Source: Tubiluchus corallicola
Lineage: Eukaryota > Priapulida > Priapulimorpha > Priapulimorphida > Tubiluchidae
Reading direction: 5' to 3'
DNA: 64,000 bases
Assembly (NCBI GenBank): GCA_030141605.1
Contig: JAQGDQ010000156.1
Coordinates: forward strand, 248,001 to 312,000
The position numbers and the translations under genes were made by a program. Positions 1-64,000 of the stretch are shown here, piece by piece. The notes under the pieces were generated by a model. That model did no database searches, was not told where the DNA came from, and was given only the letters and a program-made list of their open reading frames with translations. How positions within the stretch are numbered: the first letter of the stretch is position 1; every line of letters begins with the position of its first letter.

Positions 1-769
1 TAATGCGAGTATTGTTCACATTTCTTTGTGAACTTGGATGTTTTGTTTAGTCACAACAATAGGCACACACCATAATTACATAGTTAGATTAATAAAATAG
101 TAATTATGAAATTGATTACAAATTTTAAGAGCTAGATATGCACTGTATCATGCCTGTAAATTTCTAACTAACATAAGCTGCTAATACAATACTGAGATGA
201 AAATGAATGCCATTTAAACAACAAATTTTTGCGATATCAGTTATCTTCTTTATTTACAACCATTGATTTACAGATTGTTATCACAGCCAAAAAACATCAC
301 ATAATTATGAAGATGATCTTGCAAACATAAGAACATTTGACATTGAATTATTCAGTACACAATTAATTTCAGTTTAGACTGAACAAACAATTAATATTTT
401 AACTTCTATTTTAGTTACAAATGAAAGGACAACATAATTATATTGCCTTACTTTGGGCCTATATTAATATATTGGGTTCTATTAATACACTGCTTCATAG
501 AAGGATATCAAACATAAATGTTTAGCTTACATATTTATATTTTTAAAAATCACTTTCAATTGAACTTTTGTAAACTGGAAAATGTGCACAGTAGCATTGG
601 CAGCAACATAGCAATTTTACATCAGTTATAAAATAAAATAGGTAAGTAAGAACTATGAAGCAACTGTCGAGCAAATTGTCATTAAGATACTTCAGCAATG
701 GCTCCATGAATTTTTGCTAATGTATACTGAATTTACTAGTGTGAAGTATACTGTAAAAAACCCAGAGCT
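1..769. other. FAN1 3' flank, no further gene seen
   Basis: AT-rich sequence downstream of the FAN1 stop codon, which lies at 1202 on the minus strand. It probably includes the FAN1 3' untranslated region. No reading frame or recognisable element was found. Confidence 0.4.
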
Positions 770-1180
770 GTGTGAGTTGGTACATTAAACTCCTCACTCT
801 GGCTGCGACTCCTAGAATTTTAGAAGATCCAACTCTGACTCTGATTCCTAAAATTTTAGATCCAACTCCGACTCCTGCCTTTCAATAATAATTCGCAGTA
901 CTATCAATATTTAGCTACAGTGGCATTTCATCACTACTTCTTATGCTTGAAAAACAGTCTAGTTGCATAGACACCAACACGATAGCATCCCAGAATGGGA
1001 GATTATGCATGTGTTAAAACATGAAAAGTAACTGGAGTCTAAGTTTGTGTATTTTTTACCGACTCCAACACTGACTCCTCTGACAGTAAGCGTACACTGA
1101 CTCCAAAACCCTAATTTTTAGTAACTCCGACTCCATTAGCAATGAGAACACTGCCAACCCCGACTCCACAGCCCAGAAAA
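770..1180 (-). repeat. Dispersed repeat with GGAGTCGG-type motifs
   Basis: On the plus strand the words CCGACTCC, CTGACTCC and CAACTCCG recur about a dozen times between 775-865 and 1065-1180. The minus strand is therefore a degenerate GGAGTCGGAGTTGGA-type repeat. The two clusters are separated by about 200 bases of ordinary sequence. It lies in or just past the FAN1 3' UTR. Similar short GAGTCGG arrays occur dispersed in several invertebrate genomes (from memory); the family name is not known to me. Confidence 0.6.
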
Positions 1181-1201
1181 AACCATTATGCAAATTTTTA
1201 A

Positions 1202-3835
1202 TCAGGAGTGTTCAAGGACTTTAACAGAATTTTTCGATGCTCCGGGAAGTTGTTTAGATCCCACAGCCCTAACATAGCACACTTCGGCATCAACGCCTAT
1301 CTGGCAGAAAAAATCAAGCCATAACATTTGCTTATGTGACAACCTATCCCCAGGACCTTTCACCTCTGACACTTTAAACATCTTTTTCTCATTATTCCAA
1401 ACCACTAGGTCTGGCATGCCACCTCTGCAATGCTTATGGTCTTTAATAATTCGCTCTAGGATTTTTGCCAGTGTTTCTCCACCAATACAGGCAATCAGGC
1501 TATTTAGGCGCTCTGGACTTTCATAAAGATCCCAGCTTATCAAAGAACACTCTTCATCTGCATGTTTCTCCCAGCAAGAAGCTATTGTGTTAGTCAAGAA
1601 ATCTTCATCACTGTTAGCAATTTCACATAACCTAGTGTCAACTGCTTCTTTTCGATTTTCATAAAAACAGTCATAACGTAGATCTAGCGGACCGGATTGA
1701 TATGGACCACGAAATGCATCAGGAATGCCTGGCATGAATAGAATGTCCCAGAATAACAATCCAAGTATAGTGGTAAAAGCTGATCCCTCACCATGAACAC
1801 CATCAGTATATCCCAACTGCTGTTTGTACTGAATTATGCATAAATTTTCTACACCGCAAGCAACCATACCCTCGTTGCCCCCATCTTCATCACAATCAGA
1901 GGTAACAAAGACAGTCTTTCCAGGAACACCAGATGACATTACTTTTCCGAGGAATATACGTTCAGGTGGCTCAGAACACGGCATTTGCGGTACGCTGATC
2001 AAAAATTTATGCAAAGACACATTGCGCGGTGACTTGCAGATTTTTTCGGCCCTCAGTCTTAGCGCCAGTCGATGTCCTGTGCGCACATGTTTATCACTCA
2101 AGCCATCAATAATGGCTTCTAAAGCTCTATCAGGCTGCTTCAGATGCTGATCCAGATTCAACGCTAGTCTGTCCCACCAACGGCCTCTGGCTTCACAACA
2201 ATAGATAGATTGGCTTAGCAAATTCCTTAGCACATCTACAGCACTGCCGTAGTCACGCAACTTCTGCAGAGTTTCGACACCCAGATAAAGAACCTTAGTA
2301 TACAACGAACATGCTGTAAAACATCTAACCCAGGGTGGAAGTGACAAATCGTATTGCAAAATGTTTTTGTCTGTGTAGAATTCATTAAATTCTGCTTTTG
2401 CTTCTTGAAAGACATTCAACGCTTCAGAGAACTTGTGTTTATCAATGAGTCCAAGCAGGTCACTTGCACGAGTTAGAATATTCTGAAATCGCAGCAGTGA
2501 TGCCCTGTCTTGAAATATCCTGGCTTTTTTCTCTACTACATACTTAGGATACTGGATTTTGCCCAAATTAACCAAGAGCATGGAAAACAGTTGTTGAAGA
2601 CCAGGCTGAGCTTGCGGATCAGTATCATCTAAGGTAATACTAGTCAAATTAAATAACATTAGTACTCTCAGCAATGTCACCCTGGGCTCTTCAGCCACAA
2701 TACATAGTTTGTCAAGCAGCTTTTTAGCTTTTTTCAGCACAAAGTGTTGTCTGCAGCTGCCAAATACATTCCTCTGCTTCGTGCATTGTTCAAGGATAAG
2801 CTTAGTAAGCGATGACATCTGTAGTCCAGTAGCAGAAATGTGCAAATCTTTTGCAAGGTTGCGCAATTCTACACTTCCTAAAAGCTTGAGAGCCACGGTG
2901 ACGTCGCAAAGGTCTTTCTCGCTCAACAAAAATTGGTTTTTGATCAGCTCACTGATAGCGGGTTGCAAGTCATCGGCAATTCGAGGATAACAAATTTTGG
3001 ATACCTGAATCCAGCGGTACTTCCTTTGGAAAAGTCGCACAAACAGTTGTTGAGCTTTAATGGACAATCCATAAAATTTGTTAATCCAGCTCATATCTGA
3101 CTCATCAACTAACAGACGGTCATGTTCATCTTCTAAGACAGACCTCAAGACCAACAAAAAATTTTCGAGATAATACGGAACAGTTTGGTTTGTTGAATTA
3201 TCATTTTCATCGCGACAGTCACTGTCGTGTACACTTGACTCGACTACACTATCCAACTTTTCTAACAAAGCACTATCACAAATTTCACTCGAAGTGGAGA
3301 TTTCAGCAGTTTTTTCTGAATTTTTTTCAGGATTAACACAGTCAATAGTTTTAAATGTGACAGCATTTTGAAGGTTTTTATCACTTTCATACTTAACGAT
3401 GTTGTCCACATTTTGTGATACAGAATGAACGATCATATTTTTCGGTTTCTCAGTGTCCACTATTTGCTTTTTAGTAGACACCAGATTTTCCTCTATATTA
3501 CTTTTTACTGCAAGTTTTCTTTTCTTCCGTGAAAGTATCCTTCTGGAGTGGTTTTCTTTTGGCTGTGGACAATCAACAATGCCATTCACATGATAACGTG
3601 CAGTGTCACTTTGTTTAATAATGTTGCTCATCGTCGAATCTACCTGTGTCAAAGATTCATCACCACAGACACAGTCTAAAGATGCACTGGCGCTGTCTCC
3701 CGATGTGACACAGAAATCATCAAGATGCTTATTTATGGAAGACAATTTCACTTCTAAACCACAAGCAGGACAATTTATCATTCTTGGCACGTGCCTTTCA
3801 AGGCAGTCGAACAGTGATATTTGCCTAGATGCCAT
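1202..3835 (-). CDS. FAN1: Fanconi-associated nuclease 1 (FAN1), single coding exon
   Basis: Structure-specific 5' flap endo/exonuclease that acts in the nucleus with ubiquitinated FANCD2 in interstrand cross-link repair. The 877-aa frame starts at the first ATG (MASRQISLFDC); a TTG four codons upstream is open but is not a likely animal start. Residues 22-42 form a UBZ4 ubiquitin-binding zinc finger (C22, C25, H37, C42). A SAP-like DNA-binding segment lies near 318-350 and a helical TPR-like region near 400-640. The C-terminal VRR-NUC nuclease carries E683 in HGEGSAF, D809 in GGMPD, and E824 and K826 in EVKGPGD. The spacings (126 and 15 residues) equal those of the known human catalytic residues E834, D960, E975 and K977. 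The protein is shorter than human FAN1 (1017 aa), mostly in the disordered region after the zinc finger. The frame is intact, so it should be functional. A CTATAG 3' splice-like site upstream of the ATG allows a 5' UTR intron. Confidence 0.97.
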   Translation of the reverse strand: MASRQISLFDCLERHVPRMINCPACGLEVKLSSINKHLDDFCVTSGDSASASLDCVCGDESLTQVDSTMSNIIKQSDTARYHVNGIVDCPQPKENHSRRILSRKKRKLAVKSNIEENLVSTKKQIVDTEKPKNMIVHSVSQNVDNIVKYESDKNLQNAVTFKTIDCVNPEKNSEKTAEISTSSEICDSALLEKLDSVVESSVHDSDCRDENDNSTNQTVPYYLENFLLVLRSVLEDEHDRLLVDESDMSWINKFYGLSIKAQQLFVRLFQRKYRWIQVSKICYPRIADDLQPAISELIKNQFLLSEKDLCDVTVALKLLGSVELRNLAKDLHISATGLQMSSLTKLILEQCTKQRNVFGSCRQHFVLKKAKKLLDKLCIVAEEPRVTLLRVLMLFNLTSITLDDTDPQAQPGLQQLFSMLLVNLGKIQYPKYVVEKKARIFQDRASLLRFQNILTRASDLLGLIDKHKFSEALNVFQEAKAEFNEFYTDKNILQYDLSLPPWVRCFTACSLYTKVLYLGVETLQKLRDYGSAVDVLRNLLSQSIYCCEARGRWWDRLALNLDQHLKQPDRALEAIIDGLSDKHVRTGHRLALRLRAEKICKSPRNVSLHKFLISVPQMPCSEPPERIFLGKVMSSGVPGKTVFVTSDCDEDGGNEGMVACGVENLCIIQYKQQLGYTDGVHGEGSAFTTILGLLFWDILFMPGIPDAFRGPYQSGPLDLRYDCFYENRKEAVDTRLCEIANSDEDFLTNTIASCWEKHADEECSLISWDLYESPERLNSLIACIGGETLAKILERIIKDHKHCRGGMPDLVVWNNEKKMFKVSEVKGPGDRLSHKQMLWLDFFCQIGVDAEVCYVRAVGSKQLPGASKNSVKVLEHS

Positions 3836-4031
3836 GTCTTTATCCAAAAATATCTATAGATATTAAAAAAAGTACATTAGAAAACATTTTAGAATCATAA
3901 CTATAATTTACTAAATCAGCAATAGATCTATATCACTAGGAAAATTTAGTTTAAAAAAATGAAACAGCTACAAGCCACAAAAATATCATCATTTTATTAA
4001 AAATTAGTCAAACTCACTGGCTGTTGCAGTT
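3836..4031 (-). promoter_or_regulatory. FAN1 upstream region
   Basis: Short AT-rich stretch between the FAN1 start codon and a 316-bp repeat copy. It should hold the 5' UTR or a first 5' UTR intron. No TATA box or other core element was convincing, so only the position supports the call. Confidence 0.25.
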
Positions 4032-4347
4032 ATGCAAAACCCAGAGATTTTTATAAAAGTATCTAGTATCGAAATAATTGGGAGAGTGTGCAGCAAACGA
4101 CCACAAAGCCCGTGATGATTTGAAAAGGTGGACTTCTAAAATGTCAATTTTATTAGAATTTTCACTACTTACATATATTCCCATTGCTAGTACAGTTGCT
4201 ATCTCCCAACATTATTTCAGTTATTGATACACACTCACTCATTAATTAGCAGTTTATATACCTACCAAGAAACCAAGAACACATGGAATTATGTGATTTA
4301 AAACTGTTTAGCAAGATAATTTTACCTTATCTTAAATACTGTTCCAC
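4032..4347. repeat. 316-bp direct repeat, copy 1
   Basis: Runs from ATGCAAAACCCAGAG to AATACTGTTCCAC. It matches 5178-5493 over its full length with no indels and roughly ten substitutions. Sequence similarity stops sharply on both sides. No terminal inverted repeats, poly(A) tail or coding frame are visible, so the class is unknown. Confidence 0.85.
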
Positions 4348-5177
4348 TATTTCTATAATTTAACAAATCATGCAGGTTTAAAGTTACACATAGCAAAAAC
4401 AAATTGCTTTGACTGTGCAATTATATGGCTTCCAGCACCATGTCATTATCCTGCTAGCCTAGGTTTACATATAAACAGTCCGATTTTAATCTTATTGTAA
4501 CGTAAAGGCCAAAATTCTCTAAAATGAAGAGATGCCGTATTATGGAAGTCATTGTCAAATGAGCGAGCATCTAGTTCTTATTATAGCTGAGCTAGAAATA
4601 CAACAAGACTTTAATTTTGCAACGAAATTGAACTAGATAATAATATTAGTGATTATTTATATTATATAGCATGTTTTTATTTTTTCTTGTTTAGAATTTG
4701 CATGACATTTTCTGGTTAATTGGAAATTACAATGGTGGATTTACGTTAGATAAAACAGTTTTTTGTTAGTTTTTTTCTGGTTTGAACTTAGCTCTTTACT
4801 TATATTTTTGATGCACAAAACGTTATTTTGCAAGTGGCATTCACAGCGTATTTAAAGCGATCTTATCACTGATTTAATTTTAGAGATTTTGATGACTTTG
4901 CTTGCATTTATTTTGTTTTAAGACTTGAATACAAATATTTTAATGTGTCAAGAATATAGCTAATTTCTTTATTTAGGCTTTTATTTTGCTTGCAAAAAAA
5001 TTACATTTTGTATGTAGAATACAATTTTCATTGATTTTACGATGCAGCACGTCTTCATTACTAACTGCTTTTGCTATCTAATCCACCTCACTTACGTGAT
5101 TTTCTTTCTAAATTTGCATTTGTTCTGACTGAAAGAGGCAGAATATCTTACAAATGTCCCAGGGAATAAGAGTTGGC
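4348..5177. other. Spacer between 316-bp repeats, no gene seen
   Basis: AT-rich, stop-dense sequence. Nothing recognisable. Confidence 0.35.
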
Positions 5178-5493
5178 ATGCAAAACCCAGAGATTTTTAT
5201 AAAAGTACCTAGTATTGAAATAATTGGGAGAGTGTGCAGCAAACGACCACAAAGCCCGTGAAGATTTGAAAAGGTGGACTTCTAAAATGTCAATTTTATT
5301 AAAATTTTCACTACTTACATATATTCCCATTGCTACTACAGGTTCTATCTTCCAACATTATTTCAGTTATTGATACACACTCACTCATTAATTAGTAGTT
5401 TATATACCTACCAAGAAACCAAGAACACGTGGAATTATGTGATTTAAAACTGTTTAGCAAGATAATTTTACCTTATCTTAAATACTGTTCCAC
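5178..5493. repeat. 316-bp direct repeat, copy 2
   Basis: Second copy of the repeat at 4032-4347, same orientation, about 1.15 kb downstream and the same length. Differences are scattered single-base changes, many of them transitions. Confidence 0.85.
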
Positions 5494-5667
5494 AAAATCT
5501 CTTAGAATTATATTAAGAAAGGAGCCCTTTATTTTGTTTGGCTCACAGATTCTCTCACTTTGCTATGACACAACTTCAAACAATAATTCTGCAAAATATC
5601 TCACCCGAATTTATGTGTTTTTCTATTTCATTGAGACCTGGCAAAAATGTATGAAGTGAAAAACACT

Positions 5668-5770
5668 AAGTCCTCGCTTAACGACTCCCCGTTTAGCAAT
5701 GTTTCGTTTTAATTTCATTGAACACTTGACACCTTTTTCTCACTTAACGACATACATTCCATTTTAATGA
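5668..5770 (+). repeat. CTTAACGAC-type dispersed repeat
   Basis: Begins TAAGTCCTCGCTTAACGAC and repeats CACTTAACGACAT at about 5740. The same 19-base word (17 of 19 matching) appears inverted at 10427-10445, directly beside the 3' end of the large LINE. The two sites are copies of one dispersed repeat in opposite orientations. Confidence 0.6.
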
Positions 5771-5879
5771 TGTTTTTATCATTACGCTTAATTTGACACG
5801 ATTGCATATCTTTGCTTCATTATATTTTGTTTGAGTTTATTATACATATTTTGCTTCTTTCACTGATTTATTATATATG

Positions 5880-6263
5880 TTTTTTTTGTTTTTTTTTGGT
5901 TTGACTTTTTTCCAGTTTTTTGTTTTAATCGGTTAGTTAAATGCTTTACATATTTTGTTAATCATCATTTCATATTTTTCATTTTATTTCTTTGTTGCAT
6001 AGCTTACTTAGTTATTTCACTTTCATGTTTAATGTAATTCATGTTAACAGCAGCACCACAAATTTTTTACAATTTTCACGAACCTGAGAAGGGTAGCTGA
6101 CTCGATGACCAATTGGTCTTTCGCTACCCTTTCTCCTGCACCCCCCTTAACTCTTTCCTTTATGCTTAATTTATCGTTTTTAATCAATAACTAAAAAAAT
6201 AATAGTCAATTTGTATACAGGTGTAAATGAGGAGATAAATAAAAATGTCTATGTCTATGTCTA
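5880..6263 (+). mobile_element. 5'-truncated LINE copy (3' UTR only) with hairpin and (TCTATG)n tail
   Basis: T-rich 3' UTR, then a hairpin at 6086-6135, then a run of adenines and AATAAAAATGTCTATGTCTATGTCTA. The 3.6-kb LINE ending at 10392 has the same order of parts: hairpin with an inner GACC/GGTC pair, 'AATAACTAAAAAAA', AATAAA and an ATGTCTATG tail. This is therefore a second copy or close relative reduced to its 3' end, as expected from incomplete target-primed reverse transcription. The left boundary is approximate. Confidence 0.65.
6086..6135 (+). other. LINE 3' RNA hairpin
   Basis: GGGTAGC (6091-6097) pairs with GCTACCC (6123-6129). The stem extends through GAGAA/TTCTC with one bulged T. 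An inner GACC (6107-6110) pairs with GGTC (6115-6118). The outer stem differs in sequence from the hairpin at 10271-10313 but also pairs, so structure rather than sequence is conserved. Confidence 0.65.
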
Positions 6264-6812
6264 CTTTGCTCTCAGCCATTTTTTATTTTATCAACAACAT
6301 TTTTTACCTAATTTGAAGTGTGAAAATGGTACATATTGTGTTTTTGTGTTCTAAAAACACATTAGTAACCTAAAGAATGCAATCATGTTTTTGCTTCCCG
6401 ACTGACTATATACAAAATTTTAGCCGTTAGTACTAAGTGAGATCTATTTGCCTATTTATAAACCTCCAGACGCCCAAGTGTAAATTTTATGTAAAAGAAT
6501 TTTATCTGCTTTGAACCTGTTGGTATAACAACCAGATTAGTAGTACAAGAAATTAAAGGTCGCTCCAGTGCTTGATATTCACTAGGCAGTGTTTAACCCA
6601 TAACTACCTATTTATAGGTTTCAAAATTAAGGAACGAGCAACCGCTCGCAAGTTTAGCTAGATCCTGATACTGAAAAGATAGGTAATTGCAAGCAAGCAG
6701 AAAGAAATTAATCGGTAGAAACACGAATAAAACTCATAAAATGTTTAATTTGAGTTTTGCCTCTGGAACGTATCTCAATTCTTTTACATTTCTCTTTGAA
6801 AGTCTTGGTTTC
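6264..6812. other. Intervening sequence between LINE copies, no gene seen
   Basis: AT-rich sequence without a recognisable feature. The right end contains GTTTCGTTTAAC, the left half of the CTTAACGAC-type repeat that the large LINE interrupted. Confidence 0.35.
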
Positions 6813-6820
6813 GTTTAACA
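6813..6820. repeat. Left target-site duplication of the LINE
   Basis: GTTTAACA here and the identical GTTTAACA at 10393-10400 flank the element. Both belong to the interrupted CTTAACGAC-type repeat, so the 8-bp match is plausible as a true target-site duplication. Confidence 0.55.
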
Positions 6821-6830
6821 ACGTTTCACT

Positions 6831-9800
6831 TTGCGTGAGTTTTCTACTTTTACTAACTTTTCCACTAATAATAATGATCCTGATAACTTTCTTCCTTATC
6901 AAGAAAGTAATTATTATAAACTGTCAACTCTATCTAGTCAAGATGACTTAGCAAATACCAGTAAGGATTTCACTTTTGTGCATTTTAATGTCAGTAGTAT
7001 AAACAAAAATTACACTAGTATGTTAGACGTTCTTTTACACTTTCAAAACCCTCCTGACATTATAGCATTAAGTGAAACCCGTTTAAAAAAAGATCATATT
7101 TTTCTCGTTTAAAAAAAGATCATATTTTTCTCACACCCTTACCTGGGTATCAATTTATTCGTGACGATTCTACAACCAATGCAGGTGGTGTGGGATTGTA
7201 TATCAGAAACTCTGTAATTTTTTCAGAAATGCCTAAATACAAAATACACAACTCAGACTGTAAAAATGGCTCCACAAACCGTATGCAACTGGAGAATATG
7301 TGGATTGAAATAGAAACTCCACCCAACATCAAAAACATTTTATTTGGAGTCATCTACAGGCACCCAAATACTAACCTTGAAGAATTTCATGAAGAACTAG
7401 AAAGCAAATTATCCTTAATTAACAGAACTAACAAATTTTGCTATATATGCGGTGACATAAATATTAACTTACTACATAGTGACAGCAAAACCTCAGTGAC
7501 AAATTATACAAACATGTTATTCTCTAATAATTTTGTGCCAATTATAACTAAACCAACAAGAATAACTCATCACACTAATACACTCATTGATCATATTTAT
7601 ACAAATGACCTCACCAACCACGTAACACCTGGAATTTTGCTTTATCAAGTAGCCGACCATCTTCCTATATTTGCAATTATAAAGCATACTAAACTGAAAA
7701 TGAAATCCAACAAAATCACCACAAGAAATTTTAAAAATTCAACTGAACAAAATTTTTTAAATAACCTGCAGCTAGAATTAGCCAAAATAAATTTTAATGA
7801 CTTGGAAACTAATGAGGGATTTAGCAAATTTAATGAAATACTCTTCAATGTGTTTAATAATCATTTTCCTTTGCAAACTCTGTCTAGGAAAGACACTATT
7901 ACATTTCAAAAACCATGGATCACTAAAGGAATTTTAAATAGTATTAAAACCAGATCACGTCTTTACAAATCACACAAACTCTCAAATAATTTATACAAAC
8001 AAATCTACTACAAATCCTACTCAAATAAATTAAATCATGTCAAGGAATCATCAAAAAAAACAATATTACACTGAAACATTGCAAAAACACAAGAATAACA
8101 TGAAAAAAACTTGGGAAACAATAAACAGTATTATAAAAACTGATCCAAAAACACGACAAACACCAAGTAAGTTAACAATAAATAATGTGGACTATACAGA
8201 TACATATGATATTGCCAGTAAACTAAATGAGTTTTTTGTAAATATAGGACCTGACATGGCTGCCAAAATACCTAAACCTAACGTTAATTTTACTGACTTT
8301 TTAAAAAAACCCTAACCCAAATTCTTTTTTCATTAATCCTATTACTGAAAATGAAACATGCACACTTTTAAACACACTTAATTCAAACAAATCACCAGGA
8401 CCACAAAATATACCAATATCTTTTTTTAAATCTGCAAGTCAAATTATTTCACCAATACTCACATTACTGTTTAATAAATCGGTTAATGCTGGAACTTTTC
8501 CAAATATATTAAAAATAGCAAAAGTTATTCCTTTATATAAAACTGGCTCTCCACATGAACCTGGCAATTACAGACCAATATCTCTCTTATCACCAGTATC
8601 AAAAGTTTTTGAGAGTCTAATTTACAAGAGATTATACCAGTTTGTTGTGAAAAGTAATATCCTAAGTAAATACCAGTTTGGTTTCAGAAAAAATTATTCA
8701 ACTGCCCTTGCTGTATCCGAATTAATAGACACGATCTCTCTAGACACTGACAAAAAATTACTGAATTGCGGAATATTTTTAGACTTATCAAAAGCTTTTG
8801 ATACCGTACAGCATAGTATACTAATAGCCAAATTAAACCATTATGGCATCAGAGGTCTACCTTTGCAACTAATTCAATCATATCTAACTAACAGAAAACA
8901 ATTCATATCTATTAACAATGTATCATCAGACTATAAACACATATCGTGTGGAGTGCCACAAGGCTCTAATTTAGGACCTCTTCTATTCTTAATTTATATT
9001 AACGATCTTCCCACATGCAGCAACTTTCGAACCCGAATATTTGCCGATGACACTAATTTGTTCATGTCTGACTCCAATATAAATAATCTGCAAAAATCTG
9101 TTAATGACGAAATGAAAAAATAGACCTGTGGATGAGGGCAAACCAGCTATCAATTAACTACAAAAAAACCAAATTTATGATAATCAACAATAATCAAATT
9201 AACAATGCTAATAATCCAAAATTTCATATTATAATAAACAAACACAAAATTGAAGAAACAGACAACATCAAATACTTGGGCCTACTCATTGATAATAAAT
9301 TAACATGGGAACCACATATAAAACACATAACATACAAATTAAGTCGAATTACTGGAATAATTTTAAAAGTAAGGCACTACGTTGACCAATATATTCTGAA
9401 ACTTCTATATAATTCGTTAGTTTTCCCTTATTTACAATATTCCATCTTAACATGGGGTACAGCTTTTGCATCAACTCAAAAATTAATACAGACACAACAA
9501 AACAAAATAGTAAAATTAATAACTTTTGCTCGCAAATATGATCATGCTACACCATCGTTCGTAAAATTAAAAATTTTAAAAGTAAGAGATATTTACAATC
9601 TTGAGTTGTTCAAATTTATGTATAAATTCAATGCTGGTTTATTACCCGAACTTTTTAGAGAATATTTCACTAATGTTTCTGATATACATTCCTACTTCAC
9701 AAGAGCTGCTTCTAATGAACAGTATTTTGTGGAGAGATTTTTTACCCGACATGGTTTCAATAGCTTAAAATCACGAGGAGTTAAATTATGGAACTCGTTG

Positions 9801-9887
9801 CCAAAATATACCTTTGGCGGTAGCTTATTTTCTGCTTCCAAAAAATACACAAAATTCTTACTAAATGAATATACCTGTAATACATAA
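6831..9887 (+). pseudogene. LINE ORF2 (endonuclease-reverse transcriptase), frameshifted
   Basis: The product would nick target DNA and copy the element RNA into it. Endonuclease motifs in order: FNVSSINKN, ALSETRL (catalytic Glu, about 7065), GGVGLYI (7184), FGVIYRHPN, CGDININLL (7450) and DHLPIF (7657). Reverse transcriptase motifs: NKSPGPQNIP, PLYKTG..NYRPISLL, FGFRKNYST, LDLSKAFDTVQHS, GVPQGSNLGPLLFLIYINDLP and FADDTNLF (catalytic DD near 9050). The frame breaks at a 26-bp tandem duplication (7080-7131), in the A run near 8052, in the A run near 8306 and in the A run at 9115. The remaining protein reads cleanly between breaks, up to the stop at 9887. Confidence 0.9.
7080..7131 (+). repeat. 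26-bp tandem duplication disrupting the LINE endonuclease
   Basis: The unit GTTTAAAAAAAGATCATATT plus TTTCTC occurs twice back to back without mismatch. Because 26 is not a multiple of three, the second unit shifts frame and puts a TAA in the endonuclease just after the catalytic SETRL motif. Confidence 0.9.
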
Positions 9888-10270
9888 CTTGTAAGACTAA
9901 TAAGCAAGCTATCAAGTGTGTTTTTTTCTTCTCATCTCCTAAGTAATTGTTGCTCTTTCTTATACTTACTTTTTCTCTTAAATTTTCTATATTACACTTT
10001 TTTTGATACTTATTTTATCTCTCCATACAGTCAAAATCCCCTGTCAATAAGGCCCCTATATGAAAATATATATAATAATCATAATTACTTGTATTGTTTT
10101 GTTTAGATTTTGGTGTCATCTAACTTTATTATTTTTTGTTTTCACTTATACTGTTTTCATTTATACTTTGTTTTCATTTATACTGTTTATTATTATTATT
10201 TCTTTTCCCATTTGATTTTGTTATCCGCAGTCTCACCATTTACTTTTAATATACTAATTTAATTATTAGA
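9888..10270 (+). other. LINE 3' untranslated region
   Basis: T-rich, stop-dense sequence between the ORF2 stop and the terminal hairpin. It includes repeated TTTCATTTATACT blocks at about 10139-10185. It belongs to the LINE. Confidence 0.7.
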
Positions 10271-10313
10271 CAGGGCAGGAGACTAGATGACCCTATGGTC
10301 CTTCCCTGCCCTG
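10271..10313 (+). other. LINE 3' RNA hairpin
   Basis: CAGGGCAGG (10271-10279) pairs perfectly with CCTGCCCTG (10305-10313). An inner GACC (10289-10292) pairs with GGTC (10297-10300). It sits about 80 bases before the ATGTCTATG tail. In related LINEs a terminal structure like this is the site recognised by the reverse transcriptase. Confidence 0.7.
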
Positions 10314-10392
10314 CTCCACTACTATAATTAAGTAATAACTAAAAAAACTTGTCATGTCAAACAAATGGAGAAAATAAATGTTCTATGTCTAT

Positions 10393-10447
10393 GTTTAACA
10401 TTGCGTTTTGCTGGAACGCATTAGCGTCGTTAAACCAGGACTTACTG
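10393..10447 (-). repeat. CTTAACGAC-type repeat interrupted by the LINE
   Basis: Read on the minus strand it gives TAAGTCCTGGTTTAACGAC followed by AACGCAATGTTAAAC, and then continues on the other side of the LINE near 6820. It also holds the right copy of the target-site duplication (10393-10400). Confidence 0.55.
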
Positions 10448-10849
10448 CACAAAAAATGCATTTCATAACTATTAAAGGCGCAAATGCAAGGTGCCAAAGT
10501 CTTAAAAGGTCCTAAAATTAATTTCGAAACTTGCGCTTCAAAAAATTATCATCATCATCAACCGAAATCACATGCCCAATTACCTAACTCATCTGTTGTA
10601 GACATTTCACGCACACACGTGGCAATCGCCCCAATCTTAAAATCCTTTCCTTATGCATGACTAAGTTCAACACACTGCCCAGTACCCACTAGTTTCCATG
10701 AAGATGTAATGTAACGTTTTGCTAGCCGTGGGGGATTAGTGGTGTACAAATGAATAAAAAATATTAAAAGAGTTGCCGAATCAAAAGAGGATCTGTTGTG
10801 CTCTCAATATAATTATAATTATAGTGGAAGCCTTATGTAAATAACTTGC

Positions 10850-12240
10850 ATAGCCTACAGTCTTGAAGTTTATGATCAGAGCAAATCGAACTGAATGACC
10901 AGAAGCTGAAATTCATCAGACCTCTACAACAACGCACATACTGGCACAACCTTGAAAAAGTGGGGGATGCCAAGATAATTCAAGAACACACCGTTGATTG
11001 TGGAACATCTGAAAGATGCAGGCTGTAAGATAGCTTTTAAGGGGTGCAATAATAACTAGTACAGAATTATTTATTGCACTGAAGTATTGCTCCGTCAACT
11101 GAAAAAAATTTATCATGACTCTATTCATAGTGTTGATGCTTCGTGCTTCTCATACAGCTTGCAACATATCTTGAGGGAAGTGAGGGAACAGACTCCTATA
11201 GGTCAAGGTGAAACTAAAGATCAGTAAAACTTTACATGTCTCACAAGTTTTTTAGTCAAACTTAAACCCTCACCATAATATAAACTTTTGAAACTTAAAA
11301 TCTTACTTTCTTTACGAATGTTCAACTTCTTAATTTTATTTTAAGCTTGGTGCAAAACTTGTTCTTTTTTATTTTTTATCATTTCGTATTAAATTTGAAG
11401 CTTGCCAGTTTTAGTTGCTTGAGAGGAATGACATTATGAGTACAGTCACCAAAGATCGGTAAACAAACATCTATAACCAAAAATGCTTTCTCTATGTCAT
11501 TCTAGCTCACTAGTGCCAAAGACGAAAAACATGGCGGTCTTTACGCTAAAGACAAGAAACATTCACTAAAAATGTTAGTTATATAATTTATGTCTCTTTT
11601 GTTTAACAATAACTAGAAATTCTTCTAGTGTAAAAAGCTTCGGTGTCTGTTGGGCTTATATAGTCCTTTAAATATCGATCAATTATATGTTCTTGAATCA
11701 CCTTAGCCTCTCAGGATAATTACCTTATTGTGTTTAACAAGGTTAAGGTCCAGTAAATTTCCAAGCCATTCAGTACGATCTGCGTCAGTCATATTGCTAA
11801 ACATTGCAGCCTGTGCAAGGTGCTCATGGCTTCCGTGCACGATACAGATTATTCTCAATTGAATGACCCATATTAAGCAATAATGTAATATGTACTAGAC
11901 ATATTCTGTGCTATTATTCATGATCATTTTAGTACCCCTGAGCAAGAGATTATGTTACCCCCTAGACACTTGTGTTGGAGAATGTTGTTGAGTTTGACCA
12001 TGATCCCTTCGAGTCTTTGACGATACACTTCACTATTACTGGCTGTGCAAGACATGGATGATTCCATATTAAGTTTTGAGGGAATAATGAATGCTTTATT
12101 AATTTAGGGAATCTTTGATTTAACATTTTATTTTGTAGGCTACATTTATTTGTTGTTTTTCTGTTTTTGCACACTCTTTGCAAAAGGCTATGTTACACCA
12201 TGTACAGTACATACTTGGGTATGTTGTACTCACCGTTCAC
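10850..12240. repeat. Decayed segment related to 27810-28300
   Basis: Three islands match the later segment in the same order: GAGCAAATCGAACTGAATG (about 10877), CATTGCAGCCTGTGCAAGG (about 11803) and GGCTATGTTACACCATGTAC (about 12186). The 27.8-kb copy is shorter. Neither has an open frame now. The source may be an old duplicated gene or a mobile element. Confidence 0.45.
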
Positions 12241-13560
12241 CTGGTTATAAATGAGCTTTCAGCTCTAGTTTCTCAAAAATGTGGCAATGTTTTAAGGACA
12301 TTTAGTTTAAAAGTTCATGAGAATATCCTGGTTTTGGACAATGTTGTTCCGAACCGGAAAAAATCGATCCGAACCAATACCAATACCGCATTATTCGCGA
12401 AAATCGGCAAGTGATCTATTGGAAACTGATCTATTGGGACAACCACGGTTTTGGTTGCAAATTCCTTTATGGACTGAGGTTAGCAGTTGAACTCAATGTT
12501 AGTGAAAATGGAATTACCAGCAGAGGAATTACTAAATATGATAAGTCATGACTGAGTAAAGGGTTGGGAAGAAAATAGAGTATAAAACTCAGTTGCGAGA
12601 AAGAAAGTTGGATAGTTGTTCTACCACTTTCAAGCATTTGAATCTGGCGGTGGACATAGATGATAATGAGCCAGTGTTTAGATCTATATTAATATTTTTT
12701 GGTGGACAGCTAGGTCTGAAGGCCTTTAACCCTGTTTATTCCTATTTCCTAGATGCTTATAGATAGTTATAATAAATCTAGTTTTTTCTCAGCTTTTTCT
12801 GCATAATCCTCTGCCAGTAGTATTAAATGGTGTTCTCGTCTTTCTGAAGTTCTTGGGAAACTCCAGAAAGATAGTAGGGGTTGATCTAAGTCAAACTCGA
12901 AAACGAAAGTGACACATGTAATATTTTTTTCTCGTCAAAGTTGTTATGCGATGTTACTTTCACCAATGGTACAGCCAACAGGATTATCCAATTACTGAGC
13001 AGCACGAAATGCTCTCATTCCTTGAAAATTTGCCACCCCGCATTATGGCCGCATAACATCAGCAGTTTGATTCCCCCACTGGCCATGCTTTTCTTGCTCG
13101 AAAGTAGCAACAAAAGTCCACAGGCGCATTAATTAGATTGAAAACTATAATATTGATCACTAGCGCCATAACTAGTATTATGATGTAACAATGCTACATG
13201 TATTACAATTCTTTTGCTTATTTTTATTTTTGTATGTTCTTTCTCAGACATTGATCAGGCTGAGGGGCAAAGTGTTTTGGACGAAGCGCAGCGTGGTTGT
13301 TAATAAAATAAACCGAACAAAGTTCTGTATGAGTTTTTAACATGGCAGCCTGTTGTGTAACTTGTGTTGTTAGTAGGCTAATGATTTCTAGGGTAAATAA
13401 AAAATAGTGATTAATCAAGTATGAGCGATTGAGTTGTGTCCATACGCCGTAGCAATTGCCCGGACTTCGGAAGTTGTGTTGATAAATTCACTTTATTTCT
13501 TTGCCTCTTACAAAAATGTCAGCAATAGAAGTACCGGGTGGAGAAAGAACAATACGGTCA
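12241..13560. other. Intergenic, no gene seen
   Basis: Mixed AT-rich sequence with many stops on both strands. Nothing recognisable. Confidence 0.35.
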
Positions 13561-13690
13561 CCGAGCAGCTTTGATAGTTATATTAAAATTGTAATGTAAC
13601 GTGTGTTGGCTGGAGTGACTCCTGTTTATCTGTCTTGATTATTTGGTTTAAGGTGAATTCACTTCTGGAGTGAAATAAATTGATTTGATT
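13561..13690 (+). mobile_element. Probable LINE 3' end with (TTTGAT)n tail
   Basis: Ends in AAATAAATTGATTTGATTTGA, a polyadenylation-like word followed by a short tandem tail, as in the other LINE 3' ends of this window. No coding part is left, so the assignment rests on the tail only. Confidence 0.4.
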
Positions 13691-14235
13691 TGAATTGAAC
13701 AAATTAACTTGTAATAGCTGTCACCTATAAACTCTTCGCAGGCGCTGCCGCAGGTGTACTTGATGCACGTACATACAACGTCTTGTATGTAGGGGCGCAC
13801 TACCTAAATACGCGGTTCCAACTTGCTTCCAAGTTGCCTTAAACCTGAAGCTGGCATTCAGACGTGGTTTCATTTGAGGGGGATCCCATAATTTCATTAG
13901 CATAAGGGCACCAGAGCATCATAACTTGGCTTTGACAACACTACTTAATAATTATTTAATGCAAAAAATATTACACAGTCACATTTTATGTACAACTATT
14001 TTCCTTGTCATTTATTAGTCATATAAGTAGTCATTAGTGTATACTAGTATTGTTGAGTGCACAGAACTGGTGTCTTCATTATACCATTACACATCCTGCG
14101 CTTAGGTTTTGCAACACGAGATGTCATTGTTTGTTTCTTTAGCATTTGCAATTTGTAAAATTGTATTTTGTTGTTAAAATGCTGTTTTATTTTATTTGAT
14201 TAAATAATCCTCAGCTGTTTCTTGAAAATTTTCAG
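13691..14235. other. Golgin-45 upstream region
   Basis: Sequence between the LINE tail and the splice acceptor at 14234-14235. A non-coding first exon and the promoter of the golgin-45 gene should lie here or further upstream, but I could not choose a donor or core promoter. Confidence 0.25.
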
Positions 14236-14303
14236 GATATTTCGGTCATTTTCCAAACCACGATTCAGAGCTATTGTCTAAAATTAATATAGCAGATAAA
14301 AAG

Positions 14304-17300
14304 ATGGATACGCATGGTCATTTTACATCAACGAGACATTCTCTTTCTCCCGGGCATGTACTACGGATTAATCTCGGTAACTGTTTTTGTAACTAAATAA
14401 CTAGAATTAAGTTTGGCAATAACAATAAGCCTTATTGAGTTATATCAGGTGAGTATATCAATTTGAGATATCGATAAAGAGAGAATATGCCTCTTTATAA
14501 TACACTTATAATAAAATTCCCACAACAGCTTAATTTTCAAAAAAAATCTGGTTTCTTAATATACTTTTAACAAATGATACAAATACTGTTTATGTTAGAT
14601 TTGTTTCCTATTTTTAGGTAGTTCTGCTGATCACGTTGGAAAATCACCAAACGGGAAGTCACCGAAATATGTTCCTTGGGAACCATATAAATGTGCAGTG
14701 ACAAAACTTTCAGATGGTGGTCATTATTCAGACACAAAAAAATGTGAGGACGAGTGCTCTCAGCAGTTTCTAAAACGAACAAAACCATTGCCAAACTCAA
14801 CCACTTTATATAATTATAACATTACCTACATTGACAAGCGCCTCATATCAGTTGCAGATTTTAATGCTAACCATGCTTCTCTTGAGAATAAAACACAGCT
14901 ACCATTATTGAAGGAACATGAATCTGACATGTCATTTGAAAATGGATTTTCAAGAAAATCATTGAAAATAATGCCGCGTGCAGTGGCTAGTAACGATTCC
15001 ACCACGAAGCAACTAGACAAAGCTTTAGAGATTAGCAAGACAAACGGCTTACAGACTTCAATGTTTACTGATTTTAGCCAAAAAATGTCTGACGAAGAAA
15101 GGCGCATACTGAATGAAGAAAAAGAAAACTTAGTTTCTCAACTGCATATACAACTCCAGGTATGAACAATTGTACATTGTCAAAAATGTTAATTGCCGTT
15201 GACCTGAAGAAATTGCTTGGAATAAAACAATTTAGGTGATGTGATAATAGAGTATCTATTAATTATTTACTGTTGTTTAAAATTAAGCTCGCTTCTTATT
15301 TGTTGTTTCTTAATTACCATTTTATATGTTGCCTAATTTTCGTAGGTGAATGCAGAGCTGAAAAAACTTTTGGTGGCTTCTCTCGGAGAGGACTTGAACG
15401 AGAAATTTGACTGCCTCATCCAAGCCAAGGCCCGTCTTGCACACGAGGTTAGCTACTGCTCGCATCACATGTCGAGTCTCTATGATCAATTGGAAAGGTT
15501 GTCTATTCAGTGTGATGTTTGGAGAAGCAAGTTTATGGCGAGCAGGTATAAAAGTTTGTTAATTTGGTATGGCTAGAATTTGATGCCATAATTTAAGAGA
15601 CAAATTATGTAGATAGTGGAAAAAACTGTTAATTTGACAACCAAATGTGAAACACTTAACTGGAGATAAAGGAGTTGTACGTATGAATGAATTCCAGTTT
15701 GTGTGTTCTTATTAAATGACATGTAGTTCACATATTGAGCCAAAACTTCCTTCTAAAGATAGTACATTTATATGAAAATATTTAGAAAAATTATCTAAAA
15801 GAAATATTAGTTTGTGATTGTGAATGCCAAAAATTAATAGGCCATAACAGTTTATTTTTCAACAACAATTAACATGGTGGCTATGGAGTTGAAGAAAGAA
15901 AGCAAATGGTGAAAAATTGTGAGCCACTGGGATTCGATCCCGAGACTTGAATTACACTTGTATGCTGTACCATTTGAGCTATAGGCCTAACACAATTTGT
16001 TGCAAAACTGTGAAATAGCATTAGGGATTGCACCTTCTTGTATTAGGCTCCGTTATTCGATTTTAATTTTGTTCTAGAACCGTGCACCTTAATTTTATTA
16101 CAAAATGTTTCATTATGGCAGCATGCTAGGCTTCTTCTAAAAACGTTGAGAATAAAGAGTAATAACGTGACTCGTATCGCGTAGATTGTAGAATGTATGT
16201 ATAATTAGTAGGCCTATCTAATAATAAAATGATGTTTGGCAACAGGAAAAAATATGGCTGTTTAGGTTTGTTCGAATGCTGGTTCTTATTGTTTAGTTTA
16301 TACCATTTTACAGTCCCTTACTAATACAGAAGTGGTTTGCAAGTTTGCACAATATTAGGTAAATTGTTCATTCCCTTTTCAGATTGATGCTAAATGACAT
16401 TTCTCACCTCAAAGGCCTGCTCTGCCAAAAATATCAAACATCTCAAGAGGTGCTTAGACAACTGTTACAGGAACATCAAGACATGAAAAACCATCTAATA
16501 GAAACATACAGGTGTGCAAACTATTCACTTATCACTGCACTAAAATTACAGGTGCTTTTTATTCAAATGTCACATCATTAGTGGCATTCATCTCACCTCA
16601 TCTCATTTTAATGTATAATGGTTTTCATGGCACATATATCAGTTCTTTTATCTGGCTGTGTAAGAAGTGGTTATAGGGTGTGAGAGTTTCGTATAAATAG
16701 ACACTCATTACATTTAAAAGAAGATTCGTTTAATAGCAAATTCTATTCTGACAGTCATTAATGTGAGTGAGTGAGTGAGAGAAAGAGAGAGAGAGATCGA
16801 TAGAGAGAGAGAGTGTGTGTGAGTGTGAGAGAGAAAGAAGAGAGAGAGTATAGACTGCTTGGCCGCCAACCACAATTATGACTCTAATGATGGCTGTCTA
16901 TTATTGCCTAAATTAGGCTAAATTTGGTTTTAATCACGAGATATTTTATGGTGTCTTGCTAGTGATAATCATTATTGAATTACAAGTTGGTAAAACTGTA
17001 TCTTTGGTGAAGTTGACATGTAAAACGAAGGAATTTTATTGGAAATAAAGTATGCACACATCAAAATGTGTTTCAACAACATGTATTAATAAAGATTTTT
17101 GTGCCCATCATTATTCATGAGTCAACGAGTTAGAGAAAAACAATAGGGATTAATAAAAAAATTGGTAATATATGTGAAGCCACTAGCCTCTGAACTTTGA
17201 GAAGTAGTTGAAATAGAAATGTTTTTAATGTGGGAGAAACAGAGAGGTAGGGCCTATCAACTTGGCTGGGGATGGAAGCTGTGCTATTGTAAAGCAAGTT

Positions 17301-18777
17301 TTTAATGTGCACATTGATCTTCCTTGCTGTTAAGTAACTTTTTTCTGCTTGATTGTTATCATGTAATTTTAACTATTGCAGATATCTTCGTGGCATTCAG
17401 CAAGCTTTTGATCCATCTCATCAGTTAACTGAAGTCAGTCTTGTTCCTAATAACTTAGTAGATTTGATACTCACCAATCAGAAACTTGCCGACATAATCA
17501 AGCAGAAATTGCTGGGGAATAACCACCGGACAATAGATACAGCAGATTTCAGCTTGAATGCTACGGCAGCAGAGCATTATGCGCTACAGGTTTGTTTTTC
17601 TCAAAGTTTTCTAAAGTCAGGCTTTCACGGGGCTCTTGACTTCGGCAACTGTCCAATTTCTAAGTGTACCAGTCGCAAAACATTTGCTGGTGTTTGCCAT
17701 TGTCGAAAAAAGGTCGTTGGCTTGGCCAAAAAAATTTAAAATAAGCACAAACACGTCTTGCGAAGTTTATGCGACGTTCTTGTGATTTTCACTCCAGAGA
17801 AAAGCCCCCATAATTCGTAAAAACTTGGAGAAAATCGCGCAACTTCGCACGAATGATTTGCGACAAAACACAGTGGTTGGAATATTTTGGCGACTGTTGG
17901 ACTTGTCGCAAAAAAGTCAGCGGTCCCGTGAAACCCTTGCTTAAAGCGTTAAATTATAAACTCTGATGCAATGCCCATTTTGTAGTTTAATCAGCGTTCA
18001 ATGACAAATTCCAGTTGAATTTCTTTTTCTTATTATTATTGTTATTAGCTGAAAAACTTTCTTTATTTAACAAAGAAACTACTAGTCAGCTACTATGCCA
18101 GTTTTTTGTTTTTAGTGTTTAGTTCAAACAATATTTTTATTTGATAAAGAGCACTACAATCATAAGTACATTTATAATAAAAAACAATGGGTAATTAATC
18201 AAAAGCTGATTGGCTAACAGGTATGACCTATGTAAAAGTCTTTCAGTGAGTAAATACGCCATTTATATGTTAGGCACACGATTATGAGAACTGTTATGTA
18301 TTAAGTAAGAGTGAAATTGAGAAGGTTTGCAACTTGTTTTTTGAATAGCTGTGCCGAAAGGGTAGGACAAGTTGGTTATGATGTGTTTGATGTTGATGTT
18401 AAGCTACAAAAATAGAATGAATGATGAAAGTGTTGGGGTCACGGGAATGCAGGAGTATAAATAATTTTTAGTGTTTTCCACAAAAATCTCCATACTTCAG
18501 CTTACAGTTATTACAATTACAGATATTATAATTGTGATAGCAGTTAATAGAAAACAATTTTTTAGCCACAGACATATTCGTTTTTTTCTATTCATCCGTT
18601 CAAGTGGTATCGTTTATTGGTAATGCTCATTTTTTCTCCTCTTAGGTGTTGACAAATCAGTTTCAAATGGATGGCAGCCATATTCCTGCTTTACCGGCTA
18701 GCTACCATGTTGGAAACTATGAACTCATTGCTTTTGATCGCTGTCATAACTGCTCTGGTGAAATTTTTGTTGTATGA
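14304..18777 (+). CDS. BLZF1: Golgin-45 (BLZF1), six coding exons, 427 aa
   Basis: Golgi matrix protein that binds Rab2 and GRASP55 and supports cisternal stacking. Exons: 14304-14376, 14618-15159, 15346-15545, 16383-16511, 17382-17589, 18646-18777. All introns are GT-AG and the phases join without a break. Exon 2 gives KSPKYVPWEPYK. A long coiled coil (about residues 180-325) follows, containing VNAELKKLLVASLGEDL and LERLSIQCDVWRSKFMASR, the most recognisable golgin-45 block. The C terminus is CHNCSGEIFVV: a CxxC pair (C417, C420) plus a hydrophobic PDZ-binding end. In golgin-45 these two cysteines share a zinc ion with a His and a Cys of GRASP55. The length is close to vertebrate golgin-45 (about 400 aa). 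An acceptor at 14234-14235 upstream of the ATG implies a non-coding first exon. Confidence 0.93.
15921..15986 (-). repeat. Decayed tRNA-derived (SINE-like) sequence in golgin-45 intron 3
   Basis: Read on the minus strand it has an A-box-like TAGCTCAAATGG and a B-box-like GGGATCGAATCCC at tRNA spacing. The anticodon and acceptor stems do not pair, so it is not a working tRNA. A SINE head or old tRNA copy is the best explanation. Confidence 0.45.
16766..16852. repeat. (GA)n/(GT)n microsatellite in golgin-45 intron 4
   Basis: Imperfect GAGAGA and GTGTGT runs, about 85 bases, in the intron between exons 4 and 5. Confidence 0.85.
17618..17939. mobile_element. hAT-like MITE, 322 bp, in golgin-45 intron 5
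   Basis: The ends are inverted repeats: left CAGGCTTTCACGGGGC and right (reversed) CAAGGGTTTCACGGGACC, with further inner similarity (TTGACTT/CTGACTT and a GTCC word). Flanks TCTAAAGT and CTTAAAGC resemble a degraded 8-bp target duplication, which together with CA-type termini suggests hAT. It has no transposase, so it is non-autonomous. Confidence 0.6.
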
Positions 18778-19750
18778 TAATTGTGCCTTTAGGATCTTTT
18801 GTACGAGCAGTTTTGTATTTTAACACCGCACAAATTGGTGACTGCTTTTGTGTACAGTATCTTTTTAAATAGCTTATTAATAAGGCACTAACTTAATCCT
18901 TCATCTTGATGTCTCGTGTTTGTTTGTAGAAATTATTATCATTGCTGTTCAGATTGGTACCTACCAATTACAGCAACCATCACTGAACTAAGACCAGAGC
19001 TGTTTGTAATTCTGCAGCGTTTTTAGCAAAATTTATTATGAGAAGTTTGCGGGTGGGCACATCAAACTAAATACTCACACAATATTTCTTTATAAACTCG
19101 GACATTTAGTTGTGAAACTAGTATATCGTTGTCAGTATGTATCACCCGTTGTAGCTGCTGAACTATTATGTGCATACTGTGCATTCAGGCAAATTTAAAG
19201 AATGACACACTTGTTATTCAAATTAACCCTGTCCTCGTTATTAACAATACAATACAAGGTACGCTCTAGAGCATTTTTAGTAGTATTTTTTTACCAATGC
19301 ACAGTATAATAATGGTGCTTCAGTGCTATTATGAATAAATGTCCTCATATTTTAATTGATTTTTTTTATTTTATGCATTATTTGTTATAGATTTGCATTT
19401 TCTGTTCAAACTTTAGTAGGCTTTGTGAGCATGTGTACATAATAACTGAAGTAGTGCTGATTAAGAGAAGACGCATTAAATCATGTACGGTGCGAGTGAC
19501 CGTACACAGGCTCGCACGTGATCTATTTTTTATTCAGGACTTATATAGGCCTACATTTTTCAGTTGGACTTTTAACAACTACGTTATAACTTATTGAAAA
19601 TGAAAGATATGGCCCTTGCCTACTTTTTGTGAACACATTGCATTTTGTAAATTGTTATGTACGTTTACATAATTTTATTTTATTAAATTCTTTGTAATGA
19701 TAAATACTCTGTTTTCTATTCAATTTGTGACCTTATGTTAGTATTTACAA
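18778..19750 (+). other. Golgin-45 3' UTR and downstream flank
   Basis: AT-rich sequence after the stop codon. ATGAATAAATG near 19331 is one candidate polyadenylation signal. No further coding exon was found. Confidence 0.4.
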
Positions 19751-22700
19751 TCATCAAACTAGCTATAATCAATTCGCTTATAAATATAACGGAGCTTAGT
19801 AAGTCACCATTTATTAATTATAATAGCTGTAATTAATTTTTGCAGACGAGGTAAGTGTACTTTCATAATATTTTGTTCGCTGACCGTTCAAAATCGGTTG
19901 GTGGGCTACGTGCTGTCGAAATTTACAAATAATTTGAAATAACGACGCACTCAGAAAATGAGAGAAACAGTGATCTTGGTGTGTGCTTAATTATAATAGT
20001 TAAGAACGCGTCCGCGAGAAGACCATGCAAAATCGAAAAATTCCGGCACAAGGCTAGGTAACCGATTCGGACCAAAGTTCGGGTATGAGGTCCACTAGTC
20101 ACTAGTATTCACTATGTGAATCCGCTTGGTCCAACTCATAGTAGCAGAGGTACGGCATAGGCCGATTTTCATGAAAAAAATGCCTATTTTTCTCAATTTT
20201 TTACTCATATTTGAAGGATTAGCCATGCAGCAACCACTGAGTTTGAATAGATCTGACTCTGCACAGTATTGGATCTTGTTATCTTCTCCAAAATGACATT
20301 TCGACTTTTGTCCCAAACCCCCCTCTTTCGTCTCTACTGGGGGTCTTTAAGCTCGCATTACGCACAAGATGCAAATACTCAGTCATTTCAAAGTCTTATA
20401 TCTCACCCACTGCGGGGGCGGGGACAAAAATATCGATATGTATGTGAATAGAGCATCCCATCCCACTATGCTGTAGTGACAATTTCGATGGAGCGAATTT
20501 CCACCCTATTAGAAATGACCTCTGAAAGAGGCATATATCAGGGTGAAAATATAGGTAATAACCTTCATCAAAAAGCTTCGTGTAGATAAACATGAGTTGT
20601 CAAATCTTGTCAAAATACTTCCAAACGTCATAAATGTTCATATTTGGCAACTAGGGGCCTGGTCAGCACATTGGTTAAACTACCGACAGGATTGGACTCC
20701 AGCATTCAAGATGGCGGCCACTGCTGAACTAAAATGTTCGTTTTCTGGGCTGTTTACCAGCGTTAAATGCGGTATTCTGACTAGTTATCCACACGAAACG
20801 AATATTGTGAATCTATTAGCCTGTACTAAATACACTGGACCGCATTTAGAGCGCTTCCATCTTCAAAAAATGAAATATCTACGGAATGGAAATTGCTTCT
20901 TGCAAGGACAGGAAATAGTTTTATGTACTGTTTATTTTATATGCTTTGTAAATGCTATGTACAGGTTATTACCTAGTTATTACTCATTGTCTTACATAGG
21001 CGTACAAGCCAGGACACAAAGAAAATTGCCCTAAATCTGAGTGAATACCCAAAAAATACGGGACAGACTTACCCCGAAATATCATTTGGCCGGTGATTTT
21101 TTGACTGTAAAACATTGAAAATTTTTGTGCCATTGGCGCAATCATTCAATTGCACTATTAATATTTTTTGTCAGAAGTATCGATTTTGTGCCACAAATAA
21201 ATTTTGGACGAAGAAAAATTTTCTGAGCTAAATATCACCACCATCCCAGACTGTAAGATTTTCGCTTTATCACTTTCCCCATGATATTTGTCTATATTTC
21301 TGTATCTATCTTCTAGTGATAATCTACCTGCATCGATAATTTTTTCTCTATTATTTAGATGTTATGGTTTTGATTACATGTACTACTCTTCAGTGATAGG
21401 GTTATGCTGCTACAATAGGAAGAATATTTTGGACTTAGAGAAATTAATTCTGACTGAGTTTCGTAGTTTCTCATTTTTGTTCTGATATTCATAATCTTCT
21501 ATGTATAGCCATGAAGCTTATTCATATAAAAAGTATAAAAAATGAACATATGTATAAAAATGAACGGATTTCTAATTTATATGTATATACCAAGTGTTGT
21601 CAGATTCTTTCGCTAGCAATGACTCTCAATATTAACAATCGGTACTTCTTTTCTATTAGAGGGCTTATTGTTTAGTCTTTCCTGGTATCCACTAGCGATT
21701 CAGTGTGTAGAGAATGCCCTGAATCAGGGTCGGACTCGGTACTAGGGGCATGCATGATGTCCTGTCCTGAAATCCACCAGGAGAGGCAATTATTCATATT
21801 TGTAGTCATATGAAAATTCCGACATAACTAAACCAATTTAAGATGAAATTCGCAAATTTCTAGCAATTTCCATGGCAAAGGAATCTATTGCCACTAGGAA
21901 ATGAGAGCATTAGTCACAGAAAATGCAGGTTAAACGTGGCTAAATGTCTACTGTCATATACCACCTGAGCCAAGTATGTCTACTTTTTACACATGGACGG
22001 AATTACTATGGAAAGTAAAAAGTGTGTTGATATGGCATTTTTTTCTAACAGTACCCCCTCTATATAATGTCATTCATGATATTATCTTAGCTTGTGTGTT
22101 TTCATGAAATTTAGAATACAGATTTGTCACTTATAATCCAGCATATAGATAGAAAAAATATTGAAAAACTACAAAAAAAAAGCAAATTTTGCTGATTTTT
22201 GTGAAATTTTAAAGTGCCAGTACTACATACTCAAACAGGCTCCAGCGAATTTTCTTTTTTATATTATTAGTGAGGATGATGGTCAACACATACATGAAAA
22301 CCGGAAGTTCTGTAGCCCCTCAGTGGGAGAGTTATGAGCCTTACAACTTAAGCTCTCCCGGGACTCTTAACAAAGAGCCGAATTTGAAAAATCCCGTTCT
22401 CTGATACTATTAATAGTATGTCAGAAAAAGTTAGGATATCAGAAGACAATGTCTGGGTCTATGTACCAGCCAACTTACATCGACCCATCTATAATAGTTT
22501 ATACAGGAGAAAAAGTTAAAATAACCCCCAAAATAGCGATTTTTTGCCTCTTTCGGGGTCAATTTCTTGATGTGGTCATTTCTCTGCAAATAGTAGCTCG
22601 ATCGATTTGATATCTTGGTTACATGGTTTTGGGGGGTCGCCCTTCATGTTAGAAAAAAATGATATAAATTCGTCACCCCTCATGTGCCACCCCCTGCATG

Positions 22701-23734
22701 GTGCTCTCGCGGACTCGTTCTTAAACAGTGCCGAGCCTAGTTAGTGAGTGACGGCCAGGAAAAATATTTTTGGCCAATTTCACCTATCATTTATGCCTCT
22801 GTTACTCTTGCTTAGGGATAATCTACATGCAGCAAATTGTGGCTAAGACGCCCTGTGTTTCATTCTCTTAGCTCAATTTAGATCCCTGATAAGCACTTAT
22901 GCTTGCAGTGAACTAGATATACAACTACTAGCTGCAACAAATATAGCTGCTGTAAAAATCATTTGTGCTTAATATATCATGGAAATGGATGTTTCATGAT
23001 TCTGTCCACATATTTGTATAACCAGTGCTTACCTGAATGTACTAGGTTCATCCTGCCATGAATCTCATTCTCGGGGACACTAATTTCACCAATGTAACAA
23101 AATATTTATCCGATTGCATTTTAGTCGAGGGCTTTTGTGGTTTGTTTATGTTTGCAAAGTAAATGATTGTAGTCTACGTAAGAGAGCCATTATTTTGCAG
23201 TTCAAACTCCATCTTATCTCCACCTATTCGTTTAAACCACGTAGTCCTTTTCAAGAAAAAAACAAATGTTCTAATAGCTTTGGAGATGCTTAATCTTACA
23301 TGGATTTGGCAGCTCCAACTGGGGTGTGTGACAGTAATGCACCCATGATTTTTTTCAGTTTATAGTTAGTGGTGTGAAAAGCAGCTCCCTAAATGAAGAA
23401 AAAAAACAGTGTACATTTGTAATCTAGTTCGTGTGTATTAAGCATTTAATATGTAATCACTTTGCCAGCACATCATGCTTGCTGTTCCACTAAATACCCA
23501 TAATAGTGCAAATAAGAATGTTGTGGTTTTAGAAAAAACAGACTATAAATTAATTTCAACATCACAGGGAAATGGGAACATTAAGTCACAACCTAGTCTA
23601 GTCATTACCAGTAAGTGCAGACACAAGTGGTAAAGTACTTGTATAAATATAAAGTATAGTTATAAAACTTGCACAAATGGTGTAAGATACTAAATCAGTT
23701 TCCAAGTTAATACTGTATAAACTGAAAACATTCT
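19751..23734. other. Long intergenic stretch without recognised gene
   Basis: About 4 kb with frequent stops. It contains islands of GC-richer sequence (about 20030-20500 and 22300-22720, the latter with several C/G runs) that look like old dispersed repeats, but no motif, inverted repeat or tail allows classification. The longest frame (20597-21034) has no ATG near its start and no recognisable domain. Confidence 0.4.
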
Positions 23735-25360
23735 CTATAAAACACCACTGACATAATCCACTTGACCACTTTCACTCCACCTTGCTGATTGCGACGACTC
23801 CGTCAGACCTGCTCTGTGGTTCAAGTACATCATTATCAACTTCACACAAAGGAACACTAACGGAACACCCAGCTGCATTAGGTAAAACGACAAAGATGAA
23901 ACTGCGTTCACATTAAAAGTCAAAAAGAACACAATGATTGTCACAAATGGATAAAAGCCAAGTTTTCCGGCTTGCTGTAGGTGACTTCTACCACCGAATG
24001 CTATCTCTGACTGCAGGCAATCACCAGGGTCAAACAGACCAACAACCCACAAACAACTCATGAAAAAGGAACTGAGGAAAATACAGACACAATTCATCTG
24101 GATTGATATCATCTCATTCCGCACTTCCACGTCATGTGGATTTAACCTGTCAATATCCAGAGTTCCAAACTCACTAGCCAACTTAAATCCAAGTGGCAAT
24201 ATGCCAATGCAGCACAGACTCAACGAGTTCAAAAACAACATTGTACCTGTGACTTTTTTCACCGAGTACAGCAAGCCATGATGAATAAACCACAATGTTC
24301 CAACTGTTATAAAAACTCCACCATAAGCTAAGAACACAGATGCATCAGTTTGAAGAGCAGCAATCAGCCCACCTGCTTTCTCCACTTCCTCTTCTGATGG
24401 CACGCTTGTGTCACAAATGTCCAAAATAATAATGGTGGCAACAATGGAGAACACACCATCAGAAAATGCCTCCAGTCTCTCTTTGACACAGAAACTAGTC
24501 AAGATGGAAAAATGGTTTCGCAAAAGTGTTTCATCATCTTCCTTATGTATAAAATGATTCCAGTACTTGTAAACTTTCTTCGTGCTCCACTTGATAAAAT
24601 TACTGAATGCTGCAGCCACTAACAACCAAAATGCCACATTCGGAGCAAATATGGCAATGAATATAGCCAACAGGCAAATGACTAGTTGCGTTCCAGTGTT
24701 CCAGTAAAGGATCGTCTGTATGCTGTCGCAAAATGGATGATCGCGGATGGACGGTTTCATTACCAGTCGACTACAGCGAAAAACATGCCAGATAAAAACT
24801 AACTGCAGAGCATCTATCACAACAAATAAACAAGCGTAGAGAATCACAGAAAAAATATCCACATTGTACATCGCTAACAATGTGAAAGCAAATGGAAGAA
24901 ATGTTATTGCCATCATCTCTGCAAGGTTGATCAGTACAATTAAATCATCTACATTTTCAACCAGCTCAAAAAGTCTGGCATGATTTGACCAAACCTCTAC
25001 CACTGTCAAAAAACACAACACATAAATTAAAATCTTTGGTATAAGCGTGCTGTAGGTAAAATATAGATTCTCATCACCCTGAATTTCCGAATGCGTAATA
25101 GGAACAATCATTAGAGTTGCTACAATTGCACATATAGCATCTGCGAATGCTTGGACTCTCCCTGAACTTGCTACTGTCTCTTGTAAACCTAATCTCTTGG
25201 CAATGTCAATGACATCATGTGCATTTGATGCTTTCAAACCAGTCATAAACTGTTTGAATGTTCTGTTTGTGTGCTCATTTGTAGGGATTCCTAATGTACT
25301 GTCTTCCGGCACCTCCACTTCAGAAACACTAAACACAAATTCTTCATCAGAATCAGCCAT
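23735..25360 (-). CDS. TMEM175: TMEM175 endosomal/lysosomal potassium channel, 541 aa
   Basis: Leak-type K+ (and H+) channel of late endosomes and lysosomes that sets luminal pH and membrane potential. It has two homologous six-helix repeats. Repeat I opens with R68-xxx-F72-A-D74 (RVQAFADAICAIVATLMIVP) and repeat II with R295-xxx-F299-S-D301 (RLEAFSDGVFSIVATIIIL). The isoleucines forming the constriction in the human channel are kept as I79 and I306. Repeat I has FAD instead of the usual FSD. The acidic N terminus (MADSDEEF) resembles a sorting tail. The ATG at 25360 was chosen because TATTTTCAG, a good splice acceptor, ends one base before it, implying a 5' UTR intron; the open frame upstream has only weak in-frame starts. 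All 12 helices lie in one exon. Confidence 0.95.
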   Translation of the reverse strand: MADSDEEFVFSVSEVEVPEDSTLGIPTNEHTNRTFKQFMTGLKASNAHDVIDIAKRLGLQETVASSGRVQAFADAICAIVATLMIVPITHSEIQGDENLYFTYSTLIPKILIYVLCFLTVVEVWSNHARLFELVENVDDLIVLINLAEMMAITFLPFAFTLLAMYNVDIFSVILYACLFVVIDALQLVFIWHVFRCSRLVMKPSIRDHPFCDSIQTILYWNTGTQLVICLLAIFIAIFAPNVAFWLLVAAAFSNFIKWSTKKVYKYWNHFIHKEDDETLLRNHFSILTSFCVKERLEAFSDGVFSIVATIIILDICDTSVPSEEEVEKAGGLIAALQTDASVFLAYGGVFITVGTLWFIHHGLLYSVKKVTGTMLFLNSLSLCCIGILPLGFKLASEFGTLDIDRLNPHDVEVRNEMISIQMNCVCIFLSSFFMSCLWVVGLFDPGDCLQSEIAFGGRSHLQQAGKLGFYPFVTIIVFFLTFNVNAVSSLSFYLMQLGVPLVFLCVKLIMMYLNHRAGLTESSQSARWSESGQVDYVSGVL

Positions 25361-25877
25361 TCTGAAAATATAAAAGCAGTATTTCATTGTTTTAGTAACA
25401 ATTTTATTATTCACAACTCAGAAAATATTGTATGTTGTAGTTATATTCATTTAATTAACAGCATTTTCGTTGTATGTATGACTTATGCTATATATGCAAT
25501 CATAAAGTATATGTTATGTATGATATGTATTATTACTATTAATTACATACATGAAGAGACTAGAAAACTGTCATAATTTCAGTGTTTCTGATGTTCACCA
25601 TAATGCTTTGTTTCCCCAAAGCCAAAAGTCGCTTAGTCAGGCCACACCTAACTTATCCAGCATTACATTATTTCATTTAGGTGCAAATGGATGAAAATGC
25701 TAAATTAAAAAATATGACATAAAAGATTATTATGACTGAAACGTCAAAAAACTTATTACTACGAAGTAATGAGATGCAATGTTAACTGATTCAAATGAAC
25801 CTACATAGTTAACTTAATGATATTAATAATCCATAACTAGGATAAAGCATAACTCCATAATAATATATCTACTATTA
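25361..25877 (-). promoter_or_regulatory. TMEM175 5' intron or promoter region
   Basis: AT-rich sequence upstream of the splice acceptor that precedes the TMEM175 start codon. The non-coding first exon was not located. No core promoter element was convincing. Confidence 0.25.
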
Positions 25878-26114
25878 TATTAATATTCTTGGTATATATA
25901 TATATATATATATAAGATTCGAGGCTACAGCCCGGACGAGGGCACCATTTGCGGCGATCTATATATCAAACGAAAGGTCTCGATCTAGTGTCTTCTCATA
26001 TATTAATATTCTTGGTATATATATATATAAGATTCGAGGCTACAGCCCAGACGACGGCACCATTTGCGGCGATCTATATATCAAACGAAAGGTCTCGATC
26101 TAGTGTCGTCTCAT
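25878..26114. repeat. Tandem duplication (123 + 114 bp)
   Basis: Copy 1 is 25878-26000 and copy 2 is 26001-26114. Each starts TATTAATATTCTTGG, has a (TA)n run, then GATTCGAGGCTACAGCCC, and ends near ATCTAGTGTC. The length difference is mostly in the (TA)n run. Only a few substitutions separate the copies, so the duplication is young. Confidence 0.9.
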
Positions 26115-26560
26115 TGGGGGTTTATTTTTCGAATCGGGCCCACCGCGAGGAACGGGGGGCGAAAAACCTCCAAAAATGGCCATTTTTCGGCCGTTTTTTG
26201 CAAAAGTTATACGCCTGAGATGTAGAGAACGGGAATGGGCCGAGGGTGGTGCTGGGTATGGATAGATAGCCCGTTCAGCGATGGGTGTCATAGGCCTATT
26301 TAGAATTCGCGAGAGGGCCACGGCGCCCCGCAACGGGCGTTTTTCCGGACCCAACTCGCGATTTTTTCGAAATTCTGATTAAACAGCATGCGGAAAAAAA
26401 CGTTCTAGCGGCGCCTGGTGGGACTCTCGGAAGGAGATATATAGCTCTTTACAAAGAGAAAGAACGGGGCTACACGATGATGTGGGCTATATTTTAGGGC
26501 AGGTCCACCGAGAGGAGTACCGTCGAGTTAATTGGATGTTCTATTTTCGACAATTTTCAC
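26115..26560. other. GC-richer island upstream of TMEM175
   Basis: Contains CpG-bearing words such as GGCGCCCCGCAACGGGCG and CCACCGCGAGGAACGGGG in an otherwise AT-rich window. It could be a CpG-type promoter of TMEM175 or a foreign dispersed repeat joined to the tandem duplication. No coding frame is convincing. Confidence 0.35.
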
Positions 26561-27809
26561 TTAGAAAACTGCTGACGCAAAGCCATTGTAGTGACGTCAT
26601 CCATTGTACCCTGTCTATAATCTTATAGCTTTAATTCAGCAAAAAGCTGCTACAGGCAAAGTAAACAAACAGTAGGCAGGATGTTACGGGCTTTGTGTTA
26701 TAAATGAGTACTAGGTAGAATGTTCGCGTATTATTGATTACACGTGTATTTATACGCAAAATCTTTTGCGGGGCCTTTGCTAGTTAATTATTAATATTAA
26801 GTCTAAGATATGGCCAAAACGCAGCTTCTTGCAGCAACGTTGCCACTTTCTTTCAATATGATAACATCGGCGCTATTCGAATAACAACAACACCGGAACA
26901 ATTAGTGAATGATTATAATCCCCATCAAAATTGTACATTCAAATATTTTTATAGTAATAAGTCACATTAACACACATCACATGATAACCGTGCCAGTTGA
27001 TCTATGTTGCCAGTACGCACAGCGCAAGTTGGAAATTCACACATCTACTTAAACGGTGTTAGTTTTTAGTGTGATTGCACGACTTGAACAATAGCGAACC
27101 TCGGCGCCTCAGGCGATCGACAAAACGGCGACTGTAATAAATAGTAATACTAATAATATGTACGCTGTTTGCTCCTTTATGAATAATATAATTTTTCTCT
27201 ACCTATACGTATGACTTTCATCAATTTTCATAAAAATGAACGTGCTGCGTGAATTGAAAGTCATACCTACAGGTCTGTGTGCAGTGTGCACTGGCATTGG
27301 CCTTTCTATCATGCTTTATTGATGAATGATGATGCCAATACTAACAGACTGTTTAAGAAGATCATGTTTGTATAGCTTTATCATACTTTTACAATTACTT
27401 TGTTACAAAATCAATGTTCACCATTGCTGTAATTTTAAGAACCTTCCTCTTTTTTATATTGGTTAAAATATTGTGATTAATGCTATAATGCTATAATTAA
27501 TGCTATAGCAACTAAAAGCACCTTTGGACTCGGCACTATTTGTTTGAAATGTCTAATTTGTGGGATTCTTTCTCTGCCAATCAAATTTCTAGACACGAGG
27601 ATGTTATCAACAAATTTGAACTTTCAAGTTACATGATCATTGATCAAATACATACAGATGCAGGGTGTAGCATAACAATTTGTTACAGGCATACAGAGAC
27701 AATAAATAACAGTACCAAAAAATTTATTACACGAAAGTATCGCTAATTGAGTAAGCATCTATCATGCTCACAGTATTTAGGATAAAAACCTCATATGCGT
27801 TTTGCGCAG
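26561..27809. other. Intergenic, no gene seen
   Basis: AT-rich sequence. A 68-codon frame at 27540-27746 has no recognisable domain or splice context. Confidence 0.35.
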
Positions 27810-28300
27810 GTTGCAATCTTGTTGGGATGATCGGAGCAGATCGAACTGAATGCCCTGGTAATTCAATTGACACCAACTCTGCCAAAGACCCTGGAGCTAA
27901 CCTGAAAGACAGTATGCATGGAGGCTAAGATGATCTAGAAACATCAGTACCATTGATTAGCGGTGTTTGAAAAGCAAGCTTGTGAGACATTGTGTGTAAG
28001 ATGCTGGACATTCTTGAGTTTAGGATCTCTCCGAATCTGTTATCCCTGAAGATTGCAGACTGTGCGAAATTGCTCACCAAGACAATTGTGTTTGATTTTG
28101 CTCATCTGTTTATGAATCGGTTCTAGTGGGAGCACAGGAACTAGACGAGATTTTCACACGTATCAAATGCTGAGCGCTTGATTGATTCTTATCAGTTTAC
28201 AGCTATTTTGATGCAATGAGTCATTCTGTAACGCTACTCGTAGTTTTTGTGCCCCACTAGCAAAAAAAGCTATGTTACACACACAATGTACACTTTACAA
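27810..28300 (+). pseudogene. Decayed gene or element fragment, possibly BTB-BACK-like
   Basis: Related to 10850-12240 (shared GATCGAACTGAATG, ATTGCAGACTGTGC and GCTATGTTACAC islands in the same order). Around 28000-28124 a short frame reads MLDILEFRISPNLLSLKIAD and then CAKLLTKT..FDFAHLFMNRF. This loosely resembles the BACK region of kelch-like proteins (L..PNLLSL..AD....L...T..F....F). There are stops before and after, so nothing functional remains. The family assignment is tentative. Confidence 0.3.
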
Positions 28301-28330
28301 GCAAATAAGCGGATGTGTATAACAACAGAA

Positions 28331-28440
28331 CAGCAGCAGAAGAACATTTATCTGGGCAGGTAACTCCAAAAACCGTGATCCTGCCAGGAAAACAACCACG
28401 TCTCCTCTTGTCCCTATTGCATGGCAGTATACATTGCTGT
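28331..28440 (+). pseudogene. Degenerate partial copy of the exon at 29375-29553
   Basis: GCAGAAGAACATTTATCTGG, GGCAGGTAACTCCAA, GATCCTGCCAGGAAAACAAC and CTCCTCTTG match the exon at 29436-29550 in order. A 7-base loss near 28375 shifts the frame. It lies about 1.1 kb upstream in the same orientation, so it arose by local duplication. Confidence 0.75.
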
Positions 28441-28816
28441 TGAACCCTTTTGCAGCTAAAGTTAAACAATGCCAAGTCTTTTGAGTAAATCAACGAGTCA
28501 GCTCATCCCTTATGGTCAGTTTCATTTACCATGCTTGTCCCAGCTGTTTGCTTCATTGAGGGAGGCTGGTATGTACTTTCAAGTATGGTTAATAAACATT
28601 ATACTGATCTTTGTTTATTGATAATTCCGTCCTGGAGGATTATCCTTTATTTAATGTCCCATGGTCTTGACTGCTCTCAAATAGTTGATCCCGTCTTGCA
28701 GAAAGCCAGAAAAGGACAAAAGGAAGAGGCTGGCAAACGATTTCCGTAGTCCTTTAATATGTGTAGTGAAACTGCTACTGTCAGGTAGACTGAGATAGGT
28801 CATCAACCGATCATTA

Positions 28817-29056
28817 GTGTATATTGGATGTATAGCGAGGGTCCGCTGGTCTACTAGCCTCAGTTCTACAAATTGGTTTCACTTTATGGCTGCAGATGTC
28901 GCCACGGCATGGCAGCAGAACAGAAGCATGATGCAGTCTGCAAAATTATGCATTATTGAGGAGCAACGAGAGGCCAAGAAGAGAGCATTCGCTTTTTCCA
29001 GAGCAAGAAGGCAGCAGTTCATAGAAGTATTACAAACATTTATAGAATTTGCTTAA
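28817..29056 (+). other. Open frame of uncertain status
   Basis: The second half (AADVATAWQQNRSMMQSAKL then EEQREAKKRAFAFSRARRQQ) is charged, alanine-rich and looks coding. It ends at a proper stop, and the frame is open from about 28811. No start, splice acceptor or family could be assigned. It could be a terminal exon, an old retrocopy or chance. Confidence 0.25.
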
Positions 29057-29374
29057 TATAATAGGAATTTGATACAGTTATTATGAAGTTGCTGTTTAAT
29101 GCAAGTGATCTGTAGCCAGAACGCTGGTTATGTAAAAATTATTAATGCAGCGAGTTTGAGTCACATCTTCGTGCGTTATAAAAAAGGATAAAATTTTGGT
29201 AACCGGCTATGTGACAAAGGCATCGCCACATGGCAGCCATCTACGCATTGTTCTTACACCAAAGAGAGCAAATTAGAAGTTTCGTTTATTTGAAGGCGCT
29301 GTGCTAGTTGACGTAACATTTCACGTCTTTTTCACTGAAAGAGCTTGACCAAAGTTTACGACGACGATATTGAC

Positions 29375-29553
29375 ATGCCTTCACTAGGTACTAAATTCGT
29401 GCGTTTCTTTCGAACCTTGTCTCAGTCGTCGGATAACACAGCAGAAGAACGTTTACCTGGGCAGGTAACTCCAAGAACCAAGAAGCGGGATCCTGCCAGG
29501 AAAACAACCACATCTCCTCTTGCCCCTGTTGTGTGGAAGTATATCGCTGGAGG
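29375..29553 (+). CDS. First coding exon of an unidentified gene
   Basis: ATG at 29375 is preceded by an in-frame TGA and followed by 59 codons and two bases, ending at a strong donor (GG|GTAAGTT). The peptide begins MPSLGTKFVRFFRTLSQSSD, continues with basic and Thr-rich sequence (TPRTKKRDPARKTTTSP) and ends LAPVVWKYIAGG. I do not recognise the family. The splice phase (two bases carried over) equals that of the acceptor at 62166, so the exons could belong to one gene with a long intron, but any intermediate exons are unseen. A decayed copy lies at 28331-28440. Upstream GTTGACGTAAC near 29308 resembles a CRE. Confidence 0.55.
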
Positions 29554-31876
29554 GTAAGTTTAAGAAAACTAATGATTTAGTACAATGGTTTTAGGCACAA
29601 AAATATTCGGCATATCATACTCAGGAAAGTCTTCTCAATGAATATACCATACACTTGAAAATTATTCGTGTTATTATTTTGAACGTAGGCTTATAAATCC
29701 AAGAAAACCTTATCCAAAGAAATAATACATTATACAAGGTGAAGCTTAATAAAATTGATTGAGTTCATTGAGTTTATCTAACTCCCTCAATAATAAGTCA
29801 ATATTATGAGATTATATTTTTTTAAATTATAGAGACCAAAATTAATAGACTGTAATGTTAACAACTGTCGTGTACAGCGTAAGAAAAGCTGTCTTACAGT
29901 CTCAGCTATTATTAAGATATTGCAAATAAAATAGCCATGAAAAGTCTTAACTAATTATGTTACTATATTTTCGTGATTTTGATGCTTTTTAGTGGTTCAG
30001 ACCTTGCAACGACATTAGTTTGCAAGAAAAAGATTAATTTTGCTACTTTGCCATAATTTGAATTTGTTACTGTAATAGATTAATCATGCATCATCGCTCT
30101 GACTCTGTTGGTTGTTACAAGTCGTCCCTGCAAGGTCAAACGTTTACGTTGGGTAAAGTTCAGGGTAAGGTAACTCTGTATATGCATACATTATTGACAA
30201 CTCTCGAATACATTTTGCGAGAAATCAGAAATCAGAAGTCTTCTTTAAGGTACTTTCAAGTCTGCTTGCAGTGGCATATCTGTCCGAGTATGAAAATACG
30301 ATGGAAATACTGCTGAGTAGATTGGTAGAAAATGGTAGAAACGATTCATGGCCTTGTATTCCTCGATGTAATGCAATGAGGTAGGCCATTTCTTGCGAAA
30401 AACATGTTCAATGTTTATTTGTTCTCTTCGTGGACCTCTTTTTACTACCAATCTGCCAGCAAGGGGCCTATCAGTGTAGCAGCGAAGACAAGGCAACTAA
30501 CTCCCGATTTGCACGCTGTGTGTATGTAACATCATTACGTAAGATTTTTGTAAGCTTCGAACAGCGCACCATAGCGGCCGTAAATCGAGACCTGATAATT
30601 ATGAGACATCAAAAAGGTCGTGGATTAATATTTAATTTTTTCATTTGCTGCTTTAAAATATTCATTATTACATGTTTTATTCACGAACGAACGCGCCTAT
30701 TCTGCTTGCATTTTTTGTGCATGTTTGTTGACTCAGTTCATTTGATGATCAATGAATATCTTGTTTTGTTTACAGCATTTTCTAATAACATATTTTCTCA
30801 GCACTCTGCTAAGTTCTGGACGCGCCAATGTTGGAGAAACTTTACACGGCTTGATTTGAAGCCACGCTCAATAAGCTTAGTGGTTTCAGGAAACCTTGGG
30901 CCTCGGTGGTCGAGCGGTGTACTAAATATAACTGGGCTTAACACAAATGTCTTTAATTCTAGAATCCATTAGTATCTCTCCTCTTAGCGGTCTGTTTCTG
31001 TTCTTGCTTTCCCAGCATTACCTTACAAGCTTACAGTTTCACAACTTTCACTTATATGAACAATTCACGCGGTTTACTGCTTCTCGTGCAATGTAGATTC
31101 ATTACGTAATAAATATATTTATTACATAATTAATGCGAGTCGAATTATTTTTGTGATGACATTTTCTTTGGTCGTAATTGAGTCTCATGCAAAGAAGCCG
31201 CACGTGACGTACAGCACTTTTTATCATTCCTACGTTCATTTCCTTAGCATTGCCCGCAAAGATATCCAATGTTGGTGATATGATGTTGTCATTGACAGCT
31301 AATCAGTTGAGACTATTTTACTACAAGTACTGGTAATGATGAGACTTTCCTACCACTTCCAAGATTTCATGAAATTTCAATATCTTATAAATTCATCTTC
31401 ACGGGGCGGGTGCGGCTGAGTAGAAACCCAATTCTCAGACAGTGATAGCTTGCACTTTGAGGACCACCCAGAAACAATAGCGGCCGTGCCGCATGAAAAT
31501 TCTCAGACAGAGACTGGTTGCAGGCACTGGCTTGCAGACGTTTCACAACTGTCTCACACCTCAGCATTGTCGACCAAACACACGGGTGCGACTTGCAGGT
31601 GGAATAAGAAATGAGACCAGCATGAAGGGTTCCTTTATGCAAATGTGCTATCCTCACAAGAATGTCCCAAACTAAGAAATGCTTTTCGTGTTAAGCAGTA
31701 TGTTAGCCATTGAAGAAGCAAACGTATTTTGTCTATGACTCTGCGTGAAGGTCACTAATGTTGAAAATCGGTTCTCATGTGCAACTTGTGTTTATTATGT
31801 TTTATTAATCCTAATATTGCTAACCATTTTGCTGTATTTTAATAAACTTCATAAAGGCGACACGTCTGGCGGCTTA
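29554..31876. other. Probable intron or intergenic sequence, no certain exon
   Basis: AT-rich. A 180-codon frame at 30430-30972 has no ATG near its start and no domain. GGGCCTCGGTGGTCGAGCGG at about 30898 is tRNA-A-box-like, but no matching B box follows. 31385-31680 is GC-richer but no exon could be delimited. Confidence 0.35.
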
Positions 31877-32206
31877 GTTCCAGTGATCTGCAATGATTTG
31901 TAACTCTGCCAGGTCACTCTCACTTTCTAACCTGGCTAGGTCAGTTTCAGTGGACTGTGGTTCAATGAATCTCAAACTTTATCAGATCACTTTCAATGAT
32001 CTGCAGCCCAGTGACCTCTAACCCTGCCAGGCGTTTTTCGTCCATCTGCGCTTCAATGACCTGTATACTAGCCAGGTCATTTCAGTTATCTGCAGCCTAA
32101 TGACCTCTAGGCCTGCTAGATCTGTTTCAGTTATCTACAGACCGTTGACCTCTAACATTGCTAGGTCTGTTTCAGTTATCTGCAGATCAATGACCTCTAG
32201 CCCACT
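31877..32206. repeat. 45-bp minisatellite, about seven units
   Basis: Degenerate unit GTTTCAGTTATCTGCAGACC followed by AATGACCTCTAACCCTGCTA and GGTCT. Several consecutive units are exactly 44-45 bases. Diverged words of the same type (CAATGACCTCCAGC) continue to about 32600. Both strands contain stops, so it does not encode a repeat protein. Confidence 0.8.
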
Positions 32207-33839
32207 GAATGTCACTTCTGACAAGTGGCAAACTGAACCCGTTAACATCTAGCCGATAGAGCTCAAATCAGACTTTTATCCCATGATCCTAGAGTAATGA
32301 ATTCCACCTTAGCGATTTGTTGCAATAAATGCTGCAAAATTCACGAGTGCAAACTTAGTAAGCTCAAGATTTCTCAGCTAATATCCTGAATTCCCGATAA
32401 TTTAAAACCCGGGTAAACTCTAATCTGGGTTATGTCCACTTTTGTGACCTCTCAATGACCTCCAGCTTCCTGTGCACTAGTTCTTTGATGTCCCACGGAC
32501 TCCCACCCAGCGAATCCCTGACACAGTGGCCTTCAGCCCAGTGGATTCCAGTCACTGGAACTCTGAGCCGCGATCTCCAACTCAATGAGTTCTATTAAAT
32601 TTTCTGAGTCGAACTGCATTGAAAGTTTGTTGCAGAATACGTTCCATACAAAATGGAATCTACTTTGGTTTTTAAATTTGTGACGACGTTCTAAATGAGC
32701 TCCTGTTTAATTAGTTCTAATGTTGAGACAACAATCCCTCGCCATGGCGGATTAAGAGTTATAGAGGTCCATAGGCGTAACAGGTAGGGATTTGGAGTCC
32801 AGAATGGAACCTCTGAAACCAATGCATTTCATGCAACTTAGCAATGTTTGAGTCCAGTTGTGGAATTCTCGATGCTTAAATTGACTAAAATTTTAAATTG
32901 AGAATTGAAAGCTTGGCTCTTGAGCTATTTACTTTTTGCTACAATAAGGGCCTAATTTGGCTCTACAGAATGAAGCTTCTAGGCACCTGATGGATAATCT
33001 GCCACAACCACCTTTTAGCGATCATTAAGTTAAAGAGCCTCATCTTGTAGGTTTTAATTACGGCTGATCTGCGGCTCATTGAACCCGATTGATTTTTTCG
33101 CCTATTTCGCCGTGCGACAAGATGGAAGGACAGGACACTGAGGATAGAACAAATTTACCCCAGTCATGCACTTGTTTTATTTCGTGGGTTAAGTGGCCGT
33201 GATGACATGACGTAGACGTGCGCAATAAAACTACCCGTCCCAAACTGTTTATGGCGAATTAAATAAGCAATTCAAGGGGGCGAACAGCTGAATATTTATG
33301 TATTGGCAGCTGGATGTTGACATGTTGTTCTGACGCATGTGTCTGATGAGATGCATCTTAACGTTAATATCAATAATTAAGGCACGTTTATCACCACAGC
33401 TGCATTATGAATGCGTACACATGTAACGGAAATAGTATCCACTCGGTTACTCGGAATTTTACGTTAATGACTTTCGGGGTTTTTTGTTTAATCTTGTTGC
33501 AGAAGACCTGTTTTTAAGAAGATTTCTAATTGGGGCAGGCTGTTCAAAGAATGACCAGATTTCTTTTTTGCTTCTCGTTTTTCGTTTTCTCTAGTGTTGA
33601 ATGTCCCGTTCTTGTTTTTTGGCCTGGTTTGCCATTTTTCTTTTGATATGTGGGGCTAGTGGGTCTCAGACTGCCGTTCTCAAAATCATTTTTATAAAAT
33701 TTGACTGATTTCTATAGAAATTTGTTGTGCTGTAGTTACGATAAAACTGAAACAAAAGTTAATTTCAACAGAAGACTTGAGGTGAACGAAATATAAGAAT
33801 GTCTGGTAATTAACAGTGCCCGCCTTCCTTAATAGCAAA
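32207..33839. other. No gene seen
   Basis: The first 400 bases hold diverged relatives of the 45-bp unit. The rest is unstructured. Confidence 0.35.
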
Positions 33840-34490
33840 TTAATTAAGTAAGTAACATTTATTTATTCCATGTGTTAAATCTGCTACATAGCATTACGTA
33901 TAAAATCTGCACACATTTTAATGAAAGTACACTCTACATACAAATAAAACAATAAAATTACAATGAAAAGCATTCAAGAAACGGAGAGGATGAAGTAAAA
34001 CTGATATTTTCCTTTCCCTTTTAACGAGCGTTGTTTTATCCCTAAAACTGATTTTTGACATTACTATCTATAGAATATAATGTTATACTTTACATTACAC
34101 ATTACATCACGCACACACACTTTAAATAACATCGCGCATGCATACTACGTTACATTATATTCCACACTGTACAGTATATATTAAATTAGATGCTACATCT
34201 AAAATTACATTTACATTTAAAATCACAAATGAAATTGTATACTAAAACTACATTTAAAATTACATTTTACTGTAAATGGTTGGCACATTATTTTTAAAAT
34301 CATACATTGTTACAGTCGTAACTTTTGGTGACTGCCAATTTAAACCTTTTTTGAACATGCTGATGCTTTTACTTTTTTTTAATTTCACTCTCTAGGCTAT
34401 TCCATAGCTTAGCAAACCAAAAACTGATACCCACATCGATCTCTTTCTTGTTCTCACTAGGGTTACTTTAAAATAAGGTAAATTAAACAC
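33840..34490 (-). mobile_element. Decayed LINE 3' fragment
   Basis: On the minus strand, short in-frame blocks ISFWFAKLWNSLESEIKK (about 34430-34376) and SKSISMFKKGLNWQSPKVTT (about 34370-34310) match the usual end of LINE ORF2 (G.KLWNSLP..IK....SMFK). They are in different frames because of small indels. The AATAAATAAATGTTACTTAC tail ends near 33840. Only the last part of ORF2 and the 3' UTR remain. Confidence 0.65.
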
Positions 34491-35144
34491 ATATACATGT
34501 AACAACGTTATGGTAAAGGATTTAGCGTTTCGCCTTAACTGCTGATAATTTTCATTATCCTATATATAGACAGTACAGTTCAAAACTCACGCAATGATTG
34601 TTCTAAACATTCCAGTTATTTACGACCTGTGGGCCTGTAGGCACATTTATGACACCAATCCGCATCAATTCTGGGTTGTTTCCTTGAGACTGCACAGTAA
34701 ATGAAGCCTGTATTTCAGCTCTATCATGTCATATACAGTCAGGAGTAACTCAAGTACATGCACTCTTGACGTGGTTTCCCTGAAATTACTGATTATCCAT
34801 GTTAATATACGACATGGGCGAGGTACCTAATAAGTATCATGGTAACCCGCATCGTCATTCATCAGACATGTATAACTGATACACCTGATTATTAAATAAT
34901 TAGTGCAACAAAAATTGAAATAGAACAACACGTGCATTTTGTTATGTAAGTAACTTTTATGCGGTAAAAGTTGTAAATTAACTTCACTTCGATTGACTCT
35001 CACCATAAATAAATTCACAAATTGAAAAATGTTTTCGTTGCAGTTTAAAATAGGCTGATTGAGACAAAAACTGAAATAAGGGCACTCTATAGAGGTGGTG
35101 CTCAACATGAAGCTACTCATTTATTTTGACAGTTTTCGATATTG
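34491..35144. other. No gene seen
   Basis: AT-rich, stop-dense. Confidence 0.3.
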
Positions 35145-35390
35145 TGACCTTTGACCTTTGACTTTTTGAACTCAAAAGCAAAGGTATCCAGGTCTTACCG
35201 AGAAGTACACAACTATCACTATGCTAAGTTTGGCGACTGCAACTTTGTCTGCTTTGACTTGTCACTTTATAGACATGATTTGATCTCATGTGTGACCTTG
35301 ACCTTTGATCTTTCAAACCGATATCAGTGGGGTTTCCAGTGCTTACCTAGACCTATCTCTACCCAAGTTTGATGATTATAACCATACAAA
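35145..35390. repeat. Two units of a TGACCTTTGACCT-type dispersed repeat
   Basis: Unit 1 starts GTGACCTTTGACCTTTGAC (35146) and unit 2 starts GTGACCTTGACCTTTGATC (35292), about 146 bases apart. Both continue with CCAGG/CCAGTGCTTACC and CTAAGTTTGGCGACTG/CCAAGTTTGATGATT. The minus strand reads AGGTCAAAGGTCA, a direct repeat of the nuclear-receptor half-site with one-base spacing. Confidence 0.7.
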
Positions 35391-36180
35391 ACTTTATTTA
35401 TTTTGAGTAGTTTTACAACACACTAACATCTATTACTGATCACAACATTTTTACTGTGTGCAGTGAAGAAGTACACAGTTAGTTAGTTCGAGTATGTAAC
35501 AACTCAATATAGCCAATACAAAAATACAGAACTAGTTCATTAGTTAATACTTAATTGAAATTTACAAAACCCATACAACAGAAACGATTCTCGATGTACA
35601 TAAGCCTATACAAAGTATAAGTTGTACGTTGTAATATACAATGTTGCTACTTAATTCAGAAATCCAATACATGTGTACATCCATGACAGTTAGTGTAGTA
35701 TTACAGTTATTACAGCAGTACATATAGTTGATTCTAGCATAAGTTGTTTATTAATGAGTACTTGATTGAAAAGACAGTCTACATCATAATTTAAAATACC
35801 ATTATACGTAGAATCAATTAGCAAAACGTTTAGTACACTTTGATTGATTATTGCTGATTATAGCTTCGTCCTGATCGCCCGTTTTGAATTTAATGTGCGG
35901 ATGAATATGCGGACAGATCAGTCCATTAGACATCTGAACAATAGACAGGTGAGTGGGAAAATGTATATACGGACTGTCCCGCAGACGCGACTAAACGTCT
36001 TACCCACGCTTCGTACCATAGCCCGTGTGTACACAAATGTTGTCCGAATATTTCAATGCATTTTTGTTGCTTGTACTTCTGCTTAATTTATAAATATAAC
36101 AATGCACACCAATACAAGCAGACACACGGTAAAGTTTAAGTTTGAGCTTTACCCGATGTTTCCGTTAAGATATACAGCGG
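35391..36180. other. No gene seen
   Basis: AT-rich sequence without recognisable elements. Confidence 0.3.
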
Positions 36181-36285
36181 TTACGGCACCTCCAGCCATT
36201 TTTTGATTGTGTAAACAACGACGACGATGCTGATGATGACGCGCGACAGGACTGGCCATCCGATGGGCACCACCGTGTTAATCAC
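36181..36285 (-). CDS. Possible terminal exon with a membrane segment
   Basis: After an acceptor-like ATAGTCAG the minus strand reads VINTVVPIGWPVLSRVIISI, VVVVYTIKKWLEVP, stop (34 codons). Third positions are G/C-rich while the surroundings are AT-rich, as expected of coding sequence. The Val/Ile run could be a C-terminal membrane anchor with a short KKWLEVP tail. No upstream exon was found and the family is unknown. A diverged copy lies at 36729-36789. Confidence 0.3.
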   Translation of the reverse strand: MINTVVPIGWPVLSRVIISIVVVVYTIKKWLEVP

Positions 36286-36728
36286 CTGACTATGCCCGGT
36301 CCAGTGTGATTTACTCATGTGTGACTGAGTAACGTCTCTAGTTTTCGCATTTTGACTCCTATCTCGGACCCTTAAACCTTCCAACCTTTTTTCAGGTGTG
36401 TATCTCGCAAGTTTTATGATCCTACTAGGTACTATAGCTTTAAAGTTATTCAAGTTTTCACATTTTGGTATCTATTTTGGCCTTTTAAGCAATTCCATAT
36501 ATAGTTTTAACAACCATCTCGCCTATACACCAGGTTTTCGCCTTGTCTAATTTCATGTTCTGCGTGCGATAGTTTCGAGTTATTCAATGTTATGTGTTGT
36601 GCTGACCAGTGCTTACTCTCCCTGATCCTTTAACAGAAGTCACCAATCGCCATTGTTTATGCCAGGTGTCTAACCGTCTATCCTGCAGGTTTCTTGACTT
36701 TAGATCTCGGTTTTTGGGAGCTAACATG

Positions 36729-36830
36729 AATCGCTGATTGTGTCCCAACAACGACAACGGCAAGTTCAACGCGTGTTAGGACTGACCATTTAGGCACGAT
36801 TCTTGGATGGGTCCAAGTGTGTAATTAACA
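36729..36830 (-). repeat. Diverged copy of the 36.2-kb exon-like segment
   Basis: Minus-strand ATGGTCAGTCCTAACACGCG and GTCGTTGTTGGGACACAATC parallel ATGGCCAGTCCTGTCGCGCG and GTCGTTGTTTACACAATC at 36197-36258. The neighbouring GGTCCAAGTGTG also has a counterpart (GGTCCAGTGTGA, 36299). This suggests a local tandem duplication of a few hundred bases. Confidence 0.5.
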
Positions 36831-37149
36831 GTGATAGTCAAGCAACTAGTTTGTTGTGGTACCGCAATAAGATTTGAATAACAGGGAAAATTTTTATTAA
36901 ACACGTTTGGCTGGATGCAACTTTGATGAAGCATGAAGTCACTGCAGTGATAAATGGGATTAGTTGACTGCGTACTATAATCGTTACTTGGCAGTGTGAT
37001 GTCACGCGAAATTGCTTTTATTGATGATGTAAGGTTTGACGTGTGAGATAATAACATATCGAAAACAGCGTTTAGTGATATTGGATAGTACGAAAATTGG
37101 AAAATTGAGCTGTACACGGGTGAAAGCTATCGAATATAGAAATGCGTTC

Positions 37150-37600
37150 TAGCATAAGAAGAAAACCCTCCACTTACATAAAGCTTAAAAATTCGTCTCC
37201 AAATTTTATACCACTTACATACTAGCTTTTCGTATGCACGGCTTGCATCGGCCGTAACGCTGTATAAAACGTGTATATTTAAACAACCCGCGATGACCTT
37301 TAGGCGCGGCCATTTTGATGGTAGATCGTTTGAAACAAGTTTTGATAACATTAAGTAAAGTTTGAAAAATAATCAGAGCATTCGTAGCATACACGTTGCT
37401 AATTAAGTAAAATTTGAAATTACTGTATCTTGTCAATAAGATTAAAAATACGCTTTTGGCTAGTGAGTGGCGCACCCTGAAGGGTGAGCCAGCGACATTT
37501 TACCAATTTGCACAAGCATTTCAAATTATTTGTCTAGTTTCAAAGTCTCTCCAGCAGGTAAGTGAAATGGTAAGTAATATAAATTTGCACGGAAAGTTTA
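37150..37600. repeat. Dispersed repeat R1, copy 1
   Basis: Shares TTACATAAAGCTTAAAAATTC, GATCGTTTGAAACAAGTTTT and AATAATCAGAGCATTCGTAG with copies at 42525 and 52395. The longest copy, it ends near CAGCAGGTAAGTGAAATGG. No coding frame or terminal repeats. Confidence 0.75.
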
Positions 37601-39150
37601 TTGGGTCATAATTTAACATTGCCTTTTCTTCCCCTGATTTACGTGGCGTAGTGACGTCATGTAATGGCGCTGTCGGAACAGTATTGCAGGAGATTTAAAA
37701 TGAAAACAAACGAAAATTCCTTTCAACCCGAATACAGTATGTGCATAAAATTGCTGTAAAGTGCTAAGATTTTTTAACGCGATTTTTCTGAAACCTACTT
37801 CAGGCGCCCCTTTTCTTGTCCTTTTTAAGCTACTGAGTTGTCACGTTTTCAGTAAGGCTTAAATTCGTGTCGTTTCGTTGGATTTGTCTGAGGTTTAAGT
37901 AGTTCTGTATCTCTTTTGTACAAAAGCTTTCCCACAATGCCTAATGAAAATTATTACATTTTGACTTTTGGACATTGTAATGAGCTTTATGGGAAAATGC
38001 AGCTACGGTCTAGCACAGAAGAGCCCGATAAACAGTTTATTATCAAACAGGGAAAACAACGTGTCTACGCAAGCTAAAAGAAACTTTGAGAATGTGTCTG
38101 GTTGAAACGCTATCTTGCAGACACACAAAGATTCATTTTGTTTCAAACTCGGCAACGTATCTGTAGTTTTCAAATTGAAAGTATTAAAGATTTTTTGCTC
38201 GATTGCCCTTTGCTAGTAGAGAGGAACTGGAAGGACGACTATCAACCTATACCAAACAAATACATTATCTTTTAATATAAATAACATTGACCCGCAATTA
38301 AAAATTTCAGTTTTTCTTTCTGGTAGTTCTCTACTAAGCTATGAACAGAACACCATCGTATTTCACCTGGTACAGCAATACATTGATTCATCTAACGGTT
38401 TTAATAATCTTAATTAATAATTGGAATAGTTATACATATTTTGTGATAGATTTGTTTTTCCTGTTAAACTGTACTCCTGTAAAAAAATTTGCCGCCTGAG
38501 GCAACTCGATCAGCATTTATTTGCTGTTTGTCAAAGGCATTTATTTCAAATATCTCAGTAACTGAATAATCTCAGTAACGTTTCTTTTCTGTTTCGTTTG
38601 TATTGCATGGGATCGCTAGCTTTTGTCAATCGTCTAGTTTTATCCACTTATATACATGTAATATTAATTAGTACTTAATAACGGTAATTAGTAACAGAAA
38701 TTAATTATGCATGTGTATTAATATTTATTAATGTATTATTAATTAGTGATCAGAAATTTAAAAGTTTTCACAGGCAAAATCAAACGGTACTAATTTGCAG
38801 TTAACTCACCAGTTTGGCGATTAAATATTATAAGATGTGTGTTTTGTAATGTCATCGCGCTTATTAAACAACTTTAATTTGCTTTTGTTGGGCTAAAATC
38901 ACGGGGGTTGTTTTCTTAGATTTGCAAAAAGCAGCGCATTTTGCTTGAAACAAGTTGGAATTCATTTATTAGGGCTGACTAAGTTTACGTACGTTGATGC
39001 CTTAAACATGTACAGAATAACATTATTGTGTATTAATAACAAATTATTGCTTATTAGCAGACATTTATTAACAAATTATTGCAGCATGTACCAATTTACA
39101 TTAAGCATTTTCATAATTATCAAATAATTCTAACAGTTTTATTTCTGACT
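37601..39150. other. No gene seen
   Basis: AT-rich sequence without recognisable elements. Confidence 0.3.
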
Positions 39151-39300
39151 GACCGACTGGATGAGTGAATGAATAAATGAATGATTGAATGAAGGAAAGA
39201 ATGAATGAATGAAAGAAAGAGAGAAAGAATAAATGAATGAATGAACGAGCTACCGATCGAACGAACACACGAACGAACGAACGAATGAATGAACGAATCC
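39151..39300. repeat. (GAAT)n / (GAAC)n microsatellite
   Basis: Imperfect tetranucleotide run, mainly GAATGAATGAAT turning into GAACGAACGAAC. Confidence 0.85.
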
Positions 39301-39658
39301 TTTTTTCAGAATTTCTTCCTTGTAATAGTTAAAACATACAAAATAGTAAATATCGCATTGTAAAATAAAGTCTTATTACAGTCCCAACGGAAAAAAAACT
39401 CACTTATGCGGGATAGTCGTATGTGTATATATTCTGCAAAAGTGTTGCCTAGTGACAATGAGTATTTTTGACTCTCTGTGAATCGTACGCCCGCAAGCCT
39501 CGACTGACAAGAACGCGCTGGCTTCTTGTCTGTGGTGTTCCTGTACAAGATTCGATTTTTGAACTCATTCCTATTTCGGACAGCTTTCGGTAATTATGCA
39601 TAAAATGTCGGTAAGCTTACAGTACTTTTTTACCTTTATATCAGTAACATCTGGAAGA

Positions 39659-39659
39659 T

Positions 39660-39697
<38 letters not shown>

Positions 39698-39725
39698 CGT
39701 GCGTGTGCGTGCGTGCGTGCGTGTT
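39659..39725. repeat. (GT)n / (GCGT)n microsatellite
   Basis: About 34 bases of GTGTGT followed by GCGTGCGTGCGT. Confidence 0.9.
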
Positions 39726-39870
39726 TCTCAGTTCAGTTATAAATATAACACAGCCTAGATTTATAGCAGCGACATTAACCGTCGCCTTTTATACTGGCAT
39801 TATAAAGTGATTCTGTAATTTAGTTATTATTCATTCTCGAGAAATCCTCTCCAGTCTGTATCTAGTAATT

Positions 39871-40081
39871 TTCTAGTAGGTGTGTAATATTTGTGAATTA
39901 TCTAGTAGGTATGTAATATTTCCTGAATTATCTAGTAGGTTATGTACTATTACCTGGAATTATATAGTAGGTGTGTAATGTTACCTTAATTATCTAGTAG
40001 GTATGTAATATTACCTGAATTATCTAGTAGATCTGTAATATTAGCTGACTTATCTATTAGGTGTGTAACATTAGTTGAAGG
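39871..40081. repeat. 30-bp minisatellite, seven units
   Basis: Unit TCTAGTAGGTATGTAATATT ACCTGAATTA, 29-31 bases each, with a few substitutions per unit. The array sits in otherwise plain AT-rich sequence. Confidence 0.9.
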
Positions 40082-42524
40082 AAATGTCAGTTTCGATTTT
40101 TGCACAATATACATAATTATATAGTAATTTACGAAGTTTCCATAATCCTGATCTTGAGCAATTTTTTATCAGACAGGCGTGTTGTGCACTAAATCGCTTT
40201 GTTGCACATTCGCTTGCTTGATCCACTTAGTATGCACGGCTGGATTATCCAATAGGCTAGTTACAGAGTTACAGACTGCAGCCCATGGGCCCTCAAGATT
40301 GGGGACCCTACTAAAACATTTTCGTTTTAGCATTTAAAGATATTTAACAAAACAGATATTTTATTGACAAACAAAAGATAGCTGTTCTGGTTTATTAAGA
40401 GAATTTACAAAAATTTTACTTCAAGCTATGTAAAAGTCGCTAAAATATATCACGAGTAAAAATGTTCGAAGATGGGTGCATCCGGGCGAATTAGAGGGTG
40501 GTTCCGTCATTAACTTAGGGGCCCCAAAAGGTCACAATCCGGCCCTGCTATGCATGCTGCTATACGTAAGTTGACTACAGGGAAATAAGTTTATCAGAAT
40601 AATGATGTATTTTGTGGTTTGTGCACTTATCTGTGACATTTTTCTCCTCACGTGTCATTAGTTAACCATAAAAAGCCTGCCGAGTGCCGGATTCGATGCA
40701 GCATTGAGCACTATGAGCCTAGAAGTAGCATCGAGCCGATAATCGAAGTTTTGAAGTACCACTTTTGAGTGATCTTTGTACTTGATCAGCATCTGCGTTT
40801 TTCTGTTACTTACCTTTGCTATATATTGCAATGAATTGTGCTCACGGGAACAAAGTTATTTAAGTTAATGACCAGGACATCAGATAATCGTTTACTAGTT
40901 TAATAGTTTAATTTGTGGTACGTTTCCTCCCATGTCATTCATTACTTAACAAGAAATAGACTTGCCAGCTATGCTTTGTAATTAAAATGATGTTTTGCGT
41001 ACTGTCAGTTCGTCAACGATAGTTTTTTCCTGTTGTTGATGTGTTTGCAGCGTGATTAGTTTAAATTGTAACGTTTTATATTAATTAGTTAATTTGCTGT
41101 GAAGCAGATTATGATTATGTGTATTATAAATATATTGCAAAATTCTGATAATCAAGAATGTGATCAGTAATAAGAAGTCGTCTAGTTTATCAGGTGAATA
41201 TCAGAAAATTAAAAAAATGGGTACACAAAAGCATAAAATAATCCGCGTAATTTATTTATTTGTTAAATTTACAAATTAATTTAACATTGTGTAGCTTGAA
41301 TTGTGGTATTTCTTCTTTGACTTTTTATACTATTAATAAAATATGGCATTTTTTGCATTGTATATAATATTTTTATTGTTAAAATATATCTAATTATGTG
41401 ATCTTAGTTATAGATTTTTAATATGGTGTACCATAGTTTAGTTTTTTAAAATGTATGTATGTATGTATGTATACGCATTTGGCTTTAAGCTGAAATAAAT
41501 AGATTAACTAAAATTAACTAAGTACGGGATCGTTTATTAGCACATGGTAGGTTTCATTGGCCGTGCGTCCAATACGAGAAAAATGAAGCGATTAATAAGA
41601 ATAAGCTGATCCCGTTTAGGCAAATGTTCTGAGTATAAGCCTGTGTGCCAGCCATGGCTACCCATTAAATTTTTATTGCAAGTAATAGACTCGCTTCACT
41701 GCGGTATTGTGTACATCTTGATTTCTCCATTTTCAATAATTTGATGGGAGTGACTATTAAGCCTATTCCGGATATGTTGTAAGGTTAGCCAGAAAATTCT
41801 GTTTATAAATGTCGTGAGGGGCTGTTGGTCCTCACTCTTCAGCCCTTCCTGACGCCGCCACCACCTCTGGTTTAAGGTTATTTCAAGGTTGTTTCGGGCG
41901 CTGTAATGGTTAGAAGATTGAGATTAGATGTTTTTTTCACAAAATCGATGTTCACACGACCATTCATCTTGCTTTCAGACTTTTAAATGTTAATTTTCTG
42001 TTTGTGTATGAACATCATGCCACAAATAGTTTGCCGGATGACTTCTTTTAGAACTTTATGGAAGCTACTAGCTATTTAGGAAATCTTGCTAAAAAGAAAT
42101 TGAAACAACACCACGTTTCAGTTCACCACTGTGAACTATTTTCAAGTAAAAGTAAAAATTAAAAAGGTAAAAGGTACAAAGATTCCACAATGCATTTTTA
42201 TCAGGGAAAAGGTACACAGTACGAAAAAAACACGAGAAAAACATAAAAAATGACTAAACACAATAATTAATTTGGCACACAATCCAGACCATCCGTCGCT
42301 GCATGGATGAATCCCAATCCCAGTTACAGCCGCCGCACATTTCAGATGAATGTGAATACGCCCTAATAAACTTGGAAAATGTAAACTGGCAAGTACATTC
42401 GATGGTGAAGCGAGCAAATGAGGTAATGCGTAATTAAATATACCTACCCGAGAGACTAAGGGCGATTTACGAAGACCTTGCGAGATTCTGCTCAAGTAAG
42501 ATAATTCACGCTTCATTAACGCAC
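40082..42524. other. No gene seen
   Basis: AT-rich. GTATGTATGTATGTAT at about 41455, followed by GAAATAAATAGATTAAC, may be another LINE 3' end. The 42142-42567 minus-strand frame has no domain. Confidence 0.3.
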
Positions 42525-42885
42525 AAGGAAACCCTTTACTTACACAAAGCTTAAAGCTTTGTATCACCTACATAGTACATATTGACTTATTGTGCCCAGA
42601 CTTGTAACAGCAGTAACGGTGTATAAACCTTGAAAATCTAAACTCCTGCGATGACTGTTCGCGCAGCCATTTTGACTGAAAGTAATTTGAAACAAGTTTA
42701 GATAACAATGCGTGAAGTTTGAAAAAATAATCAGAGCATTCGTAGCACACACCCTTAGTAGCTATTAAAGCTATGTATAAATCACTGCACTTTAACAATA
42801 CGTTTTTGTTGAGTCAATGGTTCAAACTGGTAAGGTGCGTAAATGAATTTTCTTTTCTAGTTACATAAGTATCTGAAGTAGGTAA
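42525..42885. repeat. Dispersed repeat R1, copy 2
   Basis: TTACACAAAGCTTAAAGC, TTTGAAACAAGTTTAGATAAC and AATAATCAGAGCATTCGTAG align with copy 1 at 37150. It is followed at once by R3, so R1 and R3 may be parts of one element. Confidence 0.75.
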
Positions 42886-42891
42886 GCGTAA

Positions 42892-43066
42892 TGTTAAAGG
42901 AAGACTGGATGATTTTTCATATACTGCCCTATTTCAAGTCCGGTAAAAAGTATACGTTTTAACGCAATTAATACTGCAAAAGCGTTTCGATAATTAAATA
43001 AAAGATTAAAAACTTAATGAACGGCGGGCGAGCCCAACTATTGATGACATCACAAACTAAATATAC
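42892..43066. repeat. Dispersed repeat R3, copy 1
   Basis: From TTAAAGGAAGACTGGATGAT to GATGACATCACAAACTAA, including AACGGCGGGCGAGCCCAA. About 174 bases, matching 48892-49065 closely. Confidence 0.85.
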
Positions 43067-43795
43067 ATAGACAACAGCAAATAACAATAAAGGCAACGCT
43101 CAACCAAAAAGGGAAAAGTAAAAAAAAACATTTTAAAGACAACAGGCAGAAGTCAATTACACATAGAAAAGGCAAAAAAGGCAACAGATAAAAACGCAAA
43201 GACAAAAAGGCAAACATAAAACACAAAGGCAAAAATGTGCTTATACACCACAAATGCTTTTTAGGAAACCGCTGGATATATTATAAACATTTTTGAAGCC
43301 ACCTAGTCACTATACTTTATAGAAAATTTTCTGCCTTCTTTTTGATCTATGATCCGCTCTTCTGCAGCAGCTTGCTTGCTTCGGTCATTTTGTGTATTGA
43401 TCAACGTCAGATAAATGTTGTTGTATCAGCAGGATATGAACTTAATAATATTATTGTATAATTATATTGTATTAAAACATCCCCCGTGTTTTCTGGTAGT
43501 GCCTTGTACACCCTGGGAATACGTGAAGTAAGTGAATAATTAATGAATGCGATTGTTATAGTCTTCTAATAGTCTGTTTAATGCACTTTACTAGTAGGTC
43601 CATTGTATGCAGGGACGTCATTGTATGAACACTGAATGATTAAACTGACTTTCGCTGTTATGCAATGCGATGTGTGCATGGATTTTCACAAACATGCATT
43701 GTATCAAACATGACATGTAAATATTTGGTAAATAGAGACGATGTCTATCTATCTGTCTATCTAAGTCAGAAAGAGATTCGGGTTTTCTGTTTGCT
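43067..43795. other. No gene seen
   Basis: A-rich block with AAAGGCAAA-type words (43080-43240), then AT-rich sequence. A short CTATCTATCTGTCTATC run lies at 43743. Confidence 0.3.
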
Positions 43796-44440
43796 GATAT
43801 TTAGATATTTAGATATTTATTAGTGTCAAAAATACATAAATACAAAAAAAAAACAAGTTGTACCGGGTACATACAATTTCAATTTTGAAATATAATGACA
43901 CTATATACAAACAAAACAATTATTAATAAAACAAATATTATTAAGTTTTCCTGTTAGTTATATTAGTTATTTACATGAAATTTTTAATGGTTAATATTTA
44001 CTAATAAAAATTCATTAAGCCTCATTTTCAGTGATATGATTATTACGTAGTATACCTGTTCATTGTGTCTTAGAAACCCTTTTTCAACATAATCAATAAA
44101 TACCTGAATTACTTCTAAATCATTACTTCCAATCAAGAATAAAAAATTGTCAGCATCGCTCATGAAGAAAAATTCTAACATAATTACATTGATGTGATTA
44201 TATAATTTTCCTCTAAAATCATTGTAATATGGGCATTTTATAAGAAAATGTAATTCGTTTTCGATTTCATTTCTTAAACAGTATGAGCATATACGATTCT
44301 CAGCTGGGATTTTTCTAGGTTTGACGTATCTCCCTCTTTCAATACATAAAGTATGAGAGCTGATTCTCAGTTTTGTAAATTTCGTTATAGCATATTTGGA
44401 ATAAACAGAAAGTAAATAGTTTTCTAGTTGATATTGTTTT
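43796..44440 (-). mobile_element. Decayed LINE 3' part with ORF2 C terminus and (AAATATCT)n tail
   Basis: On the minus strand an uninterrupted frame from about 44430 to a TAA at 43984 reads KLRISSHTLCIERGRYVKP, then NRICSYCLRNEIENELHFLI and KCPYYNDFR. This is the Cys-rich C-terminal domain of CR1/Jockey-type ORF2 (IE.GR....R.C..C....E.HFL..C..Y...R). The element ends with AATAAATATCTAAATATC, an 8-bp tandem tail. The rest of the element is missing. Confidence 0.75.
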
Positions 44441-44599
44441 TTGAAGGTTCGATACGTTCGCAGTTTGTTTTGTCGAAGGGGCCTGGCGCTGAAGGGAAAA
44501 CAAGAATAAGTTACGTCGTTTTACAAAATGAACACATAAAATGAAGGAAAACAGATACATAATTTATTGATTTTTTGAAGTGCATTGCAATGCAGAGCT

Positions 44600-44790
44600 C
44601 TTTTACTTAAGCATCAGACCAGACGGTTTAGACACGTGAGTGGTAACGCGCCCGCTTTCCGTCTGGGAGGTCGTGAGTTCGATAGAGCAACCGGGTCGTA
44701 CAATGACTTAAAAATAGTATGTGCTGTTGCCTTGATGGCGCGTGGTATTTATGGTAAAATTGGGGTAATAATAGGCTCTGCTATGTAGTT
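44600..44790 (+). mobile_element. tRNA-derived SINE fragment
   Basis: GTGAGTGGTAACGCGCCCGC carries an A-box-like head. TTTCCGTCTGGGAGGTC, GTGAGTTCGATAG (B-box-like) and ACCGGGTCGTACAA then follow at tRNA spacing. The body reads GACTTAAAAATAGTATGTGC and TGTTGCCTTGATGGCGCG. This head plus body arrangement is typical of invertebrate SINEs; it is not a tRNA gene because the stems are broken. Confidence 0.65.
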
Positions 44791-44949
44791 GTAGATTGTT
44801 ATTTACAGTTGGCCCAAAAGCTCTTTAGAACTTATGGTAATTGTTCATTCTGAAAGCCGACTTTAAATAAACTTTATTATAAAAGCATCTGACGAAAAAG
44901 TTTCCTAATTGATTTTTAGATTTAGATTTTAATGAATATTAACTGTTCA

Positions 44950-45019
44950 ACAGTAATTATTCGTGTTACGTTTAATAACATTTTACAGTAATTATTCGTG
45001 TTACGTTTAATAACATTTT
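44950..45019. repeat. 35-bp tandem duplication
   Basis: Two adjacent copies of ACAGTAATTATTCGTGTTAC plus GTTTAATAACATTTT with no mismatch. Confidence 0.95.
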
Positions 45020-47027
45020 AATTACCATCACATTATAACTGCCCCGATAAATTTGTTTATAAAACACAAAATAGCTGAAGCTGTTTCTGTACATACTTTG
45101 CTTTTGTCATTCAGCTGTTCAGTGGTGCTGACGATGCAAAACTTATTTGCCAAAACTGTTACAAAAGTTTCGGCAATTTTTGATGACAAGGCAAAATCGT
45201 TAATCTTTTACACGGTTGGCTGTGTGACTTAAACTATCAATTAATCATGTGCAGATTGATCAATGCGGTTTGGAGAAAGGCCTCCATGCTAATCTAATAA
45301 ACGTCGGACGAATTTATCTTAATGCTATATGTTAATGTTAATGTGCTTTATATTAGTTACTCGATGACTATAGTTGCTCCAACGAAGTGGGGAACTGTAA
45401 AGTTATCGGTTCTGTCTGTCTGTATGTATGTCTGTCTGTCACTATTTTTCTCGGCCGTAATGTAGTCATTTGGTATCTGGTTTACAGGAAGGGTACGGGT
45501 CAAACTCGGAACCTATTATTTTTTTGCCAATTGATGCAGATTTGTACTACAATTCGTTTAACAAGGTATTAGTTAACAACAATCATGCAATGAAACATGT
45601 TTTAATTTAACCTCGCACGATAATCTGACCATGCTTTTTTTCACATGCATTTAGTATAACGTTATTTTAAGTGTCTGGATCTAAATTTAATTTGAAATAC
45701 AGAATTACGACACACTATATGTTGGTGGTTGTACAGAGATTATAGAGATTTAGTTCCATTTTAAGTGATAATTACAATCTGTGTCAATGCAGAAAATACA
45801 TATTTGTGTATGTCTTCACGAATGTCATTGGGATCACTTAAACGAAATTTACAAAATTGAGCTTACCTGTTGTTTTATTTAATAGTGCAAGTTCTTCATT
45901 ATATACAATAATTCTAACGCTTCACTTTAAATGTAGGTTACCATTTTGTAAAATGTAATTTTTGTAAGCTAATTTTCATAAAACCTGGCTAGGTTTTTTT
46001 CAAAAGCACCAAGAATGAAATTAGTTGATAAAATGATGTCATTTATTAAAATTGCAATACATTAAATATAGCAAGGCAAGAAAGGTGGGGCACGCCCAAA
46101 TGCCACTCAAACCCAATACGTGACTGTACTAATCACAGTATTGATTGCGTCTATGATGATAAACATAATAAAGCATTGTTTACAATACTACAATACATTG
46201 CAAAACTATACCAAACGCCTAGTAAAGCAGTTTAAACAATATATGTATATAAATTCCACACCGCAGAAAAAATAATTTTATATATAATAGTGGCATGTTA
46301 TATATAAAAATTCCACACCACAGAAAAAATATGCAATGTTAAAAGTACCTAAACCTAAAGTTCACACAAAAATTATATTCCTATTTTAGTAGTGGGTGGT
46401 GAGAGGGTGGGTTTTCACATGCAGCAACAGTAGGCAAATGGGTGATTTTCGGCAAGACGACGGATGTCATTCGTTGATTGGTCGGTTAGAAACAATGTGC
46501 GCGACACTGGCGCGCATGCTCACGAACATTCCTTACAAAAACTCATTTATTGCTATTCTATCAATAAATTGACTTTTTTTAATATAATACTATGCTCTAC
46601 AGTATAAATTTGTTGGAAAATGTAATTGCAATTCTAAAATTCGTTGTGTTCTAAACTTTGTAAAAGTTTGCATAGTATAAAATAATTGTAATATTTAGCC
46701 AATATAAATACCGTTTACTATTATCATTGTTGTTGTTGTTGTTGTTATTGTTATTAATATAGTTATTACTGTGTTTTGTTGTGTATTGTGTTGATGATTA
46801 TATGTGGGGGGTTTTGGCTGTGTAGCTTTTTTCTTCACTGTAAGGTATTGCATTGTTTGTATAACGTTTTGTAACTTGTAATTGCAGTTGTGATTGTATG
46901 GATTGTGATCGTCAATAAATGATATCTTAATATGAAATTCACGCCTTTACATGTTTTTGTATACCGTGTATGAATATGAAATATTAATCATGCTGTAATA
47001 CTGATCATTAAGCCATTAGGTTCCTGT
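45020..47027. other. No gene seen
   Basis: AT-rich. Contains a (TCTG)n run at 45411-45440, a paired ATTCCACACC(G/A)CAGAAAAAAT word at about 46251 and 46308, and a short (GTT)n at 46728. Confidence 0.35.
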
Positions 47028-50000
47028 TTAGTTAGCTGTGCAGGTTCCTATGAGGTGCTCCCAGCCAACTGGTTCTGGCTTGTCTGCAGTTGGAACAAAT
47101 TTGGTTATCTTGCATTGAAGACTGTTCCCGCATTTGCCTGCAACGTTGTGCGGGCCACCGCAAGGTTGACCGAGTCCCTACAAATATTTACAACTTATGT
47201 CAAACACGATTTTACATGTAAAAACTAAAAGTACTATGTTGTTTTTAACTTTATTTATATTTACCTATAACTTTTAACTATATTTAGTTTATTAGTAAGA
47301 TTTTTACTCATTCTTACCAAGGATTAAAAAAGTATAGCAAAATTTTCTTTTTGGACACATATTCCTTCTCTTATAATATTAGTGATTGCCATGTGTGTGA
47401 ACTATACTCTTGAAATATTTTAATGGTAATTGTAATTATTTTTTAGCTCAGTAATCAGTTTTTGTAATAGACACAATTAACATGTTTATTCGTTGTATAA
47501 TAATGCATGTAAGATAGTACCATGGTCTCACATTTCGTTATCATCTATGTTTACTATGTAACTTTGCAATGGGTCACTTTACTATAGGTGGCCTGTACGT
47601 TATGTGCCGGTCTTTTCACCTTGTACAGGTCTCCCTGGCCAGTTTGTTGTGTTGTATTTTTTTATTATTATATTAATTTGTTATGGCTAAAATAAATGAA
47701 TAAATATCAAATACCAAATATTAAATTAACTTTTCTAGACGACATCAAGGAATATAATGGCGTGAAGCTTCGCTTACTAAGCTTAGGCTAATTGTATTTT
47801 ACCTCTGATTGTTATCATGTGCAGACAGTTTAATATAAATAAAAGGAAGTGAGCTTGCTATTGAGTACATTTTAAACAGAAATCGCGCTCTTCTTAATTC
47901 TTGTACAAATTATTTATTTTAGAACACGTTTTCATTTACTTCAACGTTTCATTTTCTAATTAGTTTTATGCTTTGAAGCTATAATTGGAATGTAGTAATT
48001 ATAAAAGTAATTATGAAATGATTCATATAATCGCTGTAGAAAAACGTTGAGCGACGCAATATTCGTGGTAATAGTAGCGGAACCTAGCCACTGGGGGGAT
48101 GGGGGGGGGGGGGGCTGGAAGCAGCTTCTCTAAAGAAGACCGAAGAGAAGAAAATGGACGTGGTGGAGATGAGGATGTTGAGATGGATGGTGGGAGTAGC
48201 AAGAAGAGATAAAATTAGAAATAATAATATCAGAGGAACAGTAAAAGTAGTGGAAGCCTCGCGAGATTGCGATGGTATGGACACCTGAAAAGAAGAGTCG
48301 GTGAAGATCATGTGGGAAGGGAGGTCATGGAAATGGAAGTGCTGGGAAATAGAAGAAGAGGACGACCCAAGCGGAGATGGATTGAATGTATTAATGGAGA
48401 CCTTAGAGAGAAGAACATAAATGAAGAGATGGTCAACAACAGGAATGCGTGGAGAAGACTCATTCACAACGGCGACCCCGCATAGGGAAAAGCCGGGAAG
48501 AAGAAGAAGTAGCGGATATTATATTCTCTGACTACGTGTACTAGTTTAGCATCATATATCCAGTATTTCTCCTCAAGCCAAAAGTTCTTACCTGAAGACA
48601 AACATCGCAGCAGTTACAGCGGTCTTTGCCAACACCTGCTGAACATCCACTGACAGCTGGACATGCTTCTTTATACTCCTCCTTACGAACTCTGAAGTCT
48701 TTGTAGAAACAGGTCTGGTCATCGCAGCATGGATAGCATGGTTGATTCAAAATGGCTGTACATGTCCGCTCATCACAGCACGGATCGCAGCTTCTAAACG
48801 CTGATGCCACTGCTGCCAAACTATATGAAAGATTCAAATGCATTTTAGGCACGGCTTATTTAATAAATAATGCGAATTTTGTACGAACGACCTTAAAGGA
48901 AGACAGGATAATTTTTCATGTACTACACCATTTTCAAGTACGGTAAAAAGTATACATTTTAACAACAGTAATACTGCAAATGCGTTTCTGATAATTAAAT
49001 AATAGATTAAAATCTTAATTAACGGCGGGCGAGCCCAATTAGTAATGACATCACAAACTAACATAAATTTTCTAGATCAAAAATATTCCACGAGCGTGTT
49101 GAACGCGTTTGCGAAAGCGAAAATTGAAGTGCAGTGGTACTGTAAGATATATAGTGTATTGTAATAAAGCTAGGCAAGTTTTACGATAAAAATTCAAATT
49201 TCAAATTTACAACTGTACTCGCTGCATGAGCTGTCGAACGTGTGTAGTTCGTCACAAACTAACGCAACTGAACTGAGAGGTACAGCACTTGTGAAATGCA
49301 TGTAACAGCGAAGAACTAGTGACGCGAACGCGAATTGCGTTTGCGTGGTAATAATTCTTTCATGTAAGGCATTCTTTAAAAAGTAGTATGTTTTAAAAGA
49401 ATAGGCTCTTTTGACCTACAGTTTAACGTTGGGCCCGGTTTTGCTTAAATGTACTCCTTTGTTATTTTTATACCATTCCGCAAAGTTCTGATGAAGTTTG
49501 ATGACACTTGCAACACCACTAAGGATTACTTGCATGCATGCTGCATTAGAGTTGAAGCTGACATTGAGCAAAGCTTAGAAACAATTTGTTTCCAAACTAT
49601 AAAATTTCAGTTATAATGAAACCCTTTAAACTTCGCAAACATAATGATGTTTTACTAATACAACGACTACTGTATTCCGCATCCAGTGCAAGGCCTAATC
49701 AGTGTAGATGGTATGGTAGGCCCGGAATCTGGCTCATTGTCAAGGAAAAGCCTCCAAAATGAATGTCTGGACATATTGAGATGCCGGGCCAATGACAGTT
49801 ACCCATCCGTTCACTTACAAGTTTTGCGTTATTTAATTTAGGCCGTTTAATCACTTGGCTATATACGCCTGTTCTTATTACTAAACTCAGACGAAAGAAA
49901 CAAAGTACAGAGCTTTCTGAAAAGACTATTTACTTAATATTTTACATTGTAATTTTCATGATCCAAATGGATTATTATATGAGGATATGAGGTCTGTGTA

Positions 50001-50058
50001 AATGTTTTTGATGAGTTACATACCTTATAAAAACAACAATGTAGAGAACGTTGTTCAT
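47028..50058 (-). CDS. Secreted cysteine-rich protein with IGFBP/neuroparsin-type domain, three exons, 137 aa
   Basis: Exons on the minus strand: 50058-50024, 48820-48592 and 47177-47028. Introns are GT-AG (donors GTATGT and GTAAGA) and phases join exactly. Residues 1-19 form a signal peptide (MNNVLYIVVFISLAAVASA) whose codon 12 is split between exons 1 and 2. The mature part has 18 cysteines. Two similar blocks come first, CDPCCDERTC and CYPCCDDQTC. The second half is an IGFBP N-terminal-like module: CPAVSGC, CNCCDVCLQGLGQPCGG, GKCGNSLQC and GTC, i.e. the GCGCCxxC..GxxCGG....C..L.C...C pattern. Single-domain relatives include arthropod neuroparsins and molluscan perlustrin (known families). 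The role here, extracellular signalling or growth-factor binding, is inferred. A TATA box sits 90 bases upstream. The extra N-terminal CC blocks are unusual. Confidence 0.8.
47560..47715 (+). mobile_element. Possible LINE 3' end in intron 2 of the IGFBP-like gene
   Basis: GTAACTTTGCAATGGGTCAC, GGTGGCCTGTACG, CTTGTACAGGTCTCCC and CTGGCCAG, then a T-rich run and AAAATAAATGAATAAATATC. Hairpin-like CTGTAC/GTACAG and an AATAAA tail resemble the other LINE 3' ends here. No coding part is present. Confidence 0.4.
48093..48113. repeat. Poly-G run
   Basis: Runs of 6 and 14 guanines separated by AT, at the left edge of the RTE-like fragment. The length is prone to sequencing error. Confidence 0.85.
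48120..48509 (+). mobile_element. RTE-type LINE 3' fragment with (GAA)n tail, in intron 2 of the IGFBP-like gene
   Basis: Frames read KKMDVVEMRMLRWMVGVARR, then RLRWYGHLKRRVGEDHVGRE and RRRGRPKRRWIECINGDL, ending NAWRRLIHNGDPA stop. This is the well-known C terminus of RTE-family endonuclease-reverse transcriptases. The stop is followed at once by GGGAAAAGCCGGGAAGAAGA and a short GAA tail, the usual compact RTE end. It is 5'-truncated with one frame change near 48255. It lies in an intron antisense to the host gene. Confidence 0.85.
48892..49065. repeat. Dispersed repeat R3, copy 2, in intron 1 of the IGFBP-like gene
   Basis: Matches 42892-43066 end to end in the same orientation, about 70 bases upstream (in gene direction) of the exon-2 acceptor. 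Confidence 0.85.
49492..49690. repeat. Diverged direct repeat R4, copy 1
   Basis: Shares GTTATAATGAAA, TTCGCAAACATAATGATG and TTTTACTAATACAACG with 50360-50545, in order. Divergence is high, so the duplication is old. Confidence 0.55.
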
Positions 50059-50146
50059 CGCTACAGTAATCTGAATGGCTTCCTCTCACTGTAACAAAAA
50101 TACAAGTTTGTTGCTGAGTAACACATTCAAACCGTTGTGCTCTCAC

Positions 50147-50153
50147 TTATATA
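50147..50153 (-). promoter_or_regulatory. TATA box of the IGFBP-like gene
   Basis: Minus strand TATATAA in the context GACTATATAAGTG, about 90 bases upstream of the ATG at 50058. It would place the transcription start near 50120 and give a 5' UTR of about 60 bases. Confidence 0.55.
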
Positions 50154-50359
50154 GTCAGCAGTCGTATATATCGATGTAATATCCCGCATAATTAAACTAA
50201 AAAGTACCAGGATTTGCATTAAGATGTTTAGGTACAAGAGCTAATAGGGATTAAACCGTGTGGCGTAAAGTTAGCGTGAGGGTGAGAGGGGCGGACCCGG
50301 AACGTTAGGATTTACCCGACCGTTCTGTGAGTGATCAAAAAGTTCATTTCAGAAGTGTA

Positions 50360-50545
50360 ACAGAAGCTGTGATGAGTGTGATGAAACTTGCGACGCAGCA
50401 CGGGAATACTCTCATGCTGCGTAGAGTCGAAACTGACTTTATAAACAATTTAGAAACAAACCTGAATCGTCGTTATAATGAAATATTTTAAGCTTCACAA
50501 ACATAACAATGCTTTACTAATACTATGGTTACTGTCTGTCTGACA
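50360..50545. repeat. Diverged direct repeat R4, copy 2
   Basis: Counterpart of 49492-49690. The two copies bracket exon 1 and the TATA box of the IGFBP-like gene. Confidence 0.55.
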
Positions 50546-51485
50546 CCAAATTATATGTACACCTAAGAAGACAGGCAATAACAAAATTGTAGCCTGGGTA
50601 ATTGGTGCACGACTAACAATTTCGTTAATTGTTCTAATATCACTAAAAAGTGGAGGAAATGTTTAAATAAACGTCTCGTTCTATTTATGAATTGGTGGGG
50701 AGACTTGTTCTCTAGCTTCGACCTCGTGGTTCTACAATCTTGTGGGAACGCACAATCAGGATCTTATAATATATCACTTAAGTAAACTTCCCAGTTTTTT
50801 TCAGTGTCGCAGTGCAGTTTGTAATGAAATTGAGAATTAATTTAAAAAAGTTTATGTCTGGATGCGTATAAAGAAACAGATGATTACTGCCAACATAAGA
50901 ACTTTTAATTGACAGTGGCATCTAAGAGCAACGTATGTAAGCTGGTCTCGTTCTAGTATTCTCTTTAACGAGAGGTTGGGTTTGATTTTCTGTTCATCAC
51001 TACTTTCACAACAGTGTGTAGTTCCGCCATCTATTTTTGTAAAGTGGTCGCTGTCAGCCAGCTGAAAAATGAATGGAGGAGAGAGAAAGTACATCAACAC
51101 ATGTGGGTTTTCATAATGTGGGTTGTAATGCCATTGTGAAGTCTGGGAAAAATTATGTAAATGGTAGTACGGAAAATATTATGGAAACGTGCTGATAATT
51201 TCAATGTTTTGTCACGGTCGGGAAACCACTCTTTTAGCATGGTAATTTGAATATACGTATTTGCTCTGCCTTCCGTTTGCCGACATTGGTCCACTTTGAG
51301 AGCTCTGAGAAGCCTCTGCGTGTAACGCGCTGGGTCAGCCCTGTGGCCCCAGAGGCTACGCTGTATGTCAAAGCTGGACAGAATCCTTATCCCTTTAGTA
51401 GTACCAAGTGTCACTACTAGCTAGATAACTCACGAAATGTTAATTAAGTGAAGGAAAGCAAAGTTAAAAGTCATAACGTAGATTA
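50546..51485. other. No gene seen
   Basis: Ordinary AT-rich sequence. The 51094-51414 minus-strand frame shows no domain. Confidence 0.3.
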
Positions 51486-51958
<473 letters not shown>

Positions 51959-52394
51959 ACCCTCTATCTGGTTTTCTCGTTTCTGCAAAACCACAGAAAA
52001 TTTTTCGCGAACACTGTAAACATATCTGGCGTTTTTGCATGATGAGTGAATTAAATAATTTATGAAGAAGAAATCGCATTACAATTCCCATGTTTCCTGA
52101 CAGACTGAGAAAATATTTACATCTGTACGCGAAAAATTCGAACAAGACGCTATGTTTACCTTAAATTGAGCAACTATAAATTATGCATGACAACTTGTAG
52201 AGGATTCGGGGGAAGGCAATCAGGAGAAAGTGGCGGCTGAGTTCAGTATGTAAATAAAATATGGCGCATTTCTTGCGGTAGGCATGGTTGGCTCACAGCG
52301 TTTCACCGATATGGAGTGGTTTTAGTGTAAGTGCTGTATTCAGAATTCCAGCACCGTATTCAACGAAAACGATTATTAAATTTTTAATATTTAA

Positions 52395-52770
52395 AGCACA
52401 ACAAAACATTCTTCATTAACAAAACTTAAAAATTCGTCTTGAAACTTTTTTATCACTTACATCTGTCTTAGCATTAATGCTGTATGAAACTTATAAATTT
52501 AAACTCTCGTGATGACAGTTAGGCACAGTCATTTTCACGGTAAGTCGTTTGAGACAAGTTTATCAGAGCATTCATAGCGCACTCTTCACTAACCAAGCAG
52601 TTTAACTTACTTTGTATTGTTAATAGGATGAATAATGTGTCTTTTGATGAATTAGTGGTGCACATTGGGATGGCGATTCAGTACCGTTTTACCAGGTGGC
52701 GCAAATATTTTAAATTACTAAGAATTTTCTTTTCGAATTGCATAAGCCTATCAAACAGGTAAGTAATATA
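52395..52770. repeat. Dispersed repeat R1, copy 3
   Basis: AAAACTTAAAAATTCGTCTT, TCGTTTGAGACAAGTTTATC and AGAGCATTCATAGCGCAC align with the other R1 copies. It ends at CAAACAGGTAAGTAATAT, like copy 1. Confidence 0.7.
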
Positions 52771-53159
52771 ACTTTGCATGGAATGCTATATCAACAGGAA
52801 TGTTGTTTGGGACATACCTTAAAATTCCTTTTTCGTTCTCTTTAAACATATTCTTGACAGGTTTTACCAGTATGAAGTAAGGAACTGATTTTTTGTGGTG
52901 ACAGTGGTGATGGCTGGGGTGGGTGGTGTTTTTCATTTGGGTGGAGTGTCAGCTGAGAACGAGCCATATGGCTAAGAAATAGACTCTTTTACTTTAATAT
53001 TAGTGCATTAAACTGAAGTAAAATAACTAGTTTTATCTTGTTTTCTTGCTTATTTTCTTACTTCATTACAGCACTACTCTTTAATTTACTTACTTTGCTT
53101 TGTTTCCCCAACTTTCTTTGATTTATTACACCGTACTTTGTTATAAAAATAACGAAAAC

Positions 53160-53590
53160 AATGTAATGAGCACCTTACCTTATCTTACCTTAGCCTTACT
53201 TACCTTACTTTACTATAGTTTACCTTACCTTAACTTACCTTACTATACTTCACCTTACCTTACCTTACTTTAGTTTAGAATATTAGCATACCTTACTTTA
53301 CCTTACCTTAGCTTATCTTAGTTTACCTTACCTACCTTACCTTACCCTAAATTACCTTACCTAACCTAACCTAACCTTATCTTACCGTACCTTAGTTTAG
53401 CTTACCTTACCTTACCTTACCTTACCTTACCTTACCTTACCTTACCTTACCTTAGCCTACCTTACCTTACTTAGGTTAGCTTAACTTACCTTACCTTACC
53501 TTTCATTACCTTATCTTCCCTTACTTACCTTGCATTAGCTTACTTCAGCTTACCTTTCCTCATCTCACCTTACTGCACGTTACCTTACTT
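53160..53590. repeat. Degenerate (TTACC)n pentanucleotide array
   Basis: CTTACCTTACCTTACC for about 430 bases, cleanest at 53398-53450, with scattered TTAGC, TTATC and TTACT variants. The unit is five bases and lacks the GGG or AGG of animal telomere repeats. Confidence 0.95.
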
Positions 53591-54235
53591 TTACGTCATA
53601 TTATGATATGACGATAGTACAAATTCGAACAAAATTCTAATTCATCCACTTATATTTGCATTTGTGTTGATTTCCCTCAGTTTTTCCAATAATTAATTCC
53701 AAGATTATTAAACAAACCTTGAACGCGCTCATAATTAATTATGGATTCATCTTTGACATTCAGGGTGACTTAGTAATTTCACGTTTGACTTCAGTAAGTT
53801 TTTATGGCTTTAGTAAGCTTGTAGGGCAAAGGTATTTCATTATTTCATTTGATTTGCTAAGTTTTATGTTCATCTTTTTATGCCGCAAGTTCTTCATCTT
53901 TTCTTTAGACTAAAAAAATCATGTAGCGGTGCTAGATTTCCTCTGCTTTCTTCTGTTATGCATCCTAAAATTTCTATTTTGCCTTTACCTAGATTGTTCG
54001 TTCACCCGCCCTGTTAGACGATTCGTGTCATATGACTAATCTAAATAAAGACGTGGAAGAGATTAACATAAAAATTACTGTAGCTGAACTTCTATTGTGG
54101 TTGTGTCTGTACGACCGACATAACAATGAGTTTATTTATTATTTATTCTATTAGGATACATCATTGTACTCATTATTGACGCTGTAATGGTAAAATCAAG
54201 ACTAATAGTTCAATAGTCCGTGGCGAAATAACTTC
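53591..54235. other. No gene seen
   Basis: AT-rich sequence with no recognisable element. Confidence 0.3.
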
Positions 54236-54425
54236 CTCATCGGGAACATGATTTTCGACCACTGCATATCGCAGATACGGGGATATTCCACAAATGACCT
54301 TTCGTTTGTAACGTGAGCAGGAGTTTTAGGAGGTGCACACCAAGATAGGTACCACAAACTTATAGCCTCCTCAGGAACATATTTTCGATGTCTGCATGTC
54401 GTAGATACGGAGGTCGGTCAAAAAT
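54236..54425. repeat. Pair of related segments about 125 bases apart
   Basis: GGGAACATGATTTTCGACCA, CTGCATATCGCAGATACGGG (54241) and GGAACATATTTTCGATGTC, TGCATGTCGTAGATACGGAG (54373) are diverged tandem copies. Confidence 0.7.
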
Positions 54426-54999
54426 TCACACTGTTGTGATGGCTGCTGTGATCATACTGACCCTGGTGTGTTGTACGCTACCAAATTGGAATTCATAGTT
54501 GACGTTAAGGATGTAAAGTCTACAATTCTATGCATGTCAGCTTTCCTAAACAAAGGACGTTGTTGACTATTTCTGATATAATTTTTGACTTCCCAACACT
54601 AAAACAACGCGTTTTTGGAGTTGTTTTTAGAAACGCTCTTTTGAACGAGCATAGTGAGCATACAAGTGAGAAAACTGAAGGGATCAAGGTTTCTCTTGAA
54701 TGTGAAGGTTAGTAGCAGTTCATCTTCTAGCTTTTCGTTCTGACGTCAGCAAGTGAACCCGAAGAAAGTGAGGACCCAAGCTCAGCTACATTCAGAAACA
54801 GACACCACTGGCACTCCAAGAAGATGGTACCTTACACTTAACAGATTCTTAAAGCTGTACTGTATACACAAATCGGTCAGTCGGTTTTGCATAGGGTACT
54901 GCTGTTGCATAAGTGCTACTCCCTAGTTTGTTACCTTAGCTTCTGCTTTAACCCACTTGACAGACTGCTAAACATTTTGTTCAATTTGTGTTTTTTCTG

Positions 55000-55310
55000 T
55001 TTTGGTACTAACCTTGTTGTCGATTGCTAATCGAAAGTCAGTTGTTATATTAAGCCTCGTTTATCACCACTTCTGTGGAAGATACCTTCACAGCCTCTTG
55101 TCGTTGGTTCCTGAATCACGACAGTTTGTTTGGTGTCTTGTTTTCTGTGTAGCTTCTCACAGTCTTCCCTCCGACATTCGTAGCACAACAGCACAGCTTT
55201 TTATAAATCTTCTTTTATCTGTGGAATTCTCTGATAGGAAATAGTTTTCCTGTAAGCTGCAGCCTCAAAAACCGATTCAAGAAGAACTTTAACAGATACT
55301 AGTTAAGTAG
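55000..55310 (+). mobile_element. Decayed LINE ORF2 C-terminal fragment
   Basis: Frame 55002-55244 contains IANRKSVVILSLVYHHFCGR, YLHSLLSLVPESRQF and IRSTTAQLFINLL. After one frame change it reads FYLWNSLIGNSFPVSCSLKN, RFKKNFNRY, stop near 55302. This is the standard end of CR1-like ORF2 (R.....LSL.Y..Y.G.....L..LVP......R...F..SF...LWN.LP....P....FK..L...). No tail is recognisable. Confidence 0.6.
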
Positions 55311-56054
55311 CTGTATGAATTATGTTTCTTGAACATATATTCATATGCTCACTTTTTAATATAGCCTCTACTTTAAATGGCGGATTCGCCTTGCCAAGCA
55401 AATTAACGATCACTAATCCTTACGAGACTTCCCTTCAACAAGTATGTGGGGTTTCTTTACTCACAGAACAGAGGCTTATCTATGTGTAATAAAATTATCC
55501 TGGAAATTGCTGTTTGTTTGTTTTACAAACTCTAAATGTGCGCGTTTATAATATTTGTTTGGTTATGGATGTTGGTTTTGCTGGCCTGAGGCTGGGGAGC
55601 ACCGTGTGATGTGATTGCTTCCTGTGTGTGGTTGGTTTCAATTACGGGGCACTATGTGTTTTCGACGCGTTAGCTTGTAGTCACCTATCGATGAATTTAT
55701 CGTAGCAAATTGAAAATGTACATAACTAACTAAGAGCCAGATGGAACACAACAGTTAAGGTAGATAACTAAACAACCATTGCATGGTATAGTTTGCTTTT
55801 ACTTAGGCGAAATTTTCTTTCATCAGCTTTGTTTCCTGAGTCTCTTTCTAGACAATTTTATACGTAACTTTCTTAGCATCACGTCACCGTCTTTTCTATG
55901 GAATATTTTTCTCTTGCGAGATAGCTGTTCCTTGAAATTTTATGAAAATCTAATTATGATTTCTATTTTCACTAATTATGACTAGTATTGTTTCTTGTTA
56001 AAAGTGGTGTTTATTGGTGATACTGCTTGTTAAAAACTTCTCTATAATAATAGT

Positions 56055-56301
<247 letters not shown>

Positions 56302-56840
56302 ATTTTGTATAGCGTCTACATCTATAGACAACACGACTGACAATATTCAAAGACGCTTTACAAAGATATCTAAAGTAATCATGACAGACTTAAAAAGGTT
56401 CTCGAGATTAAACAGTAAGCTTACTAAATTTTATGAAATTACAATAAGTAAGTTTACACAGATTCACAAAGTACAAGCACATAAAGACAAATAATTTGTC
56501 ACTTCAAGGATTGTATACTATTTTAAATACGCATGTTTTAATCTGTATTTTAAAAGTGTTAGTGCTCGAAAGTGTCCTGATTTGGATAGGCAGAGGTTGC
56601 AACAGCAAATGACTTATTACCTATAGTGGAACAGCGCACTCTAGGAACCGTAAAGCAAAAGGTTATCATTTGATCTAAGACAATACCGGTTTGTGAATTT
56701 GGACGAATCATGTCACAAATTTAATCAGGTGCCTCGTCATGAAGCACATTAAATACAAGTAGGAGTATCTTAAATTTACTACGTTGCTCAATCGGTAGCC
56801 AGTGCAAATGACGAAGAATTGCTGTAATCTGCTGCAATTG
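56302..56840 (-). mobile_element. L2-like LINE 3' fragment
   Basis: On the minus strand from about 56835: ITAILRHLHWLPIEQRSKFK, ILLLVFNVLHDEAPD, then after a stop ICDMIRPNSQ and, frame-shifted, FTVPRVRCSTIGNKSFAVAT. This matches the C-terminal block (HLHWLP...R..FKILLL....L...AP..) of L2/Rex1-type ORF2. The 3' end has GCGTCT (56357-56352) pairing with AGACGC (56319-56314), the terminal hairpin typical of L2, then TATACAAAATTATTATTA leading into the (TTA)n run. Confidence 0.75.
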
Positions 56841-58285
56841 CATTTGTGTTCTTAAACATGCTATTATTGTTGATGATAGCACAAGCCTCAAAAGCAAAAT
56901 CAGTTAACCATTATTTGTATACGTGTGTGGCTTCGTACATTGATTGTTTGGCTTCTAGTTCGCTTAGCCTTTGTGAAAACGAGTTTGTCGTATCATGTTT
57001 TGGGGTCAAAAGAGATGCGATACTATTGGCAAGAATGCACACGAAGAGAAATTTCAAAATGTACAGTACGTCCTGGAACTGTGGAATTCTTCGGATAGCC
57101 TACTTTTCCTAAACTCTCAAGATCTCCCCGATTTCATCGATCCTGACCCGTGATGAAATTTCACTAGTTGATTTTGGTGCATATTCATGCCTGATAATTT
57201 CGTGTGCCCAATGCATTGCAACGAGATGGTGGTGGGGCGCTCGGAGCTGATTCCCCGTTCTGCTACTCCACGTTCTCCTGCATCTAGTAAAATCCAGCAC
57301 TCTGCATTTTTGCATTTTGTTCTCTGTCCAAATATATAAAAATCTCTTTTTAATGACCAAATATATAAAAATGGAAGCCGGCAATAAGTGCTACCGGTTT
57401 TTCTGCTTTGTTTGCGCAGGTTTGGAGACCTGATTTCGGGGATTAAAAGTGTAAGAAAAGTCCGTTATTTACCTGGCCGTTGGCCACGCCCTTGCCGAAT
57501 TCTTTTGCGAAACAGTTAGCAATAGCCTATCACAGATGCGCTTACGGATAGTCACAATGCGCTTATGGAAACTCACGAAGTCTCCCAGTTACGTCATGAT
57601 TTTCAGGTGAATGGCGGCAATCACCAGGCCTGAAAATTTCTATTCAGAGATAGTATATTTTATAGTTTATACAAAAATGGAGGCCCATTTTTATATGAAG
57701 TCTGATTTTGTATGAAAGTAATCCTTCTTAGCGCTTTTTGTGCTTACAGTAGTGTCACTAAAAATTGGCAACATAAACAATTTATTATCAATTTACTATT
57801 ATCACTGAATTCTTTGCATTTCTATGTTAACCATAACGTTATTAATATCCGTGTGTCTTTTAAAGGAAAAGCCAAGCCTTCTAGGAGGTTAGTTGTTGTT
57901 AAATCATTTTCTTTTGATTTTCTCCAATTTTTTGACACAAATGCTTTACAGTTATTATAAATTATGCACGCAGTCCACGCATTTTGTACTTCTTGATATT
58001 ATGTGTTTGTTGCATTCTCAAGTATCAATATTATTAAATCTGTAAGTTCAATGTTGTGTTACTCAAGACTAAGAGGGTATTGGTAAAATTGTTCTTTTCG
58101 TATTTTTTTACATTTTATGGTAATAATATTTTCTGCCTAACTGACAATAACATTAAGTTAATAGCGGTGGAATTTCGAAAATCCTTGCGACAAATTGTAG
58201 GTGTTCCCTAGAACTTCCATTCAAATATGACACGTTGCAAAGCCGAAACTGTACTCCTTATTAACATTTTTTGTAAAAGGACATT
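56841..58285. other. No gene seen
   Basis: AT-rich, with a somewhat GC-richer patch at 57180-57300. No recognisable element. Several short frames are not supported. Confidence 0.3.
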
Positions 58286-58806
58286 AAAGATATAACATTC
58301 CAGAATAACAGATTTACCTTTTTTCCAAATCCTATCGTTAATTCCAGAACAAGCAATCTAAAACAAATTAGGACAAATACCCACTATGGAACGAACTCTG
58401 TAATCAAACAAGCAATTTTACTTTGGAATTCTCTACCATTACAGGTTAAACAAATCAAGTCCCTATCAGCATTTAAAACAAAATTTAAATCACTAATATT
58501 AACCAGATATGAAATACCATCACACCAGTACGACAACATACACACTAATTCAGAATTCATATACCCACGGCCATATTAATCAAATCATAGTTTTTTTTAT
58601 TTATTTTTGTGTATGGTTGTAAATATGTTTGATTTTATTCGTCATTACTGCACAGTAGTTTAGATTGCACTGACGCATTTGCCTTCAGCAGTGTAAGTTT
58701 TTATTAACTAACACTGATTGATTATCTCTGTAAAGTTTTTATCAGTGATTATCAATGTTTTTAATGGCAAATAAAGATTATTATATATATATATATATAT
58801 ATATAT
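58286..58806 (+). mobile_element. LINE 3' fragment with ORF2 C terminus and (AT)n tail
   Basis: An open frame to the TAA at 58580 reads RTSNLKQIRTNTHYGTNSVI, KQAILLWNSLPLQVKQIKSL, SAFKTKFKSLILTRY. This is the usual LINE ORF2 ending (R.....YG..S....G..LWNSLP..IK...S...FK..L...L...Y). A T-rich 3' UTR follows, then GCAAATAAAGATTATTATAT and an (AT)n run to 58806. It is 5'-truncated. Confidence 0.75.
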
Positions 58807-61800
58807 ACAAACGCGTCTGTCAAACTAATAACGAAATTCTTTTGTCACTGAACATTCTGAATGATCATTCAAGTATAACAATGCTAGGAGAAAATAGAAT
58901 TTTTTGTGAAAGTAAAGAAATGGATTTAAGTTATACCGTAGAAGAAAAACTAAGTTATGAAATCTACTGGTATTATCAACGAGGGCTAATTCATGAAGGT
59001 TTCACTCGAAATAAACTGGATGAGCTGCTTTTATATTTACCAACTAATCAATTCAAAATAGTATATGTTGTATTGTTTTGTATATTTCTACTGTTACTAA
59101 TTATCTATATCCATCTCTGAATTGTATATTGCTTTAATTTGCGAAATAAATGATATATGTTTATAAGTAATATTGAGTTGCATCTTTTCGATTGTATCTT
59201 TTAAATTAAGTACACCCTGCCTCTCGAAGACGAAACTGTTTGTTTTTCAAGTTGATAGATGCGGTGATGATTAACATAAATATTGAATGTTTATTGAATA
59301 AGCATCGACGCTGGTGATCGACTTGTCTGCAATGAAGCTTGCAACAGCATGGCTCCTGCAACCGGAAGTACAATCACTAATCAGGGCAAGCAACAAACTT
59401 TTTTCCCTGAACCAAATGTTTCGAGCATTCTGTTTCATTCGCTGCAAAAACTTGCGGTATGCTTTTAGTTCAAGAGCAAGGAGGGTATGCGTGTTTTGTC
59501 TGTGGGAAGACCTGTTATACTGCTCCTCCCTTTTTCTCTAAGCTTATCTACCATAGAGTAAGAACAGCTGTTGACTTAGTATCTATCAAGATGCTTAAGA
59601 CAAAAATATAAAATGAATTAGACAGCTGTTGTCATTTAGTGATACCGTAACGTTCGAAGCGATTTATGTATAACTTAATATAGCTTAAGTATGTACTTTT
59701 GTTCAAAATAGGCCTAAATGTATTCTGGATTTAAAAATACATGCATTTACAATCGGCCACAGTTTGTGGTCAACAAACGTACATTAACACTGTAACTATG
59801 TGAAGCTAACTCGGGGCAATTCTTTTCGGGGTCAAATCAGTGCAGAGAGGCTATTTCAAGGCTCTGTTATCTTTGCTCTACCCCTTTTCATGTTGGGTCA
59901 CTAATCACTGTTATTTATATTTTAAGAGGCCTCATGTGTATTAATTACTTGTTACCCAGCTTATCCAGACATCTCCGCAAATGCATTTGTTGATGAACTG
60001 TATAGCCAGTTTAATTTGCTATAAGCTCCTTCATTAAGCATTTGAATTGTGGAGCTTGGAGCGTGCAGTGCTTCAAGCTAAAATAGAGCAAGGTCTGGAT
60101 TGAAACCGTGCATTTAGATAATAATAGGCGGTTTAATTTAGCGTGGTATCGATCACCGATATCCGTGATTGCACGTAGCGTGATCAGAATTCTGGCACGT
60201 ACACGAGAGTTGTGTGCGATATCCCCGAGGTTCAATATTGGCGCCTCTTTTCAGCTCTTCACAGAATAAACACGAGACTGCTCTTATCTCTCTGGATAAG
60301 CCGCAGGTCTTGTTTTGTGTTCTCTTGGGATGATAATGGCTAAACCTGAGCACGCTTTCATGTAAAACGTTTTTCATTTTGTATAGTTATGGTGATTTGC
60401 TGACTTAAAATGGGGCCATATTTGCGAATTTTACCAAAATAATGTAACTCGAAGAATCTTGTACAAATAAATATACTTAAGATTCACAAGTTGCAATTTT
60501 TCCACTGGTATGCTTGATGTTTCTTGTCTGATATTGATTCCTAGTAAGTATAAGTGCTACATATTTAGTCCAAAACTGAGAAGATGTATGAAATTTGATA
60601 ACCAAAATGAAATTTCTATAATAAATTTTGCTTTATGTTATACATATGCAAAGGTTACTAATAAATGTTCCTCTATCTTTTTAGTTTGATTTAGATGTAT
60701 GAACTTAACTTTTGAATCTTTCGTTATCTTCAAAAAAAACTGCAACGTTTTACAAACGTAGGGTATTATTAAAGTTTTCACTCTCAAACATTGGCACAAC
60801 AGTTTATTTGCGCGAATCCAATAAAATGTGCCTAACCTCTCGTTTGAAATTAATCTGTTTAAGACTCTCTGTGCGTCTGGCTTCGGAAGCCACCACTTGC
60901 GCTCGCTCGACTTCCTGTCTGTTTTTAGCGCAAAGCCTGCAGGCTTTGGTGGATATTTTCGTCCTGCATACTATAGCTTCATTGTTGTAACCTGGTGATT
61001 TTCATGAAGCCACTCACGGCATCTGTTTCTCATCAACAAATCGTTGTGTTGATCATAAGGATGATGAATCTGGGACAGGTCTCTTGGCAGCTGCACAAGT
61101 AGTAGTTCTTTTCTTGTTTCTTACATTTTTTTAAGGTTTTCGTCTGAGCAAAACCTGAATGAGCATAAAACTGGACTTGCTACACGTTCAGTTGTAACTT
61201 TTATTTCGATCTACTCTTTAGGTTCCGAGTTATAGCCGGAATTTTCAATTTTTAAAACCGGCTAATTCGAATCACGCAGCCACGCTAGATATCGTTGCAC
61301 GTATCTTTTTGGGCAAGTAGGCAATTAGGCGCCAGCTAATGGAGCGCAGCTTAAAAAATGTTGTAATGCTCCGTTATATTGGATTTTTGACTCACTTTGT
61401 AACAGAAACGCCTTCCCTAGTTGTGACTTTTCGTGCCAGCCTGGTGCAAAGTTTAGCAGAAAAAAGGAAATATGCCTTTACGTATTCTCAGAGAAAAAAG
61501 CTTGAATACAAAACTGAAATATGTTCAAAATTATAGAAAAAATCAATAACCCTATAACAAAAGAAAAGACATACTCTTGTCGTTTGTCATGAGTCACGAA
61601 ACCATTTTCGTTGTCATGTTTTTTTTTCATATAGAAATACAAAACTAAACAGTACACATTTTATATGTATACACATGACGTTTAATATAGCACTTTTAAC
61701 AGTATTTTAAATTAGCTGTAAAAACAATTTTGTAATATAACGTGTTTTGTAAATTTTAAAAAAACATATTATCACCTTTTCGTACCATTAAGTTGAATAG

Positions 61801-61885
61801 GTCTCGGTGTGGCATATTTTTCGGACCAGGGATACCCGTATAAGCTACCTAAGTATTTCTGCATCCGTCTTAAACCTCAGAGAGA
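58807..61885. other. No gene seen
   Basis: About 3 kb of AT-rich sequence. Short frames (58755-59120, 60712-60990, 61339-61536) show no domain or splice context. It may be intron of the gene with the exon at 62166. Confidence 0.35.
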
Positions 61886-62016
<131 letters not shown>

Positions 62017-62165
62017 GTAGCCCTATATATAGTCCAGTTACTAATTATGGCAGTTCATATTGAAACCATAGCATTGTCTGTAGCAGTTGGCTTTTTCATT
62101 TAATTGCTTTAGGCACATTTATATTCGAGCTGGTCCACATGAGAACAATTCTTTGTGTTTTCCAG

Positions 62166-62932
62166 GTTGAGGCGAGAACATGCTGAACTGTTTTATGGTA
62201 AAACCTGCAAAAGTCTTCCACAAAAAACCGTGCAGAAGTTGTCACCAGAGGTCGTTGCAGCATGCACTGGACCAGGAAGGGGAATCACGTCGGTGTCTTT
62301 AGATTGCATTTGGCCAGAAATGCCTGGCAAAAACGTTACTGTCTACCCTTCAGAGTCACAGACTAGCAAACGTGAGCAAGTTTTCACTCCAACTGAAAAC
62401 TGGTTCAAAGAATTGCAAAATTTAACATTAACTAATGGCTATAGTGACGAGCACTATGATGAGTACAGGAGTGCAGAAGAGAAGGTTGACTTACACTCAC
62501 TAAGACGTGATCTCATTGAACAGAATTCAGACGTGACTCTAAAAATTATCACCGATAAGTACAGAGAAACGCAACGACCCTACACCCGGCACCCGACCAC
62601 ACTAGAGCTTCCTCCGGACATATCCAGCAGTATTCTAGGCACACCTTCTCCAACTGAACCACTAGAGGGCCTACATGGCCGGTTTGCTTCGGCTGGGTCA
62701 CAGGATGAAAATTCCTTTACTGACAATAATGACTCTTGCATCAAATCCATTGCCGACCTTCAAAAACAACTGGAGTTTATAGACGTGTCTGATAATGAAG
62801 AGTTATTAGGAGTTTATGGGAAGGGAGAGGTGCCTAAACCTCCTCCAGATTCACAAGTAAAGAAAAGAAAGCAAAAAAGAGGTGATAGACCAACAGATCT
62901 TTCCATTGGCTTGGCCCATAATGGCGCAAAAG
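62166..62932 (+). CDS. Long exon of an unidentified gene
   Basis: Starts after a clear acceptor (CTTTGTGTTTTCCAG) with one base completing a split codon, then LRREHAELFYGKTCKSLPQK and about 235 more residues without a stop. It ends either at donor-like AAAG|GTCAGT (62932) or at the TGA at 62938-62940. Notable parts: LDCIWPEMPGKNVTVYPSES, VDLHSLRRDLIEQNSDVTLK, RPYTRHPTTLELPPDISSS and a basic KKRKQKRGDRP near the end. There is no signal peptide or membrane span; it looks like a soluble, partly disordered protein. I do not recognise the family. Codon use and length make coding status near certain. Its phase fits the donor at 29553 but linkage is unproven. Confidence 0.75.
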
Positions 62933-62940
62933 GTCAGTGA

Positions 62941-64000
62941 CTCAGTATTGTATGTTATTTTTAAATTGTATGTATCACATTGCAAATATAGGACTTTTGC
63001 AATGTGGTACATTGTAAGAGGAAGTGTTTTTCATTTCAAAATTTTTTAAACAAATTATTTTCATTTGTAAAATTCTGGTTGTTTGTACTCTTTATTACTT
63101 ATACTATACCAAGTACTATAATCACTCTACATTCTGACAGTAATGCGTTGAAGCGTGTAGTTGACCAAGCAAGAGGCTTATGGTAGAGTGATAGTGCCGG
63201 GCTAGTTGAAATTCATGAAAATGGCAAACTAGTACAATGGACTAGTAATATCTAGAAATCACCTTGTTCTTAACAGGTCTAACTAGTCCATAGTTAAAAA
63301 AAGCAAGTGCAAATTTGCGTGAATCGTTTTTTTCTAAACAGCTGCGCAATATAATTATTAAGATTTGTGTAAATAAAAACTTATTTTTATGTAATCATTA
63401 TTGCAAATGTATTTTTAATATTAACTATTTTAATAAAAAGTAGTAAGAAAACAAGAGAGCCGGTTAGTCAAATCAATCAAATACATTTAATTTTTTGAAT
63501 TTTATAATGTGTAATTTGCTAATGCTATATGCTTTCGTTTAAACAGTTCATGTATTGTTTGCTTGTTTTCTATTACTGGCGCAAAAAAATGTACCAGGCC
63601 TTTCTTGACTGTCTGTTACACAGATATGTTCCCCTCTGTGGAGGGTTCATTTGGCTCTAACCGTCCATATCGTGCAAGCCCACAAACGCTCATGAATCAG
63701 GTTACTACAACAAGTCTATCTGCCGCGGATGCCTGCATGATGCAAAAATACATTATTTTTATAAGCGCGCTAATAAGTTGTAAAAAAAACAGAGAACCAA
63801 AACTACATTTTCTGCGAGGAAATATTCAAAACACGTGCGTACAATGCGTGTACAAACAATGAACATCTTGTTTGATTCCACTACTTGCCTGTGGGGCTAG
63901 TAACTGGCTAACTACACTAGTCCTTTTGCTAGCCTCGGCCTAGTATGAACTTCAATCCCTGGCAGTAGATAAGCTTGTTATTAGAAATCTGATCGCAAGT
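62941..64000. other. Downstream of the last exon, no gene seen
   Basis: AT-rich. TTTTAATAAAAAG at about 63429 could serve as a polyadenylation signal if the exon at 62166 is terminal. Short CTAGTCC/ACTAGT words recur at 63200-63290 and 63880-63945. Confidence 0.3.

Follow-up and report, generated by a model that had tools for sequence, protein, structure and literature searches.

A probable hidden three-exon gene in Tubiluchus corallicola for a putative secreted single-IGFBP-domain protein with an added cysteine block

The stretch of Tubiluchus corallicola DNA analyzed here, 64,000 nucleotides and referred to as the window, is C1901:248001-312000 within a 343.5-Mb assembly of 2,344 contigs. 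Three minus-strand exons at 50058-50024, 48820-48592, and 47177-47028 join through GT-AG introns into a predicted 137-amino-acid protein with 18 cysteines, at the coordinates originally given. The coding part of exon 1 (50024..50058) is only 35 nt long, encodes MNNVLYIVVFI plus 2 nt as the likely core of a signal peptide, and runs into the donor GTATGT. Intron 1 (48821..50023) is a phase 2 GT-AG intron with the acceptor ATATAG, and exon 2 (48592..48820, donor GTAAGA) carries the presumed end of the signal peptide, an extra cysteine block, and the N-terminal half of an IGFBP domain. The 1,414-nt intron 2 (47178..48591) is GT-AG in phase 0 with the acceptor TTGTAG, and the coding part of exon 3 (47028..47177) supplies the C-terminal half of the domain (GLGQPCGGPHNVAGKCGNSLQC...GTC) before a TAA stop. 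The original reading of a hidden three-exon gene with a tiny first exon held up, and the signal-peptide-like hydrophobic start, MNNVLYIVVFISLAAVASA, gives the product a secreted look.

Among 15 junction combinations tabulated, only two kept the frame open from exon 2 on into exon 3: the predicted one and a form shifted by 1 base at exon 3. The shifted junction (48820/47178) uses an acceptor without AG and loses the IGFBP-like peptide of exon 3. A TATATAAG box (50146..50153, minus strand) starts at 50153, 95 nt 5' of the ATG, and is a TATA box by consensus match only; CTCAGC at 50118 is a weak Inr-like element. The pyrimidine tracts of both acceptors are weak (0.60 and 0.45 of 20 nt), which was counted against the reading as a SIBD gene. 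The nearest ATTAAA and AATAAA signals lie 445 and 477 nt past the stop, with weaker poly(A) variants (AAGAAA, AATACA, and AGTAAA) the only ones closer.

Several other features share the window. An uninterrupted 881-amino-acid open reading frame on the minus strand (1202-3847) combines FAN1 HTH, TPR, and VRR-NUC regions and corresponds to Fanconi-associated nuclease 1, and a 559-amino-acid frame on the same strand (23735-25414) has two stretches matching the lysosomal potassium channel TMEM175. A LINE-type element on the plus strand (7190-9887) contains a reverse transcriptase frame and an endonuclease-like frame, the latter under the Pfam cut-off. Within intron 2, a CT-rich segment at 48080-48510 (minus strand) resembles a transposon fragment. 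Long simple repeats occupy 51486-51955, 56044-56290, and 53172-53588 and are of the types (TC)n, (ATA)n/(AAC)n, and a diverged ACCTT array. A search of the whole window against Rfam returned nothing at gathering score. Elsewhere in the assembly, C2218 and C1387 (L057 and L058) hold uninterrupted receptor-like frames of about 390 amino acids with weak 7tm_6 matches, three of them on C2218; by eye, these weak odorant-receptor family matches look like gustatory-type receptors. Judged in the same way, introns, repeats, and receptor-like genes have an arthropod-like character.

The identity of the encoded domain was assessed by profile search of the joined protein. The IGFBP family (PF00219) scored 29.8 bits over residues 62 to 110, against a cut-off of 28, and was the only Pfam family found at an E value of 1 or less, in keeping with the IGFBP-type domain that had been proposed. 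A margin of just 1.8 bits was counted against the SIBD gene reading; a trimmed form of the protein scored 30.3 bits. The match crosses the exon 2/3 junction, which falls after residue 88, and neither exon 2 alone nor exon 3 alone matches Pfam IGFBP, so splicing itself creates the match. Shuffles of the mature protein that kept every cysteine in place gave no IGFBP match at an E value of 1 or less (0 of 10), indicating that the match does not reflect mere cysteine spacing. Among solved structures, the best match was SIBD-1 (PDB 3zxb, E value of 1.1e-6; 3zxc, 1.9e-6), followed by IGFBP-4 at 0.039.

Neuroparsins are small secreted cysteine-rich proteins that have been likened to the IGFBP N-terminal domain, and they were the comparison offered at the outset. 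That comparison was not supported: the neuroparsin Pfam family (PF07327) was absent among matches of the joined protein at an E value of 1 or less, IGFBP was the only family returned, and the close match was SIBD-1. Judged by these searches, the right comparison is SIBD rather than neuroparsin. Neither a Kazal nor an Ig domain was found in the joined protein (Pfam, E value of 1 or less), and the protein thus does not follow the IB-Kazal-Ig plan of IGFBP7/IGFBP-rP1.

Relatives were sought throughout the assembly with protein queries and Pfam IGFBP. Far from being a lone oddity, the gene has company in 12 further loci of the same split-exon type: C725, C1229, C1955, C2163, C2050, C854, C726, C107, three copies on C840, and C194, where exon 3 only was seen. 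Single-exon IGFBP genes are present on C810 and C36 (above the Pfam cut-off) and on C1583 (below it); the last matches the C725 query at 3e-4 and is named here as a relative, outside the 13 split-exon genes. Matches on C1915 and C1924 carry in-frame stops without a convincing exon, and C2237 falls below the Pfam IGFBP cut-off; none of these was kept as a family locus. On C840, three near-alike SIBD-like copies of exon 2 lie within 25 kb, with exon 3 seen for two of them, as in a young-looking tandem array.

Of the 13 split-exon genes, 10, the window gene among them, could be read in both exon 2 and exon 3. In each of these, intron 2 fits a phase 0 position at one shared residue, immediately ahead of G(P/L)G or GEN, and has an AG acceptor; the donor appears to be GT in seven and GC in three (on C1955, C2050, and C2163), and intron lengths range from 199 to 2,980 nt. 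Borders were placed by eye, guided by the homologous residue and ahead of any look at the splice sites, so the agreement in position is partly built in and the splice dinucleotides are not.

Conservation of the domain was followed in two sets of alignments. In seven-row alignments of the individual exons, all 12 family cysteines are invariant (eight in exon 2 and four in exon 3). In a 10-row alignment of nine source-genome sequences plus SIBD-1, 11 of the 12 are invariant, the second being variably placed, and every row matches PF00219 at an E value of 0.01 or less. A PDB profile search with this alignment reached IGFBP7 at 3e-7; its match to SIBD-1 is circular, SIBD-1 being one of the rows. 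The window protein has CNCCDVC at the position of the family motif CGCCxxC, keeping the cysteine spacing and replacing the glycine, a departure that was counted against the SIBD gene reading; SIBD-1 has CDCCPVC. A family tree of 14 rows (13 split- or single-exon rows from the source genome plus SIBD-1, leaving out C107, C194, and the third C840 copy) had none of its 11 inner branches starred, which was counted against the SIBD gene reading. The window gene sits on an end branch of 3.36, with a top identity to any row of 41%.

The weakest element of the gene model is its tiny first exon, and the in-frame ATG at 48843 offers an alternative start. Two first-exon candidates were found in the 6 kb upstream of exon 2, and the originally predicted one is alone in having a hydrophobicity of at least 2.6 (its best 9-residue value is 2.98). 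No candidate with the stricter values it reaches turned up when the neighboring 1.5 kb was shuffled 200 times; at looser thresholds over 6 kb, at least one candidate appeared in 10 of 60 shuffles. Upstream of five of six paralogs tested there is exactly one candidate hydrophobic mini-exon, 44 to 47 nt long with a good donor and a best 9-residue hydrophobicity of 3.09 to 3.31, and at least one in-phase AG precedes exon 2 in all six, several having more than one. No candidate first exon was found upstream of the sixth paralog, C2163, which was counted against the SIBD gene reading. Shuffled upstream stretches gave candidates in 11 (C725), 0 (C1229), 1 (C1955), 0 (C2050), 0 (C854), and 7 (C2163) of 60 trials each. 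A candidate at one paralog, C725 most of all, could therefore be chance, and the whole set hardly could; a tiny first exon is probably a family trait.

Cysteines in the N-terminal half fall into two adjacent blocks. Block 1 (CDPCCDERTCTAILNQP, amino acids 23 to 39, 48739..48789, minus strand) begins CDPCCDERTC and is an extra four-cysteine block. Block 2 (CYPCCDDQTC..., amino acids 40 to 56, 48688..48738, minus strand) holds the triplet of cysteines that opens the IGFBP domain, together with an additional cysteine. Its counterparts in the family alignment are CTGSCDETTC at C36, CGQCDPKRC at C810, CYPCCPDKAC at C725, and CPECRPELC in SIBD-1, and this alignment with the first triplets of the family leaves only block 1 as extra. 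The original prediction placed doubled CxxCC blocks before an IGFBP module; block 2 belongs to the module itself, and a single block has been added.

Block 1 is absent from C725, and a genome search with residues 20 to 71 returned the window alone; since that search examined a single first-pass candidate and also missed C725, a diverged copy elsewhere could have been missed. At the DNA level, the two blocks are identical at 24 of the first 30 nt and at 27 of all 51 nt, a pattern that would fit either an old duplication or divergence of the downstream part. As many as 132 other 30-mers of the window (0.2%, microsatellites included) match as well, with 24 of 30 identical at this offset, and DNA alone therefore does not prove tandem duplication. 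The argument for duplication rests mainly on the residues that the blocks have in common, C-x-PCCD-x2-TC, and a partial duplication of 17 codons within exon 2 would be the simplest origin of block 1.

Six-frame translation of the window gives 13 occurrences of the motif C..CC....C, more than chance would produce: two in exon 2, one at 32321 (plus strand), and 10 in a TGY microsatellite near 56.2 kb. Its doubled form occurs four times, in this gene and, we infer, in the TGY microsatellite. Markov sequences of equal composition contained a mean of 0.37 single motifs, with no doubled form in 100 sequences. Of 15 family rows, two (the window gene and C725) have both the extra cysteine of block 2 and another in the next loop, and 13 have neither. 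The two genes may have inherited this pair once, which makes it a hint, rather than proof, of a seventh disulfide.

Three other readings of the locus were weighed against this evidence. The gene could have two exons, with translation starting at ATG 48843 just 5' of exon 2 (MHLNLSYSLAAVASAFRSC...) and exon 1 unused; the frame is indeed open through the acceptor, and the ATG has the context TAAAATG. Such a start would yield a best 9-residue hydrophobicity of 1.82, well below the values of the three-exon form and of the five paralog candidates, the paralogs have an in-phase acceptor at the corresponding place and, in five of six, a hydrophobic first-exon candidate, and exon 1 is preceded by a TATA box, all of which make the two-exon form improbable. 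A decayed, nonexpressed family copy would account for the strong divergence (end branch and 41% maximum identity), the weak acceptors, and the lack of a nearby AATAAA. Such decay is hard to reconcile with three open exons, 12 of 12 family cysteines retained, and two GT-AG introns, and we regard a pseudogene as very unlikely.

Less likely still is a reading in which the two CxxCC blocks make up a disintegrin-like module of their own, N-terminal to the IGFBP domain. The suggestion comes from a phmmer search with exon 2 alone, in which the sole match was the disintegrin chain 1tej, and from a similar CC-x4-C spacing; the 1tej match has an E value of 6, which is chance level, no Pfam disintegrin family was found for exon 2 at an E value of 10 or less, and the counterpart of block 2 in the paralogs is the opening cysteine triplet of their IGFBP domain. 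Taken together, the open spliced frame, the domain family, and an exon plan common to the paralogs argue for a real SIBD gene. The locus is very probably a protein-coding three-exon gene for a secreted SIBD-family protein, a judgment that covers the gene and its family and excludes the ligand.

Beyond the source genome, one stretch in viral_contigs matched the search pattern and did not encode a relative, and none of the PHROGs matched. Among 17 pattern matches in genome_contigs, one was scored as encoding a relative, by way of a 14-residue match to query residues 86 to 99 (around GLGQPCGG) in a Latescibacterota MAG contig (L005:5001-5042). It could mark a bacterial IGFBP-like domain or be coincidental, and it was set aside as chance.

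SIBD-1 of the spider Cupiennius salei (3zxb and 3zxc) resembles the window protein in its single IGFBP domain and, over the aligned region, in CxCCxVC and GxGxxCGGPxxVxGxCxxxxxC and in the final GTC. SIBD-1 has 12 cysteines, compared with 18 in the window protein, and it lacks both the front block and the extra cysteine pair. Within the source genome, the C725 paralog (L017) shares the exon plan of the window gene and has CYPCCPDKAC as well as the additional cysteine in the loop; unlike the window gene, it has no block 1, and its exons 2 and 3 encode 14 cysteines. Crustacean proteins (Eriocheir SIBD, L. vannamei SIBD, LvIGFBP2, and LvIGFBP3) are likewise described as twelve-cysteine proteins of the IGFBP superfamily that have a single IB domain, and no doubled block is mentioned in the description consulted (PMC7866140). 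The window gene thus belongs to a known family and varies its cysteine plan. Word searches of open full texts turned up no earlier description of the added block.

If the gene model is correct, exon 1 would encode the hydrophobic center of a signal peptide that is cut off near ASA|FRSC, leaving a mature protein of about 118 amino acids. The mature protein would fold as an IGFBP N-terminal domain with a six-disulfide ladder (1-5, 2-6, 3-7, 4-8, 9-11, 10-12), an order that follows the disulfides modeled for shrimp LvIGFBP1 (PMC7866140). In the window protein, the predicted bonds are C40-C80, C43 or C44-C82, C49-C83, C71-C86, C94-C110, and C104-C134. The spare member of C43/C44 could form a seventh bond with C65, and the extra block (C23, C26, C27, and C32) could form a small N-terminal cap held by two disulfides. 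A partial tandem duplication of the first triplet that gave a SIBD protein both this two-disulfide cap and a seventh core disulfide, producing a variant with nine disulfides whose ligand-contact face is altered or joined by a second one, is a tentative and on balance unlikely proposal.

The product would act outside the cell as a partner-binding protein of hemolymph or hemocytes. Single-IB-domain proteins are reported in both crab and shrimp, and binding of insulin or IGFs is attributed to many of their invertebrate relatives (PMC7866140). For LvIGFBP3, the results of the same paper give high expression in hemocytes, and its abstract describes expression of both single-domain genes there as slight, a discrepancy counted against the SIBD reading (PMC7866140). 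SIBD-2 is one of the genes with raised expression in TGase+ shrimp hemocytes (PMC9513592), and a title cited in PMC6468893 places SIBD-1 in spider hemocytes. From these reports on relatives, insulin-like peptide binding or a hemocyte role in immunity or coagulation emerge as the likeliest functions. By analogy, the chance that the partner is an insulin-like peptide is close to even, and an immune or coagulation partner is a plausible candidate at somewhat under even chance.

The window gene sits in an expanded single-IGFBP-domain family with a common three-exon plan. Understanding of the family is not majorly changed, because expanded SIBD-like sets have already been reported; Hydra, for example, is reported to have ten additional remote paralogs (PMC3509713). 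The locus illustrates that an exon-split, easily missed cysteine-rich gene can be recognized from sequence, and exon-split SIBD-type genes are likely under-annotated. If the nine-disulfide variant were real, it would represent a step from a single-domain toward a one-and-a-half-domain binding protein. The added block in any case offers a natural test of how extra disulfides affect an IGFBP-type binding surface.
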